Shown here piece by piece: positions 1 through 64,000 of a DNA stretch of 64,000 nucleotides. A program made the translations under genes and the position numbers. Position 1 is the first letter of the stretch, and every line of letters starts with the position of its first letter. Origin of the DNA: Paraburkholderia sp. ZP32-5 (GTDB lineage Bacteria > Pseudomonadota > Gammaproteobacteria > Burkholderiales > Burkholderiaceae); the NCBI RefSeq assembly GCF_021390495.1, contig NZ_JAJEJP010000001.1, forward strand, positions 1,054,001 to 1,118,000, in the 5' to 3' direction. The notes below the pieces were generated by a model that saw only the letters and a program-made list of their open reading frames with translations, was not told where the DNA came from and did no database searches.

Positions 1-2
1 GT

Positions 3-152
3 GTCGCCATCGTGCCTTACTCGTTCGAATGGACGCTTCCGCCTATTGCAATGTTTACCCGCTCGGAAGGGCCGCACTCGGCGGCACAGAATCTGTTCGT
101 CGAATCGTTGCGCCAGATATGCGCGGAAACCTACGCTGAGACGCGGGATTAA
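3..152 (+). CDS. C-terminal end of a LysR-type regulator (partial)
   Basis: The third frame is open from the window edge to a TAA at 150-152. It encodes about 49 residues with a WTLPPIAMFTR segment followed by a polar helix. That pattern resembles the last strand and helix of a LysR substrate-binding domain. The start and DNA-binding part lie outside the window. The call rests only on this short tail, so another periplasmic-binding-fold protein is possible. Confidence 0.45.
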   Translation, partial: VAIVPYSFEWTLPPIAMFTRSEGPHSAAQNLFVESLRQICAETYAETRD

Positions 153-166
153 GACCGACGTTGGCC

Positions 167-1612
167 TTAGCTATGTCTGAGCGCGCGCGGCTGATCGGGC
201 AGAAATAACGAAAGTACTCCGCCTACGGCCAGCAACACGACATTGCAGCCGAGCGCGACGGCAAACGCGTGACCGAACGCAGTTGCTCCGCGCCCCGCCC
301 CCAGCTCGCTATAGAACACGCCGCCGATAAGCGCAACACCGAGCGCCGAAGCGATCTGAAACGTCGAGATGACAATGCCGGAAGCGAGCCCCGCGTGCTT
401 CGGCGCAACGCCGCCGATCACGGCCTTGATGACCGACGGCATGACCGTGCCAAATCCCAGCCCGGCAATGGCGAGACCGATATCGAGGCTATTCGCCAGC
501 ATTCCCGCCGCCGCGAGGAGCACGACACCAAACCCCAGTACCTGCAGCGCGAAGCCAACCGTCAGTGCGAACTTGCCGAGCCGCGCCATGACCTGAGCGG
601 AGGCGAGAGACGCCAGGAAATAGGCAATCGCGAAGGGCAACGTCGCCAGTCCTGCTTGAAGTGGCGAGAGCAGCAGGCCTCCTTGAAGGTACACGGAGAA
701 CGTCAGATAGAACGACGACAGCATATACAACGCGAAAGCCATCGCGATGCCGACCCCGAAACCCGCCTCGCGAAAGAGCGCGAATTCGACCAGAGGCGAA
801 CCGCCCGTCGCGGCCAGACGAGTTTCGAAGCGCACAAATAGCGCAAAAGCAAACGGCGCCGCGACGAGCATCGCGACAATCCATATCGGCCAGCCGGTTT
901 CTCTTCCTTCGACGAGCGGATAGACCAGTAGACCCAAGGCAACCGAAAGCAGCACGACGCCGCCAAGGTCGAGACGTCGTGCGTGCTCGGCTCGCGAGTC
1001 GCTCAGAAATAGAAGGGCGCCGACGAATGCGACGAGGCCGATCGGCACGTTGATAAGAAAGATGGCCTGCCAGGTGAGTCCGAATCGATGGAACGATACG
1101 AGCGCGCCCCCGAGTATCTGGCCGCAGATGTTGCCGAGGCCAAACGTGGCGCCATAGAGCGCGAGCGCGCGTCCCTGTTCTGATGCGGGGAACAACACGC
1201 GGATGGAGGCCAGTACCTGAGGGGCCATCACGGTTGCGGTCAGGCCCTGCAGGATACGCGCCGCGACGAGCGCAGTAGCGGACGGTGCGAGTCCGCACAA
1301 AACCGACGCGAGTGTGAAGCCGGCGACGCCATACACGAACATGCGCTTGCGGCCGAACAGATCGCCGAGCCGGCCGCCCGTGATCAGAAAAACCGCGTAG
1401 GTCGCCGCATACGCCGAGATGATGAATTCGATCTCCGCGGACGTGGCGCCGAGGTCCTTCCTGATCGACGGGAGTGCGAGGTTCACAACGTTGAAGTCGA
1501 GGATAGGAAGGAATGCCCCCATCAATAGGATGGGTAGCGCGAGCCAGCGTCGTGGGTCGGCCGTGTGCGTGTCGTGTGAAGAATGCGGGTGTGCGTTGTC
1601 GAGTGTGCTCAT
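167..1612 (-). CDS. MFS drug exporter, DHA2 (EmrB/QacA-like) family
   Basis: This 481-residue inner-membrane protein has about 14 hydrophobic segments, the number expected for the DHA2 branch of the major facilitator superfamily. The N-terminal segment carries LDFNVVNLALPSI, and the loop after helix 2 has GGRLGDLFGRKR, the classic MFS motif A. The helix 5 region GATFGLGNICGQILGG corresponds to the antiporter motif C. The family exports drugs and toxic organics by proton antiport; the substrate here is unknown. A LysR gene is divergent (start 1766) and is the likely regulator. Length and motifs look complete. Confidence 0.88.
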   Translation of the reverse strand: MSTLDNAHPHSSHDTHTADPRRWLALPILLMGAFLPILDFNVVNLALPSIRKDLGATSAEIEFIISAYAATYAVFLITGGRLGDLFGRKRMFVYGVAGFTLASVLCGLAPSATALVAARILQGLTATVMAPQVLASIRVLFPASEQGRALALYGATFGLGNICGQILGGALVSFHRFGLTWQAIFLINVPIGLVAFVGALLFLSDSRAEHARRLDLGGVVLLSVALGLLVYPLVEGRETGWPIWIVAMLVAAPFAFALFVRFETRLAATGGSPLVEFALFREAGFGVGIAMAFALYMLSSFYLTFSVYLQGGLLLSPLQAGLATLPFAIAYFLASLASAQVMARLGKFALTVGFALQVLGFGVVLLAAAGMLANSLDIGLAIAGLGFGTVMPSVIKAVIGGVAPKHAGLASGIVISTFQIASALGVALIGGVFYSELGAGRGATAFGHAFAVALGCNVVLLAVGGVLSLFLPDQPRALRHS

Positions 1613-1727
1613 GGATGTCGTCGTTCGCCGGATGGATGCGGGACGTCGGAATCGGAATCGAAATCGGCCGACCCGTTGATCGATGAAGACGACTATGCGA
1701 TATCATTTTCCATAACTCAACGGGATG

Positions 1728-1737
1728 TATGAACATA
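1728..1737. promoter_or_regulatory. Possible LysR operator between divergent genes
   Basis: The 153-bp region between the exporter and the LysR gene holds TATG-AA-CATA, an interrupted dyad of the T-N11-A type that LysR proteins prefer. It is short and not exceptional, so this is only a candidate. Confidence 0.25.
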
Positions 1738-1765
1738 TCAGCGATAACAATCGGAGATGAATGAG

Positions 1766-2623
1766 ATGGCAACGCTCGATGTCGACGCGGTGCGAGCCTT
1801 CACGCTCGTCGCGGATTTTCAGAGCTTTACGCGCGCCGCGGAGGCCATGGACACGACGCAGGCTGCGATCAGCATGAAGCTGAAGCGGTTGGAGGAGCGC
1901 CTGGGCCACAAGCTGATCGAACGCACGCCGCGGCTGGTGCGGTTGTCGTCGCGCGGTGCCTCGTTTCTTGAGGCTGCACGCGAGTTCGTCGCGGCGCACG
2001 AGCGCGCCGTCGCTGAACTATCGGGTACGACGCGGCGCTTTGCGCTCGGTATCAGCGACCATGTTGCCGGTCCTGATCTGCCGGTGCTGCTCGCACGGCT
2101 GCACGCCTACGATCCCACGTTGCTGATCGAAGTACGGATCGAATCGTCTCGCGAATTGCTCGACGCGTTCGAGCTAGGCAAGCTCGACGCTGCGATCCTG
2201 CGGCGTGAGGATGACCGTCGCAACGGCGAGGTGCTCGCGCTGGAGCCGCTGGGTTGGTTTGCATCGCCCGCCTTCGTACATCGGGAAGGCGGACCGCTGC
2301 GGCTCGCTTCGCTGTCGGCATCGTGCGGAATACGCAGCGTGGCGACGCGTAAGCTGGACGCGGTGGGAATTGCCTGGGTCGATGTATTCATAGGTGGCGG
2401 CACGGCGGCTGTTACCGCTGCGGTGTCGGCCGGGCTCGGCGTCGGAGCGTTCGCGCATCGGGTCGCGCCGCTCGGTCTCGTTGAAGTCGGCGCGGCGCTG
2501 GGCCTGCCTGCGCTTCCTTCGTCGGAGATCGTGCTGCATTCGAGTCTGTCGGATGCCAAGTCGCGCGAGACCTTGCGGACTATTGCCGCGGCATTTCGTG
2601 AGCATCGGCCGGCGATGCAATAA
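1766..2623 (+). CDS. LysR-type transcriptional regulator
   Basis: The protein has an N-terminal winged helix-turn-helix (residues about 5-63, with FTRAAEAMDTTQAAISMKLK) followed by a substrate-binding fold. There are in-frame ATGs at 1757 and 1766. The GGAG at 1753-1756 touches the first but lies nine bases before the second, so the 285-residue form from 1766 is chosen. The gene is divergent from the DHA2 exporter and probably controls it. Effector unknown. Confidence 0.85.
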   Translation: MATLDVDAVRAFTLVADFQSFTRAAEAMDTTQAAISMKLKRLEERLGHKLIERTPRLVRLSSRGASFLEAAREFVAAHERAVAELSGTTRRFALGISDHVAGPDLPVLLARLHAYDPTLLIEVRIESSRELLDAFELGKLDAAILRREDDRRNGEVLALEPLGWFASPAFVHREGGPLRLASLSASCGIRSVATRKLDAVGIAWVDVFIGGGTAAVTAAVSAGLGVGAFAHRVAPLGLVEVGAALGLPALPSSEIVLHSSLSDAKSRETLRTIAAAFREHRPAMQ

Positions 2624-2717
2624 ATGTCGGATTTCGACGATGATGAAATGGCGGGCATGTACTGCTTTTGCTCTCGCTTTGCTCTTACTACGACGCAGGC
2701 AGTGCCGCAACGCCAGC

Positions 2718-3410
2718 TCACAGATGTTTGAACACAGCGCTCGCCAGACTACGCACCTCATCGAACTGCGTGACGAGCTGAATGCACAGAATAAAGCCCA
2801 GCATCGCGGACGGAGAAGGGTAGCGGTCGATCCATCGTAGCAACGGGGCTGCATAGCGCACGCGGATCACATCGCACGTCATGATCAACGTGATCGCGAT
2901 TCCCAGCACGGTGCCCACCAGCAAATCGGTCGGATAGTGAAAGCCGAGATAGGCGCGCGGAAGGCAAATGAACAGCGCGGTATAGAGAATCGCCAGCACA
3001 CCAATACGCCGCTCCACGAGGAAGATGCCGGTGGCGATCGCCATCCATAGCATGGCGTGATCGCTCGGGAACGAACTCCAATTCGCCAACCCGACACCCG
3101 CGGTTGACTGATTTGCGAACTGCAGATGGAGCTCGGTGCTATAGAGCGGGCGCACTCTGAAGGGCAACCAATGAGCCAGCAGTCTTGCGACGAAAAGCGC
3201 CACGAGTCCGCTGAAAAGTGTCGCGACGATCATTTCTCTGCGCCATTCACGACGTTCGTCCTGCTGGAACCACATCCACCACAGCACGGGAACCAGAACG
3301 AGGCCTTTGCAGATGTACAGGCCGGCGATGGCTTGTATGGATTGCGTCGAGAAATGACCGAAATGGAGGTTGGACAGATATGTTTCGATAGACGAATCAA
3401 ATCCATTCAT
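2718..3410 (-). CDS. PAP2-family membrane phosphatase
   Basis: This is a polytopic protein of about 230 residues. The three PAP2 phosphatase motifs are visible: FRVRPLY (KxxxxxxRP type), SFPSDHAM (PSGH variant with Asp for Gly) and RAYLGFHYPTD (SRxxxxxHxxxD). The family dephosphorylates lipid phosphates such as phosphatidic acid or undecaprenyl pyrophosphate at the periplasmic face. A TTG at 3437 would add nine residues, but the ATG at 3410 has GGAAAG five bases upstream and is preferred. The PSDH variant occurs in bacterial members. The gene is monocistronic. Confidence 0.82.
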   Translation of the reverse strand: MNGFDSSIETYLSNLHFGHFSTQSIQAIAGLYICKGLVLVPVLWWMWFQQDERREWRREMIVATLFSGLVALFVARLLAHWLPFRVRPLYSTELHLQFANQSTAGVGLANWSSFPSDHAMLWMAIATGIFLVERRIGVLAILYTALFICLPRAYLGFHYPTDLLVGTVLGIAITLIMTCDVIRVRYAAPLLRWIDRYPSPSAMLGFILCIQLVTQFDEVRSLASAVFKHL

Positions 3411-4069
3411 TTTTCTTTCCACCGTCGCCGGCTGCAATCCGCGTGGCCCATCGACGAGAACCTGAGGAACTCGTCACGCTCAATGCAGTCGAGCAGTTGC
3501 TGTGAAAAAATCAGATGTTTATCCCGAGCGCGCCGTGACCGTTCGCTGTTCTGCCCGACACAATGGATGAATACGGAGCAGGAAGTGCAACACAATGTCC
3601 GACGTCTGCTGATTTGATTTGTCGTGGTTTCGGCTAAGCAGCCATGCAATTATCGAGTCCAGCTTTCTGAGTAAACACTCTATGCACGGAATCTGAAGGT
3701 TTGCTGAAGGTGTCCGTTCGATACTGACACCTGTCGGACCGAAGTCTGATTGACCAGCCTGAATGCCACGTGTCTTATTGTTTCGAGAGGTCCCGCGTGC
3801 CACGATTTAACGCTTTAGTGCAATAGGCCGGATCGCTCCGCCGGAACTGAACAGCAAACGGGGCATAGCTGATCCAGGGGCTGATGTGTCTTTATCCACG
3901 CGGGTTGACGCATCGATGTGCGGTCGCATAGCATCCCGGTTAGCGGTGCAGGCCGCTACCGGGTCCGCGGAAAGGGTTGAACCCACCTGTCGTAGCGAAT
4001 CAGAACGCCCTCCATCCTTTGTGCTGGCAGTGTTGCGGACCTTCGGCCACTGAATGCACGAGGATCCGT
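3411..4069. other. Long intergenic region with a hairpin
   Basis: I see no convincing gene in these 659 bases. They must hold the PAP2 promoter (leftward) and the ankyrin gene promoter (rightward). A GC-rich hairpin at 3935-3963 pairs CCCGGTTAGCGG with CCGCTACCGGG, with one bulged base. It has no T-run, so it is not a standard terminator; it would lie in the ankyrin mRNA leader. Confidence 0.4.
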
Positions 4070-5740
4070 ATGAAAAAGCTGCCTGCCCAGGCCCATCCCG
4101 ATCATCTGAAGAAGCAGGCGAAAGAGCTGTTACGGCTTTATCGAGCCGGCAACGCCACCGCCATCGCGCGCTTCATTCAGTATCTTCCCGCCGCCGCGCA
4201 TCGTACCGTTGAGGACGTCAAGGCACTTGCTCTGCGTCTGCACGACGCTCAGTCCTGCATTGCGCGCGAGTACGGATTCGTTTCGTGGGCGGATCTGACC
4301 GCCTATGCCGATGCAAGCGCTTTTGCGCATCGCGAACAGGCCGCGTTGATCCGACGCTGGTTGGGCCTCGTCTATGGCGCGGATGTGACGGGCACCTATG
4401 CCGCGTCGCGACCGCGCGTCGCGGTGAAGTTATTGCTCGATCATCCGGATCTGGTCGAGCGCGACCCGTACGTGGCCTGCGCCGCGGGGTACTGGAAGAC
4501 GATGTCCCGCGCGATCGCGGCGGATCCTGGCTGGGTCAATCAGCCCGGTGGAGCGCTACGTTTGCCGCCTCTCGTCGCGGTCACTCACTCGAGCCTCGTG
4601 CAGATCCCCGAATTCGCCGCGCGCCTGCGTGAATGCGCGCGTGCGCTCGTCGATGCCGGGGCCGATCCGAATCAGCAGATCGGCAGTCGGCTGCCGCCTG
4701 CCTCTTTATCGGCGCCTGATATGACCGAGCCGCTGTCGACGCTTTACGGCGCGGCGGGTGTCGTTCGTGATCCGGCGCTTACCGAAATGCTGTTGAATGC
4801 CGGCGCGGAGCCGAACGACGGTGAGTCGCTTTATCACTCGCTCGAAAACCCGGACTGCACGAGATTATTGTTGCAGCACGGCGCGCGGGTGACGGGGTCG
4901 AACGCGTTATGGCGTGCGCTCGATATGCCCGACGCGACCGCTCTCGAACTATTGCTTGGCCATGGCGGCAATGCGAACGAATCGTCTCCCGAAGGCCTGA
5001 AAGTTTGGGGCACGCCACTGCTGCGCGCTATCGCGCTGCACAGGTCGCCACATCATATTGCCGCGCTGATCGCGGCCGGAGCGGATGTGAAGGCCAGCAC
5101 CGCGGCTGGCGTGAGCGCGTATCGGCTCGCGATGCAGGTCGGTCTTGTGGAGATTGCGGCTCAACTGCGTGCCGCCGGTGCCGAGGAAACGCTGACGGCC
5201 GCGGAGCAGTTCGTGTCGGCATGTGCACTCGCTGATGCCAAGCAGGCGCGGCGCATTCAGACAGAACATCCTGACTTGCCCCGCGCTCTACCGGGCGATC
5301 GGCTACGTCTGCTTCCCGACGCCGCGGCATGGGGATCGACTGCCGCGGTGAAGACGATGGTCGAACTCGGCTGGCCGCTGGACGTACGCGGCGGAGATTG
5401 GGACGCAACCGCGCTCAATCACTCGGTGTTTCGCGGCGATGTCGATCTGACCGCGTTTTTGCTGGAGCACGGAGCGAGCTGGCGCGAAACGCAAGGCTTC
5501 GGCTCCGATGCGCTCGGCACCTTGGCCTGGGCGTCGCAGAACGAGCCGTCAGTCGCGGGGAGCCCCGATTGGGCCGGCTGTGCTCGCGTGCTGATCCGGC
5601 ATGGGGTGCCGAAAGCGGAGCGCGATCCCGAGCATGAAGATCGCGTGTTGATCGACGGCCGGCGTATGAGCTTTTCCGGCGAGGTGACGGAGGTGCTGGT
5701 CGAAGGAGTGCAGGGGAGCGGTGCAGCGAGTCGACCATAG
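4070..5740 (+). CDS. Ankyrin-repeat protein
   Basis: This cytoplasmic protein has 556 residues. After an N-terminal helical domain (KKQAKELLRLYRAG, typical of a Burkholderia ankyrin family) come several ankyrin units, recognised by LLLDHPDL, LLNAGAEPNDG, LLLQHGARV, LLLGHGGNANES, LIAAGADVKAS and FLLEHGAS. Ankyrin repeats mediate protein-protein contacts; no catalytic domain is seen. The ATG at 4070 has AGGA five bases upstream. A TTG at 3977 would add 31 residues of unlikely composition. It stands alone, and its partner cannot be inferred. Confidence 0.8.
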   Translation: MKKLPAQAHPDHLKKQAKELLRLYRAGNATAIARFIQYLPAAAHRTVEDVKALALRLHDAQSCIAREYGFVSWADLTAYADASAFAHREQAALIRRWLGLVYGADVTGTYAASRPRVAVKLLLDHPDLVERDPYVACAAGYWKTMSRAIAADPGWVNQPGGALRLPPLVAVTHSSLVQIPEFAARLRECARALVDAGADPNQQIGSRLPPASLSAPDMTEPLSTLYGAAGVVRDPALTEMLLNAGAEPNDGESLYHSLENPDCTRLLLQHGARVTGSNALWRALDMPDATALELLLGHGGNANESSPEGLKVWGTPLLRAIALHRSPHHIAALIAAGADVKASTAAGVSAYRLAMQVGLVEIAAQLRAAGAEETLTAAEQFVSACALADAKQARRIQTEHPDLPRALPGDRLRLLPDAAAWGSTAAVKTMVELGWPLDVRGGDWDATALNHSVFRGDVDLTAFLLEHGASWRETQGFGSDALGTLAWASQNEPSVAGSPDWAGCARVLIRHGVPKAERDPEHEDRVLIDGRRMSFSGEVTEVLVEGVQGSGAASRP

Positions 5741-5805
5741 TTCTTCGCATTCGGAAGAGCGGTGGCAGAACAGAACAGGAGCCTCCAATCAGCGTTGGAG
5801 AATCG

Positions 5806-5845
5806 CTGACGGAGTGGCGCCCAACTACCGGCGCCGCCCCGTCAG
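5806..5845. terminator. Hairpin between converging genes
   Basis: CTGACGG and CCGTCAG flank an inner GGCGCC/GGCGCC pairing, giving a strong stem followed by TTTC. It lies between the convergent ankyrin and dioxygenase genes and may terminate rightward transcription. The T-run is short. Confidence 0.5.
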
Positions 5846-5867
5846 TTTCAGCCTAAAAACTTAAACC

Positions 5868-6368
5868 TTAAACCGGCGCTACCACCGAAGTCGGGTACAG
5901 CAGCGTATCGGTCACGCAAATGCGGCTCGCGAACAGCAGGCGGTCTCCATCGAGCACGACGCGATCGATGTAACGCCCCGACATCACGATTTCCGTCATC
6001 CGGTCGAGCATCGTCTGCAGGATCAGAAATTCCGAGCCGACGATATAGCCATCACCATCGGCCTTGATCGACATGCCGCTGACGATGTGCCGCAGCGAGC
6101 GCGGCTGCGCGATCGTCGTTTCCGACGTCGTGAACGCGCGGTCTTCGATCATGCCCTTGCCGTCGCAGTAAATGATGCCGATCGGCAGCCCGCGCTCGTG
6201 GTTTTCCTTCGTGGTCAGCCGATACTCGGCGTTCGCGGTAAAGCACTCGGCCCAGTCCTTGTAGCGGGCTTCGTCGAGCGCGGCCGTGTACGCCGCGTAC
6301 AGATCCATGATGCCAAAGCGTACGTCCGCCGAAACGGTTTGCACGGGTTGTTGAGTCAACGTGCTCAT
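5868..6368 (-). CDS. Ring-hydroxylating dioxygenase beta subunit (AndAd/NagH-like)
   Basis: This 166-residue protein has the cone-shaped SnoaL/NTF2-like fold of the small subunit of Rieske oxygenases (DLYAAYTAALDEARYKDWAECF at the N-terminus, split here by recognisable helix boundaries, and SGRYIDRVV later). It has a structural role in the alpha3beta3 oxygenase. Its ATG overlaps the alpha stop by four bases, so the two are translationally coupled. It is the last gene of the ferredoxin-reductase-alpha-beta operon. Relatives act on anthranilate (AndAd) or salicylate (NagH); the substrate cannot be settled from sequence alone. Confidence 0.85.
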   Translation of the reverse strand: MSTLTQQPVQTVSADVRFGIMDLYAAYTAALDEARYKDWAECFTANAEYRLTTKENHERGLPIGIIYCDGKGMIEDRAFTTSETTIAQPRSLRHIVSGMSIKADGDGYIVGSEFLILQTMLDRMTEIVMSGRYIDRVVLDGDRLLFASRICVTDTLLYPTSVVAPV

Positions 6369-7645
6369 AGTCCCATCACCTTGCGGTAGTGTTGGTGCAG
6401 GCCGCGTACGGCCACCTCGGTAATCGTATGGTCGTGATCCTCGACCGTGCGTCCGGCCATTTCCGCGACGCCGGCGCGATCGCTGTAGGGCATCACGCCT
6501 TCCTGCGACATCACCATCACTTCGCTGTCGTCGACCGACACGAAGCCCGCCGGGCCCATCAGGTTGGCCTGGCGGATCCGATGCGCGCGCATTTCAGGCG
6601 TATCGTCCGCGTAGCCGAAGAACGTCCAGTGCAGGTCGTGGCTGTCCGGTCCGCGCGGCACCAGATGGCGCATCGCGAGCGTGTTCGATTGCTGCTGGAT
6701 GATCAGATTCGGCCAGATCGTCGACATCACCGCGGTCACGTCGCCCGGATATTCGCGGATCAGGTCGAGCACGCGCGTGTCCTTCAGTTGCATGTCGCTG
6801 CGCAGCGTCGCCCGCATTTCGTGCGCGGCCACTTCGTCGAGCTTGCCGCCGCGACGGTTGACCATCGCGCAGTGACGTCCAGTTTCGTCCATCTCGATCG
6901 CCGACTCCGCGTCCATCCGGAACAGGCCGAACGTGACGAAGAAGACGTGCAGCAGACTCGCGTGATACGGGTCCTTCAGGTTCTCGAACATGAACTTCCA
7001 GTTGCCGTCGATCCGCTGACGCATGTAGCCGAGCAGTTCCAGCTTGCGGCCGTCGAACACGCGATCGAAATACCCCAGCATCCGCGGGCCGAGATACTCT
7101 TCGAACGACTCGACGCTCGCGTCGAACGACGCGAAGATCGTCCCGTTGCGCACGTTCACCACGAGCGGCTGCGCGCGATGCTCGTTCAGATTGAAGTCCT
7201 TCGGCATGCCGCCCTTGCCCTTGTAGCCACGACGGAACGGCAGGCCGGTGACGTTGCCCTTCAGGTCATAACTCCAGTGGTGATACGGGCAGGTGAACGA
7301 CTTCGCGTTGCCGTGCTCTTCCTGGCAGAACGCCACGCCGCGATGCGCGCAGCTGTTGGCGAATGCGTTGACGCTGCCGTCGGTATCGCGTACCACGACG
7401 ATCGGCAGATCGCCGACGAAGCTGCGCTTGAAATCGCCCGGGTTCGGAATTTCGCATTCGAGCGCGACGTAGTGCCAGTTCGGCCCACGGAAGATCCGCT
7501 CCTGTTCGCGACGGAAGATTTCCTCGTCCGTATAGACCCAGAACGGAATGCGCGAGCAGCCCTCCTCAGGCCATACGTATTCGCGCGTGGCGCTATCGCC
7601 GGTCTCGGCGGTGGCGCGCGGAGCCCATTTGATTTCGCTCTCCAT
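6365..7645 (-). CDS. Ring-hydroxylating dioxygenase alpha subunit (AndAc/NagG-like)
   Basis: This 426-residue catalytic subunit has an N-terminal Rieske domain with Cys99, His101, Cys119 and His122 (CxH-17-CxxH). The C-terminal domain has the mononuclear iron site, Asp225, His228 and His233 in LKDPYHASLLH. It uses electrons from the ferredoxin to add oxygen to an aromatic ring. The sequence resembles salicylate 5-hydroxylase NagG and the three-component anthranilate dioxygenase AndAc. No catechol or gentisate ring-cleavage gene is next to it, so the product is unresolved. The 84-base gap after the reductase gene is short enough for one operon. Confidence 0.9.
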   Translation of the reverse strand: MESEIKWAPRATAETGDSATREYVWPEEGCSRIPFWVYTDEEIFRREQERIFRGPNWHYVALECEIPNPGDFKRSFVGDLPIVVVRDTDGSVNAFANSCAHRGVAFCQEEHGNAKSFTCPYHHWSYDLKGNVTGLPFRRGYKGKGGMPKDFNLNEHRAQPLVVNVRNGTIFASFDASVESFEEYLGPRMLGYFDRVFDGRKLELLGYMRQRIDGNWKFMFENLKDPYHASLLHVFFVTFGLFRMDAESAIEMDETGRHCAMVNRRGGKLDEVAAHEMRATLRSDMQLKDTRVLDLIREYPGDVTAVMSTIWPNLIIQQQSNTLAMRHLVPRGPDSHDLHWTFFGYADDTPEMRAHRIRQANLMGPAGFVSVDDSEVMVMSQEGVMPYSDRAGVAEMAGRTVEDHDHTITEVAVRGLHQHYRKVMGL

Positions 7646-7729
7646 GTTTCATCTCCACAAAATAGGAATGCAATGCGAGGTTGGAGCCGCGCGCGATGCA
7701 CGCGGATTCTCCGACGGTTGAGCTAAGGT

Positions 7730-8947
7730 TCAGCCGCGCGCGAGGCCGGTTAGCGGCCGCGCCGTATCGCCGAGTTCGGTGTGGTCCACGCGTTGCTGTG
7801 TATCGATCAATCGTTTGATGTTGCGACGCTCGCGTCCCGCGTTCACCAGCACGGCGCCGCGAATCACGTTATCGGCGACGAAGAACGCGCACCATGACGA
7901 CGCGCCGGCGTCTGCCCGCATCACGACGACGTCGTTCGCTACGCGGCCGCCGAGCATCTGGATGTTGCGGTCGTATTGGTCGGTCCAGAACCACGGCACG
8001 GCGGCGGCGCTGGGGGCGTTGCCGGCGATCGCGTTCGCGGCGGCCTGTGCCTGAACTTCGGCATTTTCCCAGGACTCGACGCGGATGGCTTCGCCGAGCC
8101 AGTGCGTGCGTTGCCGCGCGACGTCGCCAACGGCGTAGATCGACGGCAGCGAGGTGCGTGCCTCGGCGTCGACCAGCACGCCGTCAGCGCATTCGGCGCC
8201 GGCCTCGCGGGCCAGTTCGTCGTTCGCTACCGCGCCGATTGCCACCACTACGACATCGGCGGCGAGCAGGCTGCCGTCACCCAGGCGGACTGCCTCGACG
8301 GCCGTATTGCCTTCGAGCGCGGCAACCGTCACGCCGGCGCGCACATCGACCTGATGCGAGCGATGCAGGTCCAACAGATACGTGCCGAGAAAGCCGCCGA
8401 AAATCCGCGGCAGCAAGCCGTTGCCGGTTTCGAGCACGGTGACGGAGCAATCGCGCGCCACCGCCGTCGCGGCGATTTCGAGTCCGAGAAAGCCGCCGCC
8501 GATCACGACGACCTTCGCGCCGGCCGTCAGACGCGCGGACAGGTTCACGCTGTCGCCGACGTTGCGCAGCATCAGCACGCCGTCGAGCGCCGCGCCCGGC
8601 ACCGTCAGCGGCCTCGGCCGCACGCCGGTCGCCAGCACGAGATCGTCGTAGGCAAGCGGCTCGCCGTCGGCGAGCGAGATCTGCTTCGCAGCGCTGTCGA
8701 TGCTGGCGACTTTCACACCGAGTCGCAGGGCGACCCGCTGTTCGTCATACCAGTCGCGCTGAAACATCGTCGTTTTCGACGGCGAAGCGCCGTTCAGCAC
8801 TTCCTTCGACAACGGCGGCCGCTCGTAGGGCAACTCCGACTCTTCGCCGAGCAGCAGGATCTCGGCGGATGCGTCGAGTTTGCGCAGGGCGGCGGCCGTT
8901 CTCGCGCCGGCCTGTCCCGCGCCGACGATCACGGTTCGCCTGCTCAT
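7730..8947 (-). CDS. FAD-dependent ferredoxin reductase of the dioxygenase system
   Basis: This is a 405-residue NAD(P)H:ferredoxin oxidoreductase. It has an N-terminal FAD-binding VGAGQAG, a second dinucleotide site VVIGGGFLGLE for NAD(H), and a YAVGDVAR segment typical of this class (AndAa/BphA4-like). It passes electrons to the Rieske ferredoxin encoded just upstream. A GTG at 8962 would add five residues, but the ATG at 8947 has GGAG at ideal spacing. It is the second gene of the leftward operon. Confidence 0.9.
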   Translation of the reverse strand: MSRRTVIVGAGQAGARTAAALRKLDASAEILLLGEESELPYERPPLSKEVLNGASPSKTTMFQRDWYDEQRVALRLGVKVASIDSAAKQISLADGEPLAYDDLVLATGVRPRPLTVPGAALDGVLMLRNVGDSVNLSARLTAGAKVVVIGGGFLGLEIAATAVARDCSVTVLETGNGLLPRIFGGFLGTYLLDLHRSHQVDVRAGVTVAALEGNTAVEAVRLGDGSLLAADVVVVAIGAVANDELAREAGAECADGVLVDAEARTSLPSIYAVGDVARQRTHWLGEAIRVESWENAEVQAQAAANAIAGNAPSAAAVPWFWTDQYDRNIQMLGGRVANDVVVMRADAGASSWCAFFVADNVIRGAVLVNAGRERRNIKRLIDTQQRVDHTELGDTARPLTGLARG

Positions 8948-8980
8948 GCGCTCACTCCGCACGCGAAGCCGCGCGAAAGA

Positions 8981-9289
8981 TCATTCGACATCGACGAGCA
9001 CCTCATCGCCGTCTACGCGTACCGCGAAGGTCTGCAGGTCGACATCGACCGGCCCCGACACGGCCTTGCCCGTGCGGATGTCGAATACGCCCTGGTGCAG
9101 CGGACATTCGACCGTGCCGTCTTCGAGGTAGCCGTCCGACAGGCAGGCGTGCGCATGCGTGCAGATATCGTGGGTGGCGAAGAATTCGCCGTCGAGGTTG
9201 TACAGAGCAACCGGAATGTTCTCGATACGGCACGCCTTGACGGTGCCGGCGGGGACTTCGGCAACGAGTGCCAGCGGTTTCCATGCCAT
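8981..9289 (-). CDS. Rieske [2Fe-2S] ferredoxin (AndAb/NdoA-like)
   Basis: This 102-residue single-domain ferredoxin has CTHAHACLSDG and ECPLHQG, giving a CxH-16-CxxH Rieske cluster site. It shuttles electrons from the FAD reductase to the oxygenase alpha subunit. It is the first gene of the dioxygenase operon, 33 bases before the reductase start at 8947. The short length and lack of a signal peptide fit a cytosolic electron carrier. Confidence 0.92.
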   Translation of the reverse strand: MAWKPLALVAEVPAGTVKACRIENIPVALYNLDGEFFATHDICTHAHACLSDGYLEDGTVECPLHQGVFDIRTGKAVSGPVDVDLQTFAVRVDGDEVLVDVE

Positions 9290-9567
9290 CAGATCAGTCT
9301 CCTCAAAGTGAGTACCAGGCTGGCGATATCGGTATCGCCCCGGACAGGAATGCTTCGGTTCAGCATTGGCGACGTTATGCGTCGGCGGTCCGTATTCTGA
9401 GCGAGCCGGTTACGGGCCGTGTCACTATTTCCTTGATGGAGCGTTCGCCGTTCGCGAACGCAGCGCGCGCGGCGGATACGGTGGGCCGCGTCGTGTGGTA
9501 ACGTCGGCTCGATTCGGGGATTCGTGGCCGCCGCGGCGAAGCGGGCGGGCAATACGATGGAGACTGC
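9290..9567. promoter_or_regulatory. Divergent promoter region of the dioxygenase operon and LysR
   Basis: The region holds two dyads. GGCGATA-TCGG-TATCGCC at 9322-9339 lies 33-50 bases before the ferredoxin start, and CGTTCGCGAACG at 9449-9460 is a perfect 12-bp palindrome near the middle. Either could be the LysR operator. No clear -35/-10 pair was found. Confidence 0.4.
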
Positions 9568-10455
9568 ATGCGTTTCGATTTGACCGATTTGAGGCTGTTC
9601 GCGGCTATCGCTGCGCGTGGAAACATCACCAAAGCCGCGGAAAGCCTGCCGATTGCCGTCGCCGCGGCGAGTTCGCGCATTCGCGCGCTGGAGGAGTCGG
9701 TCGGCGCGCCGCTGCTGTCGCGTCATAGCCGAGGTGTCGAACTGACGCCGGCCGGCGACGTGTTTCTGCAATACACGATCACGATGTTGCGGGAATCCGC
9801 GAAGCTACGTCACGATCTGTCCCAGTTCGGCGACGGCTTGCGAGGTAACGTCCGGCTTCTCGCCAACACCAATGCGATCCACGAATTCCTGCCCGCGTTG
9901 CTCGCGCGCTTCCTCGCGGATAACCCCAATATCAACGTCGACGTCGAGGAACACACGAGTCCCGAAACTGTGCGCGGAATCGACGAAGGCAGCGCGGATC
10001 TCGGCATCATCGTCGGACTGGTGAACACCCGGAAACTCGAAGTGCGGCCGTTTCGCGACGACCGGTTCGTCGTCATCGTGCCGAACGATCATGCGCTTGC
10101 CCGCGAGCATACGATTCGTTTTCATCAGGTGCTGGAGTGGAATTACATCGGTTTGCACGAACACGCATCGCACCAGCAATACGTGTCGAAGACCGCGCTG
10201 CTGCTCGGCCAGAGCATTCAGGTGCGCACACAGGTCGAAACCTTCGAGGCGGTCTGTCATATGGTGGCGGCGGGCGTCGGCGTATCGATCGTGCCTGAAT
10301 TGACCACGCGTCGTCTGCGCGACACGCTGCCGTTTTCCGTGGTCCGACTCGACGAACAATGGGCGAAGCGTGAGCTGAAACTGATCTCGCGCGCGCAGGA
10401 GAACTTCGCCCCGCATGTGCGCAAGTTGTATGACGCGCTGGTGGTAAGTGATTGA
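9568..10455 (+). CDS. LysR-type regulator of the dioxygenase operon
   Basis: The protein has 295 residues. Its N-terminal helix-turn-helix (FDLTDLRLFAAIAARGNITK, then AESLPIAVAAASSRIRALEE) precedes the inducer-binding domain. A GGAG at 9559-9562 supports the ATG at 9568. Its divergent position implies control of the ferredoxin-reductase-oxygenase operon. Notably, the characterised AndAc system is under an AraC-type regulator, so a LysR here suggests a different inducer or substrate. Confidence 0.86.
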   Translation: MRFDLTDLRLFAAIAARGNITKAAESLPIAVAAASSRIRALEESVGAPLLSRHSRGVELTPAGDVFLQYTITMLRESAKLRHDLSQFGDGLRGNVRLLANTNAIHEFLPALLARFLADNPNINVDVEEHTSPETVRGIDEGSADLGIIVGLVNTRKLEVRPFRDDRFVVIVPNDHALAREHTIRFHQVLEWNYIGLHEHASHQQYVSKTALLLGQSIQVRTQVETFEAVCHMVAAGVGVSIVPELTTRRLRDTLPFSVVRLDEQWAKRELKLISRAQENFAPHVRKLYDALVVSD

Positions 10456-10513
10456 AACTGATAGTGCCGATGCTGAAGTGAGCTATTGGCCGAAGTAGTT
10501 GGCTAATGAGCGG

Positions 10514-10933
10514 CTAATGAGATTTCGCCGCTCCTGAGAACCGCGTCCACACCGCGCGAAGACGTTTTGCCTTGTTTTCCAGTAGATATGACGCAACCAG
10601 TGTGATGGCAGCGGATACCGCGCCCGTCGCGATGTGCTCCACGTACGGGAAATGATAGTGGCTCGGGTGAGAGTAAGCATCGCCGATCGCCGTTAGCACG
10701 CCGACAATCAGCGCATTTCCGTAGCGGTGTTCGTAGAATTTCGCCGCGGGCGTGAACGTGAGCAATACCGCCAGAAGCGCCGTCAATAAACCCGTGCGCA
10801 AGGCAATCGTCCAATGCACGATGCTGGCGATATTGGCCCAACTGCCGGGCATGCAGGTCATGCATGCGCTGACGGGCTGCCAGAAACGCTGGATGAACAA
10901 CCTCCATCGGCGCTTCCATTCGCTGGATATCAT
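10514..10933 (-). CDS. Small membrane protein of unknown function
   Basis: This 139-residue protein has a basic N-terminus and three hydrophobic segments (around TGLLTALLAVLLTF, NALIVGVLTAIGDAY and ATGAVSAAITLVASYLL), so it is predicted to be an inner-membrane protein. The Cys pair in CMTCMPGSW lies before the first segment, and HPSHYHFPYVEH between the last two is His-rich, a possible metal site. The ATG at 10933 has AGGA upstream; a TTG directly before it would add one residue. I do not recognise the family. It converges with the LysR gene. Confidence 0.6.
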   Translation of the reverse strand: MISSEWKRRWRLFIQRFWQPVSACMTCMPGSWANIASIVHWTIALRTGLLTALLAVLLTFTPAAKFYEHRYGNALIVGVLTAIGDAYSHPSHYHFPYVEHIATGAVSAAITLVASYLLENKAKRLRAVWTRFSGAAKSH

Positions 10934-11038
10934 CAAGGTCCTCTCTTAATCGCACCGCCGGGCGCTTTTCCGCGTGACATTCGATGTACCGGATAACTAT
11001 AGGCTGACTCGATGAATTGGCGTGTGTATTCGCATGAC

Positions 11039-11836
11039 TCAGCCGATACGGACATTCTGAACGATGATCCACGCGGACCACATCATCAACGCAATACCGA
11101 GCGGCTTGCCGATCGACTTGCCCCAGCTGAAATTCTTCTCGACCGCCATAATCGCACCTAGCGCCAGCATCCAGCCGATGCTGCCTGTGCCGAGCGTGAA
11201 CATCAGCAGCATCAACGCCCAACAGCAGCCGATGCAGAAAGCGCCGTGGCCGATGCCGAGTCGAAAGCTCTCGCGGCGTGCGTTCCTGCCGCGCCAATAC
11301 CCGGTGATGAACATCATCGGCGAGCGGCATTTGTCGAGACAGCGATGCTTGAGGCTGCTGAACTGATAGGCACCTGCAAGCGCGACACTCGCCGCGCCTA
11401 TCAGCCAGCCGTGAGACACCCATACGGGCGATTGGTCCGCGAAACGGTGGAGTGCGGCATCGACACCGTGCGCGATGAGGCCGAACAACACCCATGCGGT
11501 GGCATAACCTGCGATCAGAAATGCCAGTAGCGTCCAGCGGTTTTCGCGCGCGCTGGTCATGCGTCTGAACATATCGAGCAGCGGGAACGCGGTCGGCAGC
11601 ATCATCGCCGCGATCATCAAGAGCCACGCAACGCTGTGCAGCAACGCTGCGAGCGCGATGCTCGCGCCAGGTAATCCGCCGCATAGCGCGCCGATGAGCG
11701 GCACGTCAGTCCAGCTCACATGACGCAGATAGCGCGCGTACGGACCCGTGTCCCACGCCCATAGCGCAACCCACGCGCTGGCGGTCAACGCGACGAAAAG
11801 CGGCGCGAACAGCCGCGAGCGTGCGAGCGTTTTCAC
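11039..11836 (-). CDS. DUF2182 metal-binding membrane protein
   Basis: This 265-residue protein has about six hydrophobic segments. Diagnostic DUF2182 features are LLMIAAMMLPTAFPLL in an early helix and AYQFSSLKHRCLDKCRSP in a central loop, with two Cys residues that may bind metal. A further GHGAFCIGCCW segment adds three Cys. The family is annotated as a predicted metal-binding membrane protein without an established reaction. Its ATG overlaps the DUF1326 stop by four bases, so the two are coupled. Confidence 0.82.
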   Translation of the reverse strand: MKTLARSRLFAPLFVALTASAWVALWAWDTGPYARYLRHVSWTDVPLIGALCGGLPGASIALAALLHSVAWLLMIAAMMLPTAFPLLDMFRRMTSARENRWTLLAFLIAGYATAWVLFGLIAHGVDAALHRFADQSPVWVSHGWLIGAASVALAGAYQFSSLKHRCLDKCRSPMMFITGYWRGRNARRESFRLGIGHGAFCIGCCWALMLLMFTLGTGSIGWMLALGAIMAVEKNFSWGKSIGKPLGIALMMWSAWIIVQNVRIG

Positions 11837-12435
11837 GACACGAAGCTGAACGATCCCTGAATGGCGTTATGTCCGCTCAAGGCGAGATCGAGGCCGAGCT
11901 TGTCGTGTTGCAGGCGAAAGCTGTTGGCTTTGCCGATGAAGGCGGGCGACCCCGGTATCGTCGAAAAGATGCTTTCGACCAGCTTGGTCGGCTCGCCGGT
12001 CGGGCCGCGATAGGGCTCCAGGTCGGCCTCGATGGCCGCGCCGACTTTCATCCGGCCCTTGCCGTCGATCACCGAGTATTCGATTGGAGCACGTTCGACG
12101 GACACGACTTCGCCGATCAACTGCACGAGATCCGCGAGCGGACCGCCGTGCTCGCCACGGTACACGCTCACCAGCGCATTGAATTGCGCATCGCTGGCGC
12201 GCTCGTCGACGAACATCGCGACGCGCCAGCCACCCTTTAGCACATTGCCGGGGATGAATGCCGCGAACGCGATCGTCAGGCCCGATACATCGACGCCGTC
12301 GATCGTGCCTTGCTCGTAGTGGTAAGCAAGCGCGCTGCGGCAAATACCGTTATCGGGATCTTCTCCAATCCAGCACGGACATAGCACTTTGCATTCGCAC
12401 ACTTCGAGGATGCTGCCCATCAGTTGATAGCTCAT
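11833..12435 (-). CDS. DUF1326 domain protein
   Basis: This soluble protein has 200 residues. The N-terminus, ILEVCECKVLCPCW, carries the CxC and CxxxCxC cysteine cluster typical of DUF1326, which suggests metal binding. An upstream start at 12516 is possible, but the ATG at 12435 has a full GGAGG five bases upstream and matches where the domain begins. It is translationally coupled to the DUF2182 membrane protein. The pair recurs in proteobacteria and may handle a transition metal (inference). Confidence 0.82.
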   Translation of the reverse strand: MSYQLMGSILEVCECKVLCPCWIGEDPDNGICRSALAYHYEQGTIDGVDVSGLTIAFAAFIPGNVLKGGWRVAMFVDERASDAQFNALVSVYRGEHGGPLADLVQLIGEVVSVERAPIEYSVIDGKGRMKVGAAIEADLEPYRGPTGEPTKLVESIFSTIPGSPAFIGKANSFRLQHDKLGLDLALSGHNAIQGSFSFVS

Positions 12436-12632
12436 TTGCGCCTCCGCTACCGGTTGAAGCCGGCGCGAACAACAGCGCCGGACACTCTCCTGTTGTAGAC
12501 GCCGGACGATCAACATTCAAAGCGTTCCGGGCGCGGAAAATGAATGAAGCAGCTTGTACAGAGGGTATTGTTCTGCGCGCTACGAAGACCGAACTTTCCG
12601 TAGAGGGATCGACCGACGGGGTTTTGTTCGCA

Positions 12633-13382
12633 TCAGGTCAGGCTGATTCCGCCATCAACGGCCAGATTGACTCCCGTGATGAAACTGCTGTCACTGCTGA
12701 CGAGGAAAAGCGCCGCGCGAGCCAGTTCGTCGGTATGGCCCAGACGACCGAGCGGGATCGCCGCGGCGATGCCGACTTCGAAGTCCTTGCGGGCGTCGGC
12801 GGGGATGCCCAGTTTCGACAGAATGGGCGTGTCTACCGGTCCGGGACTCAGCACATTCACGCGAATAGCACGTTGCTTGAACTCGAGCGCCCATGCGCGA
12901 GCGAAGGCTTCGATGGCGGCTTTACTGCCGGCATAGGCGGCGTGTCCTTCCATGACCTTGCTGCTGGCCACCGAGCTGACGAGCAGGACCGTGGCTGCGT
13001 TACGCAAGTGCGCGGATATCTTTTGAACGCCGAAGAACACGGAGCGGGTATTGGTGGAGAACTGCGCATCATAGTCGGCGACGCTGACGTCTTGCGACGA
13101 ACTGATCATATTGATGCCGGCATTGGCGACATAGATATCGACCCCGCCGAATTTCTGCGCCGCCAGTGCCGCGACGCGATCATGTGTCGCGAGATCGGCT
13201 ACGTCGCCGGTCAAACCGATTGCGCGCGGGCCTAATTCGCGAACGGCCGCGTCAACGGCATCAGCACGGCGGCCGACGATCATCACATCCGCACCGTTTT
13301 CGATCAGCGTCTTCGCGATGGCAAAGCCGATTCCGCTATTGCCACCCGTCACGATGGCTGTTTTGCCTGCGAGGTTCTTCAT
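12633..13382 (-). CDS. SDR-family NAD(P)-dependent oxidoreductase
   Basis: This is a classical 249-residue short-chain dehydrogenase. It shows the cofactor motif TGGNSGIG, the NAG structural motif, the catalytic Ser in VSSVAS, and YAGSK with the catalytic Tyr and Lys. The C-terminal ITGVNLAVDGG is typical of the FabG-like branch. Substrate unknown. The divergent LysR gene at 13490 probably controls it. Confidence 0.9.
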   Translation of the reverse strand: MKNLAGKTAIVTGGNSGIGFAIAKTLIENGADVMIVGRRADAVDAAVRELGPRAIGLTGDVADLATHDRVAALAAQKFGGVDIYVANAGINMISSSQDVSVADYDAQFSTNTRSVFFGVQKISAHLRNAATVLLVSSVASSKVMEGHAAYAGSKAAIEAFARAWALEFKQRAIRVNVLSPGPVDTPILSKLGIPADARKDFEVGIAAAIPLGRLGHTDELARAALFLVSSDSSFITGVNLAVDGGISLT

Positions 13383-13421
13383 TGCCGCTCCATGGTCATA
13401 TCCAAAACCGAATGCCGGTCA

Positions 13422-13443
13422 ATCTAATTTGATCTTGATAGAT
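13422..13443. promoter_or_regulatory. Candidate LysR operator (ATCTA-N12-TAGAT)
   Basis: An inverted repeat with five-base arms lies in the 107-bp region between the SDR and LysR genes, in locally AT-rich DNA. Position and form fit a LysR regulatory site. Confidence 0.45.
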
Positions 13444-13489
13444 ATGGAAGTCATACAATGGCCCTTTCACCTGTTCCATTCTGTCATCA

Positions 13490-14395
13490 ATGACCGTTGA
13501 ACATCTGCAGGGTTTGGCCGCATTCGTGCGCTCTGTCGAGGCGGGATCATTTACGGGTGGCGCACGCCTGCTCGGGACGACACCGTCGGCCGTATCGAAG
13601 AGCATCGCACGGCTTGAACGTAGGCTTGGCGTTCGCCTTTTCCAGCGCACGACACGGGCGTTCTCGTTGTCGATAGGAGGGCAGGCCTACTACGAACGCG
13701 TCGCGCCATTGGTGAAAGGCATCGCGGAGGCCGACGAAGTATTGGCGGCTCCAGCGACAGCCACAGGCCGGTTGCGCGTCAGTTTGCCCGGAGATTTGGG
13801 GCATACGCTGCTTGAATCGATCGCGTCCACTTTTCTCGCGCGACATCCTGACCTCGCGCTGGACGTGAACATCGGCGACCGACATGTCGATCTGATCCGG
13901 GAAGGATTCGATCTGGTGCTGAGGGTCGGCGAGGCCAGCGATAGTGGGCTGTATTCCCGCTCGTTGGCGAGCTTGCGGCTCGTTCTCGTCGCATCGCCGA
14001 AGTATCTGAAAACGTATGGCGAGCCTCATACGATCAAGGACCTCACCACTCACCGCCATGTACGTTACCGGCTTGGCGGGCAGATCTTCCCGATTACTTT
14101 CCACAATGGCCAGACGTTGTTCCCGCAAGGAATGTTCGACACCGACAATGGTGAAGCGATGAGAACGGCTGCTGTCAACGGGCTAGGCATTGCGCAACTT
14201 CTCGGCACGACCGTGCACGCCGATGTCGCGGCAAGGCGATTAAAGGTGCTGATGCGTGATGTGCCGCTGCGTTCGGTTCCACTGCAATTTCTGCACGCAT
14301 TTGGGCGCAATGTTCCAAACCGGGCGGCGTTGTTCATGGACTTCGTGTCGGAGCAGATCGAATCATTGCCGTGGAAGGGCAATCCGAATTCGTGA
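13490..14395 (+). CDS. LysR-type regulator
   Basis: The protein has 301 residues with an N-terminal helix-turn-helix (GSFTGGARLLGTTPSAVSKS) and a substrate-binding domain with FDLVLRVGEASDSGL, typical of the CrgA/DsdC-like subgroup. It is divergent from the SDR gene and likely regulates it. The next gene, a tetR, starts 71 bases downstream but has its own promoter. Confidence 0.87.
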   Translation: MTVEHLQGLAAFVRSVEAGSFTGGARLLGTTPSAVSKSIARLERRLGVRLFQRTTRAFSLSIGGQAYYERVAPLVKGIAEADEVLAAPATATGRLRVSLPGDLGHTLLESIASTFLARHPDLALDVNIGDRHVDLIREGFDLVLRVGEASDSGLYSRSLASLRLVLVASPKYLKTYGEPHTIKDLTTHRHVRYRLGGQIFPITFHNGQTLFPQGMFDTDNGEAMRTAAVNGLGIAQLLGTTVHADVAARRLKVLMRDVPLRSVPLQFLHAFGRNVPNRAALFMDFVSEQIESLPWKGNPNS

Positions 14396-14402
14396 AGACA
14401 GC

Positions 14403-14432
14403 TTGACACGATAATAGATGACCGACTATCTT
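14403..14432 (+). promoter_or_regulatory. tetR promoter with overlapping operator
   Basis: A perfect TTGACA (14403-14408) is followed after 18 bases by TATCTT. AGAT-GACCGACT-ATCT (14416-14431) covers the spacer and the -10 box. The core GACCGACT reappears before the next gene at 15079, which suggests that the TetR protein represses itself and the downstream operon. Confidence 0.6.
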
Positions 14433-14466
14433 ACTACCCGTGCCAACCATGCGATCTTGAGCCCCA

Positions 14467-15057
14467 ATGCCCAGACCACCGAACCCTGAAGTCCGCACGC
14501 GATTCCTGACAATCGGGCGCGATACCGTACACGAAATGGGTTTTAACGGCTGCGGAGTCGGTGATATCACGGCAGCGGTAGGTGTGCCCAAGGGCTCGTT
14601 CTACAACTATTTCGACAGCAAGGAAGCTTTCGCCGTCGAGATCGTGGAGGCGTACTGGCTGTCCATCGAGGCTCGCCATGGCAGCCTGCTGCGGGAGGCG
14701 TCGGTTCGGCCGCTCGTTCGTATCACCCGATTTTTCCATGCACTTTCCAGCGATCATGCCCAGAAGGATTTTACGTTGGGCTGCCTGATCGGAAACCTGT
14801 CGCTCGAACTGTCACATGCGAGCGAGGACACGCGGCAGCGGATTTCCGCCATCGTGAAGCGCTGGGAAGCCGCGCTGGCCGACTGCCTGCGCGAAGCGCA
14901 ACAGTGCGGCGATTTCGACGCAGATCGCAACGTAGCGGAAGTGGCGACGATCCTTGTCGAAGCCTACGAAGGCGCCGTCATGCGCAGCAAACTCGAACAA
15001 AGCGGCAAGGCATGTCGTCGTTTCGAGAAGGTCGTGCTTCCGTTGCTGCTCGTCTAA
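14467..15057 (+). CDS. TetR/AcrR-family repressor
   Basis: The protein has 196 residues. Its N-terminal helix-turn-helix contains GVGDITAAVGVPKGSFYNYF, the recognition helix signature of TetR proteins, and the C-terminal part is a ligand-binding helical domain. One Cys (LGCLIGN) lies in the ligand domain. It is followed 104 bases later by an isochorismatase-like hydrolase and cyanase, with shared operator-like sequence before both, so it probably governs those genes and itself. Confidence 0.88.
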   Translation: MPRPPNPEVRTRFLTIGRDTVHEMGFNGCGVGDITAAVGVPKGSFYNYFDSKEAFAVEIVEAYWLSIEARHGSLLREASVRPLVRITRFFHALSSDHAQKDFTLGCLIGNLSLELSHASEDTRQRISAIVKRWEAALADCLREAQQCGDFDADRNVAEVATILVEAYEGAVMRSKLEQSGKACRRFEKVVLPLLLV

Positions 15058-15072
15058 AAAATTTGTCCATAT

Positions 15073-15092
15073 AAATAACCGACTGGTCATTT
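15073..15092 (+). promoter_or_regulatory. Candidate TetR operator before the hydrolase-cyanase genes
   Basis: AAATAACC and GGTCATTT flank a GACT centre, an imperfect dyad. It shares ACCGACT with the site before tetR. It lies 70 bases upstream of the hydrolase start, a repressor-like position. Confidence 0.55.
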
Positions 15093-15161
15093 ATTTTCAA
15101 GGTCGCCACGTCCTGCCACGCCGCTTCACTTCTTTGCGGTCAATCCTTCAAGGAGCTTTTC

Positions 15162-15872
15162 ATGAGCAGCCAAAACCAGGCTAACTACGCCGATCCGCTG
15201 AATCCAGCGCTTCCTCGTTCGACTTTCAAGCTGAAAAAGGAGAACGCGGCACTTGTCGTTATCGATCCGCAAAACGACTTCCTGAGCCCAAGCGGTGCGA
15301 GCTGGGCGTATTTCGGTGCGAGCATCGTTGAGAACAATACGGTCGAGCACATCGGACAATTGTTCAGCGCCGCGAAGGATGTCGGATTGACGGTCGCGGT
15401 GTCACCGCATTACTACTATCCGGTCGATCATCATTGGCACTTCGGCGGCCCGCTCGAAAAGGTGATGCACGATATCAACATGTTTGCGCGCAAGGGGCCG
15501 GTCACGCTCGACGCGTTCGAAGGCTCGGGTGCGGATTTCCTCGAAGAGTACAAGCCGTATATTCTCGACGGCAAGACGATCATTGCGTCGCCGCATAAGG
15601 TGTACGGCCCGGAAACGAACGATCTCGTACTGCAGCTTCGCAAACAAGGCGTCTCCCAGATCATTCTGGCGGGGATGGCGGCGAATCTTTGCATCGAGTC
15701 ACATCTGCGGGAACTGATCGAGCAAGGCTTCGAAGTCGTCGTCGTACGCGATGCGACAGCCGGTCCGCGCGTGCCGGAAGGGGACGGGTATCTTGCGGCC
15801 ATCATCAACTATCGTTTCCTCGCGCACGCGCTCTGGACCACGGCTGAGACGCTCGAACAGCTTCGCGCCTGA
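15162..15872 (+). CDS. Isochorismatase-family cysteine hydrolase
   Basis: This 236-residue cytosolic hydrolase has the family's catalytic triad: Asp35 in VVIDPQNDF, Lys146 in SPHKVYGP and Cys177 in MAANLCIES. Relatives hydrolyse amides such as nicotinamide, N-carbamoylsarcosine, ureidoacrylate or biuret. An AAGGAG precedes the ATG at good spacing. Cyanase follows 110 bases later, hinting at a substrate that releases cyanate, carbamate or ammonia (inference). Confidence 0.88.
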   Translation: MSSQNQANYADPLNPALPRSTFKLKKENAALVVIDPQNDFLSPSGASWAYFGASIVENNTVEHIGQLFSAAKDVGLTVAVSPHYYYPVDHHWHFGGPLEKVMHDINMFARKGPVTLDAFEGSGADFLEEYKPYILDGKTIIASPHKVYGPETNDLVLQLRKQGVSQIILAGMAANLCIESHLRELIEQGFEVVVVRDATAGPRVPEGDGYLAAIINYRFLAHALWTTAETLEQLRA

Positions 15873-15982
15873 ACCGCAGTTATTTTGACCAGGCCACACT
15901 GCCGCTACGCGCTTATCTATCGTCTGTGGAGAGAGCGTGCCGTTATTAACGAACCGCAGTGTGGCAAATCAAAGGAATCGAT

Positions 15983-16450
15983 ATGCAATCTCTAATTTCC
16001 CAGGACGCGCGCGCGGCACTCACCGAACGCGCTGTTATCGCAAAGGTGCGAAAGAACCTGAGCTTCGAGGCACTTGCAGAAGGAACCGGTCTTAGCGTTG
16101 CTTATGTGACGGCTGCGCTGCTGGGCCAACATCCATTGCCCGAAGATGCGGCACGCAGCGTGGCGGAGAAACTGGAACTCGACGAAGAAGACCGCTTGCT
16201 ACTGCAGACGATTCCGGTGCGAGGCAGCATTCCAGGAAACGTGCCGACCGATCCGACCATCTACCGCTTCTATGAAATGGTGCAGGTATATGGCAGCACG
16301 TTGAAGGCACTCGTGCACGAGCAGTTTGGCGATGGCATCATCAGTGCTATCAACTTTCGGATCGATGTGAAGAAAGTCGACGATCCCGAAGGCGGCTCGC
16401 GCGCGGTCGTCACTCTGGACGGGAAATTCCTTCCCTACAGGCCGTTTTGA
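15983..16450 (+). CDS. cynS: Cyanate hydratase (cyanase)
   Basis: This 155-residue protein converts cyanate and bicarbonate to ammonia and two CO2. All three catalytic residues are present: Arg95 and Glu98 in [11 protein letters not shown] and Ser121 in DGIISAINF. The N-terminal helical region [13 protein letters not shown] is the usual dimerisation part, and the enzyme forms decamers. Length matches E. coli CynS (156). The ATG at 15983 has AGGA six bases upstream; a GTG at 15959 lacks this. No cynT (carbonic anhydrase) or cynX is adjacent; an isochorismatase-like hydrolase and a TetR replace the usual cyn context. Confidence 0.96.
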
Positions 16451-16504
16451 TCTTTTCAGCGTGCATCATGCCGGCGGCGCGCTCGCGCGCCGAGCGGCAA
16501 TCCA

Positions 16505-17134
16505 CTAGTGATCGGCACCGCTCGGTGCCGGTTTCCGCTTCGGTACCAATTCGGCTATCAGACGCCGAAAATGCTTGCGCGCGACGCTAAGCAATTCGTC
16601 CGAGAGTTCGGGCCGTCCATCTTTCACTGCGCGCGAGAGCGACAGTGCGCCTACCATTGCGCTGATCGCGGACATCGCTTCCTGCCGTGATTTTCGTTTG
16701 TCGCCTTCAATGGGCGCGGCGAGGATGTCCAGATAGGCCTCAATGCCCGTGGCGTAAATCTGCTGGATATTCGCGCCGGTTCGGGCGACATCGGCCTGTA
16801 GAGCCGTCGCGGGGCATCCTTCGGCGCATTCGTCGCGGTGCTCCGGGCTGAGATAAGCGGCGAGAGCCGACAGAAGCGCTTTTCTCGGATCGCTTCCCGA
16901 CGAAACCATCTCGGCAAAATTGCTCGTCGCAGTATCGAATGCGCAAGCCACCGCCTCGGCGGCTAATTCTTCCTTGGACGCAAAGTGGTTATAGAAACCA
17001 CCGTGCGTAAAGCCGGACTCTTTCATCACGTCCGCAACGGACACATTCTCGATGCCGCGCGCGCGGAACAATCGCGACGCCGTCTCGACGATCGTACGTC
17101 GATTCTGCTCAGCCTGTTCTTTCGTCAATCTCAT
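16505..17134 (-). CDS. TetR/AcrR-family repressor
   Basis: The protein has 209 residues with an N-terminal helix-turn-helix (IENVSVADVMKESGFTHGGF, followed by YNHFASKEEL). The C-terminal domain contains EHRDECAEGCPATALQAD, two Cys residues that could sense electrophiles. It is divergent from an SDR gene across a 141-bp region with a long palindrome, its likely operator. It converges with cynS. Confidence 0.9.
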   Translation of the reverse strand: MRLTKEQAEQNRRTIVETASRLFRARGIENVSVADVMKESGFTHGGFYNHFASKEELAAEAVACAFDTATSNFAEMVSSGSDPRKALLSALAAYLSPEHRDECAEGCPATALQADVARTGANIQQIYATGIEAYLDILAAPIEGDKRKSRQEAMSAISAMVGALSLSRAVKDGRPELSDELLSVARKHFRRLIAELVPKRKPAPSGADH

Positions 17135-17171
17135 GTCAGTCTCTCCTCATCAGCGCACCGGGTTCCTGTGC

Positions 17172-17200
17172 TTGACAATGATGTTGCTCAACATTATTGT
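17172..17200 (+). promoter_or_regulatory. SDR promoter covered by a 26-bp TetR-type operator
   Basis: TTGACA (17172-17177), 17 bases, then TATTGT (17195-17200) form a good sigma-70 promoter facing the SDR gene. An inverted repeat at 17175-17200 spans nearly all of it: the arms ACAATGATGTTG and CAACATTATTGT match at 11 of 12 positions around a CT centre. Bound repressor would block the promoter. A further ATGTTG half-site starts at 17211. Confidence 0.75.
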
Positions 17201-17275
17201 GAGCGTATCAATGTTGCCCATCATCATAATAGTGCATCGGCCGGCGTTGACCAACTCAACTTGAAAGGTACCCAA

Positions 17276-18085
17276 ATGAGCAATCATGCAGATAAAGTGG
17301 CCATCGTCACAGGTGCTTCGGCTGGCATCGGCGCGGTCTACGCCGATCGGCTGGCAAAGCGGGGCTACGACCTGATTCTCGTGGCTCGCCGTGTCGACCG
17401 GCTGCAAAGCCTGGCAAGCCAGATTATCAGCGACACGGGCCGCAAAGTAGAAGTCGTCGAGGCAGACCTGACGGATCGCGACGGGGTAGCGCGTGTCGAA
17501 GACATCCTTCGCAACGATGAGCGCGTTTCGCTGCTCGTCAACAATGCGGGTGTCGCGGCGGTGACGCCATTGCTCGACACGGACGTCAACGCGATGAGCA
17601 CGCTGGTGTCGATCAATATCGACGCGCTGATGCGTCTGACCTATGCGGTGGCGCCTGGCTTCGTGAAGCGCGGTAGCGGAACCATCATCAATATCGCGTC
17701 GGCGGTGTCGATCGGGACAGAACGACTGAACGGCGTCTACTCAGGCTCGAAAGCGTTCGTTCTCGCCTTCAGCCAGTCTCTGAAACATGAACTGTCTGAT
17801 AAGGGCGTACGCGTGCAAGCGGTATTGCCCGGCGCCACCGCGACCGATATCTGGGCGAATGCGGGCTTGCCGGTGACGAACCTGCCGAAGGAAATGGTCA
17901 TGCAGACTGAAGCGATGGTCGATGCCGCACTCGCCGGCCTCGATCAGGGCGAATTCATGACGTCGCCGTCGCTGCCCGATCTGGCCGAGTGGGATGAATA
18001 CGAAAAGGCACGTGTTGCTCTTTCGGAAAAGCTGTCGCTTTCCGAACCGGCGGCGCGTTATCGCGCCGCTTCGACAGCCGTTTAA
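17276..18085 (+). CDS. SDR-family oxidoreductase
   Basis: This 269-residue short-chain dehydrogenase has TGASAGIG at the cofactor site, NNAGV, the catalytic Ser in NIASAVSIG and YSGSK with Tyr and Lys. It resembles the DltE/YqjQ-like group of SDRs. The ATG at 17276 has AAAGG seven bases upstream. Upstream open frame to 16985 covers the promoter and opposite gene and is not coding. It is divergent from, and probably repressed by, the adjacent TetR. Substrate unknown. Confidence 0.9.
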   Translation: MSNHADKVAIVTGASAGIGAVYADRLAKRGYDLILVARRVDRLQSLASQIISDTGRKVEVVEADLTDRDGVARVEDILRNDERVSLLVNNAGVAAVTPLLDTDVNAMSTLVSINIDALMRLTYAVAPGFVKRGSGTIINIASAVSIGTERLNGVYSGSKAFVLAFSQSLKHELSDKGVRVQAVLPGATATDIWANAGLPVTNLPKEMVMQTEAMVDAALAGLDQGEFMTSPSLPDLAEWDEYEKARVALSEKLSLSEPAARYRAASTAV

Positions 18086-18200
18086 GCACCGCTATTGCGC
18101 TTGTGATCGCGCGCGATCCGAGGATCGGCGAGATCGCAGGCCCGTCGGCGATTGGCGCAAGTGGCGCAGTCGCCGCGAACTCCGCGATCCCGTCCTTCGT

Positions 18201-19211
18201 CTAGCCTAACGCCGGTTCCGAGAACCGCTCGATCCAGACCGCCAGGCGATCGGCCGCAAAACTCGCGGTGCGTGCACCGGCGCGGCAGACGATCGTGTCG
18301 CCTTCACGCCCGAATTGCAGCGCACCGCCGGCTTCTTCGAGCCACAGCAGACCGGCCAGCCAGCTCGCGTGCTCGGCCGATACGGTCTGGCCCACCGGCC
18401 GCGTGAGGAACTCGCTCAGCGTGGCCGGCGACGTCCACGTCAGCGCATCGCCATTGCCGCGCACCGTGGCGCCGAGGACGTCGGTGAAGACCTGCACCGC
18501 GTCGGCGGCACCCCGTCCCGCATGTTGCTTACGCAACTCCGCCAGCCGTGTACTGACCGCGTGGCCGAAGCTGCCGCTGCATTCGCTCTCGACACGCACC
18601 AGATCCGCGTAGTCCATCCGCTGCCAGTCCGGCTCGACGTTGCGCGCACCGGCCAGTTGCGTGCCGGCCAGATAGGTTTCCACCGGCTGGAAGCGGCCCG
18701 GGCCGATCAGGCTCGCGCACAGCGTGTGCACGATGCCGATGCGGGTCGCGACGGTCTGCGTTTGCAGCACGCCGAGCTTTTCGCGCACCAGCTGGTCGCG
18801 TTCCTTGCGCAGCCCCGCCAGTTCCAGCGCCTGCTTCATCTCCATGCGCAGCGCGCTGATATCCCACGGCTTCTTGATATAGCGATGGATCTGGCCTTGG
18901 TTGACGGCCTCGACGGTCTGGTCCAGCTCCGAATAGGCGGTCGTCAGGATCCGCACGATATGCGGATAGCGCTCGCGCGCATAGCGCAGAAGTTCGTTGC
19001 CATACTCGCCCGGCATGCGCTGGTCGGACACCAGCACTGCGAGGCTGGCCGCGTGCGCATCCAGCATGGCCTTGCCGTCCTCGACGGAGGCGCCCGTCAC
19101 GACCGGCGCGATCGCGCCGATCGCGCGCTCGAAGTATTTGAGCGCGGTGGCTTCGTCATCAACGAACAGAATCGCCGGGGGCGGTGTCTGGTCGGCAATC
19201 GTAGTGCTCAT
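18201..19211 (-). CDS. phcQ: PhcQ-like response regulator
   Basis: This 336-residue protein begins with a CheY-like receiver domain (acidic VDDE near residue 18, phospho-acceptor Asp63 in SDQRMPG, Lys in YIKKPWD). A long C-terminal region without a recognised DNA-binding motif follows. In Ralstonia solanacearum the phcBSRQ operon relays the 3-hydroxy fatty acid methyl ester signal, and PhcQ is a response regulator. The gene order here is the same. An AGGAG is well placed, and the ATG overlaps a TGA that ends the phcR kinase remnant, preserving the ancestral coupling. Confidence 0.78.
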   Translation of the reverse strand: MSTTIADQTPPPAILFVDDEATALKYFERAIGAIAPVVTGASVEDGKAMLDAHAASLAVLVSDQRMPGEYGNELLRYARERYPHIVRILTTAYSELDQTVEAVNQGQIHRYIKKPWDISALRMEMKQALELAGLRKERDQLVREKLGVLQTQTVATRIGIVHTLCASLIGPGRFQPVETYLAGTQLAGARNVEPDWQRMDYADLVRVESECSGSFGHAVSTRLAELRKQHAGRGAADAVQVFTDVLGATVRGNGDALTWTSPATLSEFLTRPVGQTVSAEHASWLAGLLWLEEAGGALQFGREGDTIVCRAGARTASFAADRLAVWIERFSEPALG

Positions 19212-19372
19212 TGGTAACTCCTGTGCATTCGATCCTTGAAATTTGGGAATTCCAGCGTCCCGGTCATGCCGTCGCCGGACGCGGATGCGATCCTGATACT
19301 TCCGCCAAAGGACTGCATCACGCGGGGGTAGAAATTCATGTGCAAGCCGCTCACGCCGGCGTCCGCGATAAC
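19208..19372 (-). pseudogene. phcR: Remnant of the PhcR histidine-kinase C-terminus
   Basis: Between the receiver gene and phcQ the leftward strand reads, in a different frame from the receiver, GVSGLHMNFYPRVMQSFGG, then SIRIASASGDGMTGTLEFP. This matches the G2 box and last strands of a HATPase domain, as at the end of kinases. The frame ends in a TGA overlapping the phcQ ATG. Ralstonia PhcR is a receiver with a C-terminal kinase. I infer that here the dimerisation domain and most of the ATPase domain were deleted with a frame change. Confidence 0.72.
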
Positions 19373-19394
19373 TGGGTGACAGTCAGGCGCCGCA

Positions 19395-19820
19395 TCACCT
19401 CCGGGGCGATAACGGCGCCGCGGTCGCCGATGCGAGCACTTCGCGGACCGTGCTCACGCCCAGCGGCTTTTCCAGGATTCGAAACACCTCGCCGGCATGC
19501 ACCGATTCCGGCAGCGCGTCGCCGTCCGCGTAGGCTGTCACGAGTATCCGCACGATATGCGGATACTCGTGCGAGACCTGCCGCAGCAGATCGGCACCGT
19601 GCCGGCCCGGCATGCGGAAGTCGGTCACCACGACCGCCACCCGCGCGCCTTCGCGGCGCAGGATATCCAGGGCCTCCTCCGCGTCGCACGCGAGCAGCAC
19701 CTCATAGTCGCTGCCGGCCGAGCGCGCAAAGTACTTGCGGGCCAGTTCCTCATCGTCGACATAGACGACGGTCTGCCGCGCTTGCTGGGTCTCTCTCATC
19801 TCCACACCACTCAACATCAT
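19395..19820 (-). CDS. phcR: PhcR-like receiver protein, kinase domain lost
   Basis: This 141-residue protein is a lone CheY-like receiver: VVYVDDEE near residue 20, Asp67 in VTDFRMPGRHG, and Lys in ILEKPLG. It ends nine residues after the last receiver helix. The start chosen, ATG at 19820, overlaps the phcS stop (ATGA); a start at 19799 is possible but has its GGAG touching the ATG. By position it is phcR, but full PhcR has a C-terminal kinase whose remnant lies just downstream in another frame. The receiver could still accept phosphate. Confidence 0.72.
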   Translation of the reverse strand: MMLSGVEMRETQQARQTVVYVDDEELARKYFARSAGSDYEVLLACDAEEALDILRREGARVAVVVTDFRMPGRHGADLLRQVSHEYPHIVRILVTAYADGDALPESVHAGEVFRILEKPLGVSTVREVLASATAAPLSPRR

Positions 19821-21154
19821 TCGGCCCGCGGCAGGTCGAAGTTGAACGCAGTCCACTTGCCCAGCTCGCTTTCCGCGAACAGTGTGCCGCCGTGGCGCTC
19901 CACCACCGCATAGCTGATCGACAGACCGAGGCCGAGGCCCTGGCCGACTTCGCGGGTAGTGAAGAATGGTTCGAATACCCGCGCCAGATTCTCCGGCGCG
20001 ATGCCGGGGCCGTTGTCGCGCACATTCACATGCAGCCGCTCATCGCGCCATTGCACGGTGACATGAATTTTCGGCGAGGCGGTCCTGGCCTTCTGCATCG
20101 CGAGCGCGGCGTTCGAGAACAGGTTGATCAGCACGCCGATGACCGCCGCTTCGTCGCCCAGCACCAGTGTGTCGCCGGGCAGCTCGCGTGTGACGCTGAC
20201 GCCGCGCAGCTCGTGCGCGCTCAGCCGGGTCGACGAATCGAGCGCTTTCTCGAACAGGAACGGCACGCCGTCCGCGGATGCACCCGGCTTGCGGTACGCA
20301 AAGGTCTTCAGATCCGAGACAATGTGCTGGATGCGCTGCATGCCCTGCTTGGCATCGATCAGGCACTCCTGCAGCGTCGCGCTTTCCTTGGCCTGCCGCT
20401 CCTCCATCGCCAGTTCGATCGCCATCAGGCAGAAGTTCACCGGGTTGTTCACTTCGTGAAGCAGGCCAGCCGACAACGTACCGATTGCCGCCATCTTCTC
20501 CTGCTGCAGCAACTGGCCTTTGATCTGCGCGAGGCTTTCATTGGTGCGCGCGAGTTGTTCGTTCTTGTGCGCGACCTCGTCCTTGAGCCGGAAAAGCTGG
20601 AAGCGGCCCTTCTCGTTGAAGTACGTGTAAATGGAACTGGCCACCGCGCAGAAGAAGATCAGGATCAACTGGAACTTGAACTGGCTTGCGTCCTGGATGC
20701 CGCCCGGATGCGCGACGCACGCGATGTAGTACAGCACGACCGTGGCCACGCCGAAGGCCAGCGTCTGCCAGTAGCCGGATGGAAACAGAATCCCCACCGC
20801 GAAGATCGTCAGCATGAGCCCGGCGTAGAACAGCGACGCCTCGCCCTGCGTCGCGTAAATCATCCACGAGATCATGGCCTGCGGCAGCAGCAGCCAGAAG
20901 AACGTGATGACCTGCACGTGGCGTTTGCCCGCCGCCGTATAGAGCGACAGCAACGCGAGCCCGATGGCCACGCTCGTCAGCACCCGGATGATCGCAAAGC
21001 ACTTCTGCTCGGACGGGTACACGACGTAGTCGAGCGCCACGCCCATCAGCACCAGCACGATGACGGTCAGGCCGCCGGCCTTGCTGCACAGCAAGCGGTA
21101 GTCGCGCAGCTCTTCACGATAGTTCGAATAGAGCCCAGCCAGGGATGTCGTCAT
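19817..21154 (-). CDS. phcS: PhcS-like membrane sensor histidine kinase
   Basis: The protein has 445 residues. About six hydrophobic segments (residues 29-175) form a membrane sensor. A coiled linker leads to the H-box MAAIGTLSAGLLHEVNNP with phospho-acceptor His233. The N-box (INLFSNAALAM), DNGPGI, FEPFFTT and GQGLGLGLS boxes of the ATPase follow. PhcS senses 3-hydroxy fatty acid methyl esters in Ralstonia. It starts one base after the phcB stop and overlaps phcR. The membrane-embedded sensor fits a lipophilic ligand. Confidence 0.82.
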   Translation of the reverse strand: MTTSLAGLYSNYREELRDYRLLCSKAGGLTVIVLVLMGVALDYVVYPSEQKCFAIIRVLTSVAIGLALLSLYTAAGKRHVQVITFFWLLLPQAMISWMIYATQGEASLFYAGLMLTIFAVGILFPSGYWQTLAFGVATVVLYYIACVAHPGGIQDASQFKFQLILIFFCAVASSIYTYFNEKGRFQLFRLKDEVAHKNEQLARTNESLAQIKGQLLQQEKMAAIGTLSAGLLHEVNNPVNFCLMAIELAMEERQAKESATLQECLIDAKQGMQRIQHIVSDLKTFAYRKPGASADGVPFLFEKALDSSTRLSAHELRGVSVTRELPGDTLVLGDEAAVIGVLINLFSNAALAMQKARTASPKIHVTVQWRDERLHVNVRDNGPGIAPENLARVFEPFFTTREVGQGLGLGLSISYAVVERHGGTLFAESELGKWTAFNFDLPRAE

Positions 21155-21155
21155 C

Positions 21156-22562
21156 TCAGGCTACTTGTTGCTGGCCGATCACCGTCTCGGCGAACACATT
21201 GACCCCGGTCGCGTCCGTGTACAGACGCGGTTCGCCGCAGTTCTCCGGCATGATCTCGGCCATCTGTGCCTCGTTGCGATAGATCAGGTACCACTCCAGC
21301 ACGTGCTCCATGCTGAAGCGCTCGGGGTTGTCGGCGTGCACGTTGGTGACCAGCAGGCGGCCGCCATGGCGGGTGCGGCTGGCGAAATGCTGGTTCAGCC
21401 GCGCGCAGACCTTGTCCGACAGATAGTCGAACAGGCCGGCGCAATAGACCGCGTCGAACTCGCGGACGTCCGGTGCATCCTCGTCCATCCGGCGCTTGAG
21501 CAGGTGGTGGACCGAATCGTGGCTGTAGCTGATGGTCATGCGCTTGGCCGCTTTCTGCGCGATCGACCCGAGGCGGTCGCGCGTCCAGTCCAAGGTTTCC
21601 TGGCTGAAGTCGAGCAGCTCGAATGTCAGCCAGTGCGGCTCGTCGTATTCCTGGATGAAGCGCTGGATCTCCTGAGCGGGGCCACAGCCCACGTTCAGCA
21701 CGCGGAACGGCCGGCCCGCGGCGCGCGCTTCGTTAGCAAGCCGGGTCAGATAGTCGACCAACAGATCGATGCGATTGCGGTGCGCGCGTGCGACGGCCGT
21801 CTGCAGGAAGGCCGCGTTGACGATCTGGAAATAGGTGCTCGGACCCTGGCGCGGATCGTCGATCATCTGGTTGACCATCTGATAGTCACCCGCGTAGCCG
21901 AGCGGCTTCGTGAACGTGCGGAACACGAACGGCGAACGCAGCAGCAGCGGATGCAGCGCGGCCTGCGCAAAGGCGCGGTGAGCAGGCGCCAGTTCTTCGT
22001 CGACCAGGCGCGCTTCGCCTTCGAAATCGTCGAAGTAGACCTTGGTCCTTTCCATCAGCGGCGATGCCAGTTCGAGGAAGAAGTCCTCGCGCAGAGTCTT
22101 ACCTTCCTTCGGCATGCTGTCCGCGAGGTCCGCCTGCTCGACCCAGCGCGACATGTCCGACAGAAACGCCCGGATCTGATTGACCGCGATCTGATAGTCG
22201 CGGCGGATCTGGAAGCGCTCGGCCCAGTCCTGCACGAACTGGCGGGCTTCGTCCCCGACGGTGCGCGCTTCCAGCACGTCGGCGCTCAGCTCGCGCCACT
22301 CGGCGATCAGCGTGACCGACACGATGGCGGTCAGGCCGGTATTCACCATACTGATGACGACCGCCTTGCCCGAGTAGGCGTGCTCGACGCCCATCTTGAC
22401 CGACAGGTCGCTCAGCACCTCGCTGACCTGAACAATCGAATAGGGGTTATAGACCTCCATCACCAGGGACTTGCGCTGGAGATTGATGATCGTGCCCCGC
22501 ACCTGCTCGCCCTGCGAGTTGCGGAAGCTCACTACCGGATCGATTTGCGTTTTCGAATACAC
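21156..22562 (-). CDS. phcB: PhcB-like signal synthase (SAM-dependent methyltransferase)
   Basis: The protein has 468 residues. The N-terminal part (about 1-100) resembles a PilZ-like beta barrel; a helical middle follows; the C-terminal part is a methyltransferase with the SAM motif VLNVGCGPAQE and a downstream acidic LLDFS. PhcB of Ralstonia makes the 3-hydroxy fatty acid methyl ester quorum signal by methylating the acyl carboxyl group. The start is a GTG at 22562 without a clear Shine-Dalgarno; no internal Met fits better. It heads the four-gene operon. Confidence 0.8.
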   Translation of the reverse strand: MYSKTQIDPVVSFRNSQGEQVRGTIINLQRKSLVMEVYNPYSIVQVSEVLSDLSVKMGVEHAYSGKAVVISMVNTGLTAIVSVTLIAEWRELSADVLEARTVGDEARQFVQDWAERFQIRRDYQIAVNQIRAFLSDMSRWVEQADLADSMPKEGKTLREDFFLELASPLMERTKVYFDDFEGEARLVDEELAPAHRAFAQAALHPLLLRSPFVFRTFTKPLGYAGDYQMVNQMIDDPRQGPSTYFQIVNAAFLQTAVARAHRNRIDLLVDYLTRLANEARAAGRPFRVLNVGCGPAQEIQRFIQEYDEPHWLTFELLDFSQETLDWTRDRLGSIAQKAAKRMTISYSHDSVHHLLKRRMDEDAPDVREFDAVYCAGLFDYLSDKVCARLNQHFASRTRHGGRLLVTNVHADNPERFSMEHVLEWYLIYRNEAQMAEIMPENCGEPRLYTDATGVNVFAETVIGQQQVA

Positions 22563-22926
22563 AGTATTGCGGCTAGGTAAGTACCACGGGAGGTTGGTCT
22601 GAAATCTGGTGCCATACCCAGGCCAGCAGGCCGGCCAGTCGGCGTAGATAGTTTCCTCGGTCCAGGTGACGAAACGCCGCCATCGGTATCGACGGACTCG
22701 TTAGCCTGGTGGGCCTGAAGGCCAGCTTCGGAACGGTACCGATCTTTGCGATTTGCAGCATTCTACTGATAAAAAATGAATGCTGTCGGTTCGCTCCAGC
22801 ACGATCGGTGAAATTACCTGGCGCGCATCAAAGAGAGGGGGGAGTGAGCGAGTAAGCGCTCGAAAGGGGTGTTCGACGGCGTCCGAACCCGCGGGTCCGA
22901 GGCACGCCGCCGACTGTGCATCGCTT
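22563..22926. promoter_or_regulatory. Upstream region of the phc operon
   Basis: These 364 bases contain no convincing gene. An inverted repeat at 22756-22785 (CAGCATTC, 14 AT-rich bases, GAATGCTG) lies about 195 bases before phcB and is the best operator candidate. No unambiguous -35/-10 was found. Confidence 0.4.
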
Positions 22927-23631
22927 TCACACGGAGCGCATCAGTCCGCCATCCACGCGGATGTTTTGCCCGGTGATGTAACCCGCGCCGTCGGAAGCGA
23001 GAAACGCGATCGTCGCGGCGATTTCCTCGCTCTTGCCGTAGCGCTGCATCGGCACGCTCTCGCGGCGCTCTTCGGTGGCCGGCAGGCTGTCGATCCAGCC
23101 GGGCAGCACGTTGTTCATGCGCACGTTGTCCTTGGCGTGCGAGTCGGCAAACAGCTTCGTGAAGCTCGCCAGCGCCGCCCTGAAGGCCGCCGAGGTCGGA
23201 AACATCGCGCTCGGTTCGAAAGCCCATGCGCTCGACACATTGACGATCACGCCCGCCTGCTGTTTCTGCATGATCGGCGCGACGAGACGCGTCGGCCGGA
23301 TCACGTTCAGCAGATAGACATCGAGCCCGCGATGCCAGTCGTCGTCGCTCAAATCGAGCAACGGCGCGCGCGGCCCGTGCCCCGCGCTGTTGACCAGCAC
23401 GTCGATGCGGCCCCAGCGCGACATCGCGTCGTCGACGAGTCTGCGCAGATCGTCGTTCGACTGGTTCGAACCGGTGACGCCGATGCCGCCCAGTTCGCTG
23501 GCGATCGCCTCTGCCTTGCCGGAGGACGAAAGGATCGCAACCTTGAAGCCGTCAGCCGCGAGACGGCGTGCGGCCGCCGCACCGATGCCGCTGCCCGCGG
23601 CCGTCAGGACCGCAACTTTTTCTACTGTCAT
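22927..23631 (-). CDS. SDR-family protein without the catalytic YxxxK
   Basis: This 234-residue Rossmann protein has AAGSGIG at the cofactor site, NSAGHG, and VSSAWAF with the usual Ser. Where the catalytic Tyr and Lys should be, the sequence reads PTSAAFRAALASF, so Tyr is replaced and Lys appears as Arg. The end (AGYITGQNIRVDGG) is standard. It may be a divergent SDR with altered chemistry or a binding protein. AAGGAG precedes the ATG at 23631. It is divergent from a GcvA-like LysR gene. Confidence 0.82.
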   Translation of the reverse strand: MTVEKVAVLTAAGSGIGAAAARRLAADGFKVAILSSSGKAEAIASELGGIGVTGSNQSNDDLRRLVDDAMSRWGRIDVLVNSAGHGPRAPLLDLSDDDWHRGLDVYLLNVIRPTRLVAPIMQKQQAGVIVNVSSAWAFEPSAMFPTSAAFRAALASFTKLFADSHAKDNVRMNNVLPGWIDSLPATEERRESVPMQRYGKSEEIAATIAFLASDGAGYITGQNIRVDGGLMRSV

Positions 23632-23760
23632 GGTGATATTCTCCTTAAGACCGTGGATCCACGGCTGCCCAAAAACGCCGATGAATGGAAAAAGAATAGC
23701 ACCGTCGCGCGGTTGCAATCCGGCAGTTTCATTGCCAGTTAACAGTAGAAAAACTATTGT

Positions 23761-24639
23761 ATGAAGGACTCAGACGAGAAACTGCCGTCGCTGAATGGCC
23801 TGCGCGTATTCGAGGCGGTCAGCCGGCATCTGAGCTTTCGGCGCGCGGCTGAAGCGCTCGGCGTGACCGAGGGCGCGGTGGGGCAGCATATCCGTGGTCT
23901 CGAGGCTGAGCTGGGCCTCAAGCTGTTCGAGCGCCGGCCTCGTGGGCTCGTGCTGACCGAAAACGGTCAAAGTTATGCGGTCAGCGTTCGCCGCGCGTTC
24001 GACGTGCTGACCGAGGCGACCCGAGCGCTGCGGCCGCAGCCGCTGAAGCTGACGATCAGCGTGACGCCGACGTTCGCGGCCAAGTGGCTGATTCCACGCT
24101 TGCCGGAGTTCACGGCGGCGCATCCGGGAACCGACTTGCGCATTGTCGCGACCGAGCGTCTGTCGCATTTCCAGACGGATGGAATCGATCTCGCGGTGCG
24201 CTATGGGCAGCCGCCGTTCGGCGCGGGACTCACCGCGGAACTGCTATTCGACGATGTGCTCGTTGCGGTTGCGAGTCCCGAGATGTCCGCTGGTAAACGC
24301 AAGCGCTCGGAGACGGGAAGCCGCACGTTGCTGCATGACGCCCATAATCTCTGGCCGCAGTTTCTCGCGCGGATGCAGCCTGACAAGCCGCTCGACTTCA
24401 AGAACATCCACTTCAACCAGATCGCGCTGGCTATCGATGCCGCACTCGAAGGCCAGGGAATCGCGCTGGCGAATCCGGCGTTCGTCGCGCGCGATCTGGC
24501 GGCGGGGCGTCTCGTCCATTATTTCGCGCAGACGTTCGATACTGGGGCTGGCTTTTATCTGGTGTTTCCGCGCAAGCAGCAGCATCCGCAAGCGGTGGCG
24601 GCGCTGCGCGAATGGTTGCATCAGCGCGCGTCAGTGTGA
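23761..24639 (+). CDS. LysR-type regulator, GcvA-like
   Basis: The protein has 292 residues. The N-terminus, LPSLNGLRVFEAVSRHLSF, and the helix-turn-helix AAEALGVTEGAVGQHIRGLE are typical of the GcvA subgroup. The substrate-binding part has DGIDLAVRYG. It is divergent from the atypical SDR gene (129-bp gap) and likely regulates it. Confidence 0.87.
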   Translation: MKDSDEKLPSLNGLRVFEAVSRHLSFRRAAEALGVTEGAVGQHIRGLEAELGLKLFERRPRGLVLTENGQSYAVSVRRAFDVLTEATRALRPQPLKLTISVTPTFAAKWLIPRLPEFTAAHPGTDLRIVATERLSHFQTDGIDLAVRYGQPPFGAGLTAELLFDDVLVAVASPEMSAGKRKRSETGSRTLLHDAHNLWPQFLARMQPDKPLDFKNIHFNQIALAIDAALEGQGIALANPAFVARDLAAGRLVHYFAQTFDTGAGFYLVFPRKQQHPQAVAALREWLHQRASV

Positions 24640-24667
24640 CGGTGCGGGGTGTGAATTGCGGGGTCTG

Positions 24668-25603
24668 CTATGGAGTTGGTTGTGATTGGGTCGAGGATGC
24701 GAATGGCCAGACGACCTTGTCATCGACCGCGTACAGCGTGCAGTCTTTCAGCCCGGACGACTGGCAGTGTTGCATCGCCCGCTCGGCTGCATCTACAGGC
24801 TCGCCCTGCGGAACTTTGCCCCAGGTAGCACGCCAGTTTCCGTTGGACGCAATGACGAATGCCTTTGGAGACGGACGATACAACCATGCCCGATAGCCGT
24901 CGCGGCCACGCGCATCGATCAATGGCACTGCGTCCACGTCCGTGATCGAATGCCGGTTGTCAGTGGTGCCGCCGGACTGTTGTTGGCCGCTCTCGATGAT
25001 TACCGGCGTGCCCACGACGGCGCCCTTCGCTGCCATATCGTCGAACATCCGCGCCAGCAACGTCGACAGCGCGCGGTCATCGAATCCGACATGCCAGCGG
25101 GACAATGGAATGCTGTCGGTGTGATATGCGCCGAGCCATATAATCGCGCCGCTTTTCCTGTCTTGCAAAATTGCCGAGAAGTCGAATATCACTTCGGCCT
25201 CGGTACTGGCCAGTCGCACTGCGGTGATCGACCCTTGCGTGACGCTAATCTGCAATTCGAACCCGCTGTTGCCAATTGTCCTGGCCGAGTCTGGACTGAT
25301 CGGTTGACCCGCGGTGGTTTCGTAGAAGGTCGTCATCGACATATGACGAGCGTTCAATAGTGGCGGCGCGAGTTTAGCGATGCGGCTGCCTAGCTGGTCG
25401 TAATCTTCGTGGGCCAGTTGTGCATTTACCCAGTCGCGCGCGAGGGGTTTCTTTGCGACGAGTGAATGGTGGATGTAGTGAATGGATAAGGCTGATACGC
25501 GCTCCGACGGGCGCTGAACCAGGCGAGAAGACCCGGTCGTCGTGCTGCAAGCCGTGAGAACCATCAGGAACGCCAGAAGAAATGTGCGGAACGTGCGCTG
25601 CAT
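24668..25603 (-). CDS. Putative lipoprotein of unknown function
   Basis: The protein has 311 residues. The first 20 residues form a lipoprotein signal ending in a lipobox, VLTAC, so Cys would be lipidated. The body is not recognised. The C-terminal segment (DAAERAMQHCQ, then CTLYAVDDKVVWPF) has a pair of Cys and resembles small DUF4189-like ends. The ATG at 25603 has AAGGA about eleven bases upstream; a TTG six bases earlier is less likely. It converges with the LysR gene. Confidence 0.65.
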   Translation of the reverse strand: MQRTFRTFLLAFLMVLTACSTTTGSSRLVQRPSERVSALSIHYIHHSLVAKKPLARDWVNAQLAHEDYDQLGSRIAKLAPPLLNARHMSMTTFYETTAGQPISPDSARTIGNSGFELQISVTQGSITAVRLASTEAEVIFDFSAILQDRKSGAIIWLGAYHTDSIPLSRWHVGFDDRALSTLLARMFDDMAAKGAVVGTPVIIESGQQQSGGTTDNRHSITDVDAVPLIDARGRDGYRAWLYRPSPKAFVIASNGNWRATWGKVPQGEPVDAAERAMQHCQSSGLKDCTLYAVDDKVVWPFASSTQSQPTP

Positions 25604-25754
25604 CGGCAAGGGTCCTTGTCGCGCTTTTGTAATGACTTGATAACGGCCACGCTGGAATAACCTTGAAGCATTCTGCTGATGCAGCAGCCATCAGCCGCGC
25701 ACAGTCATCGAACCAATTCAATAGACGCGCGGTGCCTCGGAAATTCACAGCACG

Positions 25755-26645
25755 TCAGGCTTTCAACGCTTCAATGACCGCGCGCAAGCCCGCGGGCTGG
25801 TGCTTTCTGCTCGGGAAATAAAGGAAGATGTTCTCTTCCTGCGGGCACCAGTCTTCAAGGCAGCGTAAGAGCCTGCCGTCTCGCAGAAAGGATTCGGCGC
25901 GCTGCTCCCACACATATGCAAGACCGATTCCGCGCGCCGCGGAATCCACCATCAGTTCCTGACTGTCGACGGTGAGCGGGCCATCGACTTCCACATGAAT
26001 GAATTCGCCGTTCTTCTGCTGAAACTCCCATTGCAGAAGCGTGCCGCCCGGAAACGCATACCGAATGCACACATGCTCGTTCAGTTCGTAGGGAGTGGAC
26101 GGCGTGCCGTGCTTTTCGAAGTAAGCCGGTGAGCCGACGACCGCAAAACGCAGATTGGAGCGAATCCGCACCGCGACCATGTCCTGCGACAGCCTCTCGC
26201 CAAGACGGATGCCGGCGTCGAAACCTTCTTCGACGATGTCGACGCGCTGATCCGTAGCCACGATCTCCACACGCAAACCGGGATTTTCTTTCAATAGCAT
26301 TTCGATCGTGTCGCCAAACACGAATGGAGCAATCGTATTGGGCACATTGATCCTGACCGTACCGAAAGGCGTGTCGCGCCACCGGTTCAGGCCATCGACA
26401 GCCATGCGTATGTTCGACAGCGCCGGGTCCAGGCTGGCGAACAGCATCTGGCCCGCGTCGGTCAACGAAACGTTGCGGGTGGTGCGATGCAGAAGGCGCA
26501 CACCGACTCGAGCCTCGAGGTTCCGTACCGCATGACTCACGGCGGAGGCCGACGTACCGCGTTCGATCGCCGCTTTGCGGAAGCTGCGATGCGTCGCAAC
26601 CGCTGCGAAGGCGGCCAGTTCCGATAGCTCGCTATTTTCAATCAT
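25755..26645 (-). CDS. LysR-type regulator
   Basis: This 296-residue LysR protein has helix-turn-helix SFRKAAIERGTSASAVSHAV and a substrate-binding domain with FDAGIRLGE, the pattern of the subgroup that commonly sits next to oxidoreductases. It is divergent from the quinone oxidoreductase at 26838 and is its likely regulator. The gap contains a run of GATC repeats (26704-26716). Confidence 0.87.
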   Translation of the reverse strand: MIENSELSELAAFAAVATHRSFRKAAIERGTSASAVSHAVRNLEARVGVRLLHRTTRNVSLTDAGQMLFASLDPALSNIRMAVDGLNRWRDTPFGTVRINVPNTIAPFVFGDTIEMLLKENPGLRVEIVATDQRVDIVEEGFDAGIRLGERLSQDMVAVRIRSNLRFAVVGSPAYFEKHGTPSTPYELNEHVCIRYAFPGGTLLQWEFQQKNGEFIHVEVDGPLTVDSQELMVDSAARGIGLAYVWEQRAESFLRDGRLLRCLEDWCPQEENIFLYFPSRKHQPAGLRAVIEALKA

Positions 26646-26837
26646 CGAGTGGGGTCATTGGTGAATCTGGCTCAGCAGCGCATGCATGGTTGGCCATCTT
26701 ATCCGATCGATCGATCGCGTCCAGACTGGCGCCATTCATAGCGAACCTGAGCACCGTGGTTGCCAATCTGGCTGCCAAGCAGTGGAAGGCACGCGATGAA
26801 GCTTTACTTCATCGATATGAATCAAGGACAAACGATC

Positions 26838-27845
26838 ATGCGGGCACTTCTACTCGATACTTACCAGAACGGCCGGTTCCGTGCAGCGGACATCGAATCG
26901 CCGCTTCCTGCAAACGGCCAGTTGCGCATTCGTGTGCACGCAAGCGGCGTCAATCCGATCGACTACAAGATCCGTCGCGGCGATGCGTCGTTTGCGATGC
27001 CCGAGTTGCCGGCGATTCTGGGCACGGATGTCGCCGGTGTCGTCACCGAGGTTGGCGCAGGCGTAACGGGCTTTTCCGTTGGCGACGAAGTCTATGGGAT
27101 GGCCGGCGGCGTGCGCGGACTGCCGGGTTCGCTCGCGGAATTCATGACAGCCGATGCGTCGATGTTCGCGAGCAAGCCTCGCAATCTGAGCATGCGCGAG
27201 GCCGCGGCGCTGCCGCTCGTTGCGCTGACCGCGTGGGAAGGTCTGGTCGACCGCGCGCATCTGCGAGCTGAGATCCAGGCGGGTAACAAACCGAAGGTGC
27301 TCGTACAGGGCGGCGCGGGTGGCGTAGGCCATATTGTCGTGCAGCTCGCGAAAGCGCTTGGCGCCGACGTCTACGCAACGGCAAGCGGTGCCAAGCTGGA
27401 ACTGGTGCGAGAGCTCGGCGCCACGCCGATCGACTACACGAGCACGCCCGTCGAACAATACGTGCAGCAATACACGGACGGTGAAGGCTTCGACCTGATC
27501 TACGACACGGTCGGCGGCGACACACTCGAGGCGTCGCTCGGCGCCGTGCGGCATTACGGCCATATCGTCAGTTGCGTCGCCTATCAACCGCACAATCTGG
27601 CGATCTCGTCGCTGCGCAATGCGGATATCAGCGGCGAGTTCGTGCTTTATCCGATGCTGAGCGGCGAGCGGCGCGCGCATCAGGGCGCGATTTTGCGCGA
27701 GCTTACCGGGCTCGTCGAGGCCGGCAAAATCCGGCCGGTTCTCGACCCGCGTCGCTTCACGCTCGATACGGCAATGGAAGCGCACGAAGCGGTCGAGCGT
27801 GGCGCGAACATCAAGGTCGTTATCGATGTGATGACTCAGGCGTAA
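26838..27845 (+). CDS. Zinc-independent quinone oxidoreductase-like MDR protein
   Basis: This 335-residue medium-chain dehydrogenase/reductase has HASGVNPIDYKIRRG near the N-terminus and VLVQGGAGGVGHIVVQLAKALG as its NADPH-binding stretch (20 residues shown as AGGVGHIVVQLAKALG). It lacks the zinc ligands of alcohol dehydrogenases, placing it with quinone oxidoreductases (QOR). The chosen ATG has AAGGA nine bases upstream; earlier starts add 26 residues of poor quality. It leads a run with a RidA protein and a lipocalin-like protein. Confidence 0.87.
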   Translation: MRALLLDTYQNGRFRAADIESPLPANGQLRIRVHASGVNPIDYKIRRGDASFAMPELPAILGTDVAGVVTEVGAGVTGFSVGDEVYGMAGGVRGLPGSLAEFMTADASMFASKPRNLSMREAAALPLVALTAWEGLVDRAHLRAEIQAGNKPKVLVQGGAGGVGHIVVQLAKALGADVYATASGAKLELVRELGATPIDYTSTPVEQYVQQYTDGEGFDLIYDTVGGDTLEASLGAVRHYGHIVSCVAYQPHNLAISSLRNADISGEFVLYPMLSGERRAHQGAILRELTGLVEAGKIRPVLDPRRFTLDTAMEAHEAVERGANIKVVIDVMTQA

Positions 27846-27930
27846 CAGACACGCGCAACCAGATGCCGGCAGCGGAGGGCCAAATCGGCAATGACGCTGT
27901 CGCCAACACGTATTGCAGAAGGAAACTGTC

Positions 27931-28338
27931 ATGCCCAAGGACTACATCAATCCCCCGGGTCTGTCGAAGTCCGGGTACTACACGCGCGTTCTTCGCGTGA
28001 CCGAGCCGTCGACGTTTATCTATATCGCAGGGCAGGTGCCGGCCGACGAGCATGCGAAGCCGGTTCATATCGGCGATATCAGGGCTCAGTTCATCGCGGT
28101 TCTCGATGCACTGACCGTGCAGTTGAAAGCGGTCGGCGCGACATGGGACGACGTCGTGTTCCGGCGCGCGTACGCACTCGACGTTGCCGGCTTCGTCGAG
28201 CATTGCATTCGCGACGAAACGTTTCCGGTGCCGTGGGATCGTCAACGTCCGTCGCCGAGCACGCTGATCGGCGTTACCGCGCTTGCTCATCCGGATTATC
28301 TGATCGAGCTGGAAATCGCAGTTGTGATAGCTGACTGA
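27931..28338 (+). CDS. RidA-family (YjgF/YER057c) protein
   Basis: The protein has 135 residues of the RidA fold (IYIAGQVPAD, then AQFIAVLDALTVQLKAVGA). Classical RidA proteins hydrolyse reactive enamines. The usual catalytic Arg of RidA in its late motif is not obvious; the end reads PSTLIGVTALAHPDYLIELE, which fits a Rid subfamily of unknown activity. AAGGAAA precedes the ATG at 27931. It lies 85 bases after the oxidoreductase and may share its operon. Confidence 0.83.
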   Translation: MPKDYINPPGLSKSGYYTRVLRVTEPSTFIYIAGQVPADEHAKPVHIGDIRAQFIAVLDALTVQLKAVGATWDDVVFRRAYALDVAGFVEHCIRDETFPVPWDRQRPSPSTLIGVTALAHPDYLIELEIAVVIAD

Positions 28339-28437
28339 GTGTAAGCCAAGCTATGCGCACGTGCGTAACGCGTCGCTATAAAAAACGCTCATTGAAGGAG
28401 CAGGAAGACAAGTTCGGTTGCACGTCTAGCTGACAGT

Positions 28438-28881
28438 TTGCGCGATCGTCTGATTGGCGCATGGAAGCTCGTGTCCTACGAGGAGCGGCCTGTCGATGGC
28501 TCGGCGTCGCTCTATCCGTTTGGTGAAAAGCCGCTGGGCCTGATCATGTACACGCCCGACGGTTATATGTCCGCGCAACTGATGCGGCGCGAGCGCAAGC
28601 CGTTCGCCGGCGGCGACTGGTTCGACGGCACGCCCGACGAGTATCGTGAGGAAGGTACATCGTATCTCGCCTATTCCGGTCGCTTCGATATCGACGAGGA
28701 GAATCAATCGCTGACTCACTCGATGTTCGTGTCGCTCTTTCCGAACTGGCTCGGCAATACGCAGTCGCGCGCTGTGCGGATGGAGGGCGACCGGCTGCAA
28801 CTGAGCACCGGTGCGCCGTTCTCGTCGGCGGGCCGCACGGTGATGGCCTATATCACGTGGCAACGCGCGGAGCCGAATTGA
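28438..28881 (+). CDS. Lipocalin-like domain protein, start unclear
   Basis: About 147 residues of the lipocalin-like (Lipocalin_5) family are visible: LIGAWKLVSYEE, GLIMYTPDGYMSAQLM and AYSGRFDIDEEN. The coding frame extends upstream to 28396 with plausible residues (SSVARLADSL), and AAGGAG lies at 28395-28400, yet there is no ATG, GTG or TTG where that signal would place the start. The first available start is TTG 28438, which lacks a Shine-Dalgarno. Either TTG is used inefficiently or the original start codon was lost. Confidence 0.65.
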   Translation: MRDRLIGAWKLVSYEERPVDGSASLYPFGEKPLGLIMYTPDGYMSAQLMRRERKPFAGGDWFDGTPDEYREEGTSYLAYSGRFDIDEENQSLTHSMFVSLFPNWLGNTQSRAVRMEGDRLQLSTGAPFSSAGRTVMAYITWQRAEPN

Positions 28882-28907
28882 GCGGAAGTGGGGATGTCGA
28901 TGCATCG

Positions 28908-28939
28908 ATGTAGACATTTTTATCTAGACAAATTATTCT
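28908..28939 (+). promoter_or_regulatory. blaI operon promoter with BlaI-type operators
   Basis: TAGACA (28911-28916), 17 bases, then TATTCT (28934-28939) form a sigma-70-like promoter. ATGT-AG-ACAT (28908-28917) and TATCTAGACA (28921-28930) are two related dyads 13 bp apart that overlap the -35 and spacer. BlaI/MecI repressors bind such tandem dyads, so autorepression is likely. Confidence 0.6.
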
Positions 28940-28972
28940 ACGTGTCATCGATTTTCCACTAGGGCTTCCGCG

Positions 28973-29356
28973 ATGACCAAGGCTGCCGCTCCGGCAAAAC
29001 CGACCGCGGGCGAACTCGAACTCCTGCGGGTTCTGTGGCCGCTCGGGCCGGCCACCGTCAAGCAGGTGCATCAAGCCATGCAGCAGGAACGCGCGGACGT
29101 GACCTACGCGACCGTATTGCGGCAGATGCAGCTCATGCATATGAAGGGACTGCTCAAGCGCGACGACAGCGAGCGCTCGCACGTCTATGCGCCTGCGCTG
29201 AGCCAGAACATGCTGCAAACCCGCCTGTTGAAGGAACTGATCCACAAGGCGTTTTCCGGTTCGGGAAAGGCACTGGTGATGGCTGCGTTGCGCAAACACG
29301 TTACTCAAGAGGAACGCGAGGAGATTCGCCAATTTCTGCACGGGGACGAGCAATGA
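28973..29356 (+). CDS. blaI: BlaI/MecI/CopY-family repressor
   Basis: This 127-residue winged-helix repressor begins with LTAGELELLRVLW-like sequence (here TAGELELLRVLWPLGPATVK) and has TYATVLRQMQLMHMKGLLKR, the recognition helix and wing of BlaI/MecI. The C-terminal helix mediates dimerisation. In the Bla systems the repressor is inactivated by its BlaR1/MecR1 partner when beta-lactam binds. Its stop overlaps the M56 protein start (ATGA), so the two are coupled. Confidence 0.9.
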   Translation: MTKAAAPAKPTAGELELLRVLWPLGPATVKQVHQAMQQERADVTYATVLRQMQLMHMKGLLKRDDSERSHVYAPALSQNMLQTRLLKELIHKAFSGSGKALVMAALRKHVTQEEREEIRQFLHGDEQ

Positions 29357-31125
29357 GTCCTTTTTCCTGGGCGCTCGTCCAGGCATTGGGATGGGCGCTC
29401 ATCCAGTTCGTGTGGAAGGGGGCGCTGATCGGCGTGGCAACGGCGCTGACGTTGCGGCTATTGCGCGGCGCGAGCCCACGGAGTCGCTATGCGCTGCTCT
29501 GCGTTTCGCTGCTGTCGTGTCTCGGTGTGGCGGCGTTCGACGTCTATCGGCAAATCGCCGCTGCATCGCGAGCATCGGGTTGGTTTGCCTTGAGCGATTT
29601 TCCCGTCGTGCCAACGATAGATGCACGCGTACCGTTTGCGATGGAGCACGTATTGCCCTGGCTGGTTGCCGCATGGTTGATCGGTGTTGCCGCCATGTCG
29701 TGCCGTCTGCTCGCCGGTTCGCTGTGGGTGGGGCGAATGGGCCGTGCGTTTCCCCATTCGCCGGATGCCCGCTGGCAGAGCCACGTATCAGCGCTGGCCG
29801 CGCGTTGCGCTTTACCGCGCCCGGTGACGCTGCGCGTGGCGGCGCATCTGTCGAGCCCGCTGACGATCGGCTGGTGGCGTCCGCTGGTGCTGGTTCCGGC
29901 CGCGTTGCTCACGTGCATGCCGCCCGATCTGCTCGAAGCGCTGCTGGCGCACGAAATCGCGCATATCAAGCGCGCCGACTATCTGGTCAATCTGCTGCAA
30001 AGCGCGATCGAGGCACTGCTTTTCTATCATCCGACGGTGTGGTGGCTGTCGCGGCAAATTCGTATCGAGCGGGAATGCGTTGCCGATCAGATCGCCGCCA
30101 CGCTGATTCAGAACCCGCGAAGTTTGGCGCTTGCGCTCGAGCAACTCGACGCTCATCAATCGACCAATGCCGAATATGCGTCGGTCGCGCAATCGGCAAA
30201 GGGCGGCCACCTGCTTGACCGCATCAAGCGTCTGTGCGAACCCGCTGCGCCTTCTCCGAAATGGACGGCATGCGCGCCAGGCATCGCATTCGGCGTCGTT
30301 GCGTTGTGTTTAGCGGCGCAGGCACTGTGGCCCGCGTCACAGTCCGCGGCAGACATCGCTCCGGTCGGGCTGCTCGAATCGAACCACGTCGTGGTGGTCG
30401 ACAACAACTCAGGCAAGGTTCTGTTCCAGAAACGCGCCGACGACATCGTGCCGATCGCGTCGTTGACGAAGCTGATGACGGCAATGGTCGTGCTCGATGC
30501 GCGGCCCGACATGAACCGAACGATTCGTATCGATGCCAGCGACGTCGAGGCATTGCGGCCCAGTCCCACGGGATTGCCGGCTGGTTCGAGCCTGCCGCTT
30601 TACGCGGTGCTGCAACTTGCGCTGATGTCGTCGAACAATAGCGCCGCGTATGCGCTGGCGCATCACTATCCCGGCGGCATCCTGGCGTTCCAGGCGGCGA
30701 TGCGCGCCAAGATTGCGGCACTCGGGTTGAAGCACACGACGATCGACGAACCAACTGGCCTGTCGCCGCTCAACACGTCGACAGCAAGCGACGTGTCCGT
30801 GATGGTGAACGCGGCGGCCCGCTATCCGGCGATTGCGCGTGCAACGACCGACGCCCACAGCATCATCCCGATCGACGGCAAGCTGGTCGACTATCAGAAC
30901 ACGAATCCACTGGTCGGGCAGAAGGGCTGGGATATCGCGTTGTCGAAAACCGGCTTCACGGAAGTGGCCGGGCGTTGCCTGATCATGCGGCTGCGCTCGG
31001 TTCGGGACAGCGTCACGATGGTGTTTCTGGACGCCGGGCCAGCCGCGGTCCCCACGCGCGACGCGATCAATATCCGCCGCCTGCTGCTTGCCCGCGAGCA
31101 GGCGTGGCACGCGTCACACGCTTAA
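29353..31125 (+). CDS. BlaR1-like M56 metallopeptidase fused to an S11 penicillin-binding domain
   Basis: The protein has 590 residues. The N-terminal half (about 1-325) is a membrane M56 peptidase with several hydrophobic segments and zinc site His200-Glu-Ile-Ala-His204, plus Glu240 in ERECVAD. The C-terminal half (about 343-585) is a D-Ala-D-Ala carboxypeptidase-like (S11/PBP7) domain with Ser370-x-x-Lys373 (SLTK), SNN at 427-429 and KTG at 532-534. BlaR1 instead carries a class D-like sensor. The domain may sense beta-lactams by acylation and trigger cleavage of BlaI (inference). Confidence 0.85.
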   Translation: MSPFSWALVQALGWALIQFVWKGALIGVATALTLRLLRGASPRSRYALLCVSLLSCLGVAAFDVYRQIAAASRASGWFALSDFPVVPTIDARVPFAMEHVLPWLVAAWLIGVAAMSCRLLAGSLWVGRMGRAFPHSPDARWQSHVSALAARCALPRPVTLRVAAHLSSPLTIGWWRPLVLVPAALLTCMPPDLLEALLAHEIAHIKRADYLVNLLQSAIEALLFYHPTVWWLSRQIRIERECVADQIAATLIQNPRSLALALEQLDAHQSTNAEYASVAQSAKGGHLLDRIKRLCEPAAPSPKWTACAPGIAFGVVALCLAAQALWPASQSAADIAPVGLLESNHVVVVDNNSGKVLFQKRADDIVPIASLTKLMTAMVVLDARPDMNRTIRIDASDVEALRPSPTGLPAGSSLPLYAVLQLALMSSNNSAAYALAHHYPGGILAFQAAMRAKIAALGLKHTTIDEPTGLSPLNTSTASDVSVMVNAAARYPAIARATTDAHSIIPIDGKLVDYQNTNPLVGQKGWDIALSKTGFTEVAGRCLIMRLRSVRDSVTMVFLDAGPAAVPTRDAINIRRLLLAREQAWHASHA

Positions 31126-31143
31126 CACGCTTAACACGCGTGA
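31117..31143 (+). repeat. 9-bp tandem repeat over the M56 gene stop
   Basis: CACGCTTAA occurs twice in tandem, then CACGCGTGA. The first copy contains the stop codon. Likely slippage-derived. Confidence 0.7.
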
Positions 31144-31202
31144 CATTCGCCGCGCACACTGCACGCGCCGCTTCCCCTCACTCTGACTACCTGGACTCAA
31201 CT

Positions 31203-32087
31203 GTGACTCAGTCGATCACTCATTCGACCACGCGCCGAAAGCTGTTGATTGGATTACCGCTGCTCGCCGGCATCGGCATGGTTCCCGCGTTGCATGCTGC
31301 CGAATCGCCGCTCGCGGAGATCGAGCGGCGACATGGCGGTCGCCTCGGCGTGTTCGCCATCGATACCGGTTCGGGACGCACGCTGAGCCATCGCGCGGAC
31401 GAACGCTTCCTGATGTGCAGCACGTTCAAGGGGATCCTCGCGGCGCAGATACTGGCGCGCATCGATAGCGGCGCGGAGCGGCCGGAGCGCCTTGTGAATT
31501 ACACGGAGAAGGACCTTATTTTCACATCGCCGGTAACGAAGGCCAATGTCGCGCACGGCGCGATGTCGATCGATGCACTGTGCCGGGCGGTTCTGGTGGA
31601 AAGCGACAACACCGCCGCGATCCTGCTGATGCGCAGCGTCGGCGGCCCCTCGGCGCTCACCCGTTTCGTTCGTGGACTCGGCGATAGGGTCACGCGTTCG
31701 GACCGCTACGAGCCCGACTCGAATAGCTATCACGGCGAACTCGACACGACGACGCCAAAGGCGATGGCCATCACGGCGCAGCGCCTATTGCTCGGCGATG
31801 TGCTGAGTGCCGGTTCACGCGCGCAACTGGAGCGCGGCATGACCGACTGCAAGCCGGGTCTCAACCGGCTACGTGCCGCGTTGCCCGCGGGCTGGCAGGC
31901 CGCCGACCGGCCCGGAACCAGCGTCGAAAGCGAGACCAACGACTACGCGCTCGTCCGTCCGCCGGGCCGCGCGCCATTGCTCGTCGCCGCCTACTACGAT
32001 GCACCGGGAGTCGCGATGGACGCGCGCGAGGCGGTGTTGCGCGAAGCCGGCAAAGCATTCGTGCAATGGGCCACGAGCGCCGCATGA
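31203..32087 (+). CDS. Class A beta-lactamase with atypical RPG motif
   Basis: The protein has 294 residues. A twin-arginine-like signal (TTRRKLLIG) ends near HAAES. The active site has STFK (Ser73/Lys76; Ambler 70/73), SDN at 134-136 (Ambler 130) and Glu170 with Asn174 (Ambler 166/170). The KTG triad at Ambler 234-236 is RPG here. Cys72 precedes the catalytic Ser as in KPC-type enzymes, but Ambler 238 is Ser, so no 69-238 disulfide forms. The start is GTG 31203 without a strong Shine-Dalgarno. It lies in the BlaI/M56 operon. Confidence 0.9.
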   Translation: MTQSITHSTTRRKLLIGLPLLAGIGMVPALHAAESPLAEIERRHGGRLGVFAIDTGSGRTLSHRADERFLMCSTFKGILAAQILARIDSGAERPERLVNYTEKDLIFTSPVTKANVAHGAMSIDALCRAVLVESDNTAAILLMRSVGGPSALTRFVRGLGDRVTRSDRYEPDSNSYHGELDTTTPKAMAITAQRLLLGDVLSAGSRAQLERGMTDCKPGLNRLRAALPAGWQAADRPGTSVESETNDYALVRPPGRAPLLVAAYYDAPGVAMDAREAVLREAGKAFVQWATSAA

Positions 32088-33229
32088 CCGACACCGGCAC
32101 GCGAAACCGGAACATCGATCTGCTGCGGGGCGTGTCGATTCTGCTCGTGCTGTTGCATCACTTCAACATTGCGTATCGGCTCGACGACACCTTTCTTTCG
32201 CGTGTATTCGGATGGCCGACGATTCGGACGGTGGTGCGAAACGGTAACTACGGCGTCACGATGTTCTTCGTGATTTCGGGCTACCTGATTACGGCCAACG
32301 CTCTTCGTCGTTGGTCCGAATTCCGTCATGTCGATCTCGGGGCGTTTTACGGCTTGCGTACCGCGCGTATCGTGCCGTGCCTGTTGCTATTGTTGGCCGT
32401 CGTGAATGCGCTAGCTGTAGCCGGCATCCCGATCTTTCAGAATCACTCGCCGGGCGGCGCGCCGGTTTCTTTCTGGCTCGTGAATCTGGCGTCGTTGACG
32501 TTCTGGATGAACGTGTTGATCGGCGCGCACGGATGGACGAACTATGCGCTCGGCGTGTTGTGGTCGCTTTCCGTCGAGGAGGTGTTTTACCTGTCGTTCC
32601 CGCTGCTTTGCGTGGCGCTTCGCGAGGACACACGGCTCGTTGCATTCTGGCTCGTGTGCGTGGTCGTCGGTCCGGCTTACCGGTTCTTTCATCAAGGCGA
32701 CGAAGGCGGCTATCTGTACGCGTATTTCGCCTGTTTCGATGCAATCGCCATCGGTTGCTGCACGGCGCTGCTCGCGAGGCATGTCGTATGGCGCGGCCGC
32801 GCGCGGAGCGTGTCGATGTGGCTGAGCGCAGCAGGCATGACGTTCGTTTATCTGTGCTGGCCCATTCGGGAAAGCAATGTGTTCGGCGTCACCGCGATGG
32901 CTTTCGGCACGGCGGTACTGCTGCTGGCGGTACACGATCGCCAGCACCGCTCGTCGATGCGGTGCTCGGCGCTCGAAGGGCTTGGCAGACTGAGTTACGA
33001 ACTCTATCTGTTTCACCTGATCGTTCTTGGTGTGTTGCGAACGATCTTTCCGCCTACCGACGTGGCAGGATCGGAAAAGCTCCTGCTGCTGCTGGCTTTT
33101 CTGCTCGTTTCGGTCTGTCTGAGCCTCGCGATCGCACGGCTCTACGCGAACCCTTCGAATCGGATCGTCCGTCAGTGGCTGGTGGCGCGAAGGTCTCAAT
33201 CGATCCGCCAGCGCGTACCATATAGCTGA
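32084..33229 (+). CDS. Acyltransferase-3 (OafA/YrhL-like) family protein
   Basis: This 381-residue integral membrane protein has about ten hydrophobic segments. RNIDLLRGVSILLVLLHHF is the family's N-terminal motif with the catalytic His, and FFVISGYLIT follows. LWSLSVEEVFYLSFPLL is the central motif. The family acetylates or succinylates glycans, lipids or peptidoglycan at the membrane. The ATG overlaps the beta-lactamase stop by four bases, so it is probably co-expressed under beta-lactam stress. Confidence 0.87.
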   Translation: MTDTGTRNRNIDLLRGVSILLVLLHHFNIAYRLDDTFLSRVFGWPTIRTVVRNGNYGVTMFFVISGYLITANALRRWSEFRHVDLGAFYGLRTARIVPCLLLLLAVVNALAVAGIPIFQNHSPGGAPVSFWLVNLASLTFWMNVLIGAHGWTNYALGVLWSLSVEEVFYLSFPLLCVALREDTRLVAFWLVCVVVGPAYRFFHQGDEGGYLYAYFACFDAIAIGCCTALLARHVVWRGRARSVSMWLSAAGMTFVYLCWPIRESNVFGVTAMAFGTAVLLLAVHDRQHRSSMRCSALEGLGRLSYELYLFHLIVLGVLRTIFPPTDVAGSEKLLLLLAFLLVSVCLSLAIARLYANPSNRIVRQWLVARRSQSIRQRVPYS

Positions 33230-33252
33230 GCGACGAGTTTCAGGAGATTGAA

Positions 33253-33447
33253 ATGAACGCGGTGTGCCCGCTACATGGGCCAACTACCATTGTCCGCACG
33301 AATGCGTACGGGTTCCCCGTCTATGCATGTTGCTGCCACGATGTGATCGCCGGCACTCCCGCGGATGCATGTACAAGGGCACCGACGGAACGCGGATCTG
33401 AGCCTTTACCTGAACAACCGAAGACAGGGAAGCAGGAGACCGATTAA
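33253..33447 (+). CDS. Small Cys-containing hypothetical protein
   Basis: This 64-residue reading frame has AGGAG at good spacing before the ATG. The first half holds CPLHG and YACCCHD, four Cys and two His, which could form a small metal site; the tail is polar and likely disordered. It follows the acyltransferase by 23 bases. I do not recognise it, but its ribosome site and position support a real gene. Confidence 0.5.
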   Translation: MNAVCPLHGPTTIVRTNAYGFPVYACCCHDVIAGTPADACTRAPTERGSEPLPEQPKTGKQETD

Positions 33448-33508
33448 GTACTTCGCTATCGCGTCACTATCCAAGCCATCTCCGCCCGCGCCAAAGCCGC
33501 ATTGAGCT

Positions 33509-34438
33509 CTAGTCACCGGGCGACCGCGCTTCCTCCCCAACACGCGCACGATTCGTCAGATGTTCGACCATTCGCTGCGCGGCCGGCTGCAGCATGTCGA
33601 AGCGCTTGAAGCAAACGACGAAGCTGCGTTGCGCCCACGCATCCGTGAACGGAATGATCCGCACGCCGAGTCGCGGACTGTACGCGGCCGACACTTCCGC
33701 CGGCACCACGCTGATCCCCAAACCGGCGGCCACGACCCGAAACGCCGCGTCGAAGTTCGACACGATCACCCGGTACGCGATCGTGCGGCCCAACTGTGCC
33801 GCCGATCTTTGCAACATGGTTTGCACAGCGGTGGCGGGCGGCAGTCCGACATGGTCGTAATCGAGCGTCTGCTCGAAGGCAACGGTATCGAGCGCGGCAA
33901 GCGGATGCCCCGGATGGACCGCCAGCGCGAGCCGGTCGGTCCGATACGGACGATGCTCCAACCCCGCCAGTTCGACGTTGTCCCAGCACACGCCCACGGA
34001 TGCCGCCCCTTCGCGCAATTGCCGCACGAGGTCCAACGACAGCCGCTCTTCGATATCGACCTTGATATTCTTGTTGGCGGGTTCGCGCATGAAGCTCGCG
34101 ATGTCGTCGAGCAGTTGTTCGGCGATCGCCGATGCCGACGCGCAAATGCTGACGTTTCCTTTCAGCCCCTCGCCGAACGATGCGACATCGCTCGCGATGC
34201 GGTCCATCGTGAAGAGCACGTTGCGTGCGTGCTCAAGTAGTGCGAGGCCGGCCGGCGTCGGCTCGACGCCGCGTCGCGAGCGCGATAGCACCGGCACGCC
34301 CAGTTCGGCTTCGAGTTGCGCAATGCGCTTGCTGATTGCCGACGGCTCGATGTGGGCTTCCTCCGCCGCGCGCGCAATGTTGCGCTGATCGCAAACGGCC
34401 ACGAACAGGCGCAGCGTCTTCAGATCGATGTCTCGCAC
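33509..34438 (-). CDS. LysR-type regulator
   Basis: The protein has 309 residues with helix-turn-helix NIARAAEEAHIEPSAISKRI and a substrate-binding domain in which EERLSLDLVRQLREGAASVG is recognisable. This arrangement resembles the dioxygenase LysR at 9568. It is divergent from the HMG-CoA lyase operon (145-bp gap with dyads) and is its likely activator. Confidence 0.87.
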   Translation of the reverse strand: MRDIDLKTLRLFVAVCDQRNIARAAEEAHIEPSAISKRIAQLEAELGVPVLSRSRRGVEPTPAGLALLEHARNVLFTMDRIASDVASFGEGLKGNVSICASASAIAEQLLDDIASFMREPANKNIKVDIEERLSLDLVRQLREGAASVGVCWDNVELAGLEHRPYRTDRLALAVHPGHPLAALDTVAFEQTLDYDHVGLPPATAVQTMLQRSAAQLGRTIAYRVIVSNFDAAFRVVAAGLGISVVPAEVSAAYSPRLGVRIIPFTDAWAQRSFVVCFKRFDMLQPAAQRMVEHLTNRARVGEEARSPGD

Positions 34439-34464
34439 GAGGTCGTCTCCGTTCTTTTTCGTGA

Positions 34465-34492
34465 CGTTCCGGTCTGGAACGATTGTGGTTCC
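34465..34492. promoter_or_regulatory. Candidate LysR operator, three GTTCC/GGAAC half-sites
   Basis: CGTTCC-ggtct-GGAACG (34465-34481) contains a T-N11-A LysR box. A third half-site, GGTTCC, follows at 34487-34492. The array lies midway between the LysR and lyase genes. Confidence 0.55.
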
Positions 34493-34583
34493 AAAACGTC
34501 GCTTTACGAATCTTCGGGAATCTCTAGAGTGATGTCAAACGCCGGTGCGATGTGTCGGCACAGAATCGACGGAGACAGCCCCT

Positions 34584-35525
34584 ATGCCTTCAATACCCTC
34601 GCACGTCGTGATCCGGGAGGTCGGATTGCGCGACGGCCTGCAAAGCATCGAGCGCATTCTTACGACGGAACGCAAGATCGAATGGATTCGCGACGCGTAC
34701 GCCGCCGGGCAGCGCGAAATCGAAGTCGGCTCCTTCGTTCCCGCGCGCCTTCTCCCGCAACTGGCCGACACGGCTGAACTCGTTGCGTTTGCAAAGACGC
34801 TGCCGGGGCTGCTCGTTTCAGTGCTGGTGCCGAATCTGAAGGGCGCGGAGCGCGCGCTCGACACTCAGGCCGATCTGATGCTCGTGCCGCTTTCCGCGAG
34901 CCGCGCGCATAGCCTCGCGAACTTGCGCAAGGAACCGGAGGAAGTGGTTGCCGAAGTTGCCCGCATGCGTGCCGCGCGCGATGCGGCCGGCTCGAAGACG
35001 CTGATCGAAGGCGGTATCGGCACTGCGTTCGGTTGCACGATTCAAGGCCACGTCGATCAGTGCGACGTGCTGCGTTATCTGCAGGCGCTGCTCGATGCCG
35101 GCGCGGATCGCGTCAGCATCGCCGATACGGTCGGCTATGCAGGCCCCGCCGCCGTGCGCGCACTGTTCGAGAAAGCTCGCGAGATCGCCGGCGAGCGCTT
35201 CTGGTGCGGCCACTTTCACGACACACGCGGCCTCGCGCTCGCGAATGTCTATGCGGCGCTGCAAGCCGGTGTCGCGCGTTTCGACGCGACACTTGCCGGT
35301 ATCGGCGGCTGTCCGCATGCACCGGGCGCGAGCGGCAATGCATCCAGCGAAGACCTTGCGTTCATGCTCGCCGACATGGGCATCGATACCGGCATCGACC
35401 TTCCCGCGTTGTTGACGCTACGCGCGAAGCTCGCGCGGTGGCTCGACGGTGAAACGCTGCACGGCGCGTTATGGCTCGCCGGATTACCCAAAACCTACGC
35501 TGCCACGGCTGCGCTCAACGCCTGA
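34584..35525 (+). CDS. Hydroxymethylglutaryl-CoA lyase family protein
   Basis: This 313-residue TIM-barrel enzyme has REVGLRDGLQ at the N-terminus, a metal-binding FHDTRG and IGGCPHAPGASGNASSEDL, the signature around the catalytic Cys. HMG-CoA lyase splits 3-hydroxy-3-methylglutaryl-CoA into acetyl-CoA and acetoacetate; close relatives cleave citramalyl- or related CoA esters. GGAG supports the ATG at 34584. It is followed by a CoA transferase and an importer. Confidence 0.9.
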   Translation: MPSIPSHVVIREVGLRDGLQSIERILTTERKIEWIRDAYAAGQREIEVGSFVPARLLPQLADTAELVAFAKTLPGLLVSVLVPNLKGAERALDTQADLMLVPLSASRAHSLANLRKEPEEVVAEVARMRAARDAAGSKTLIEGGIGTAFGCTIQGHVDQCDVLRYLQALLDAGADRVSIADTVGYAGPAAVRALFEKAREIAGERFWCGHFHDTRGLALANVYAALQAGVARFDATLAGIGGCPHAPGASGNASSEDLAFMLADMGIDTGIDLPALLTLRAKLARWLDGETLHGALWLAGLPKTYAATAALNA

Positions 35526-35537
35526 GGCCACCCCATC

Positions 35538-36689
35538 ATGAGCAACAACACAACGCTTCCGCTCGACGGCATTCGCGTCGTCGAATTCACGCACATGGTC
35601 ATGGGACCGACATGCGGGATGATCCTCGCCGACCTGGGCGCGGAGGTGATCAAGATCGAGCCACCCGGTGGCGACAAGACACGCAAGTTGCCGGGGCTCG
35701 GCATCGGCTTCTTCCGTTCGTTCAATCGCAACAAGAAGAGCGTCGTGCTCGATATCAATACGCACGAAGGACGGCAAGCGGCGATCGAACTGATCGGCAC
35801 CTGTGACGTGATGCTGGAGAACTTCCGTCCCGGTTTGATGAACCAGCTCGGGCTCGATTACGACACGCTGTCCGCGCGTTATCCGCGTCTGATCTATGTG
35901 TCGCACAAGGGCTTTTTGCCGGGCCCCTATGAAAAGCGCCTCGCGCTCGATGAAGTGGTGCAGATGATGGGCGGTCTGTCGTATATGACCGGACCGGTCG
36001 GCCGTCCGTTGCGCGCGGGGACTTCGGTCAACGACATCATGGGCGGCATGTTCGGCGCGATCGGCGTGCTTGCGGCGTTGCGCGAGCGCGACGCGACCGG
36101 CCGCGGTCAGGAAGTGCAGAGCGCGCTGTTCGAGAACTGTGTGTTCCTGTCCGCGCAACACATGCAGCAATACGCGATGACGCGTGAAGCGCCGCCGCCG
36201 ATGCCCGCGCGCGTATCGGCGTGGAGCGTCTACGACGTGTTCACGCTCGCCGACGGCGAGCAGCTTTTTATCGGCGCGGTGAGCGACAAGCAGTTCATCA
36301 CGCTGTGCGACGTGCTGGAGCATCCCGAACTCGCCGATGAACCGCAATTCGCCAACAACGCGCTGCGCGTCGCGGTGCGTCCCGAGCTGCTCGCGCGGCT
36401 CGGTGAAATCCTCAAGGATCATCGTGCCGACGAACTCGCGCCCAGGCTCGAAGCAGCCGGCATTCCGTACGCGCCGATCGTGCGTCCCGATCAACTGCTC
36501 GACGATCCGCATCTGAAGGCCAGCGGCGGTCTCGCGCCGATGCAGACCGAAGACGGCAGCATGACCGAGGTGGTCCTGCTGCCGATCATGATGGGCGGCC
36601 GCCGCCCTGGCGTGCGCCAGGCACTGGCGCGTGTCGGCGAGCATACGCAGGAAGTGCTGTCGCGCCTCAAAAGCCGGGTGAACGCTTGA
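35538..36689 (+). CDS. CaiB/BaiF-type (class III) CoA transferase
   Basis: This 383-residue protein begins LDGIRVVEFTHMVMGPTCGM and has LENFRPGLMNQLGLDYDTL, typical of the family. These enzymes move CoA from a donor such as succinyl-CoA to an organic acid through a catalytic Asp. It starts 12 bases after the lyase stop. It would make the CoA ester that the lyase cleaves; the mammalian relative SUGCT uses glutarate and 3-hydroxy-3-methylglutarate, which fits the pairing (inference). Confidence 0.9.
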   Translation: MSNNTTLPLDGIRVVEFTHMVMGPTCGMILADLGAEVIKIEPPGGDKTRKLPGLGIGFFRSFNRNKKSVVLDINTHEGRQAAIELIGTCDVMLENFRPGLMNQLGLDYDTLSARYPRLIYVSHKGFLPGPYEKRLALDEVVQMMGGLSYMTGPVGRPLRAGTSVNDIMGGMFGAIGVLAALRERDATGRGQEVQSALFENCVFLSAQHMQQYAMTREAPPPMPARVSAWSVYDVFTLADGEQLFIGAVSDKQFITLCDVLEHPELADEPQFANNALRVAVRPELLARLGEILKDHRADELAPRLEAAGIPYAPIVRPDQLLDDPHLKASGGLAPMQTEDGSMTEVVLLPIMMGGRRPGVRQALARVGEHTQEVLSRLKSRVNA

Positions 36690-36881
36690 GTGCGTTCGGT
36701 ATCGGCCGCGAATCAACGCGCTTGTTCTTATTCAGTCGATCGAGCGCGACGCGAGTCGCCGCGCTTTGATTGCGCAAACATCAATCGGCACTCCGCCGAA
36801 CGCAACATGAACGACAGTTAACACCAAATAAGAGTGCCGTCGTATCAGACGAAGATCAGCCGAAATCATCAGGAGACAAGG

Positions 36882-38321
36882 ATGCAACCCACCGTGATTG
36901 CGGACTCGCGTCCGCTCGCCTCGCCGACTATCGCAGTCGGCGTCACACCCGGCGCGGAGATTTCCGCGCGCATGGACCGGCTGCCGCTGGCTCGCCATTT
37001 ATGGGTACTCGTGGCGCTGATCTCGCTAGGCGGCTTCTTCGAGATTTACGACCTGATTTTCACGGGCTATATCGCGCCCGGCATGGCGAAAAGCGGACTG
37101 CTGCAGACGACCACTCACGCGTTCTTCGGCTTCACCGGTATTGCGGGCTTCATCGCCGCGATCTTCGCGGGCCTGTTCGTGGGCACGTTCTGTCTGGGAT
37201 GGCTGCCCGATCGTTACGGTCGCCGCGCGGTGTTCACGGTCTCGTTGCTGTGGTACTCGATCGGCTCGGCGATCATGGCACTGCAGACCACGCCAGAAGG
37301 CGTGATTTTCTGGCGCTTTATTGCCGGTATCGGTGTGGGCGTCGAGATCATCACGATCGACAGCTACGTGACCGAGTTGGTGCCGCAGCACATGCGCGGC
37401 CGCGCGATGGCGTTCAATCAGATGGTGATGTTCGCGGCGGCGCCCGTCGCGGCGATCCTGTCGTATTGGCTCGTGCCCGAGACGGTTTTCGGTCTCGATG
37501 GCTGGCGCATTGTCGTGCTGGCGGGCTCTGCCGGCGCGATCGTCGTCTGGTTCATTCGCCGCTCGGTGCCGGAGTCTCCTCGATGGCTCGCGGCGCATGG
37601 TCACGTGGATAAAGCCGACGAGATCGTGCGCAAGATCGAAGCGATCGTCGAGCGGCAATCGGGACGGCCGCTGCCGCCGCCGCTTCCGGTGATCGAACAA
37701 CCGGCGCACCGGCGCGCGTCGTTTGCCGAGCTTCTGCAACCACCTTATCGTTCGCGCCTCATCATGCTGATCGCCTTCAACTTCTGCCAGGCGATCGGTT
37801 ACTACGGCTTTGCGAACTGGGTGCCGACGCTGCTGATCGGGCAGGGGATCACGGTGACGAAGAGCCTGCTTTACTCGTTCGTGATTGCATTCGCGCTACC
37901 GGTCGGACCGGCGATCGCGATGCTGTTTGCCGACAGGATTCAGCGCAAGTATCTGATCGTCGGCGGGGCGTTTGCAGTGATTGTGTGCGGGCTCGCATTC
38001 GGGCAGACGAAATCGGCGGCGTTGCTCATCGTGCTCGGCGTATTGATCAGTTTCGCTGGGCAACTGATCTCCGTGTGCTATCACGCCTATCAGGCCGAGT
38101 TGTTTCCCACCGCGGTACGGTGTCGCGCGAATGGCATCGTCTATTCGGCGAGCCGAGTGGGAGCGATGATGTCGGGCTTTCTGATCGCGTTTCTGCTTCG
38201 CGACTTTGGCGTTGTTGGCGTGTTCATCGGTATTACCGCGACGATGCTGGTCGTCGCGATATCGATCGGTGTGTTCGGTCCTAAAACCAATGGCTTGCGG
38301 CTCGAAGAGATTAATCACTGA
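36882..38321 (+). CDS. MFS transporter, metabolite:H+ symporter type
   Basis: This 479-residue inner-membrane protein has 12 hydrophobic segments. GWLPDRYGRRAVF (motif A) lies after helix 2, and RRSVPESPRWL ends the first half, the PESPRWL signature of sugar/organic acid symporters. It is the third gene after the lyase and CoA transferase (191-bp gap) and probably imports their substrate acid. AGGAGAC precedes the ATG at 36882. Confidence 0.9.
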   Translation: MQPTVIADSRPLASPTIAVGVTPGAEISARMDRLPLARHLWVLVALISLGGFFEIYDLIFTGYIAPGMAKSGLLQTTTHAFFGFTGIAGFIAAIFAGLFVGTFCLGWLPDRYGRRAVFTVSLLWYSIGSAIMALQTTPEGVIFWRFIAGIGVGVEIITIDSYVTELVPQHMRGRAMAFNQMVMFAAAPVAAILSYWLVPETVFGLDGWRIVVLAGSAGAIVVWFIRRSVPESPRWLAAHGHVDKADEIVRKIEAIVERQSGRPLPPPLPVIEQPAHRRASFAELLQPPYRSRLIMLIAFNFCQAIGYYGFANWVPTLLIGQGITVTKSLLYSFVIAFALPVGPAIAMLFADRIQRKYLIVGGAFAVIVCGLAFGQTKSAALLIVLGVLISFAGQLISVCYHAYQAELFPTAVRCRANGIVYSASRVGAMMSGFLIAFLLRDFGVVGVFIGITATMLVVAISIGVFGPKTNGLRLEEINH

Positions 38322-38646
38322 ATGATGCCGCTGGCGGCATCGGTTGAATCCGCGCTCGAAAGCGGACATTGCCTGAAAACAGGCGATGTCCGCTTTTTGC
38401 TTTTTGCAGCGCCTGCGATGACGCGCATCTAAATGTTCATCACGAAAGTACTCGCGACACGGCTTTTCCGATCCTGTCTTTACGCCAATTTTACGAGAAG
38501 CATCGATCTTTTTTGGTGAATCCACACGGCATTCTCCCTACACTCTTCGAGCCTTCGGGGGCGAAGTGCGCCGGCCAAGCAATGGGCGGGCGCTTTGTTG
38601 ACCGCCGACTACTCTCGTGCATTTCGGCATTCAATCAGGACAATTC
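38322..38646. other. Intergenic region with terminator and porin leader
   Basis: This 325-bp gap holds the terminator at 38359-38398 and, in its second half, the promoter and leader of the porin. I see no gene or clear -35/-10. Confidence 0.4.
38359..38398 (+). terminator. Rho-independent terminator after the MFS gene
   Basis: AAAGCGGACAT and GCCTG pair with CAGGC and ATGTCCGCTTT around an AAAA loop, followed by more T. It is a strong terminator for the lyase operon. Confidence 0.9.
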
Positions 38647-39795
38647 GTGGACTATCAAAACGTGAAAAACAGGCTTATTGGCGCAGCAGCGTTGTCGCTC
38701 TTTGCAGTGACAGCTCATGCGCAGAGCAGCGTCACTCTTTATGGCTTGATCGATACAGGTATCGTCTATACGAACAACCAGGGCGGTCACAGCGCATGGC
38801 AGATGCAGAGCAGCATGCTGTCGAACGAAGTGTGGGGTCTGCGCGGCAGTGAAGATCTCGGCGGCGGTCTGCATGCGATCTTCCGCCTCGAAAGCGGCTT
38901 TAACATCCAGAACGGCCGCCAAACTTACGCGGGCACGATGTTCGGCCGCCAGGCGTATGTCGGCCTGCAAAGCGACCAATACGGCACGTTGATGCTCGGT
39001 CGCCAGTACGACGCGGTGGTCGACATGCTCGGGCCGATCGCGTTGGCGAATAACGGCGATGGTAATAACCTGGCCGCGCATCCGTTCGATAACGACAATA
39101 TCGACGACTCGTTCTATATCAACAATTCGGTCAAGTATGTAAGCCCGACTTACAAGGGACTGCAGGCGGAAGCACAGTACGGCTTCAGCAATGCGGCCGG
39201 CGATTTCTCGAACAATCGCGCGTATAGCTTTGGCGTGAGTTACGCCAACGGTCCGATCAACCTGGCGGCTGCCTACCTGCAACTCAACAACGGCGGCCTG
39301 ACTGCCGGCGGCGCGCTGACGAACAACGACTTCGTGAGCTTTCCGTCAGCGCGTCAGCGCGTAATGGGGGTAGGTGGAAACTACACGTTTGGCCCAGCGG
39401 TTGTCGGTCTGTTGTGGACGCGTTCGTTGTTCGACAACACGCAACCCGGTGCGAATTCGGTGATCCTGCAACCGTTCGACACGCTGCACTTCAATAACTA
39501 TGAAGTCAACGCGCACTATGCGCTGACGCCTTCGATCTCGCTGGCCGGCGCCTACACGTTCACCGAAGGGTCTGTTAGCTCCGGTACAGGTTCGGTTAAT
39601 CCGAAATGGCATCAGGTGACGTTGATGGCGGACTACTCGTTCAGCAAGCGCACGGATGTCTACCTGGAGGGCGTATATCAACACGCTTACGGTGCGGCCG
39701 GCTCCGCGTTCGAGGGTGCGTATATCAATGGCCTCGCGCAGTCGTCGACCGGTAATCAGGTTGCCGCGACCGTGGGGATTCGGACGCGGTTCTGA
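38647..39795 (+). CDS. Gram-negative trimeric porin (Burkholderia OmpC-like)
   Basis: This outer-membrane beta barrel of about 382 residues has signal RLIGAAALSLFAVTAHA and mature start QSSVTLYGLIDTG, the hallmark of Burkholderiales porins, and ends in the terminal Phe of RTRF needed for barrel assembly. PNGxR-type LRGSEDLGGGLHAIFRLESG is present. Two GTG starts are possible: 38647 has AGGA six bases upstream and is chosen; 38662 gives the more usual KNRLIG start. It probably admits small solutes. Confidence 0.88.
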   Translation: MDYQNVKNRLIGAAALSLFAVTAHAQSSVTLYGLIDTGIVYTNNQGGHSAWQMQSSMLSNEVWGLRGSEDLGGGLHAIFRLESGFNIQNGRQTYAGTMFGRQAYVGLQSDQYGTLMLGRQYDAVVDMLGPIALANNGDGNNLAAHPFDNDNIDDSFYINNSVKYVSPTYKGLQAEAQYGFSNAAGDFSNNRAYSFGVSYANGPINLAAAYLQLNNGGLTAGGALTNNDFVSFPSARQRVMGVGGNYTFGPAVVGLLWTRSLFDNTQPGANSVILQPFDTLHFNNYEVNAHYALTPSISLAGAYTFTEGSVSSGTGSVNPKWHQVTLMADYSFSKRTDVYLEGVYQHAYGAAGSAFEGAYINGLAQSSTGNQVAATVGIRTRF

Positions 39796-39899
39796 TATTC
39801 GTGAATGCTGAGCTAGGTTAGAGACCTGGGTTGGCGTTGGCGCATCGGTTCGGGGCAGCCCGATTCGATGCGCCGTTTGCATTGCTCTGCCACATCGCT

Positions 39900-40454
39900 T
39901 CACACCACTCCAAACGCCCATTCCAAGGCCGCATTCTGTGCATGAAGCAGAAAGGCCTTCGCTGCGGCAACGCGGCAACTCGGGTGCTGCATCGCATCCG
40001 CCGATACCTCCTCGCCCCTTGATACCGGCGGACACGGGATGAATTCGGTGCCCGGTCGTCTCCGGTCCAGCACCGCGGCCGTAACTCTATAGCCTTCCAG
40101 TTCCGCCGGCGTGGCGTCGTCGGGCCAGCAGTCGGTCACGAGAATGTCGGTGTCGGTCAACTCACCCATGTCGATGCTGGTCGAGAAGCGTGGATAAGCT
40201 TTCGCCGCGGTCTTGACATGCCACTTCTGCGGATAAACCTGGACAACTGTTATCGGCAACGCCGCGCTTGCCTCAATCCACGACTGCAGAATGTTCGATT
40301 CGGGAGAAACAACACCCACCTTTATCCCATCGAGCTTGCGGTGTCGATGGAAGTAAAACGCCAGATCACCAATCGTTTCGCACGGGTGGTTGTGCCGTGT
40401 TCGCGCATTGATCACTGAGCCTTGGCTGACAGTTCGCGATGGTTGCCAATGCAT
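39900..40454 (-). pseudogene. Ornithine carbamoyltransferase-like C-terminal fragment
   Basis: The 184-residue frame starts MHWQPSRTVSQG, then becomes homologous to a carbamoyltransferase: SVINARTRHNHPCE is the HPCQ-type motif, and PPVSRGEEVSADAMQHP with AAKAFLLHAQNAALEW is the end of the ornithine/aspartate-binding domain. The whole carbamoyl-phosphate domain (about 110 residues, with STRT) is missing and is not found upstream. It is therefore a 5'-truncated remnant, probably non-functional. Confidence 0.75.
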
Positions 40455-40617
40455 TGAACGTTGGAAGGGAAGGCCGTTTCTTCGTCAAGCAGCAGCCGTG
40501 TTTCCGCGAAAAAATTACCAATAGTTTCAAAGACAACTAACCCAGTCCGTCACGAAGATGAAACACAACTGCCGTAAGTTCGCGAACTCTTACCAATCTT
40601 TCAAATCTTAAAATACC

Positions 40618-42882
40618 GTGAAAAAAACATTTCTAATTTCTGCGATTCTCGCAGCCGGTCTAAGTGCATGCGGGGGTAGCGACAGCAGCAATACTGCTGG
40701 TAACAATGGCGGTGGCAATGGCGGCAATGGCACGCCCGTAACGGACAGCAAGATCCCGACGCTTGCATTTACTGATCCGCAAAGCAGCTTCGATCTGAAT
40801 AACTACACGCAGACGGCGATGTTCCCGCTGCAGGAAAACACGAGCGGTGCCAATCTGTTGAACGCAGAGGCGTCCGGTGTGACTTACGACAAGGATACGG
40901 ATTCGCTGTTCGTTATCGGCGACGGCGCGACGTCGGTCGTGCAGGTTTCGAAGAGCGACGGCCACGTTATCGATTCGATGACGCTCAATGGTGGCGACTT
41001 CGAAGACACTGAAGGCATCACCTATGCCGGCGGCGGCAAGTTCGTTCTGGTGGAAGAACGCCTCCGTCAAGTCGATATGTTTACGTACGTTCCGAATGGA
41101 ACCCTGAACAGGGCAGCGGTACAGTCCGTCAAACTGGGTACGACGGTGGGCAACGTCGGTATCGAGGGTGTGACTTTCGATACCAAAACGGGTGGCTATA
41201 TCGCAGTACGCCAGTCGCAACCCACCAACATTTTCCAGGCGGCCATCAACTTCGCGGCCGGCACGGCGACGGCATCGGACGGCACGCCGATCCTGCCGTC
41301 GACGGACAATCCGCCGGTGATGTTCGATGCGGCTACGACGGGTCTTTCCGCATTCAATGACGTGTTCTCGGTGTCGAATATCGTATCGTCCACCGCGCCG
41401 GACTACGACAACGTCGTCATCATCGGCGCGCCGGATGGCCGGATCGTCAAGATGGATCGTGCAGGTAACCTGAAGAGCAACCTGTACATGAGCGCCACCG
41501 CGCAGAATGAAGGCGTGACGATGGCGCCGGACGGCACCATTTACGCGGTCGGCGAACAGGCTGCTGGCCCGAGCCTGCCGGGCCTGACCATCTTCAAGCC
41601 GACCACCGGCACGAGCAATGTCGGCATCGGCAGCAACCTGTACCTGAAGTTCGATCAGGCGGTGAAGGCGGGTTCCGGCAATATCGTTCTCAGCAACGGT
41701 GTGGACGATACGCGCACGATTTCGGTGGGCGACGCATCGCAGGTGACGTTCAGCGGTAACGTGATGAAGATTCATCCGAAGTTCTACCTGACCGCTAACA
41801 CGACTTACCACATCACGTATCCGGCGGGCGCGATCAAGACGATAGCGGGCAACAATACCGTTGCCGTGTCCGACAATTCCACCTTCTCGTTCACGACGAT
41901 CGGTACCGTCGATCACACCACGCCGACCTTGTCGAGCACGGCGCCGGTCGATGGCGCGACGGGTATCATCGGCAATCACATGACGCTGTCGTTCAGCAAG
42001 ATCGTGCAACCGGGCTCGGGCAACATCGTGGTCAGCGACGGCTCCGATACGCGCAATATCTCGGTGAGCGACACGAGCCAGGTGAAATTCAACGGCGGTC
42101 GAGTGACCATCACGTTCGCGACGCCGTTGCAGAATAGCTCGCACTACACGATGCAAATGGCCGGCGGCGTTATCACCGACCTGTATGGCAATCCGTATGC
42201 GGGCACGACGCAGAGTTTCACGACCGCGGCGGCAGGTGCGCCCGCGCCGACCGTGTTGATCTCGGAAGTGAACTCGAACGCGGACGGCGGCCAGGACTTC
42301 TTCGAGATCTATAACTACGGCAGCGCGGCAATCGATCTGACGGGCTGGCGGTGGGGCGACAGCCACGCTGACGTCAACGACGCCAACAATGCCGCGGCAT
42401 TCCCGGCCGGTACGAAGCTTGCGGCGGGTGAGCATCTGGTCATTGTGCCGGGTGTGCCGGGAACGGATGAAAATACGTTCCGCACGACGTGGGGTCTCCC
42501 TGGCTCGGTTCCGGTCATGGCGATGCTGGACATCAATAACGATGCCTCGAATCCGATCGGTCTGGGTAAGGGCGATGCGGTGATCGTCTATGACGCGAAC
42601 GGTAACGTTGCGGCTGCAATGAACTACGGCACGCCGATCGCTGCAACGCAGGGCGACGGCACGACGGTTGCGATTCCGACGGCTTTGGGTACGGATGCAA
42701 GCCTCGTCGCTGCTGGAAACCACGCGGGTGCCGTCTTCGTCGGCGGCAATGCGAAGGCTTCCGCGGTGTGGGATACCGTTTCTCCGACCACGGCGCCGAA
42801 CTATATCGAGGCAGTGGTTGGCGCGCTCAATGGCATTGCCGAACCGACCAGCTCCAAGTCGGTGGGTTCGCCTGGGGATTAA
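40618..42882 (+). CDS. Lipoprotein with SdiA-regulated, Big_5 and lamin-tail-like domains
   Basis: The protein has 754 residues. It has a lipoprotein signal (lipobox LSAC, Cys18), then a Gly/Asn-rich linker. Residues about 55-330 resemble the SdiA-regulated beta-propeller family (VTYDKDTDSLFVIGDG, GGDFEDTEGITY). Two Big_5-type Ig-like repeats follow (NLYLKFDQAVKAGSGNIVL and HMTLSFSKIVQPGSGNIVV), then a lamin-tail-like domain (LISEVNSNADGGQDFFEIYN). The start is GTG. It is likely surface- or periplasm-exposed; function unknown. Confidence 0.8.
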   Translation: MKKTFLISAILAAGLSACGGSDSSNTAGNNGGGNGGNGTPVTDSKIPTLAFTDPQSSFDLNNYTQTAMFPLQENTSGANLLNAEASGVTYDKDTDSLFVIGDGATSVVQVSKSDGHVIDSMTLNGGDFEDTEGITYAGGGKFVLVEERLRQVDMFTYVPNGTLNRAAVQSVKLGTTVGNVGIEGVTFDTKTGGYIAVRQSQPTNIFQAAINFAAGTATASDGTPILPSTDNPPVMFDAATTGLSAFNDVFSVSNIVSSTAPDYDNVVIIGAPDGRIVKMDRAGNLKSNLYMSATAQNEGVTMAPDGTIYAVGEQAAGPSLPGLTIFKPTTGTSNVGIGSNLYLKFDQAVKAGSGNIVLSNGVDDTRTISVGDASQVTFSGNVMKIHPKFYLTANTTYHITYPAGAIKTIAGNNTVAVSDNSTFSFTTIGTVDHTTPTLSSTAPVDGATGIIGNHMTLSFSKIVQPGSGNIVVSDGSDTRNISVSDTSQVKFNGGRVTITFATPLQNSSHYTMQMAGGVITDLYGNPYAGTTQSFTTAAAGAPAPTVLISEVNSNADGGQDFFEIYNYGSAAIDLTGWRWGDSHADVNDANNAAAFPAGTKLAAGEHLVIVPGVPGTDENTFRTTWGLPGSVPVMAMLDINNDASNPIGLGKGDAVIVYDANGNVAAAMNYGTPIAATQGDGTTVAIPTALGTDASLVAAGNHAGAVFVGGNAKASAVWDTVSPTTAPNYIEAVVGALNGIAEPTSSKSVGSPGD

Positions 42883-42924
42883 TGTCCGCCGCTTTGCGGT
42901 GTAGGACGCAGGAGTATCGAGAAG

Positions 42925-42954
42925 AACCGCCCGGCTATGTCGGGCGGTTTTTTA
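42925..42954 (+). terminator. Rho-independent terminator after the lipoprotein gene
   Basis: AACCGCCCG pairs with CGGGCGGTT across a seven-base loop, followed by a T-run. Confidence 0.9.
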
Positions 42955-43127
42955 TTTGCTCATTGCTTCGTGATGTGCGTGCGCGGTGGAGGAAATGCGT
43001 GGTCGCGGTTCACACGGGCTACTGTTTGGAAGGCTCGATCGTGAAGCGCTCGCCGCACGCAAGCAATTCACCCACGCCCGGCTCAAAACCGCGCGTCGCC
43101 GGCACACAGCGACGCGCCACCATCTAG

Positions 43128-44654
43128 TTAAAAGAACCCCAACGCCTGCGCCTGATAACTCACCAGCAGACACTTCGTCTGCTGATAATTCGACAACGCC
43201 ATCTTGTGCGTTTCGCGCCCGATACCCGACTGCTTATACCCACCAAACGCCGCGTGCGCCGGATACAGGTGATAGCAATTGGTCCATACGCGTCCCGCCT
43301 CGATTTCGCGTCCCATCTTGTAGGCGCGAGTCCCGTCGCGCGTCCACACACCGGCGCCGAGACCATAGAACGTATCGTTCGCGAGTTCGATAGCCTGCTG
43401 CTCGTCCTTGAATGTCATCACCGACGCAACCGGTCCGAAGATTTCCTCCTGGAACACGCGCATATCGTTCTTGCCGAATAGCATCGTCGGCTTCACGTAG
43501 AAGCCCGTGCCGAGATCGGCCGCCGGCGTTGCGCGCCCGCCACCGGTCAGACACTGCGCTCCCTCATCGCGACCGATGTCGATATACGACAGGATCTTGT
43601 CCAGTTGCTGTTGCGACGCCTGCGCACCGATCATCGTTTCCAGATTCAGCGGATGGCCAGCCTTGATGCGCTCCACGCGCGCAATCGCCTTCTCGATGAA
43701 GCGCTCATAAATGGACTCCTGCACCAGCACCCGCGACGGACACGTGCAGACCTCGCCCTGATTCAGCGCGAACATCGCGAGACCTTCGAGGGCTTTGTCG
43801 AGGAACGCATCGTCGCGATCGATCACGTCGGCGAAGAAGATATTCGGGCTCTTGCCGCCGAGTTCGACCGTCGACGGAATCAGGTTGTCCGCCGCCGCGT
43901 GCAGGATGCGCTTGCCGACCGGCGTCGAACCCGTGAACGCGATCTTCGCGATCCGCTTGTTGGTCGCGAGCGCTTCGCCCGCTTCCTTGCCGAAGCCACT
44001 GACGATATTGATGACCCCCGCGGGAAACAGATCGCCGATCAGTTCCATCAGCACGAGCACCGAAGCCGGCGTCTGTTCCGCGGGCTTCATCACGACGCAG
44101 CAGCCGGCCGCGAGCGCGGGCGCGAGTTTCCACGCGGCCATCAGCAGCGGGAAATTCCACGGGATGATCTGGCCGACCACGCCAAGCGGCTCGTGAAAAT
44201 GGTAGGCGACCGTGTCATCGTCGATCTCGGAGATCGCGCCTTCCTGGGCCCGGATGCAACCGGCGAAATAGCGGAAATGGTCGACGGCGAGCGGCAAATC
44301 CGCAGCCATCGTTTCGCGCAGCGGCTTGCCGTTATCGATCGTCTCCGCAACTGCCAGCAGCTTCAGATTCTTTTCCATCCGCTCGGCCACCGCGAGCAGC
44401 AGGTTCGCGCGCTCGGCCACTGGCGTCTTGCTCCATTTGCGGCGTGCCGCGTGCGCCGCGTCGACAGCGAGATCGATATCGGCGGCATTCGAGCGGGGCA
44501 CGCGGCAAAACGGCTGCCCGTTAATCGGCGACACGTTGTCGAAATAGTCGCCGCCAACCGGCGGCACCCATTTGCCGCCGATGTAGTTGTCGTAACTCTG
44601 CCGATACGGATATTCGATGTCGAGGCCAAGGGCTTTCAGGTCGAATGGATTCAT
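43128..44654 (-). CDS. Aldehyde dehydrogenase (AcoD/ExaC-like)
   Basis: This 508-residue NAD-dependent enzyme has the general base Glu264 in VELGGKSPN and nucleophile Cys303 in [20 protein letters not shown] and FTGSTPVG contribute to NAD binding. It resembles acetaldehyde dehydrogenase AcoD of Cupriavidus and ExaC of Pseudomonas, which oxidise acetaldehyde from ethanol or acetoin. GGAG supports the ATG at 44654. A sigma-54 activator is divergent, and a -24/-12 promoter lies 54-70 bases upstream. Confidence 0.92.
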
Positions 44655-44707
44655 TACGTGTCTCCGGGTTGTGATCGTTACGGGGTGGCTGCGCCGGGAC
44701 GACATAA

Positions 44708-44724
44708 GGCACGAACCGTACCAA
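44708..44724 (-). promoter_or_regulatory. Sigma-54 promoter of the aldehyde dehydrogenase
   Basis: On the leftward strand TTGGTACG-gttc-GTGCC gives GG-N10-GC, the invariant -24/-12 spacing. The predicted mRNA leader is about 43 bases. It fits the adjacent sigma-54 activator. Confidence 0.65.
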
Positions 44725-44776
44725 TGCGGCGAAGCACGAGATTTCGCGGGCCTGCCGAAAACCGCGCATGCCGCGG

Positions 44777-44826
44777 TGTTCCGTTTCGAAACAGTCGCGT
44801 GGATGCGGGTGTACCGAAACGTGGCA
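44777..44826. promoter_or_regulatory. Tandem upstream activator sites
   Basis: TGTTCCGTTTCGAAACA (44777-44793) is a near-palindrome. A related 17-mer, TGTACCGAAACGTGGCA (44810-44826), lies 33 bp further, about three helical turns. They are 50-120 bp upstream of the sigma-54 promoter, as for enhancer sites. Confidence 0.5.
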
Positions 44827-44969
44827 GAGCAGATCGATCTTCGCTCGCAGCAGAGCCGCCGCGCCCGGCTGGGACAGCCGCGCGCCGGAAGCGGCGTCGA
44901 TCAAACGGAGTATCCTGTTGTCACGCATCGAAGCGTCCGGCACGATCCGGACCCATCCCGGAGGAGACA

Positions 44970-46955
44970 ATGCGCGATGACGTTCATCCGGTCAGCCTCA
45001 CGGCGGCTAACCAGGCCACTGTGCTGGCCGCGTCGGCCATTCAGAAATCACACGAACGCTCCGAGACATTCGGGCTGAGCGCAACGATCCAGCCGGAGTA
45101 CGACATCCTCTCCTCGGCGGGTCTCGCGCTGAAGCGCGAACAGAACCAGGTGCTGTGCGCGCATGCGATGCCGGTCATGGAGACATTGCACGAGCAGATC
45201 GTCAACACGCAAAGCATGATCGTGCTGACCGATGCCGAAGGCCTGATCCTGCATTCGATCGGCGACGACGACTTCCTGCATCGCGCGGAAAAAGTGGCGC
45301 TGCGGCCAGGCGCGAACTGGGCCGAGGATCGTCAGGGCACCAATGCTATCGGCACGTCGCTCGCCGAAGGCTGCGCGATGGTCGTACATGGCGATCAGCA
45401 CTATCTGGCGGCGAACCGTTTCCTGACCTGTTCGAGCGTGCCGATTCTCGACCCCTATGGCGATCTGATCGGCGCGCTCGACGTGACGGGCGACTATCGC
45501 GGCTATCACCAGCACACGATGGCGCTCGCGAAGATGTCGGTGCAGATGATCGAGAATCATCTGTTCTCGACCGCGTTTCGCGACGTGCTGCAAGTGTCTT
45601 TTCACGGGCGCCCCGAGTTCATCGGCACGTTGATGGAAGGGATCATTGCGTTCACCGACGATGGCCGTTTTCTGTCCGCGAATCGAAGCGCGCAATTTCA
45701 GTTCGGCATGTCGCTCGCGACGCTGCGCACGCATACGCTCGCGTCGCTGTTTCAGATCACCTACGCGCAACTGATCGAGCGTCTGACGCATGGCGCGGCG
45801 CCTTATCTGATGCTGAATCTGCACAACGGCGCGGTCGTTTGCGCGCGCGGGCAGTTGAGACGCGCTACGTTCGCGCAAGGAAGCGGGCCGCTCGACGCAC
45901 AGGGAGCCGCCGCGCAGCCGATGCGCGCGAATGCGTCTCAACCGGTCGCGCAAGCGTCGCGGCTCAGCGATCTCGATACCGGCGATGCGCGCGTGGCCGC
46001 GCTGATCGCGAAAGTCCGCAAGGTACTCGGCAAGGACATTCCGATTCTGATTACCGGCGAGACTGGCACCGGCAAGGAATTACTCGCGCGAGCGATTCAC
46101 AACGACTCGCCGCGCCGCGATGGGCCGTTCGTCGCGGTCAACTGCGCGTCGATTCCGGAGACGCTGATCGAATGCGAACTGTTCGGCTATGAAGAGGGCG
46201 CGTTCACCGGCGCGCGGCGCAAGGGCTCGATTGGCAAGCTGATGCAGGCGAACGGCGGCACGCTGTTTCTCGACGAAATCGGCGACATGCCGTATCCGCT
46301 GCAAATGCGGCTGCTGCGTGTGCTGCAGGAGCGGCTCGTGACGCCGCTCGGATCGATACGAGCGGTTGCCGTCGATGTCGCGATCATCTGCGCGACGCAC
46401 CGTAATCTGCGCGAGATGATCGCGCAGAACGAGTTTCGCGAGGATCTGTACTACCGGATCAATGGGCTCGCGATCCGTTTGCCGGCATTGCGCGAGCGTA
46501 GCGATCTTGCGGTCGTGGTCGAGAAGATGTTGCAGCGCGAATCGCAACAGAGTGCCGCGCGGCAGGCGCTTAGCGTCGCGCCGGATGTGATGGCGATGTT
46601 CGAGCGGTATGCGTGGCCTGGTAATTTCCGGCAGTTGGCGAATTTGCTGCGGACCGCGGCGGCGATGGTGGATGACGATGGGCAGATCCGGCGCGAGCAT
46701 CTGGCGGATGATTTTCTGGAGGACGTGGGCGCGGTTTGGAGTGAGGGTGGTGTTGCGTCGCGCGTTCTGGTTGCGGACTCACGTACCGCGGGCGACGCAT
46801 CGGTGCCCGATGGCGCACGGTTGCAGGATGTCGCCGCTTCAATGGTCGCGATGACGCTGGCTCGCTATGGCGGCAATGTGTCGGCGGCGGCGCGCGCGTT
46901 GGGGGTGTCGCGCAATACGATCTATCGCAGGATGGCGGCGCAGCAGGGCAAGTGA
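44970..46955 (+). CDS. Sigma-54-dependent activator, AcoR-type
   Basis: The protein has 661 residues. A GAF-type sensor domain (about 75-200) and a PAS-like region (about 215-300) precede an AAA+ domain with Walker A GETGTGKE (363-370), sigma-54 contact GAFTGA (410-415) and LFLDEIGDM. The C-terminus has a Fis-type helix-turn-helix (NVSAAARALGVSRNTIYRRM). AcoR proteins activate acetoin or alcohol catabolism. The ATG at 44970 has GGAGGAG upstream. It is divergent from the aldehyde dehydrogenase. Confidence 0.92.
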   Translation: MRDDVHPVSLTAANQATVLAASAIQKSHERSETFGLSATIQPEYDILSSAGLALKREQNQVLCAHAMPVMETLHEQIVNTQSMIVLTDAEGLILHSIGDDDFLHRAEKVALRPGANWAEDRQGTNAIGTSLAEGCAMVVHGDQHYLAANRFLTCSSVPILDPYGDLIGALDVTGDYRGYHQHTMALAKMSVQMIENHLFSTAFRDVLQVSFHGRPEFIGTLMEGIIAFTDDGRFLSANRSAQFQFGMSLATLRTHTLASLFQITYAQLIERLTHGAAPYLMLNLHNGAVVCARGQLRRATFAQGSGPLDAQGAAAQPMRANASQPVAQASRLSDLDTGDARVAALIAKVRKVLGKDIPILITGETGTGKELLARAIHNDSPRRDGPFVAVNCASIPETLIECELFGYEEGAFTGARRKGSIGKLMQANGGTLFLDEIGDMPYPLQMRLLRVLQERLVTPLGSIRAVAVDVAIICATHRNLREMIAQNEFREDLYYRINGLAIRLPALRERSDLAVVVEKMLQRESQQSAARQALSVAPDVMAMFERYAWPGNFRQLANLLRTAAAMVDDDGQIRREHLADDFLEDVGAVWSEGGVASRVLVADSRTAGDASVPDGARLQDVAASMVAMTLARYGGNVSAAARALGVSRNTIYRRMAAQQGK

Positions 46956-46999
46956 TCGGCTGTGTGTATCAGCTGATCGTTTGAGGCGGTCTGTGAGCT

Positions 47000-47848
47000 T
47001 CACCGGTCTTTCGCGTGCGCCGCCAGCAATTCCCGATGCCGTGCCTCCGTCTCGTCATCGACGGGGAACATGCATTCGAGCCGCAGTTCCTGGGCCGCGA
47101 CGTTCTGCGGCGCGGCGACGGTCGTGACCATCGAGAAATAGCGCAGCACGACTCCGTTGCTAACGAAACTTAATGGAATGACCGGCATCGTCGTTGCAGC
47201 GGAAGGGCCATGATGTGTCTTCCAGTCGAGCGGCACATCGGGATACGCAAGCAGTTCGTCGAGCAAACGCCGCGTGCCGGCATCGACGATATGACCCACC
47301 GATTCGCGATACACGCGTTGCAACAGACTTCGCGACACGCTGTCCCAATCAGCCACGAATGGTCGCATTCCTTGCGGATCGAAGATCAGATGCAGCATGT
47401 TGCGCGGACCTTCGCGCGAGGCCATGTCGAAGAAGCAATCGAAGAAGCGTGGCGCCGCATCGTTGGTCATCAGAACGTTCCAGTGGCGGTCCATCACGAT
47501 TGCGGGAAACGGCTCGTGCTGACGAACGACCCGTTCGAGCGCGCGGATCACACTCTGCATTTCGTGCGCGTTCCACGCTGGTTCTGCATACACCGGCGCA
47601 TAGCCTGCCGCGAGCAGCAGCGCGTTGCGTTCGCGCAGCGGCACGTCGAGCGTTTGCGCGAGTATCAGCAGCGTGTCCCGGCCCGGCACGCTGCGCCCGC
47701 TTTCGATGAAGCTGATCTGCCGCTGCGAGATGCCGGCCTCGAGCGACAGATCGAGCTGACTCACGCCACGCACATCACGCCAATAGCGCAGCAAGTCGCC
47801 GAGATCGCTCGGTGGTGGTGCTTTCGGATTGGGACTGACGGCGTTCAT
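47000..47848 (-). CDS. XRE-family regulator with MmyB-like ligand domain
   Basis: The protein has 282 residues. The N-terminal helix-turn-helix has GVSQLDLSLEAGISQRQISF with an ESGRSVPGRDTLL tail, and a MmyB-like PAS-type domain follows (PAIVMDRHWNVLMTNDAA). The domain binds fatty-acid-like ligands in characterised relatives. It lies 37 bases after the AhpD-like gene and is probably cotranscribed with it; a dyad upstream of that gene is the likely operator. Confidence 0.9.
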   Translation of the reverse strand: MNAVSPNPKAPPPSDLGDLLRYWRDVRGVSQLDLSLEAGISQRQISFIESGRSVPGRDTLLILAQTLDVPLRERNALLLAAGYAPVYAEPAWNAHEMQSVIRALERVVRQHEPFPAIVMDRHWNVLMTNDAAPRFFDCFFDMASREGPRNMLHLIFDPQGMRPFVADWDSVSRSLLQRVYRESVGHIVDAGTRRLLDELLAYPDVPLDWKTHHGPSAATTMPVIPLSFVSNGVVLRYFSMVTTVAAPQNVAAQELRLECMFPVDDETEARHRELLAAHAKDR

Positions 47849-47885
47849 CGGATTTCCCTAACGTGGGTGAATGACTGCAGGTGGT

Positions 47886-48443
47886 TTAGCGTGCGGGTGC
47901 GTGCCAGGCAAACTCTTCGAATTGCGCTTCGAGCGGCGGCTTGGTGACACTGCTCGTGTAGTTCGTAATCGCCGATGCGGCGACCACCGCAATGACCTCG
48001 AGTATCTGCTCATTGTTGAACCCGGCTTCCAGGAAGCGATTGTGATCCGATTCGTGGATGCGGCCGCGTTTTTCTATCAGCGTGCGAGCCAACACGGATA
48101 GTGCGGCCAGTTTGTGGTCGCTGGGCAATTTGCCCTGCCGGATCGCATCGACATCGGCCGCTGCGATGCCTGCCTGCAACGCAAGCGCGGTGTGAAACGC
48201 GGCGGGCCATTCGCTGGCGTTCGTGACTGCGTTCGTTAGCAGGAGCGTCTGAATCTGCGGCTCGCTCAGACTGCTCGCATGCACGCGCTCGAACAACCCG
48301 ATGAAGCCGTTGATCAGCACCGGCGATGCGGCCATCTTCGCGGCGATGTTCGGGATCATGCCGAATGTCTGCTGCAGTTGCTGGAGCACCGGGCGCGATT
48401 GCTCGGGAGCGGATTCGAGCGTGTGAACGGGGTAGCTGGACAT
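47886..48443 (-). CDS. Carboxymuconolactone decarboxylase (AhpD-like) family protein lacking CxxC
   Basis: This 185-residue helical protein has the CMD domain (FGMIPNIAAKMAASP, then LLLTNAVTNASEWPAAFHT). In AhpD-like members the core is CxxCxxxH; here the two Cys positions read Ser and Pro, so thiol peroxidase-type chemistry is unlikely, while the His is kept. GGAG precedes the ATG at 48443. It is followed by an XRE/MmyB regulator. Confidence 0.85.
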   Translation of the reverse strand: MSSYPVHTLESAPEQSRPVLQQLQQTFGMIPNIAAKMAASPVLINGFIGLFERVHASSLSEPQIQTLLLTNAVTNASEWPAAFHTALALQAGIAAADVDAIRQGKLPSDHKLAALSVLARTLIEKRGRIHESDHNRFLEAGFNNEQILEVIAVVAASAITNYTSSVTKPPLEAQFEEFAWHAPAR

Positions 48444-48513
48444 GGTATCTCTCCGACGGTGAGCGCCACCGGAATGGTGGCGCAACAGACGAAGAGTAGA
48501 AGCCGGAGGGCGG

Positions 48514-48537
48514 GGCGCCAATTACATGGGATGTAAT
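48514..48537. promoter_or_regulatory. Shared dyad site 1 (ATTACAT-ggg-ATGTAAT)
   Basis: GGCGCCA followed by seven-base arms ATTACAT/ATGTAAT lies about 75 bases before the AhpD-like gene. A near copy in the same register occurs at 49644-49667. It is a likely binding site for the XRE regulator. Confidence 0.55.
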
Positions 48538-48619
48538 CGCGGCTGGGACAGATAGGCGATGGTGCGTGGTCTATTCAGAGTCGTCGGAATACAGCCCGAT
48601 ATATATTTCCCAACCCCCC

Positions 48620-49453
48620 TCACGCCGCCTCAGGCTCAAACGGAAACTGCTCGATGTCGCCATCGCGAGCGACCACCACCGTACTTTCCGGGATCTCCTG
48701 CCACCATCCCGGCAAATCGGCGAGCGGCTCCGACAGCACCAGAAACGCATCCGGCCCGGCCATCGCGATACGCGGGTCGTCCGGATACAACTCGTGAAGA
48801 TGACGGAACGACGTGTTGTGAAACAGCGAACGTGACTGCCGTTCGCTCGAATAGCGCGCCGCGACGATCTGTTCGCCGTCGGTCGCGCACACGGTCATGT
48901 TCAGCGGTTCCTCCACGCCGTGGCGGCGGCCGGTCTCTTCGACGAACGCGACCATTCGTTTCAGCGCGGTGACGGGCGCCAGTTCGAGACCGAACGTCAG
49001 CGCGAGAAAGAACAGCACTTCAGAATCCGTCGATCCCTCGATCGACGGGAACAGTTCGGGAGCAATCGCGACCATCAGATCGCGACGCACCACCGGATAG
49101 TTGCGCACGAGACCGTTGTGCGCAAACAGCCATCTACCGTGGCGAAACGGATGACAGTTGGTTTCCTGCGATGGGGTATCGGTCGCCGCGCGAATGTGCG
49201 CGACGAACAGCGGTGCGTGGATCGCACGCGCCGCTTCACGCAGATTGCGATCGCTCCACGCCGGTTGAATGCAGCGGTAGCGAAACGGGATGTCGGTCCG
49301 GTGTCCGTACCAGCCGATTCCGAAGCCGTCGCCGTTGGTGGTCGTGTGGCCGAGCCGCGAGTGCAGGCTCTGGTCGATCAGCGAATGCTTCGCGTTGAAC
49401 AGCACCGTTTCGAGTTGAAGCGGGTTGCCGGAATAAGCGAGCCAGCGGCACAT
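48620..49453 (-). CDS. Class II glutamine amidotransferase (YafJ/EgtC-like)
   Basis: The protein has 277 residues. It begins MCRWLAYSG, so Cys2 becomes the N-terminal nucleophile after Met removal. HTTTNGDGFGIGWYG and PLFVAHIRAATDTP are the glutaminase motifs, with NCHPFRHGRWLFAHNG for the oxyanion side. Partner synthetase or acceptor is not encoded nearby. AGGAG precedes the ATG at 49453; the extra upstream frame is non-coding. It may be controlled through the dyad at 49644. Confidence 0.9.
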   Translation of the reverse strand: MCRWLAYSGNPLQLETVLFNAKHSLIDQSLHSRLGHTTTNGDGFGIGWYGHRTDIPFRYRCIQPAWSDRNLREAARAIHAPLFVAHIRAATDTPSQETNCHPFRHGRWLFAHNGLVRNYPVVRRDLMVAIAPELFPSIEGSTDSEVLFFLALTFGLELAPVTALKRMVAFVEETGRRHGVEEPLNMTVCATDGEQIVAARYSSERQSRSLFHNTSFRHLHELYPDDPRIAMAGPDAFLVLSEPLADLPGWWQEIPESTVVVARDGDIEQFPFEPEAA

Positions 49454-49643
49454 GGGATATCTCCTGTCGAATACGCAGCTGTTGGGCGACGGGTTGCTGC
49501 ATTGCGATCGGGTATCGGCTGGCATGCCGCGAGCCCGGGATGCGCTCCAACGGGCGACATCAGTTCCCAATGATAGGCAGAGAGGCGGGGAATGCAAAGG
49601 AAGGGGGACGCGCGCCAGCCGAAGCATGGAAACCGTCCGGCGT

Positions 49644-49667
49644 GGCGCTAATTAGATGAGACGAAAT
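49644..49667. promoter_or_regulatory. Shared dyad site 2
   Basis: GGCGCTA-ATTAGAT-gag-ACGAAAT matches site 1 (48514-48537) at 18 of 24 positions in the same register. It is about 190 bases before the amidotransferase gene. Confidence 0.45.
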
Positions 49668-49707
49668 GGCAGCGGATTGCGCCCGCCGCGGCTATCGCCA
49701 GGTGCGC

Positions 49708-49815
49708 CTACCACCGGATGCGCACGCCGCCGATTCCGCCCACGTCATGCTGGGTGTCGCCGCCAAGCTTCGTTACGTAGCTGACGGGCAGATATGTGGC
49801 CACGTGCTTTGACCA
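49708..49815 (-). pseudogene. Short C-terminal remnant of an unidentified protein
   Basis: The leftward frame ends KHVATYLPVSYVTKLGGD, then GGIGGVRIRW and a stop. The alternating pattern and terminal Trp resemble the last strands of an outer-membrane beta barrel. No start or Shine-Dalgarno exists, and the frame runs into the end of the Gfo/Idh gene. I regard it as a possible remnant of an older gene. Confidence 0.3.
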
Positions 49816-49820
49816 CTTAT

Positions 49821-50834
49821 TTAATTTCGCTGGATCTTCTCCCACGCACCCGATTGCGCCGAGCGGAATACCGCATCGATCACTCGCATATTTGCGCGCG
49901 CATCTTCTAATGAAATAGCCTGCGTGCTGCCACTCAGTATCGCTTCTGCAAACGTAGCAGCCGCAACGCCATATTGATCGCACACCGGCAATTCGAGCCA
50001 GCGATCGGTCGCGATACCATCGGCTGTGTGTTCACTCAATAGCAGGCGCGCCGGTCGATCGGTTGGTGCATTGAATGGAATCTCGACTTCGAGTCTGCCC
50101 TTGGTGCCGTGAAATTGCATCCGTTGATACGGATAGGTCTGGGTCGAATAAAAGAAGCTTGCCTGAACACCGTCGAAGTCCATCAGCACGGAGCCGAGCC
50201 GATCCACTTTGAACGTCGGGTCTTCCTCGATCATCGCGACCACTCGCGATGGTTCACGCCCGATAGTGAAGCGCGAGGTCGTGATCGGGTAGCAGCCGAT
50301 ATCGAGCAGGCCACCACCACCCAGCTCTTTCTTGTTGCGAATATTCTGTGCGTTCGTGTTGTGATAGGTGAAGCCGCCGGTGACCGCGCGCAATTCGCCA
50401 ATCGCACCTTCGCCGATCAATGTTCTCACTTGCAACCATTGCGGATGCGTGCGGACCATGAAGGCTTCCTGGATATACCGTCCTGTTTTGTCGCGCGCGG
50501 CGATCAGTCGTTCGACCTGTTGCTCGTCGAGGCCAATCGGTTTTTCACACAGCACGTGCTTGCCCGCTTCGACGGAACGGATCGTCCATTCCACGTGCAG
50601 ATGATTGGGCAGCGGAATATAGACGGCGTCGATTTCCGGATCCGCGAGGAGCGCTTCGTAACTGTCGTAGGCGACAGCCAGACCATATTTGGTAGCGGCT
50701 TCCCGCGCCTTGTCCGGAGAGCGCGACGCGATGCCCTTCACTCGACACTTCGGCGCGTTGTGCATGGGCACGACGACCTTGTCGTTGATCTTTGCCGCGC
50801 CCAGAATTCCCCACACAATTTGATCCGTTGCCAT
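49821..50834 (-). CDS. Gfo/Idh/MocA-family oxidoreductase
   Basis: This 337-residue NAD(P)-dependent protein has WGILGAAKI at the dinucleotide site and the diagnostic GKHVLCEKPIGLD, whose Lys is catalytic. GGGLLDIGCYPI is the second family motif. Relatives act on sugars, inositols or dihydrodiols. AAGGGA precedes the ATG at 50834. No sugar transporter or kinase is adjacent, so the substrate is unknown. Confidence 0.9.
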   Translation of the reverse strand: MATDQIVWGILGAAKINDKVVVPMHNAPKCRVKGIASRSPDKAREAATKYGLAVAYDSYEALLADPEIDAVYIPLPNHLHVEWTIRSVEAGKHVLCEKPIGLDEQQVERLIAARDKTGRYIQEAFMVRTHPQWLQVRTLIGEGAIGELRAVTGGFTYHNTNAQNIRNKKELGGGGLLDIGCYPITTSRFTIGREPSRVVAMIEEDPTFKVDRLGSVLMDFDGVQASFFYSTQTYPYQRMQFHGTKGRLEVEIPFNAPTDRPARLLLSEHTADGIATDRWLELPVCDQYGVAAATFAEAILSGSTQAISLEDARANMRVIDAVFRSAQSGAWEKIQRN

Positions 50835-51169
50835 CACAGTCCCTTTTTCGATTGAATGTCCCGCGCGTCCGGCCGGCTGAACCTGCATGTGACGCGGCAG
50901 GTTTGCGAACGGCATGAAGCGCCCGATCGCGCCAGTTTACACGCGGCGGCGGCGCTTCCCGAGCGCGCTTTCTGGCCACGCTTCCAGGCCATGTTTCCCG
51001 GCCGCGCTATAACCAAATCCCCGACGCCACCAGAGGGCTGAACCTAGCTTGTTTTTCGAATATTCGTGATTTAGATTTTCTGCGCAAGCCAAAACCTCAC
51101 GCTCCGACCTGGCCCGCGTCCCGCCAGACCCGAACGGTCAGGTCTTCTTTCAGGCTAATTGGAGATCGT
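50835..51169. other. Divergent intergenic region
   Basis: This 335-bp stretch separates the oxidoreductase and the binding-protein genes and must hold both promoters. I found no gene, strong dyad or clear promoter. Confidence 0.35.
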
Positions 51170-52291
51170 ATGCGCTATTCAACAACAATTGCAGCGGCCC
51201 TGGTGGCTGCAGGCTTCACGCTGTCCGCCCATGCCCAGGTCGTCGTCACGATCGGTCACTCGGCGCCGTTGACCGGCCCGCAGGCTCCCAACGGCAAAGA
51301 CAACGAAAACGGCGCGCGGCTCGCCATCGATGAACTGAACAAGTCGGGCGTGACCGTCGCCGGCCAGAAAGTCACGTTCAAGCTCGATTCGGAGGACGAC
51401 CAGGCGGACCCGAAGATCGGCGTCCAGGTCGCGCAAAAGCTGGTGGATAGCGGCGTGGTGGCGGTCGTCGGACCGTACAACTCGGGCGTCGCGATTCCGG
51501 CGTCGCGTGTCTACAATACCGGCGGCGTGCCGATGCTGCCGGTCGCATCGAACCCGGCGCTGACGAAGCAGGGCTTCAAGAACATCTTCCGTATCGGCGC
51601 GAGCGACGAACAACTCGGCGGCACGATGGGGCAGTTCGCGGCGAAAACGCTGAAAGCCAAAACTGCGGCAGTGATCGACGATCGCACCGCGTACGGCCAG
51701 GGCGTCGCCGAGCAGTTCATCAAGCAGGCGAAGGCGAATGGCATCCAGATCGTCGATCAGGAGTTCACCAATTCGTCGGCCACTGACTTTCTCGGCATTC
51801 TCACCACGATCAAGGCGAAAAACCCGGACGTGATCTTCTTCGGCGGTTACGCGGCGCAGGGCGCACCGATGGCCAAGCAGATGCGTCAACGCGGCTTGCG
51901 CGCGAAGCTGCTCGGCGGCGACGGCATCTGCTCGGCCGATATGGGTAAGGTCGCGGGAGACGCCGCGTCGATCGTGTATTGCGCGCAAGGCGGTATTGCG
52001 CTCGATAAGACCGCTGCCGGCCGCGAGTTTCTGCAAAAATACAAGGCCGCGTACAACATCGATACGCAGGTCTACGCCGTCAGCTACTACGATGGCGTTA
52101 AGATGCTGGCCGACGCGATGGTGAAGGCCGGCACGACCACTGACAAGGCGAAACTGATTGCCACCCTGGCCAAGGAAAACTACAAAGGCGTTGCCGGCAC
52201 CTATTCATTCGACGAGTACGGCGATCTGAAGGGCGCGCCGACCACCGTCTATGTGATCAAGAACGGCTTGCCGGTTCCGTACGGCCAGTAA
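51170..52291 (+). CDS. Branched-chain amino acid-type ABC substrate-binding protein
   Basis: This 373-residue periplasmic protein has a Sec signal (IAAALVAAGFTLSAHA) and a LivJ/LivK fold with IGHSAPLTGPQAPNGKDNEN at the N-terminus. No permease or ATPase genes are adjacent, so it must share components encoded elsewhere. A hydroxyproline dehydratase follows 33 bases later, suggesting the ligand is hydroxyproline or a related amino acid (inference). Shine-Dalgarno GGAG is close to the ATG. Confidence 0.9.
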   Translation: MRYSTTIAAALVAAGFTLSAHAQVVVTIGHSAPLTGPQAPNGKDNENGARLAIDELNKSGVTVAGQKVTFKLDSEDDQADPKIGVQVAQKLVDSGVVAVVGPYNSGVAIPASRVYNTGGVPMLPVASNPALTKQGFKNIFRIGASDEQLGGTMGQFAAKTLKAKTAAVIDDRTAYGQGVAEQFIKQAKANGIQIVDQEFTNSSATDFLGILTTIKAKNPDVIFFGGYAAQGAPMAKQMRQRGLRAKLLGGDGICSADMGKVAGDAASIVYCAQGGIALDKTAAGREFLQKYKAAYNIDTQVYAVSYYDGVKMLADAMVKAGTTTDKAKLIATLAKENYKGVAGTYSFDEYGDLKGAPTTVYVIKNGLPVPYGQ

Positions 52292-52324
52292 TCTGACGCG
52301 ACTTACCGACATCCCGAAGCACTT

Positions 52325-53332
52325 ATGAAAATTTCCCGCACCATCTCGACCGTCGAAGTTCACACCGGTGGTGAAGCATTTCGTATCGTCACCAGCGGTC
52401 TGCCGCGCTTGCCGGGCGATACGATCGTCAAGCGCCGCGCGTGGCTGAAAGAGAACGCCGACGATATCCGTCGTGCGCTGATGTTCGAACCGCGTGGCCA
52501 CGCCGACATGTACGGCGGCTATCTGACCGAACCGGTCAGTCCGAACGCGGACTTCGGCATCATCTTTCTGCACAACGAGGGCTATAGCGATCATTGCGGA
52601 CACGGCGTGATCGCGCTTTCGACAGCGGCGGTCGAGTTGGGGTGGGTGCAACGTCAGATGCCGGAGACGCGTATCGGCATCGACGCGCCATGCGGTTTCA
52701 TCGAAGCGTTCGTGCAATGGGATGGCGAGCATGCGGGTAACGTGCGCTTCGTCAACGTGCCGTCTTTTATCTGGAAGCAGGACGTGACCGTCGAAACGCC
52801 GTCGTTCGGCAAGGTGACCGGCGACATCGCGTTTGGTGGCGCGTTCTACTTCTATACCGATGGCGAACCTCATGGGCTTGCGATTCGCGAGTCGTCGGTC
52901 GAAGAACTGATCCGTTTTGGCGCGGAAGTGAAGGCCGCCGCGAATCAGGCGTTTCCGGTCGAGCATCCGCATATTCCGGAGATCAACCATATCTACGGCA
53001 CCATCATTGCCAACGCGCCACGGCATGAAGGCTCGACGCAGGCCAATTGCTGTGTGTTTGCCGATCGCGAGGTGGACCGTTCGCCGACGGGGTCGGGCAC
53101 CGGTGGACGTGTGGCCCAGCTCTATCTGCGCGGGCAGTTACGCGCAGGCGAGACGTTGGTGAACGAGTCCATCATCGGTACGGTATTCAAGGGACGTGTG
53201 CTGAGCGAGGCGACCGTCGGCGACTTCAAGGCGGTCATTCCGGAAGTGGAGGGCAACGCGTTCGTATGTGGTTTCGCCAACTGGATCATCGATGAGCGCG
53301 ATCCGCTAGCGTACGGTTTTCTGGTGCGATAG
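52325..53332 (+). CDS. Trans-3-hydroxy-L-proline dehydratase (proline racemase family)
   Basis: This 335-residue enzyme has the first catalytic Cys (Cys91) in SDHCGHGV. The second catalytic Cys of racemases and epimerases (SPCGT) is Thr255 in DRSPTGSGTGG. Cys/Thr pairs characterise trans-3-hydroxy-L-proline dehydratases such as human L3HYPDH, which form pyrroline-2-carboxylate for reduction to proline. No ketimine reductase is nearby. It is cotranscribed with the binding-protein gene and ends at a terminator. Confidence 0.87.
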   Translation: MKISRTISTVEVHTGGEAFRIVTSGLPRLPGDTIVKRRAWLKENADDIRRALMFEPRGHADMYGGYLTEPVSPNADFGIIFLHNEGYSDHCGHGVIALSTAAVELGWVQRQMPETRIGIDAPCGFIEAFVQWDGEHAGNVRFVNVPSFIWKQDVTVETPSFGKVTGDIAFGGAFYFYTDGEPHGLAIRESSVEELIRFGAEVKAAANQAFPVEHPHIPEINHIYGTIIANAPRHEGSTQANCCVFADREVDRSPTGSGTGGRVAQLYLRGQLRAGETLVNESIIGTVFKGRVLSEATVGDFKAVIPEVEGNAFVCGFANWIIDERDPLAYGFLVR

Positions 53333-53358
53333 ACCGGTTGCTGTAGTGATGCCCTCTG

Positions 53359-53397
53359 ACGCGTGACGCCGGGTAATCGGCGTCACGCGTTTTTTTA
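53359..53397 (+). terminator. Rho-independent terminator after the dehydratase
   Basis: ACGCGTGACGCCG pairs perfectly with CGGCGTCACGCGT across a six-base loop, followed by seven T. Confidence 0.95.
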
Positions 53398-53431
53398 CGG
53401 GCTTCGCAGACGTTAGCGGAAAGCTGCAAAC

Positions 53432-54319
53432 CTAAACATAGCGCGCTTCGTTCAGGTCGGCGATGAGCGTGGGGCCATTAGGTTGCCACCCCAAACGTGC
53501 CCGCGTCTGCTCACTCGACGCCGGCATATCGAGCGCGGTAAACAGCGCCATCCATCCGAAGTGCGCCTGCGCTTCGTCGCGCGTGATCGACACGGTCGGC
53601 ATTTTCAATCCGCGCCCCAGCGCCTCGGCGATCTCACGCGCGCTGACGCCTTCTTCGCCGACCGCGTGGTAGCGCGCACCGCGTTCAGCTTTCTCGATCG
53701 CGAGCCGATACAAGCTCACGACGTCCGACAGATGTCCCGCTGGCCAGCGATTCAAACCATCACCCACGTACGCGCACACGCCTTTGTCGCGCGCAATCTG
53801 GATCAGCGGCGTGATGAGGCCTTGCCGGAACGGGTTATGGACTTGCGGCAAGCGCATCACCGATACATTGACGCCCGCCTCCAGCAGCGCGTTACCCGCC
53901 AGTTCCGAGCCGATACGCGGGTTCGGGTGCGCGGTGTTGAACACGTCCTCGGTGGCCGGTTGTCCGTCATCGCGGCTGCCGATGCCGGTGCCGGATGTGA
54001 TCAGAAGCGGGCGATCCGAGCCTGCCAATGCCGAGCCGAGTGCCTCGATCGCGCGCTTGTCCTTTTCGCAGTTGTCCACGAAACGCGAGAAATCGTGATC
54101 GAACGCAAGGTGTATGACCGCATCCGCTTTGGCGGCGCCGCTGCGCAGGCTGTCGGTGTCTTCGAGCGTGCCGCGATGAACCTCGGCGCCCGCGGCAACC
54201 AACGCTTGCGCGCCGGCATCGGAGCGCGTCATGCCGATCACCCGATGTCCGGCTTCGATAAGTTCAGGCACCAGAGCCGCGCCGATAAACCCGGTCGCGC
54301 CCGTCAGAAAAATTCGCAT
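53432..54319 (-). CDS. NAD-dependent epimerase/dehydratase-family SDR
   Basis: This 295-residue extended SDR has FLTGATGFIG at the N-terminus and a Rossmann fold with HLAFDHDF. Where the YxxxK should lie the sequence reads RIGSELAGNALL, so the usual Tyr and Lys are not evident; such members occur in the NAD(P)H-binding atypical SDR group. It is divergent from an XRE regulator across 102 bp, a common pairing. Confidence 0.85.
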   Translation of the reverse strand: MRIFLTGATGFIGAALVPELIEAGHRVIGMTRSDAGAQALVAAGAEVHRGTLEDTDSLRSGAAKADAVIHLAFDHDFSRFVDNCEKDKRAIEALGSALAGSDRPLLITSGTGIGSRDDGQPATEDVFNTAHPNPRIGSELAGNALLEAGVNVSVMRLPQVHNPFRQGLITPLIQIARDKGVCAYVGDGLNRWPAGHLSDVVSLYRLAIEKAERGARYHAVGEEGVSAREIAEALGRGLKMPTVSITRDEAQAHFGWMALFTALDMPASSEQTRARLGWQPNGPTLIADLNEARYV

Positions 54320-54421
54320 GGTTCAGTCTCCAATAAAGCTGCCCATGCACTATGCGATCATTCGCTATTCTATTGAAGTAGTGAGTTTATCCCGGTAAAA
54401 CGACTAACAGGCTATTCGATC

Positions 54422-55240
54422 GTGAGCACCGCCCAAACCCTCGGGGACTTTCTGCGCAGCCGCCGCACGCGGCTCGATCCGGCGAGCTTCGGTTTTGCGG
54501 GGCGCCGCCGCACGCCTGGACTGCGCCGCGAGGAAGTGGCGCAGCGCGCGAACATCAGTTCGACGTGGTACACGTGGCTCGAACAGGGGCGCGGCGGCGC
54601 GCCGTCCGCGGAGGTGCTGGAGCGCATCTGCGCGGCGCTGATGTTGACGGATACCGAGCGTGAACATCTGTTCATGCTGGGTCTCGGGCGGCCGCCGGAA
54701 GTGCGCTACAGATCGATCGACGGCGTGAATCCCCGCTTGCAGCGCGTGCTCGATTCGCTCGACGCCAGTCCATCGATCATCAAGACCGCGACATGGGATG
54801 TCGTCGCGTGGAATCGCGCGGCGGTCGTCGTGCTGACCGACTACGGCGCGTTGCCGCCGGGTCAGCGCAACATCCTGCGCTTCCTGTTCGGCGACCCCGC
54901 GGCGCGTGCAAAACAGCACGACTGGGAGAGTGTCGCGCGCTTTGTCGTCGGCACGTTTCGCGCGGACGTGGCACGCGCGGGGCTCGCGTCGGAAGTGGGG
55001 GAACTGGTGGACGATTTGTGCCGCACCAGCCCCGACTTCGAGCGCATGTGGCGCGACAACCAGGTATTCAGTCATGGCGAAGGCGAGCACATCAAGCGCC
55101 TGTTGCATCCCACGCTAGGGACGATCGAGATGGAGTATTCGCTGTTCGCCGTGGATGGTCGGCCGGACCTCGGCATGATCGTTTATATGCCGCTCGATGT
55201 GCGGATTGCGGAGCGTATTCGTAGTGCCGTTGCGGCGTAG
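54422..55240 (+). CDS. XRE-family regulator with MmyB-like ligand domain
   Basis: The protein has 272 residues. Its helix-turn-helix segment (GLRREEVAQRANISSTWYTW, then LEQGR) and the MmyB-like domain (ATWDVVAWNRAAVVVL) are clear. GTG is the start. It is divergent from the epimerase-family gene and probably regulates it. It differs from the regulator at 47000 in its N-terminal RTPGLRREE pattern. Confidence 0.9.
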   Translation: MSTAQTLGDFLRSRRTRLDPASFGFAGRRRTPGLRREEVAQRANISSTWYTWLEQGRGGAPSAEVLERICAALMLTDTEREHLFMLGLGRPPEVRYRSIDGVNPRLQRVLDSLDASPSIIKTATWDVVAWNRAAVVVLTDYGALPPGQRNILRFLFGDPAARAKQHDWESVARFVVGTFRADVARAGLASEVGELVDDLCRTSPDFERMWRDNQVFSHGEGEHIKRLLHPTLGTIEMEYSLFAVDGRPDLGMIVYMPLDVRIAERIRSAVAA

Positions 55241-55326
55241 TGTCGATTCGTGGTGGCGTTAGCGGCGCAGCTGAATGTTCTCGATAAGTGTCGCGTGACT
55301 ATATCGCCAGCTCTGCTGCACAGAAC

Positions 55327-55815
55327 CTACTCCGAATAGAACCCCGAACCCACCAGGCCTGGAACGCCATCGATCGTGACTGCCTTCACGTAGGTCCACT
55401 TATGCGATAGCTGCGTCTGCCCCGGTCTGAGGAACATGTAGTCGACCCAACCCGATCCCTTCGTTTCGGCGGCCTGGACCATCGCGTCATGAAACCGCTT
55501 GCCTGTCGGGTCCGTTTGACCGCGAACATTGGTCCCTTCCCGGGCTGGGAAAGCCGGGTTCAACAATACGTTTTCCTTCATGTCGTAAACGAACAGATAG
55601 GTGTCGCCGTGGCGCCACTCGCTATCCTTGATTTTGAACTCGGGAAACGCCGCCTTGCCCTTGCTGTCGATCAACGCCGCGGCCTTGTCGACCAGTGCTT
55701 CGGTTTGTCTGGCTGTTTCGGAGGTGGGCGGCGATGATTGGGAAAACGCGGGCGACACCGCGCAGAATGATCCGGCCAGTAACAGAATGCCGGTAAAGAG
55801 GGCTTTGCCGTTCAT
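55327..55815 (-). CDS. Secreted Cache-domain protein
   Basis: This 162-residue protein has a Sec signal ending near SPAFSQ and a single Cache-type domain (KDSEWRHGDTYLFVYDMKEN, then NPAFPAREGTNV and WVDYMFLRPGQ). Free-standing Cache proteins bind small ligands in the periplasm and often partner with chemoreceptors or kinases; none is adjacent. GGGAG precedes the ATG at 55815. Confidence 0.82.
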   Translation of the reverse strand: MNGKALFTGILLLAGSFCAVSPAFSQSSPPTSETARQTEALVDKAAALIDSKGKAAFPEFKIKDSEWRHGDTYLFVYDMKENVLLNPAFPAREGTNVRGQTDPTGKRFHDAMVQAAETKGSGWVDYMFLRPGQTQLSHKWTYVKAVTIDGVPGLVGSGFYSE

Positions 55816-56009
55816 AGCGCAATCTCCCGCCACTGAGTTCAACGCCGTTGCTGACCTCGATGATTCTTTCCGGCTCGATGTACGCCGAAGAGCAGGCCGC
55901 GCAAGAAAAGCACCGACCTGCTTGCAAAAAGACTAGATCACGAAGCACGGCCTGGCCAAGATCGTTTTCCCGCATGGCGTCGCGATATCGACCACTTGAT
56001 GAACGAGTG

Positions 56010-56417
56010 TTACGAAGCCACCACTTCCTCAAGCCGGCTGATGACGCCAGGCCACCCGCTGCCCATGCCGTGAAATGCGGTCTTGCCCAGCGGGGAGTCG
56101 AGATCGAAGCCCCGATGCTCGAGCGACAGACGCGTACCGTCGCCTTCGGCGGCGAGCCGCCAGGTGATCGTCGTATCCAGTGTGCCGGGCGCGAAAGAGT
56201 ACGACAGCAGCCGTTCGGGTTCGACGGCGATAACTTCGCACGGCTGCAAGCCCCATGGCCCCATGTCCAGGCTAAAGCGATGCCCGACGACCGCGCGCAC
56301 GTCGCCGGCGGCCCACCATCGCGCGTGAATGGCGGGGTCCGTGAGGGCCGTCCAGACCTTCGCCGGCGGATGAGGGATAAAGCGGGTGAGCTGGATAATG
56401 CCGGGTTCGGTCATCAC
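56010..56417 (-). CDS. SRPBCC/AHSA1-family protein
   Basis: This 135-residue protein has the helix-grip fold of the AHSA1 group (IQLTRFIPHPPAKVWTALTD, then WWAAGD and LLSYSF). It overlaps the ArsR gene by four bases, the usual ArsR-SRPBCC pair. The family often acts in small-molecule binding or stress. Function is not assigned. Confidence 0.87.
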   Translation of the reverse strand: MMTEPGIIQLTRFIPHPPAKVWTALTDPAIHARWWAAGDVRAVVGHRFSLDMGPWGLQPCEVIAVEPERLLSYSFAPGTLDTTITWRLAAEGDGTRLSLEHRGFDLDSPLGKTAFHGMGSGWPGVISRLEEVVAS

Positions 56418-56725
56418 TTTTCCTTATCGAGTACTTCAGTGAGTGCATCCAGCCGCTGCCCCCAGTACGACTCGAACGGGTGCAGCCACTGCGATAACTC
56501 GCTCAATGGCTGGGTGTTCAGGTGATAGACGCGCTGCCGTCCGCGCGCCTCTTCGGTGATGAGGCCAGCAAGACGAAGCACCTGCAGATGCTCGGAAATG
56601 GCGGGCCGATTCACCGCGAACGCGGACGCGATCTCGCCGGCCGCACGCGGGCCGCCAAGCAGCATCTCGAGGATGTGCCTGCGGATCGGGTTGGCAAGCG
56701 CGCCAAAGGTATCGGTAGTCGCCAT
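56414..56725 (-). CDS. ArsR-family repressor
   Basis: This 103-residue winged-helix protein has LANPIRRHILEMLLGG, then AFAVNRPAISEHLQVLRLAG, typical of ArsR proteins without metal-binding Cys. There is no Shine-Dalgarno before the ATG at 56725. A promoter places its likely transcription start on the A of this ATG, so the mRNA may be leaderless. A palindrome in the promoter is the likely operator. Confidence 0.9.
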   Translation of the reverse strand: MATTDTFGALANPIRRHILEMLLGGPRAAGEIASAFAVNRPAISEHLQVLRLAGLITEEARGRQRVYHLNTQPLSELSQWLHPFESYWGQRLDALTEVLDKEK

Positions 56726-56731
56726 GCGCGC

Positions 56732-56761
56732 AGTATATGTCGGAAATTTCCGACGCGTCAA
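56732..56761 (-). promoter_or_regulatory. ArsR promoter with 16-bp palindromic operator
   Basis: On the leftward strand TTGACG and TATACT are 18 bases apart. The spacer contains the perfect palindrome GTCGGAAATTTCCGAC (56739-56754). From TATACT, a start at +7 falls on the A of the ATG at 56725. Repression by dimer binding between the boxes is the simplest reading. Confidence 0.75.
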
Positions 56762-56929
56762 TCGGCGCTAATCGTGAGCGTGTTCTGGGGCTTGGTCCGG
56801 TATGGGAGCGAAGGGCTTTACGCCGGCATGCAGCGGCGTTCGGTTGTGCCTATGCGATCGAATGGATGCTTCGCCGTGCCGACGCGGGTGATTCCGCCGG
56901 CCCGGCGCATTGCGATGGAGCAATGAAAC

Positions 56930-57841
56930 TCAACTGGCGATGGCCCGGACTCGACGTGACGCCGCGCGCATTTGCCGGCACTTCTGTTCTTCCAGCCATT
57001 GAAGCGATTTCTGCACGACCTCGGGCGGAACCGTATCGAATGACGCGCTACGAATAAGGGTCTCGCTTGCGGCAATGTCGTTGAACTGCCCCAGTTTGTT
57101 TTGCACCGACGTCAATTCCTTGATCGTGCGTTTGCGTCCGCTTTTGATCACGGGTTGAAAAAACTCGAGCAGGTATCGAAGCTTCTTGCCCGCTTTTCGA
57201 ACGTCATGCAGATGTTCTTCGTGCGTGGCTTCGCTGCGTGTGGCACGCCTGCTGCGTTTTCGCAGCGCGCGCTGCGCAAGGAGAACGCGCTGTTTGGCGA
57301 ACTGCCGGACAGGCAGGTCGTTGCAACGTGAGCGCAACGTGGTTTGCGCGCGCAGCAGCGCATCGTTCAGGAACGCCTCGACCTCGTCGCTCCGGATCAT
57401 CGCCTGGCTATGCATGACGGCCTGGGCGCGCTTGTCGCGCGCGGCCGCCACAAGCATCTCGACCGATGCGTCCGAGTCCTGCGCTTTCGTCAGCAGGTCG
57501 CCGGCGATATCCCAGTCGCGCGTTCCGCCGGCCACGTCCGCGAAATGCTTGAAGCCCTCGATGGCTTGCGCGGTAGCTTCTTTGTCAAGGTAGGGTGAAT
57601 ACGCCCAATACAGCGCACGAAGTTTTCTGAACGCAACGCGCAGCTGGTGAAATTGTTCCGCATCGCCGTCCGCGGAAAGTTCTCGCGCTCTGCGCACTAT
57701 CTCGGCAACAACCGGTGTTACCAGAGAAGCGAAAGTACTGGCAATCGAACTCGTCTTTGACAGTGGTAAACCGGCTTGCCGGTGGTCGATCTTGAAGAGA
57801 GCGGTCGGCCGCGGCAAGCGCCAGTCACCATCCATATCCAT
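56930..57841 (-). CDS. CHAD-domain protein
   Basis: This 303-residue, helix-rich basic protein has conserved histidines (FHQLRVAFRKLRALYWAY, EHLHDVRKAGKKLRYLLEFF). CHAD domains bind polyphosphate or localise to granules. GAGG precedes the ATG at 57841. The divergent Nudix gene may act on phosphorylated substrates too, but that link is speculative. Confidence 0.85.
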   Translation of the reverse strand: MDMDGDWRLPRPTALFKIDHRQAGLPLSKTSSIASTFASLVTPVVAEIVRRARELSADGDAEQFHQLRVAFRKLRALYWAYSPYLDKEATAQAIEGFKHFADVAGGTRDWDIAGDLLTKAQDSDASVEMLVAAARDKRAQAVMHSQAMIRSDEVEAFLNDALLRAQTTLRSRCNDLPVRQFAKQRVLLAQRALRKRSRRATRSEATHEEHLHDVRKAGKKLRYLLEFFQPVIKSGRKRTIKELTSVQNKLGQFNDIAASETLIRSASFDTVPPEVVQKSLQWLEEQKCRQMRAASRRVRAIAS

Positions 57842-58185
57842 GTCAGCCTCAAAGGGTAAAAATATGCTTTGCCGAGACCTTAGCACACCGGCTTTCACGA
57901 ATTGCCTGATAGACGCGCAGAAGCGCTGTCGGAGCGCGTTTTTTGCTGGCGCGATGTGCGTTGTTGGCAGCGTCGCGCGCGGGACCGCCGTCAAATTCGC
58001 ATGTTCTGTGACATTTTGATGAATTGCATTTTTTCTGTGGCGCGCGCAACTTGCTGAAGTCCCGACGTTGTCGGGTTCGTGCTGTTCCATTAAGATCATC
58101 ACCTACGTTAAGTGCGTGTACTGCTCGAAGTAGCAACGCATTGAGCGTGCCAAGGAAATACCCGAGAACGAAAGGGGAGTTCGGT
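57842..58185. other. Divergent intergenic region CHAD/Nudix
   Basis: This 344-bp region is AT-richer than the surroundings near 58010-58035. It must contain both promoters; no clear box pair or gene was recognised. Confidence 0.35.
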
Positions 58186-58554
58186 TTGAAGAAACGCGCT
58201 ACCGTAATCTGTTGCAGAGGAAAGCGAATTCTCCTGGTCACACGTAGTCAGTCGAAGTGGTCCTTGCCGGGCGGAATTCTCAAGCGTGGGGAGCATCTCC
58301 CGGATGCGGCACTTCGGGAACTCAAGGAAGAAACGCGGCTTTCCGGCAAGTCGGCCAAGTACCTCTTCAACGTTCGCGGAAAACAGAAACACCACCATGT
58401 GTTCGCCTGCGAAATCTCGAGTCGCGCCAAAGCTCGCCCGAGCAACGAGATAGCCAGATGTCGATGGGTTCACGTCGACGATATTTCCCGCCTGACCACC
58501 AGCACGCCGACCCTCGACATCGTGAATATGATGGGTCAGCGGCGCAAGAAATAG
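58186..58554 (+). CDS. Nudix hydrolase
   Basis: The protein has 122 residues. The Nudix box reads GGILKRGEHLPDAALRELKE with ETRL after it; the usual final Gly is Arg. RILLVTRSQSKWSLPGG precedes it. Nudix enzymes hydrolyse nucleoside diphosphates linked to other groups. TTG 58186 has GGGGAG six bases upstream and gives the expected size; an ATG at 58024 would add 54 residues with no ribosome site. Confidence 0.8.
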   Translation: MKKRATVICCRGKRILLVTRSQSKWSLPGGILKRGEHLPDAALRELKEETRLSGKSAKYLFNVRGKQKHHHVFACEISSRAKARPSNEIARCRWVHVDDISRLTTSTPTLDIVNMMGQRRKK

Positions 58555-58578
58555 CGCGCTACCACCGCTCGTTGCAGT

Positions 58579-59250
58579 TCAGGCCGGGATGCCCACCGGA
58601 AGCAGATAGATGACGGTCTGGCCGTGCGGCAACGCGAGCGTGCGTGCCGCCGGCGCGCCATCGACGGCGCCGACGGGCACGGAGCCGAGTCCGAGAGCGA
58701 CGGCCTGCAGCAGTATGTTCTGGGTCGCGTGCCCAGCCTCCAGGTCGGCATACAGATTGGCTCGGCCGCCATACCTTCCAGAGAGCCGACTGGGTTCGAC
58801 CGCCACCGCGATCACGAGCGGTGCTGCCCCGATCGATGCCTGTCCGAGCGCCTGGGCTTTCAGCTTGGGACGCAGATCTGGCGATGTCCGTGTTTCCGCC
58901 CGATGGCCCAGCGGCAGATAGTGCATCACCTCGGTGGCGGTCACCGCATACAGTTCAAGCGCGTACAAAGCACCGGCCGATGGCGCCGCGCGCCTGTCGT
59001 TCGCGCGGGTGATGCCTTGCCCGGCCCACAGCAACTGGCCGATCGAATCGACGGGCAGTGTGTCTGGTTTGAACGAGCGTACGGATCGACGGCGCTCGAT
59101 GGCTTCCTCCAGCGACATCGAACCGCTGAGTTTAGGTTTGGGTAATTCGATTTCATTGGTGTAGTGCGCGTCGGCTGCCTGCGCGTGGCTGGGAGAAACC
59201 TCCGCCATCGCGCCGGCGGCCAGCATAGCCAACAGTTCACGGCGTTTCAT
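58579..59250 (-). CDS. SagB/ThcOx-type nitroreductase-family protein
   Basis: This 223-residue protein has a twin-arginine-like start (MKRRELLAML) and an export signal to about residue 27. The nitroreductase fold has ERRRSVRSF, LLWAGQGIT, and RRAAPSAGALYALELYAV with the FMN-site serine. AGHATQNILLQAVALGLGSV is also present. SagB-like enzymes oxidise azolines in peptide maturation, but no cyclodehydratase gene is nearby. GGAGG precedes the ATG at 59250. Confidence 0.85.
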   Translation of the reverse strand: MKRRELLAMLAAGAMAEVSPSHAQAADAHYTNEIELPKPKLSGSMSLEEAIERRRSVRSFKPDTLPVDSIGQLLWAGQGITRANDRRAAPSAGALYALELYAVTATEVMHYLPLGHRAETRTSPDLRPKLKAQALGQASIGAAPLVIAVAVEPSRLSGRYGGRANLYADLEAGHATQNILLQAVALGLGSVPVGAVDGAPAARTLALPHGQTVIYLLPVGIPA

Positions 59251-59474
59251 CGAGCACCTCCATGAGTCAAGGCGCAGACCAGCCGGCGAAACTCGCGGCC
59301 TGCGCGAATCCCAGTACTTCACCTCAGTACTACGCGTTTTCCGCAAAACCGTATTCGCGCAGCTTACTCGCAAGGCAGCGCAATTTGGCCAGCAATGAGA
59401 AGAGGTCCGTGCCATCGAACGGAGACAAGCTAGCGTGCATATAGGGCGCGGATGCTCGTGCGTTCGAGTCGAGA

Positions 59475-60989
59475 TCAATCGGGATGCGAAGCGGTTTTGT
59501 CGTTGTTGACGGCTTCGGTTTGGCTGGCTTTGTTGTTGTTGCTCTGCGATGCGCGCGCGTGATGATCGTCGGGTCGGGTTTGCGTCTCCTGAGGCAATAC
59601 GAAGGTAGTGAAAAAGCTGCCCATTACCGCGGAAAGAATGATGAAGGCCGAAGCCGCGTCGGCCAGCAAGCCGAAGTATTTGAACAACGCGATGCTGACG
59701 GAGAACATCAACAGATTCAGCACCAGACCCAAAATCGCCGGCGCTTTCGGCACTGTATTAACGAATAGCGCGATCCGTGAGTCGGTGCGCGGCACGTACC
59801 AGACAAGCAGCAGGCCGAACACGACGATAAAGCCGATTTCCGCCCATTGGAGCCACCGTGGTCGGCGCAGCAGTCGGCCTTCGAAAATCGTTTCGATACC
59901 CTGCGCCTGAATTTCGATGCCGGGCACCAGTTCACCCAGCGCGGTGGTGCGTATGTCGGTCAGGCCGGTGCCCGTCAGGCCCACCAGCACCAGCTTGTTG
60001 TGAAAGCGCTTCGCGTCGACCTTGCCTTGCAGCACATCGCGCGCCGACACGTAACGTTGCTCAGTCGCCCGAATCGACGCGAAATACAGCCAGATGTCGC
60101 CGTTGGGTTGCGTCGGCACGCGCACATCGCCGACACCCACCGCCTGCACACCCGAGCCGTTTGCGTACACGTCCACCACGGGCGCGCCGATCGCAACGCG
60201 CAGCATCTCGATCGGCAAGCCGGGGACCATCTTGTCGCCGAGCCCCATGATCAGCGGAATTCGCCGCACGGTGCCCTGTTCCTGCGCCACGTTCAGCATC
60301 GCCTGGCCGTGCGCCGCGCCCTGCAGTTCCGGCAGGCTCGCCAGAACGTACTGGAAGCGCTGGATGCTGCCCATCGGGTCCGGGCCATGCACGCGTATCG
60401 GCGTGGTCAGCAGATCGGTGCTGGTCGTCGAGGTCGCGTGATCGAAGGCCGCCGCGCCGAGGATCGACGGCGCCGCGCGCAACGCAATCTCGAGAATGCG
60501 CTCGTGACTCGGCAATGCCCGCAACTGCGTGGCGATGTCCGCCGCCGACGGCGGCAGATTGTCGGCCACCTGGCCTGGCGAGGTTTGATCGAGCTCCGGC
60601 ATGTAGATATCGAGGCCGATGGCGAGCGGCTTTTGCGCGGCGATCGCATCGACGAGGTTCGCCAGCCGGTTGCGCGGCCACGGCCATTGACCGACGGCTT
60701 CCAGCGTCTTGTCGTCGATAGCGACGATGGTTACCGGCTGCGTCGTGGGCACGCGCGGAAAACGGCGCTGATAGTGATCGAACAGCAGTTGCCGCGCCGA
60801 ACCGAAGGTGTCCGGCAGCACGGTGCTGAGCGAGTCGAGAACGGCGGGGCGCGGCATCGTGGTCGGCCATTCGCCGCACAGGTCGAGTACGACGAGAGCA
60901 AACAGCACGATGATCGCCGAGGGCCGTCCTTTATACGCTCTGATCGCGCGTTTGAAGATAGGCAGCCATCTGTCGCGAAAGCGCTTCAT
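59475..60989 (-). CDS. CHASE2-domain membrane protein without output domain
   Basis: The protein has 504 residues. After one N-terminal membrane helix comes a CHASE2 extracellular domain (VTIVAIDDKTLEAVGQWPWP, then AIGLDIYMPE and FHNKLVLVGLTGTGLTD). Three membrane helices follow, then a short polar tail of Gln/Asn. CHASE2 proteins usually end in a kinase, adenylate or diguanylate cyclase; none is present. It follows FecR- and OmpA-domain genes in an operon. Confidence 0.87.
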   Translation of the reverse strand: MKRFRDRWLPIFKRAIRAYKGRPSAIIVLFALVVLDLCGEWPTTMPRPAVLDSLSTVLPDTFGSARQLLFDHYQRRFPRVPTTQPVTIVAIDDKTLEAVGQWPWPRNRLANLVDAIAAQKPLAIGLDIYMPELDQTSPGQVADNLPPSAADIATQLRALPSHERILEIALRAAPSILGAAAFDHATSTTSTDLLTTPIRVHGPDPMGSIQRFQYVLASLPELQGAAHGQAMLNVAQEQGTVRRIPLIMGLGDKMVPGLPIEMLRVAIGAPVVDVYANGSGVQAVGVGDVRVPTQPNGDIWLYFASIRATEQRYVSARDVLQGKVDAKRFHNKLVLVGLTGTGLTDIRTTALGELVPGIEIQAQGIETIFEGRLLRRPRWLQWAEIGFIVVFGLLLVWYVPRTDSRIALFVNTVPKAPAILGLVLNLLMFSVSIALFKYFGLLADAASAFIILSAVMGSFFTTFVLPQETQTRPDDHHARASQSNNNKASQTEAVNNDKTASHPD

Positions 60990-61043
60990 GTCGGCGGCGG
61001 TTAAGAAGCGACGATCGCGCGAAGCGGCGCGCGATCGCCCGGA

Positions 61044-61661
61044 TCACTGGATGATGATCACGACGCGGCGGTTCATCTGGTTCGGCACGCCGTCCGCCGT
61101 ATGTACGACAGGCTCGCGCTTGCCGCGTGCGGCGGTCTCGATTTGCTGCGCGGGGATACCGGCCTTGACGAGAAATGCCGCGACGGTCTGCGCGCGGCGC
61201 ATCGACAGCTTGTCGTTGAATTCGTTAGAACCTGCGAGGTCGGTGTGCCCCACGACGGTCAGGTGCGGTGCCGGCCATGTCGCCAGTACGGTCTTCAGCT
61301 TCGCGACCGTCGCTGCCGAATCCGGCGCGAGTTCGGTTGCGGAGTCGAACAGGAAGTTGATCGTGAACGTCACGGGGCGCGGCGGACGCGCGGCAAGCAG
61401 ATCGCCGTAGTGTTCCTGCACATTGGACGAACTCGCCGTGGTCACTTCGATCGTGCCGTTCTGCGCGACGTCCGCCTGCGCATAGGCGGTATTGATCACT
61501 TGCGTTTTACTGGCGCTTTTGACGACGACGGCGCCGACGCTGCCTTGCGGATCCGGCAGCAATGTAATCCTGTCCGGTGTCGAGCTGCATGCGCAAAGGC
61601 AGCTTGCGATGACGAACGCCGCTGTTACTCCGAACCGGTCATTACGCGCGGAGGGTTTCAA
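61044..61661 (-). CDS. OmpA-family lipoprotein
   Basis: This 205-residue protein has a lipoprotein signal (ASCLCACSS; lipobox with Cys) and a C-terminal OmpA peptidoglycan-binding domain (FLFDSATELAPDSAATVAKL, then GHTDLAGSNEFNDKLSMRRA). The start is a TTG at 61661 overlapping the FecR TGA, with GGGAG six bases upstream. The longer upstream frame overlaps FecR out of frame and is non-coding. It is the middle gene of the FecR-OmpA-CHASE2 operon. Confidence 0.85.
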   Translation of the reverse strand: MKPSARNDRFGVTAAFVIASCLCACSSTPDRITLLPDPQGSVGAVVVKSASKTQVINTAYAQADVAQNGTIEVTTASSSNVQEHYGDLLAARPPRPVTFTINFLFDSATELAPDSAATVAKLKTVLATWPAPHLTVVGHTDLAGSNEFNDKLSMRRAQTVAAFLVKAGIPAQQIETAARGKREPVVHTADGVPNQMNRRVVIIIQ

Positions 61662-62125
61662 CGTTCGCTCCCGCTGTCGCCACCCACTTCGATGATGAAC
61701 TCTGTGCCGCGCACGCCCAGCGTCGTGGTCGGGGTGCTGTAGCGCACCGATTCGGGGTTTGCCTTCGCGAGCTTGCCATCCACGACGGCGAGCGAGCCGC
61801 GCTTGATGGTGGCGTCGAGCGTTCCCTCGTAGGTGGTCGTATCGAAAGCGAACTTGTTGAGTTCGAGAATCGAGTTGGCGCCTTCGGATAACAGCGTGTC
61901 GTCGCGCAGCGTGATACCGACGGAGGAGGCGGGGCCCGTCACGATGCGGTCGCTGCCGAACACGTTGCTGCCGATCGAGGCATCCACGTTCTGGCCGGCG
62001 CGCTCGATATGAACCGCCCCTTTGACGGTCTTGACCGTGCCGACCGAATCGGCGGCGTAAGTGTTCGCGACGGGCGGGCACCCGCATGCGAGAAGCAAGA
62101 CACATTTGATGGCTTGACTATGCAT
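61658..62125 (-). CDS. FecR-domain periplasmic protein
   Basis: This 155-residue protein has an export signal ending near TYAAD, followed by a FecR/PP2C-type beta-rich domain (GTVKTVKGAVHIERAG, then GITLRDDTLLSEGANS and GVRGTEFIIEVGG). Unlike FecR anti-sigma factors, it lacks a membrane helix and N-terminal cytoplasmic part. The ATG at 62125 is favoured over a GTG nine bases earlier. It is coupled to the OmpA gene. Confidence 0.82.
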   Translation of the reverse strand: MHSQAIKCVLLLACGCPPVANTYAADSVGTVKTVKGAVHIERAGQNVDASIGSNVFGSDRIVTGPASSVGITLRDDTLLSEGANSILELNKFAFDTTTYEGTLDATIKRGSLAVVDGKLAKANPESVRYSTPTTTLGVRGTEFIIEVGGDSGSER

Positions 62126-62445
62126 GAGCGGCACCCGTAGTGGCGAGTTACACGTTTGCTTCGCTTTATCGCGCCGCTTGCCTTTGACGCGTGCGTCGGC
62201 GGAGAGCGTTTTCTACAGTAACAGGGGTGAGGCGTGGTCGAACGACGTGTCGAAAGCCGGTGTGTCGGCAGCAACACCGGCCCGAGGGGCTGGGGCCAGC
62301 ATAGTGTTGGTCTGACTGATTGACGGTGCGCTAGCGCACGTATTTCGGGCAGAGCTGGCGCGGTTTTTTCCAGCGCACCGCATCTTTACGTGATCGGCTG
62401 GACCCATTGGCTCCGCCACGCCGGCGCATCAAAGGGCTCGCAGAA
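62126..62445. other. Region between FecR and the NTF2-like gene
   Basis: The right part (62386-62445) continues the interrupted NTF2-like frame. The remaining 260 bases hold the FecR promoter; I see no clear boxes. Confidence 0.4.
62386..62445 (-). pseudogene. Continuation of the NTF2-like gene beyond an in-frame TAG
   Basis: After the TAG at 62446-62448 the same frame continues FCEPFDAPAWRSQWVQ, then PIT and TAA at 62386-62388. This matches the family's usual end, YFADPFEAPAWR. Therefore the TAG replaces a Tyr codon (TAC or TAT). Confidence 0.8.
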
Positions 62446-62769
62446 CTACTGGGTCTCGTGAACGACCTTGGTATTGCGGAACTCCATGATGCTGACGGTG
62501 TGCGCGGCTTGCCCCTTGTAGGCGATGATGTATTCCGTCACCCAAAGCGCGCCTTTCCCCTGAATTCTTCTTACGTTAAAGCCCGATGGCTTGTCGGGAT
62601 GATGACCTCGCAGCGCCTGCAAATTGACTCGCCCGACAATTCGCTCGCCTGATTGCGGGTAGTCGCAGATCACGTTGTCATCATAGATGTCGTGTTCTGC
62701 ATCGAGATCGCCAGCAGCCGATGCGCGCCAATGGGCATCCAGGGCGTCACGTATTTGCGTTTCCTCCAT
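62446..62769 (-). CDS. NTF2/SnoaL-like protein with premature stop
   Basis: This 107-residue alpha+beta barrel protein has LDAHWRASAAGDLDAEHDIY, then DDNVICDYPQSGERIVG. It ends in KVVHETQ at a TAG, whereas homologs continue with Tyr and about 18 more residues. GGGAG precedes the ATG at 62769. The lost segment forms the last strand and helix edge, so activity is uncertain. It lies downstream of hxlR. Confidence 0.82.
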   Translation of the reverse strand: MEETQIRDALDAHWRASAAGDLDAEHDIYDDNVICDYPQSGERIVGRVNLQALRGHHPDKPSGFNVRRIQGKGALWVTEYIIAYKGQAAHTVSIMEFRNTKVVHETQ

Positions 62770-62873
62770 GGTATGTCTCCCGATGGGTTCGATCGCGTAT
62801 CTTGCACTATAGATGCAAGAAAGTATGGCTGCGTGTGCGGCTTTTGATGCGCGGCTTCGTCGGTACCCGCTCT

Positions 62874-63227
62874 TCAGGCTACGCGCCCCCACGCCACCAA
62901 CATTTTCTTTCCCACCTCGGCAAATACGTCGATCGCGGGAAGCAGTTCGCGCCCGAGTTCCGTCAGTTCATATTCTGCTGAAGGCGGTGAGCTATCCAGG
63001 GCCCGTCTTGCCACAAGCCCTCGGGATTCGAGTTCATGAAGACGAGCGCTAAGTACGCGCGCGGAGATGCGCGGAATGTCATGGCGGAGCTCGCCAAAAC
63101 GTCTTGCCTGACCGCGTAGCTGCCAGATAACGTTCAAAGCCCAGGCACCCCGTAGAAATCCAAGTGCATCGGTTATCTGGCATGCGGGCGGCGATGAGGC
63201 CTTGCTTTTGCGTACTGGCAAACCCAT
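62874..63227 (-). CDS. HxlR-family regulator
   Basis: This 117-residue winged-helix protein has ACQITDALGFLRGAWALNVI at the N-terminus, including the redox-sensitive Cys of the family, then RFGELRHDIPRISARVLSAR. The ATG at 63227 is favoured over a GTG at 63269. It is divergent from a glutathione S-transferase gene, so an electrophile or redox response is plausible. Confidence 0.88.
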   Translation of the reverse strand: MGLPVRKSKASSPPACQITDALGFLRGAWALNVIWQLRGQARRFGELRHDIPRISARVLSARLHELESRGLVARRALDSSPPSAEYELTELGRELLPAIDVFAEVGKKMLVAWGRVA

Positions 63228-63382
63228 GGTTGTCGATTCCCTTCCGGTTAGTAACTGTGGGGTTACCACATTATATTGACCCAGGTCTCCAAAACGCCTG
63301 GCAGGTCGCTAGTATCTGATCCGCGCGGCAGGCTACCCCTACACAACGTCGCGCGGCATTCCCAACTTTCCGAGGAAATCAG

Positions 63383-64000
63383 ATGAAGCTTTATTACTCG
63401 CCCGGCGCTTGCTCGCTTGCGCCGCATATCGTTGCACGCGAGGCACGCATTGCACTTGATTTCGAACGGGTGGACATCGCGACGAAGCGTACCGAACGAG
63501 GCGCCGATTTCCTGCAGGTCAATGCGAAGGGCAATGTGCCTGTGCTTGAGCTGAACGACGGCGAACGGCTGACGGAGGTGCCTGCGATAGCGCAGTATCT
63601 CGCCGACCTTAAGCCCGAAAGCGGACTTGCCCCGCTCAATGGCTCGATGGCACGGTATCGTCTGCAGGAGTGGCTAGGCTTTATCAATTCCGATCTCCAT
63701 AAGACATACTCGCCACTCTTCAACCCCGCGACCCCTGAATCGGTACGGTTGGATCGGAAGGCGGTATTGCTCAACCACTACGTCATGCTGGAGAGCCGCC
63801 TCGGTACGCAACCATGGTTGCTGGGGGATCGCTTCTCCGCGGCCGATGCTTATCTTTTCACAGTGACAAACTGGGCGTCACACGTCAAATTGGACATATC
63901 CGGATTAACCGCTATCGCAGCGTTTCAGCAGCGAGTCGCGGGCAGGGCTGCAGTTCAGGAGGCGCTGCAGGCCGAAGGATTGCTCTATGCCCGACGGGAT
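63383..64000 (+). CDS. gstA: Glutathione S-transferase, beta class (partial, runs off window)
   Basis: The first 206 codons are open to the window end with no stop. The protein begins MKLYYSPGACSLAPHIVARE, the beta-class GST N-terminus with Cys10, the glutathione-binding residue. NVPVLELNDGERLTE with AIAQYL is the thioredoxin-fold end, and LLGDRFSAADAYLF is the helical domain motif. Only the last few residues would be missing. GAGGAAA precedes the ATG. Confidence 0.9.
   Translation, partial: MKLYYSPGACSLAPHIVAREARIALDFERVDIATKRTERGADFLQVNAKGNVPVLELNDGERLTEVPAIAQYLADLKPESGLAPLNGSMARYRLQEWLGFINSDLHKTYSPLFNPATPESVRLDRKAVLLNHYVMLESRLGTQPWLLGDRFSAADAYLFTVTNWASHVKLDISGLTAIAAFQQRVAGRAAVQEALQAEGLLYARRD

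Follow-up and report, generated by a model that had tools for sequence, protein, structure and literature searches.

BlaR1-type induction is the textbook Gram-positive route, and Gram-negatives are known mainly for AmpG/AmpR. In the BlaR1/MecR1 and BlaI/MecI pairs of S. aureus and B. licheniformis, an M56 gluzincin with HExxH and E..D motifs lies in the N-terminal membrane part of the receptor and a serine-active domain of class D type forms its C-terminus, with BlaI adjoining and a beta-lactamase as output. According to the accessible text of PMC9834060, the outer loop EL1 of BlaR1 occupies the active site of the sensor. BlaR1-type proteins occur in Betaproteobacteria as well, since the available part of PMC9045261 describes M56 proteins with a class D domain in Oxalobacteraceae; their active site is of class D and that part of the paper mentions no S11 fusions. 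In Burkholderiaceae, the inducible class D enzymes OXA-22 and OXA-60 of Ralstonia pickettii are controlled by RP3, which the accessible portion of PMC3660660 presents as a DNA-binding positive regulator, while the corresponding portions of PMC5184135 and PMC6843130 contain nothing on a regulator.

Here we describe an operon in the window, a 64,000-nucleotide stretch of Paraburkholderia sp. ZP32-5, that shares the M56 motifs, the C-terminal serine-active domain, the adjoining blaI and the beta-lactamase with the BlaR1/MecR1 systems, but in which the sensor is of the S11/PBP7 type and the genes form a co-directional operon rather than a divergon (Table 1). It also differs from them in its variable outer loop and in the other outputs found among its relatives. 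No description of an M56-S11 fusion was found among the matches listed from open-licence PMC full text.

Table 1. Features of the operon, in positions of the window
Feature	Position	Strand	Description
Promoter with embedded BlaI-type operator (predicted)	28911..28939	+	TAGACA-N17-TATTCT
blaI	28973..29356	+	127-aa Penicillinase_R repressor; PF03965 79.1 bits (cut-off 22.6)
M56-S11 fusion receptor	29353..31125	+	590 aa; ATGA overlap with blaI
M56 zinc peptidase match	29635..30114	+	residues 95-254; Pfam Peptidase_M56 87 bits
HEIAH of fusion (residue 200)	29950-29964	+	
E..D of fusion, in RECVAD (residue 240)	30073-30087	+	
S11 (PBP7-like) domain	30373..31035	+	residues 341-561; Pfam Peptidase_S11 (PF00768) 160 bits
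SLTK of S11 domain (residue 370)	30460-30471	+	
SNN of S11 domain (residue 427)	30631-30639	+	
KTG of S11 domain (residue 532)	30946-30954	+	
Class A beta-lactamase	31203..32087	+	GTG start, 294 aa; NF033103 262.5 bits (cut-off 200)
Membrane acyltransferase (Acyl_transf_3)	32084..33229	+	381 aa from second ATGA; PF01757 111.2 bits

Gene calls and Pfam bear out the operon of four genes in one direction that an earlier note had read from the sequence, in the order blaI, fusion, class A beta-lactamase and acyltransferase, with two ATGA overlaps, one between blaI and the fusion and the other, at 32084, between the beta-lactamase and the acyltransferase. In P. caribensis the annotations of the corresponding genes read BlaI, M56 family metallopeptidase, class A beta-lactamase and acyltransferase. 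The BlaI protein did not reach the species-specific BlaI/MecI cut-offs of NCBIfam. For the beta-lactamase, which also matches Pfam Beta-lactamase2 (107 bits), comparison with relatives places the start best at the GTG at 31203.

The joining of an M56 peptidase and an S11 domain in one protein, which the same note had claimed, also stands, since both domains were matched in a single uninterrupted 590-codon frame. The note would have given the fusion up if the S11 part proved to be a separate gene with a frameshift in this assembly; no stop codon interrupts the frame, and in close relatives an equivalent fusion is present with little difference in length. The fusion recurs in separate records from P. 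caribensis, P. fungorum, P. tropica, P. heleia, Herbaspirillum, Cupriavidus and others, and full-length relatives are present in many Burkholderiales. Nothing was found in favor of an artefact joining two genes, and with one open frame and independent assemblies against it we reject this explanation as wholly improbable.

No other M56 protein of the host genome passes the Pfam cut-off, and the zinc peptidase motifs of the fusion are intact. In a profile comparison, residues 95-327 match positions 93-326 of the BlaR1 profile; the protein scores 56.1 bits against the 400 required by NCBIfam blaR1_generic. The predicted structure has helices at 3-36, 42-74, 92-132 and 308-324, which would suit the four membrane helices and outward sensor of BlaR1, and a low-confidence loop at 275-282 in the place matching the BlaR1 autocleavage loop. 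The outer loop varies in length and sequence, and its pLDDT is below 50.

The sensor is a different matter from that of BlaR1, as the earlier note had seen, given that PF00768 is present and a Pfam search found no PF00905 in the fusion. The note's label of carboxypeptidase is too loose, because both sequence and fold resemble those of PBP7-type DD-endopeptidases; sequence profiles favor this type over a DacA-type carboxypeptidase, which we rejected. Residues 345-593 match PBP7-type endopeptidases in a profile comparison, and the confidently predicted S11 fold matches 6azi in Foldseek with a TM-score of 0.90 by target and is 40-43% identical to the PBP7/8 structures 6azi and 6muq in structural alignment. 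Foldseek with the fusion model also lists BlaR1 8exq (E 1.1e-12), in which the arrangement of the two domains is different. PBP7/8 (PbpG), a murein DD-endopeptidase, shares the S11 fold and the SxxK, SxN and KTG motifs, but the S11 domain of the fusion is tethered to a zinc peptidase. The domain stays below the NCBIfam PbpG equivalog cut-off (PRK11669, 220.5 against 294 bits), and in a tree the fused S11 domains form a branch separate from 21 free PbpG-type proteins of the genus.

Upstream of blaI, the promoter-like sequence carries TAGA units spaced 14 bp apart, within an imperfect palindrome (28910-28941), and is the only match in the 9.09-Mb genome with up to 3 mismatches allowed. It is also the only promoter-like site in the stretch scanned, which by itself is no more than chance. 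This TAGA-based operator differs from the staphylococcal operator. The same layout precedes 25/25 fusion-type blaI genes scored. It is also found upstream of unfused M56 genes, so the operator marks the BlaI lineage and not the fusion, and we rejected it as a hallmark of the latter. At the free S11 genes of loci L009, L010, L093 and L094 there is no site scoring at least 14, and at L092 the only site is upstream of the M56 gene, with none at the free S11 gene.

M56 relatives with other C-termini (TonB-like or coiled, by eye) share the operator, which indicates that the M56 part works with other C-terminal parts. This, and an outer loop unlike that of BlaR1, would suit a receptor whose S11 domain merely remains from a gene fusion and plays no active role, with the membrane helices or outer loop of the M56 part detecting some other signal. 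We consider this improbable, given that SxxK is kept in 136/136 sequences, SxN in 134/136 and KTG in 132/136 (two of the four KTG misses are gaps); such near-complete conservation argues that the active site is under selection. The motifs are intact in all 44 fusion loci examined, and they are conserved in groups with and without a beta-lactamase.

These 44 loci were picked for their resemblance to three fusions and are not a random sample; blaI adjoins the fusion in 42 of them. Of 45 rows, locus L157 was excluded because neither M56 nor blaI was found in it, which left the odds of the readings as they were; the tree that places class A in two clades and the group motif count still include it. 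The acyltransferase of L005, the oxidases of L144 and L145 and the beta-lactamase of L160 were identified by tblastn or Pfam. In 27/44 fusions a beta-lactamase gene comes next (class A in 15, class D in 5, class B3 in 7). Class A sits in two distant clades, and the enzymes include the THIN-like ones of Janthinobacterium-type genomes. In the remaining 17 the next gene encodes a circularly permuted D-amino-acid-oxidase-like protein (6), a TonB receptor (5), a siderophore-esterase-like protein (3) or is something else or absent (3). The first 28 loci gave 24/28 and the second sample 3/16, so we dropped the idea that all fusions regulate beta-lactamases. Genomic association thus agrees with the earlier note's description of the operon as beta-lactam-responsive in the window's own family, where all 15 loci examined have a beta-lactamase next, and disagrees with it as a rule across families, since 13/16 fusions of family f49 lack one. 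The fusion occurs in 3/16 genomes of the genus of genome G247, and neither this nor the description of RP3 in the accessible part of PMC3660660 supports identity with the R. pickettii system.

Because beta-lactamases of three unrelated classes follow the fusions and 0/17 unfused M56 loci contain a class A, D or B3 relative, we infer that the signal is a beta-lactam rather than a muropeptide. A second reading, which we regard as unlikely, takes the S11 domain for an active DD-endopeptidase or a receptor of muropeptides that reports cross-linked muropeptides or wall turnover, which beta-lactams and other stresses raise, with beta-lactamases as one recruited output among several. The conserved motifs in groups without a beta-lactamase are consistent with it, as are the TonB receptors and esterases and the six oxidase-like genes, of a class acting on D-amino acids as in peptidoglycan. 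Cephalosporin C is a further substrate of D-amino-acid oxidases, so the oxidase output is not decisive. In B. licheniformis, according to the accessible text of PMC3305447, a peptidoglycan dipeptide is able to release BlaI. Three unrelated beta-lactamase classes in one slot, and the consistency of the window's family, suit a beta-lactam signal more directly. Taken further, and with the same tentative standing, BlaI/M56-S11 could be a general periplasmic cell-wall sensor around a live DD-endopeptidase, reading cross-linked muropeptides or the D-Ala-D-Ala chemistry that beta-lactams mimic, with interchangeable outputs. These would be the three unrelated beta-lactamases, TonB receptors, siderophore-type esterases and a permuted D-amino-acid oxidase that appears to be exported by Tat.

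The beta-lactamase of the operon has RPG in place of KTG (31908-31916), so its hydrolytic activity is only predicted. RPG is found in 14/14 enzymes of this operon type, of which 13 are distinct and one comes from the decayed locus L083, and likewise in PDB 5hw3; KTG is present in the three class A enzymes of f49. The leader looks Tat-like by eye (TTRRKLLIG). The acyltransferase is present in 17/17 class A and class D loci from the window's family and Herbaspirillum.

We think it probable that the locus is a BlaI/BlaR1-type induction system in which a PBP7-like S11 DD-peptidase takes the place of the class-D-type sensor as extracytoplasmic beta-lactam receptor. From the observed operator layout, BlaI dimers would sit on TAGA repeats overlapping the -35 and -10 elements and keep the operon low. 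A periplasmic beta-lactam would then acylate Ser370, as the motifs and predicted fold suggest by analogy with other S11 PBPs, whose complexes with penicillin, ampicillin and imipenem are solved (5zqb, 3ita and 3mzf, by structure titles). By homology to BlaR1, the change would travel across the membrane part and reach the cytosolic zinc peptidase, which would remove BlaI and allow transcription; the beta-lactamase would clear the drug and the acyltransferase would alter an envelope component. The best explanation of the gene comparisons includes a regulator pair that retained its sensor and probably had its output gene swapped several times. Points against the main reading are the 17/44 fusions without a beta-lactamase, the operator shared with unfused M56 genes, the variable, low-confidence outer loop, the blaR1_generic score of 56 of 400 bits and the RPG.

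What appears to be new, judging from sequence, is a PBP-type S11 receptor within the known BlaI/M56 repressor-receptor scheme, standing before class A, D and B3 enzymes. The receptor may respond to penicillins, or to damage of the cell wall, by another kind of sensor, and the reaction behind it could still be serine acylation as in BlaR1, carried out by another enzyme family. The locus is a direct test case for whether another penicillin-reactive serine enzyme can be the receptor, and whether the signal is the drug or cell-wall fragments. If the general-sensor reading were true, this would not be a BlaR1 variant but a separate system for sensing the cell wall. BlaI/M56-S11 might account for inducible resistance where the enzyme has no linked AmpR.

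The operon occupies 28973-33229 on the plus strand and consists of blaI, a fusion of an M56 zinc peptidase with an S11 serine DD-peptidase, a class A beta-lactamase gene and an acyltransferase gene, so the single direction and two ATGA couplings described in the earlier note were borne out. The domain search that it had proposed found both peptidase domains together in one 590-residue protein. We prefer the GTG start of the beta-lactamase; this directly precedes a twin-arginine leader, which aligns with the start in most relatives compared.

Coordinates of the operon features in the window, and of one output gene in a related locus (L147)
Feature	Position	Strand	Description
blaI	from 28973	+	127 aa; Pfam Penicillinase_R
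M56-S11 fusion	from 29353	+	590 aa; ATGA overlap with blaI stop; Pfam Peptidase_M56 and Peptidase_S11
Class A beta-lactamase	from GTG 31203 (best start)	+	Pfam Beta-lactamase2
RPG replacing KTG, predicted class A beta-lactamase	31908-31916		
Acyltransferase	32084 to 33229	+	ATGA start overlaps beta-lactamase stop; Pfam Acyl_transf_3
D-amino-acid-oxidase-like protein	L147:4814-5938	-	adjoins fusion

The sensor had been described as an S11 carboxypeptidase rather than a class-D-type domain. It is indeed S11 and not class D, but the carboxypeptidase label did not hold: its top NCBIfam match is the D-alanyl-D-alanine endopeptidase PRK11669 (PbpG), at 220 bits against a 294-bit cut-off, versus about 39 bits each for DacA and DacD. 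The closest solved structures, by sequence and by fold, are the murein DD-endopeptidases 6azi (TM-score by fold 0.90, normalised by target) and 6muq, and the S11 domains of the fusions plus eight free relatives group apart from 21 free proteins of PbpG type in the genus. Sensing of muropeptides by this receptor is a serious rival to beta-lactam sensing, although we consider it unlikely.

In its S11 sensor the fusion departs from BlaR1, the receptor paired with BlaI in S. aureus and B. licheniformis. A sequence search aligns the M56 part with S. aureus BlaR1 from residue 107 to 252, and a profile search aligns it with BlaR1 over positions 93-326; the BlaR1 sensor was left unaligned by the sequence searches. 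By fold, BlaR1 (8exq) is found at E 1.1e-12 with an rmsd of 21 over 618 columns, the domains being placed differently in the model and in BlaR1. The AlphaFold model of the fusion (65 rows, mean pLDDT 87) has a pTM of 0.55, which makes its relative placing of domains unreliable. Its helices 3-36, 42-74, 92-132 and 308-324, followed by the S11 domain, are read as four putative membrane helices, and its low-confidence loops are 77-94 (in the place of the BlaR1 outer loop), 275-282 (in that of the autocleavage loop) and 327-335 (the linker). PMC9834060 describes the BlaR1 outer loop as blocking the sensor site and being pushed out by the drug; the matching stretch varies in length and sequence among the fusions, so this plug detail is not transferable. 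HExxH and SxxK are present in all 136 rows of fusion relatives (the best 120 homologues and 16 from the loci, some the same proteins), SxN in 134 and KTG in 132, the four others being two gaps, one NTG and one KTA. SxxK, SxN and KTG are intact in 45/45 rows of the locus set, which includes the remnant L157, and HExxH in all 43 that cover the M56 part. By anatomy, the pair should work like BlaR1/BlaI.

Of the 7995 candidates scored in a homology search, 1722 proteins had E values of 0.001 or less, and precomputed Pfam annotation places M56 and S11 in all of the best 120. The proposed survey thus found fusions in many genomes, and 44 distinct loci were examined. The full-length fusion is sparse throughout: it occurs in 8/144 genomes of the genus (plus one decayed), 12/398 of the window's family (E up to 1e-80), 3/16 of the genus of G247 and 9/145 of family f8 (Janthinobacterium query, E up to 1e-120). 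In family f49, 17/299 genomes matched (E up to 1e-110), one with S11 only and one truncated where its contig stops. The P. caribensis operon lies on a 442-kb plasmid, and the genes around it are not those of the window. The decayed locus, L083 (genome G099), keeps an S11 stub (fusion residues 393-584) and the beta-lactamase and acyltransferase genes; blaI and M56 were looked for at this locus and not found. L157 (G1470) has an S11 gene followed by an esterase of the type seen in L148 and L149, with neither M56 nor blaI in the fetched stretch.

Databases name the protein "M56 family metallopeptidase" or "D-alanyl-D-alanine endopeptidase", so the architecture is already catalogued, and we found no study of it in open-licence PMC full text. 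There, no paper was found with a description of an M56-S11 fusion, with "BlaR1" and "D-alanyl-D-alanine endopeptidase", with both Pfam names, or with "M56 family metallopeptidase" alongside BlaI and beta-lactamase. M56 plus class D domain proteins are reported for Oxalobacteraceae in PMC9045261.

TAGACA-N8-TAGA-N5-TATTCT is found upstream of blaI in all 25 first-round loci scored (L001 left out; L113 and L114 also have it), at 14 to 16 of 16 positions, against a best score of 13 in 5000 dinucleotide shuffles. Among random pieces of the same loci 6/9913 reach 14, and these may include operator parts (10000 pieces minus 87 with TCTAGA scoring 15 or 16). In f49, a site scoring at least 14 is present in 14/17 loci. 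With up to 3 mismatches allowed, a 30-base pattern matches the window's own genome at this operator and nowhere else. TAGACA-N17-TATTCT has the form of a sigma-70-like -35/-10 pair; it is the sole promoter-like site in a scan of the stretch, where about one is expected by chance. In five Janthinobacterium-type loci (L110, L111, L112, L115, L116) 6 bases separate the end of the -10 from the ATG of blaI, whose transcript may thus lack a leader.

We rejected the operator as specific to the fusion, since unfused BlaI-M56 or M56 genes (L011-L015, L092, L095, L096, L119-L122) also have this element upstream; it therefore belongs to the BlaI lineage. The same scoring did not find it in L016, L018 and L019. 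An unfused M56 with a TonB-like C-terminus (by eye) lies under this operator in L092, L095, L096 and L123. The closest free S11 relative found in genomes G536, G771 and G825 is 13-16 kb away.

The window's predicted beta-lactamase, closely related to PDB 5hw3, exceeds the class A profile cut-off. The 14 compared enzymes, 13 of them distinct, all have its RPG, as does 5hw3; the three f49 class A enzymes have KTG. In the window's family and Herbaspirillum the acyltransferase is present in 17/17 operons with a class A or class D enzyme; it is present in 0/7 B3 operons and 0/17 f49 loci. In Herbaspirillum the acyltransferase gene diverges from blaI and the operator sits between the two, which supports shared control of the acyltransferase; we infer that this enzyme may modify the envelope and aid survival under beta-lactam.

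The 44 loci (28 first-round, 16 second-round from f49) were picked by similarity to the window's fusion, one Janthinobacterium relative or one f49 relative, so they form a non-random sample in which close relatives are over-represented. Duplicates (L003 = L100; L117 = L007; L025, L026, L028, L029 = L001, L002, L004, L005) and the remnants L083 and L157, which have no M56, were left out, and G021, taken as P. caribensis, was counted via L080. The blaI gene adjoins the fusion in 42/44; in L156 the contig starts partway through the fusion, and in L001 none is seen in the 334 bases available upstream of it. A beta-lactamase is the next gene in 27/44: class A in 15 (window's family 10, Herbaspirillum 2, f49 3; by profile for the window, L082, L006, L117 and L158, by Pfam for L160, otherwise by homology), OXA-1043/364-like class D in 5 (four scored, L086 by homology) and THIN-like subclass B3 in 7 (five scored, all seven by homology). 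This amounts to 15/15 loci in the window's family, 7/7 in the Janthinobacterium-type genus, 2/2 in Herbaspirillum, 3/16 in f49 and 0/4 in the remainder. Class A, D or B3 relatives were found in 0/17 distinct unfused M56 loci within the fetched stretches.

The other 17 fusions are followed by D-amino-acid-oxidase-like genes (6), TonB receptors (5: L008, L090, L118, L154, L155), siderophore-esterase-like genes (3: L148, L149, L156), or another gene or none (3: a histidine-kinase-type gene in L091, purB in L150, a convergent transporter in L151). The oxidase-like genes (L147, likewise L144, L145, L146, L152, L153) overlap the fusion by one base in L147 and L152. Their proteins are circularly permuted, the part matching the DAAO C-terminus preceding the FAD-binding N-terminal part, and all four N-termini inspected by eye have a twin-arginine-like leader.

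A quick tree built from 45 rows (all 44 fusions and L157) shows at least 10 switches of output type, and class A appears in two distant clades with enzymes about 45% identical. The fusion and BlaI are a real, conserved and repeatedly reused sensor-repressor pair, and the window's operon is probably induced by beta-lactam. The strongest evidence for what appears to be a tie of the receptor family to beta-lactams is that unrelated beta-lactamases were recruited repeatedly. The 17 loci without a beta-lactamase next are the strongest evidence that the family may have a wider role. The TonB receptors and siderophore-esterase-like outputs hint at a link to iron or nutrients.
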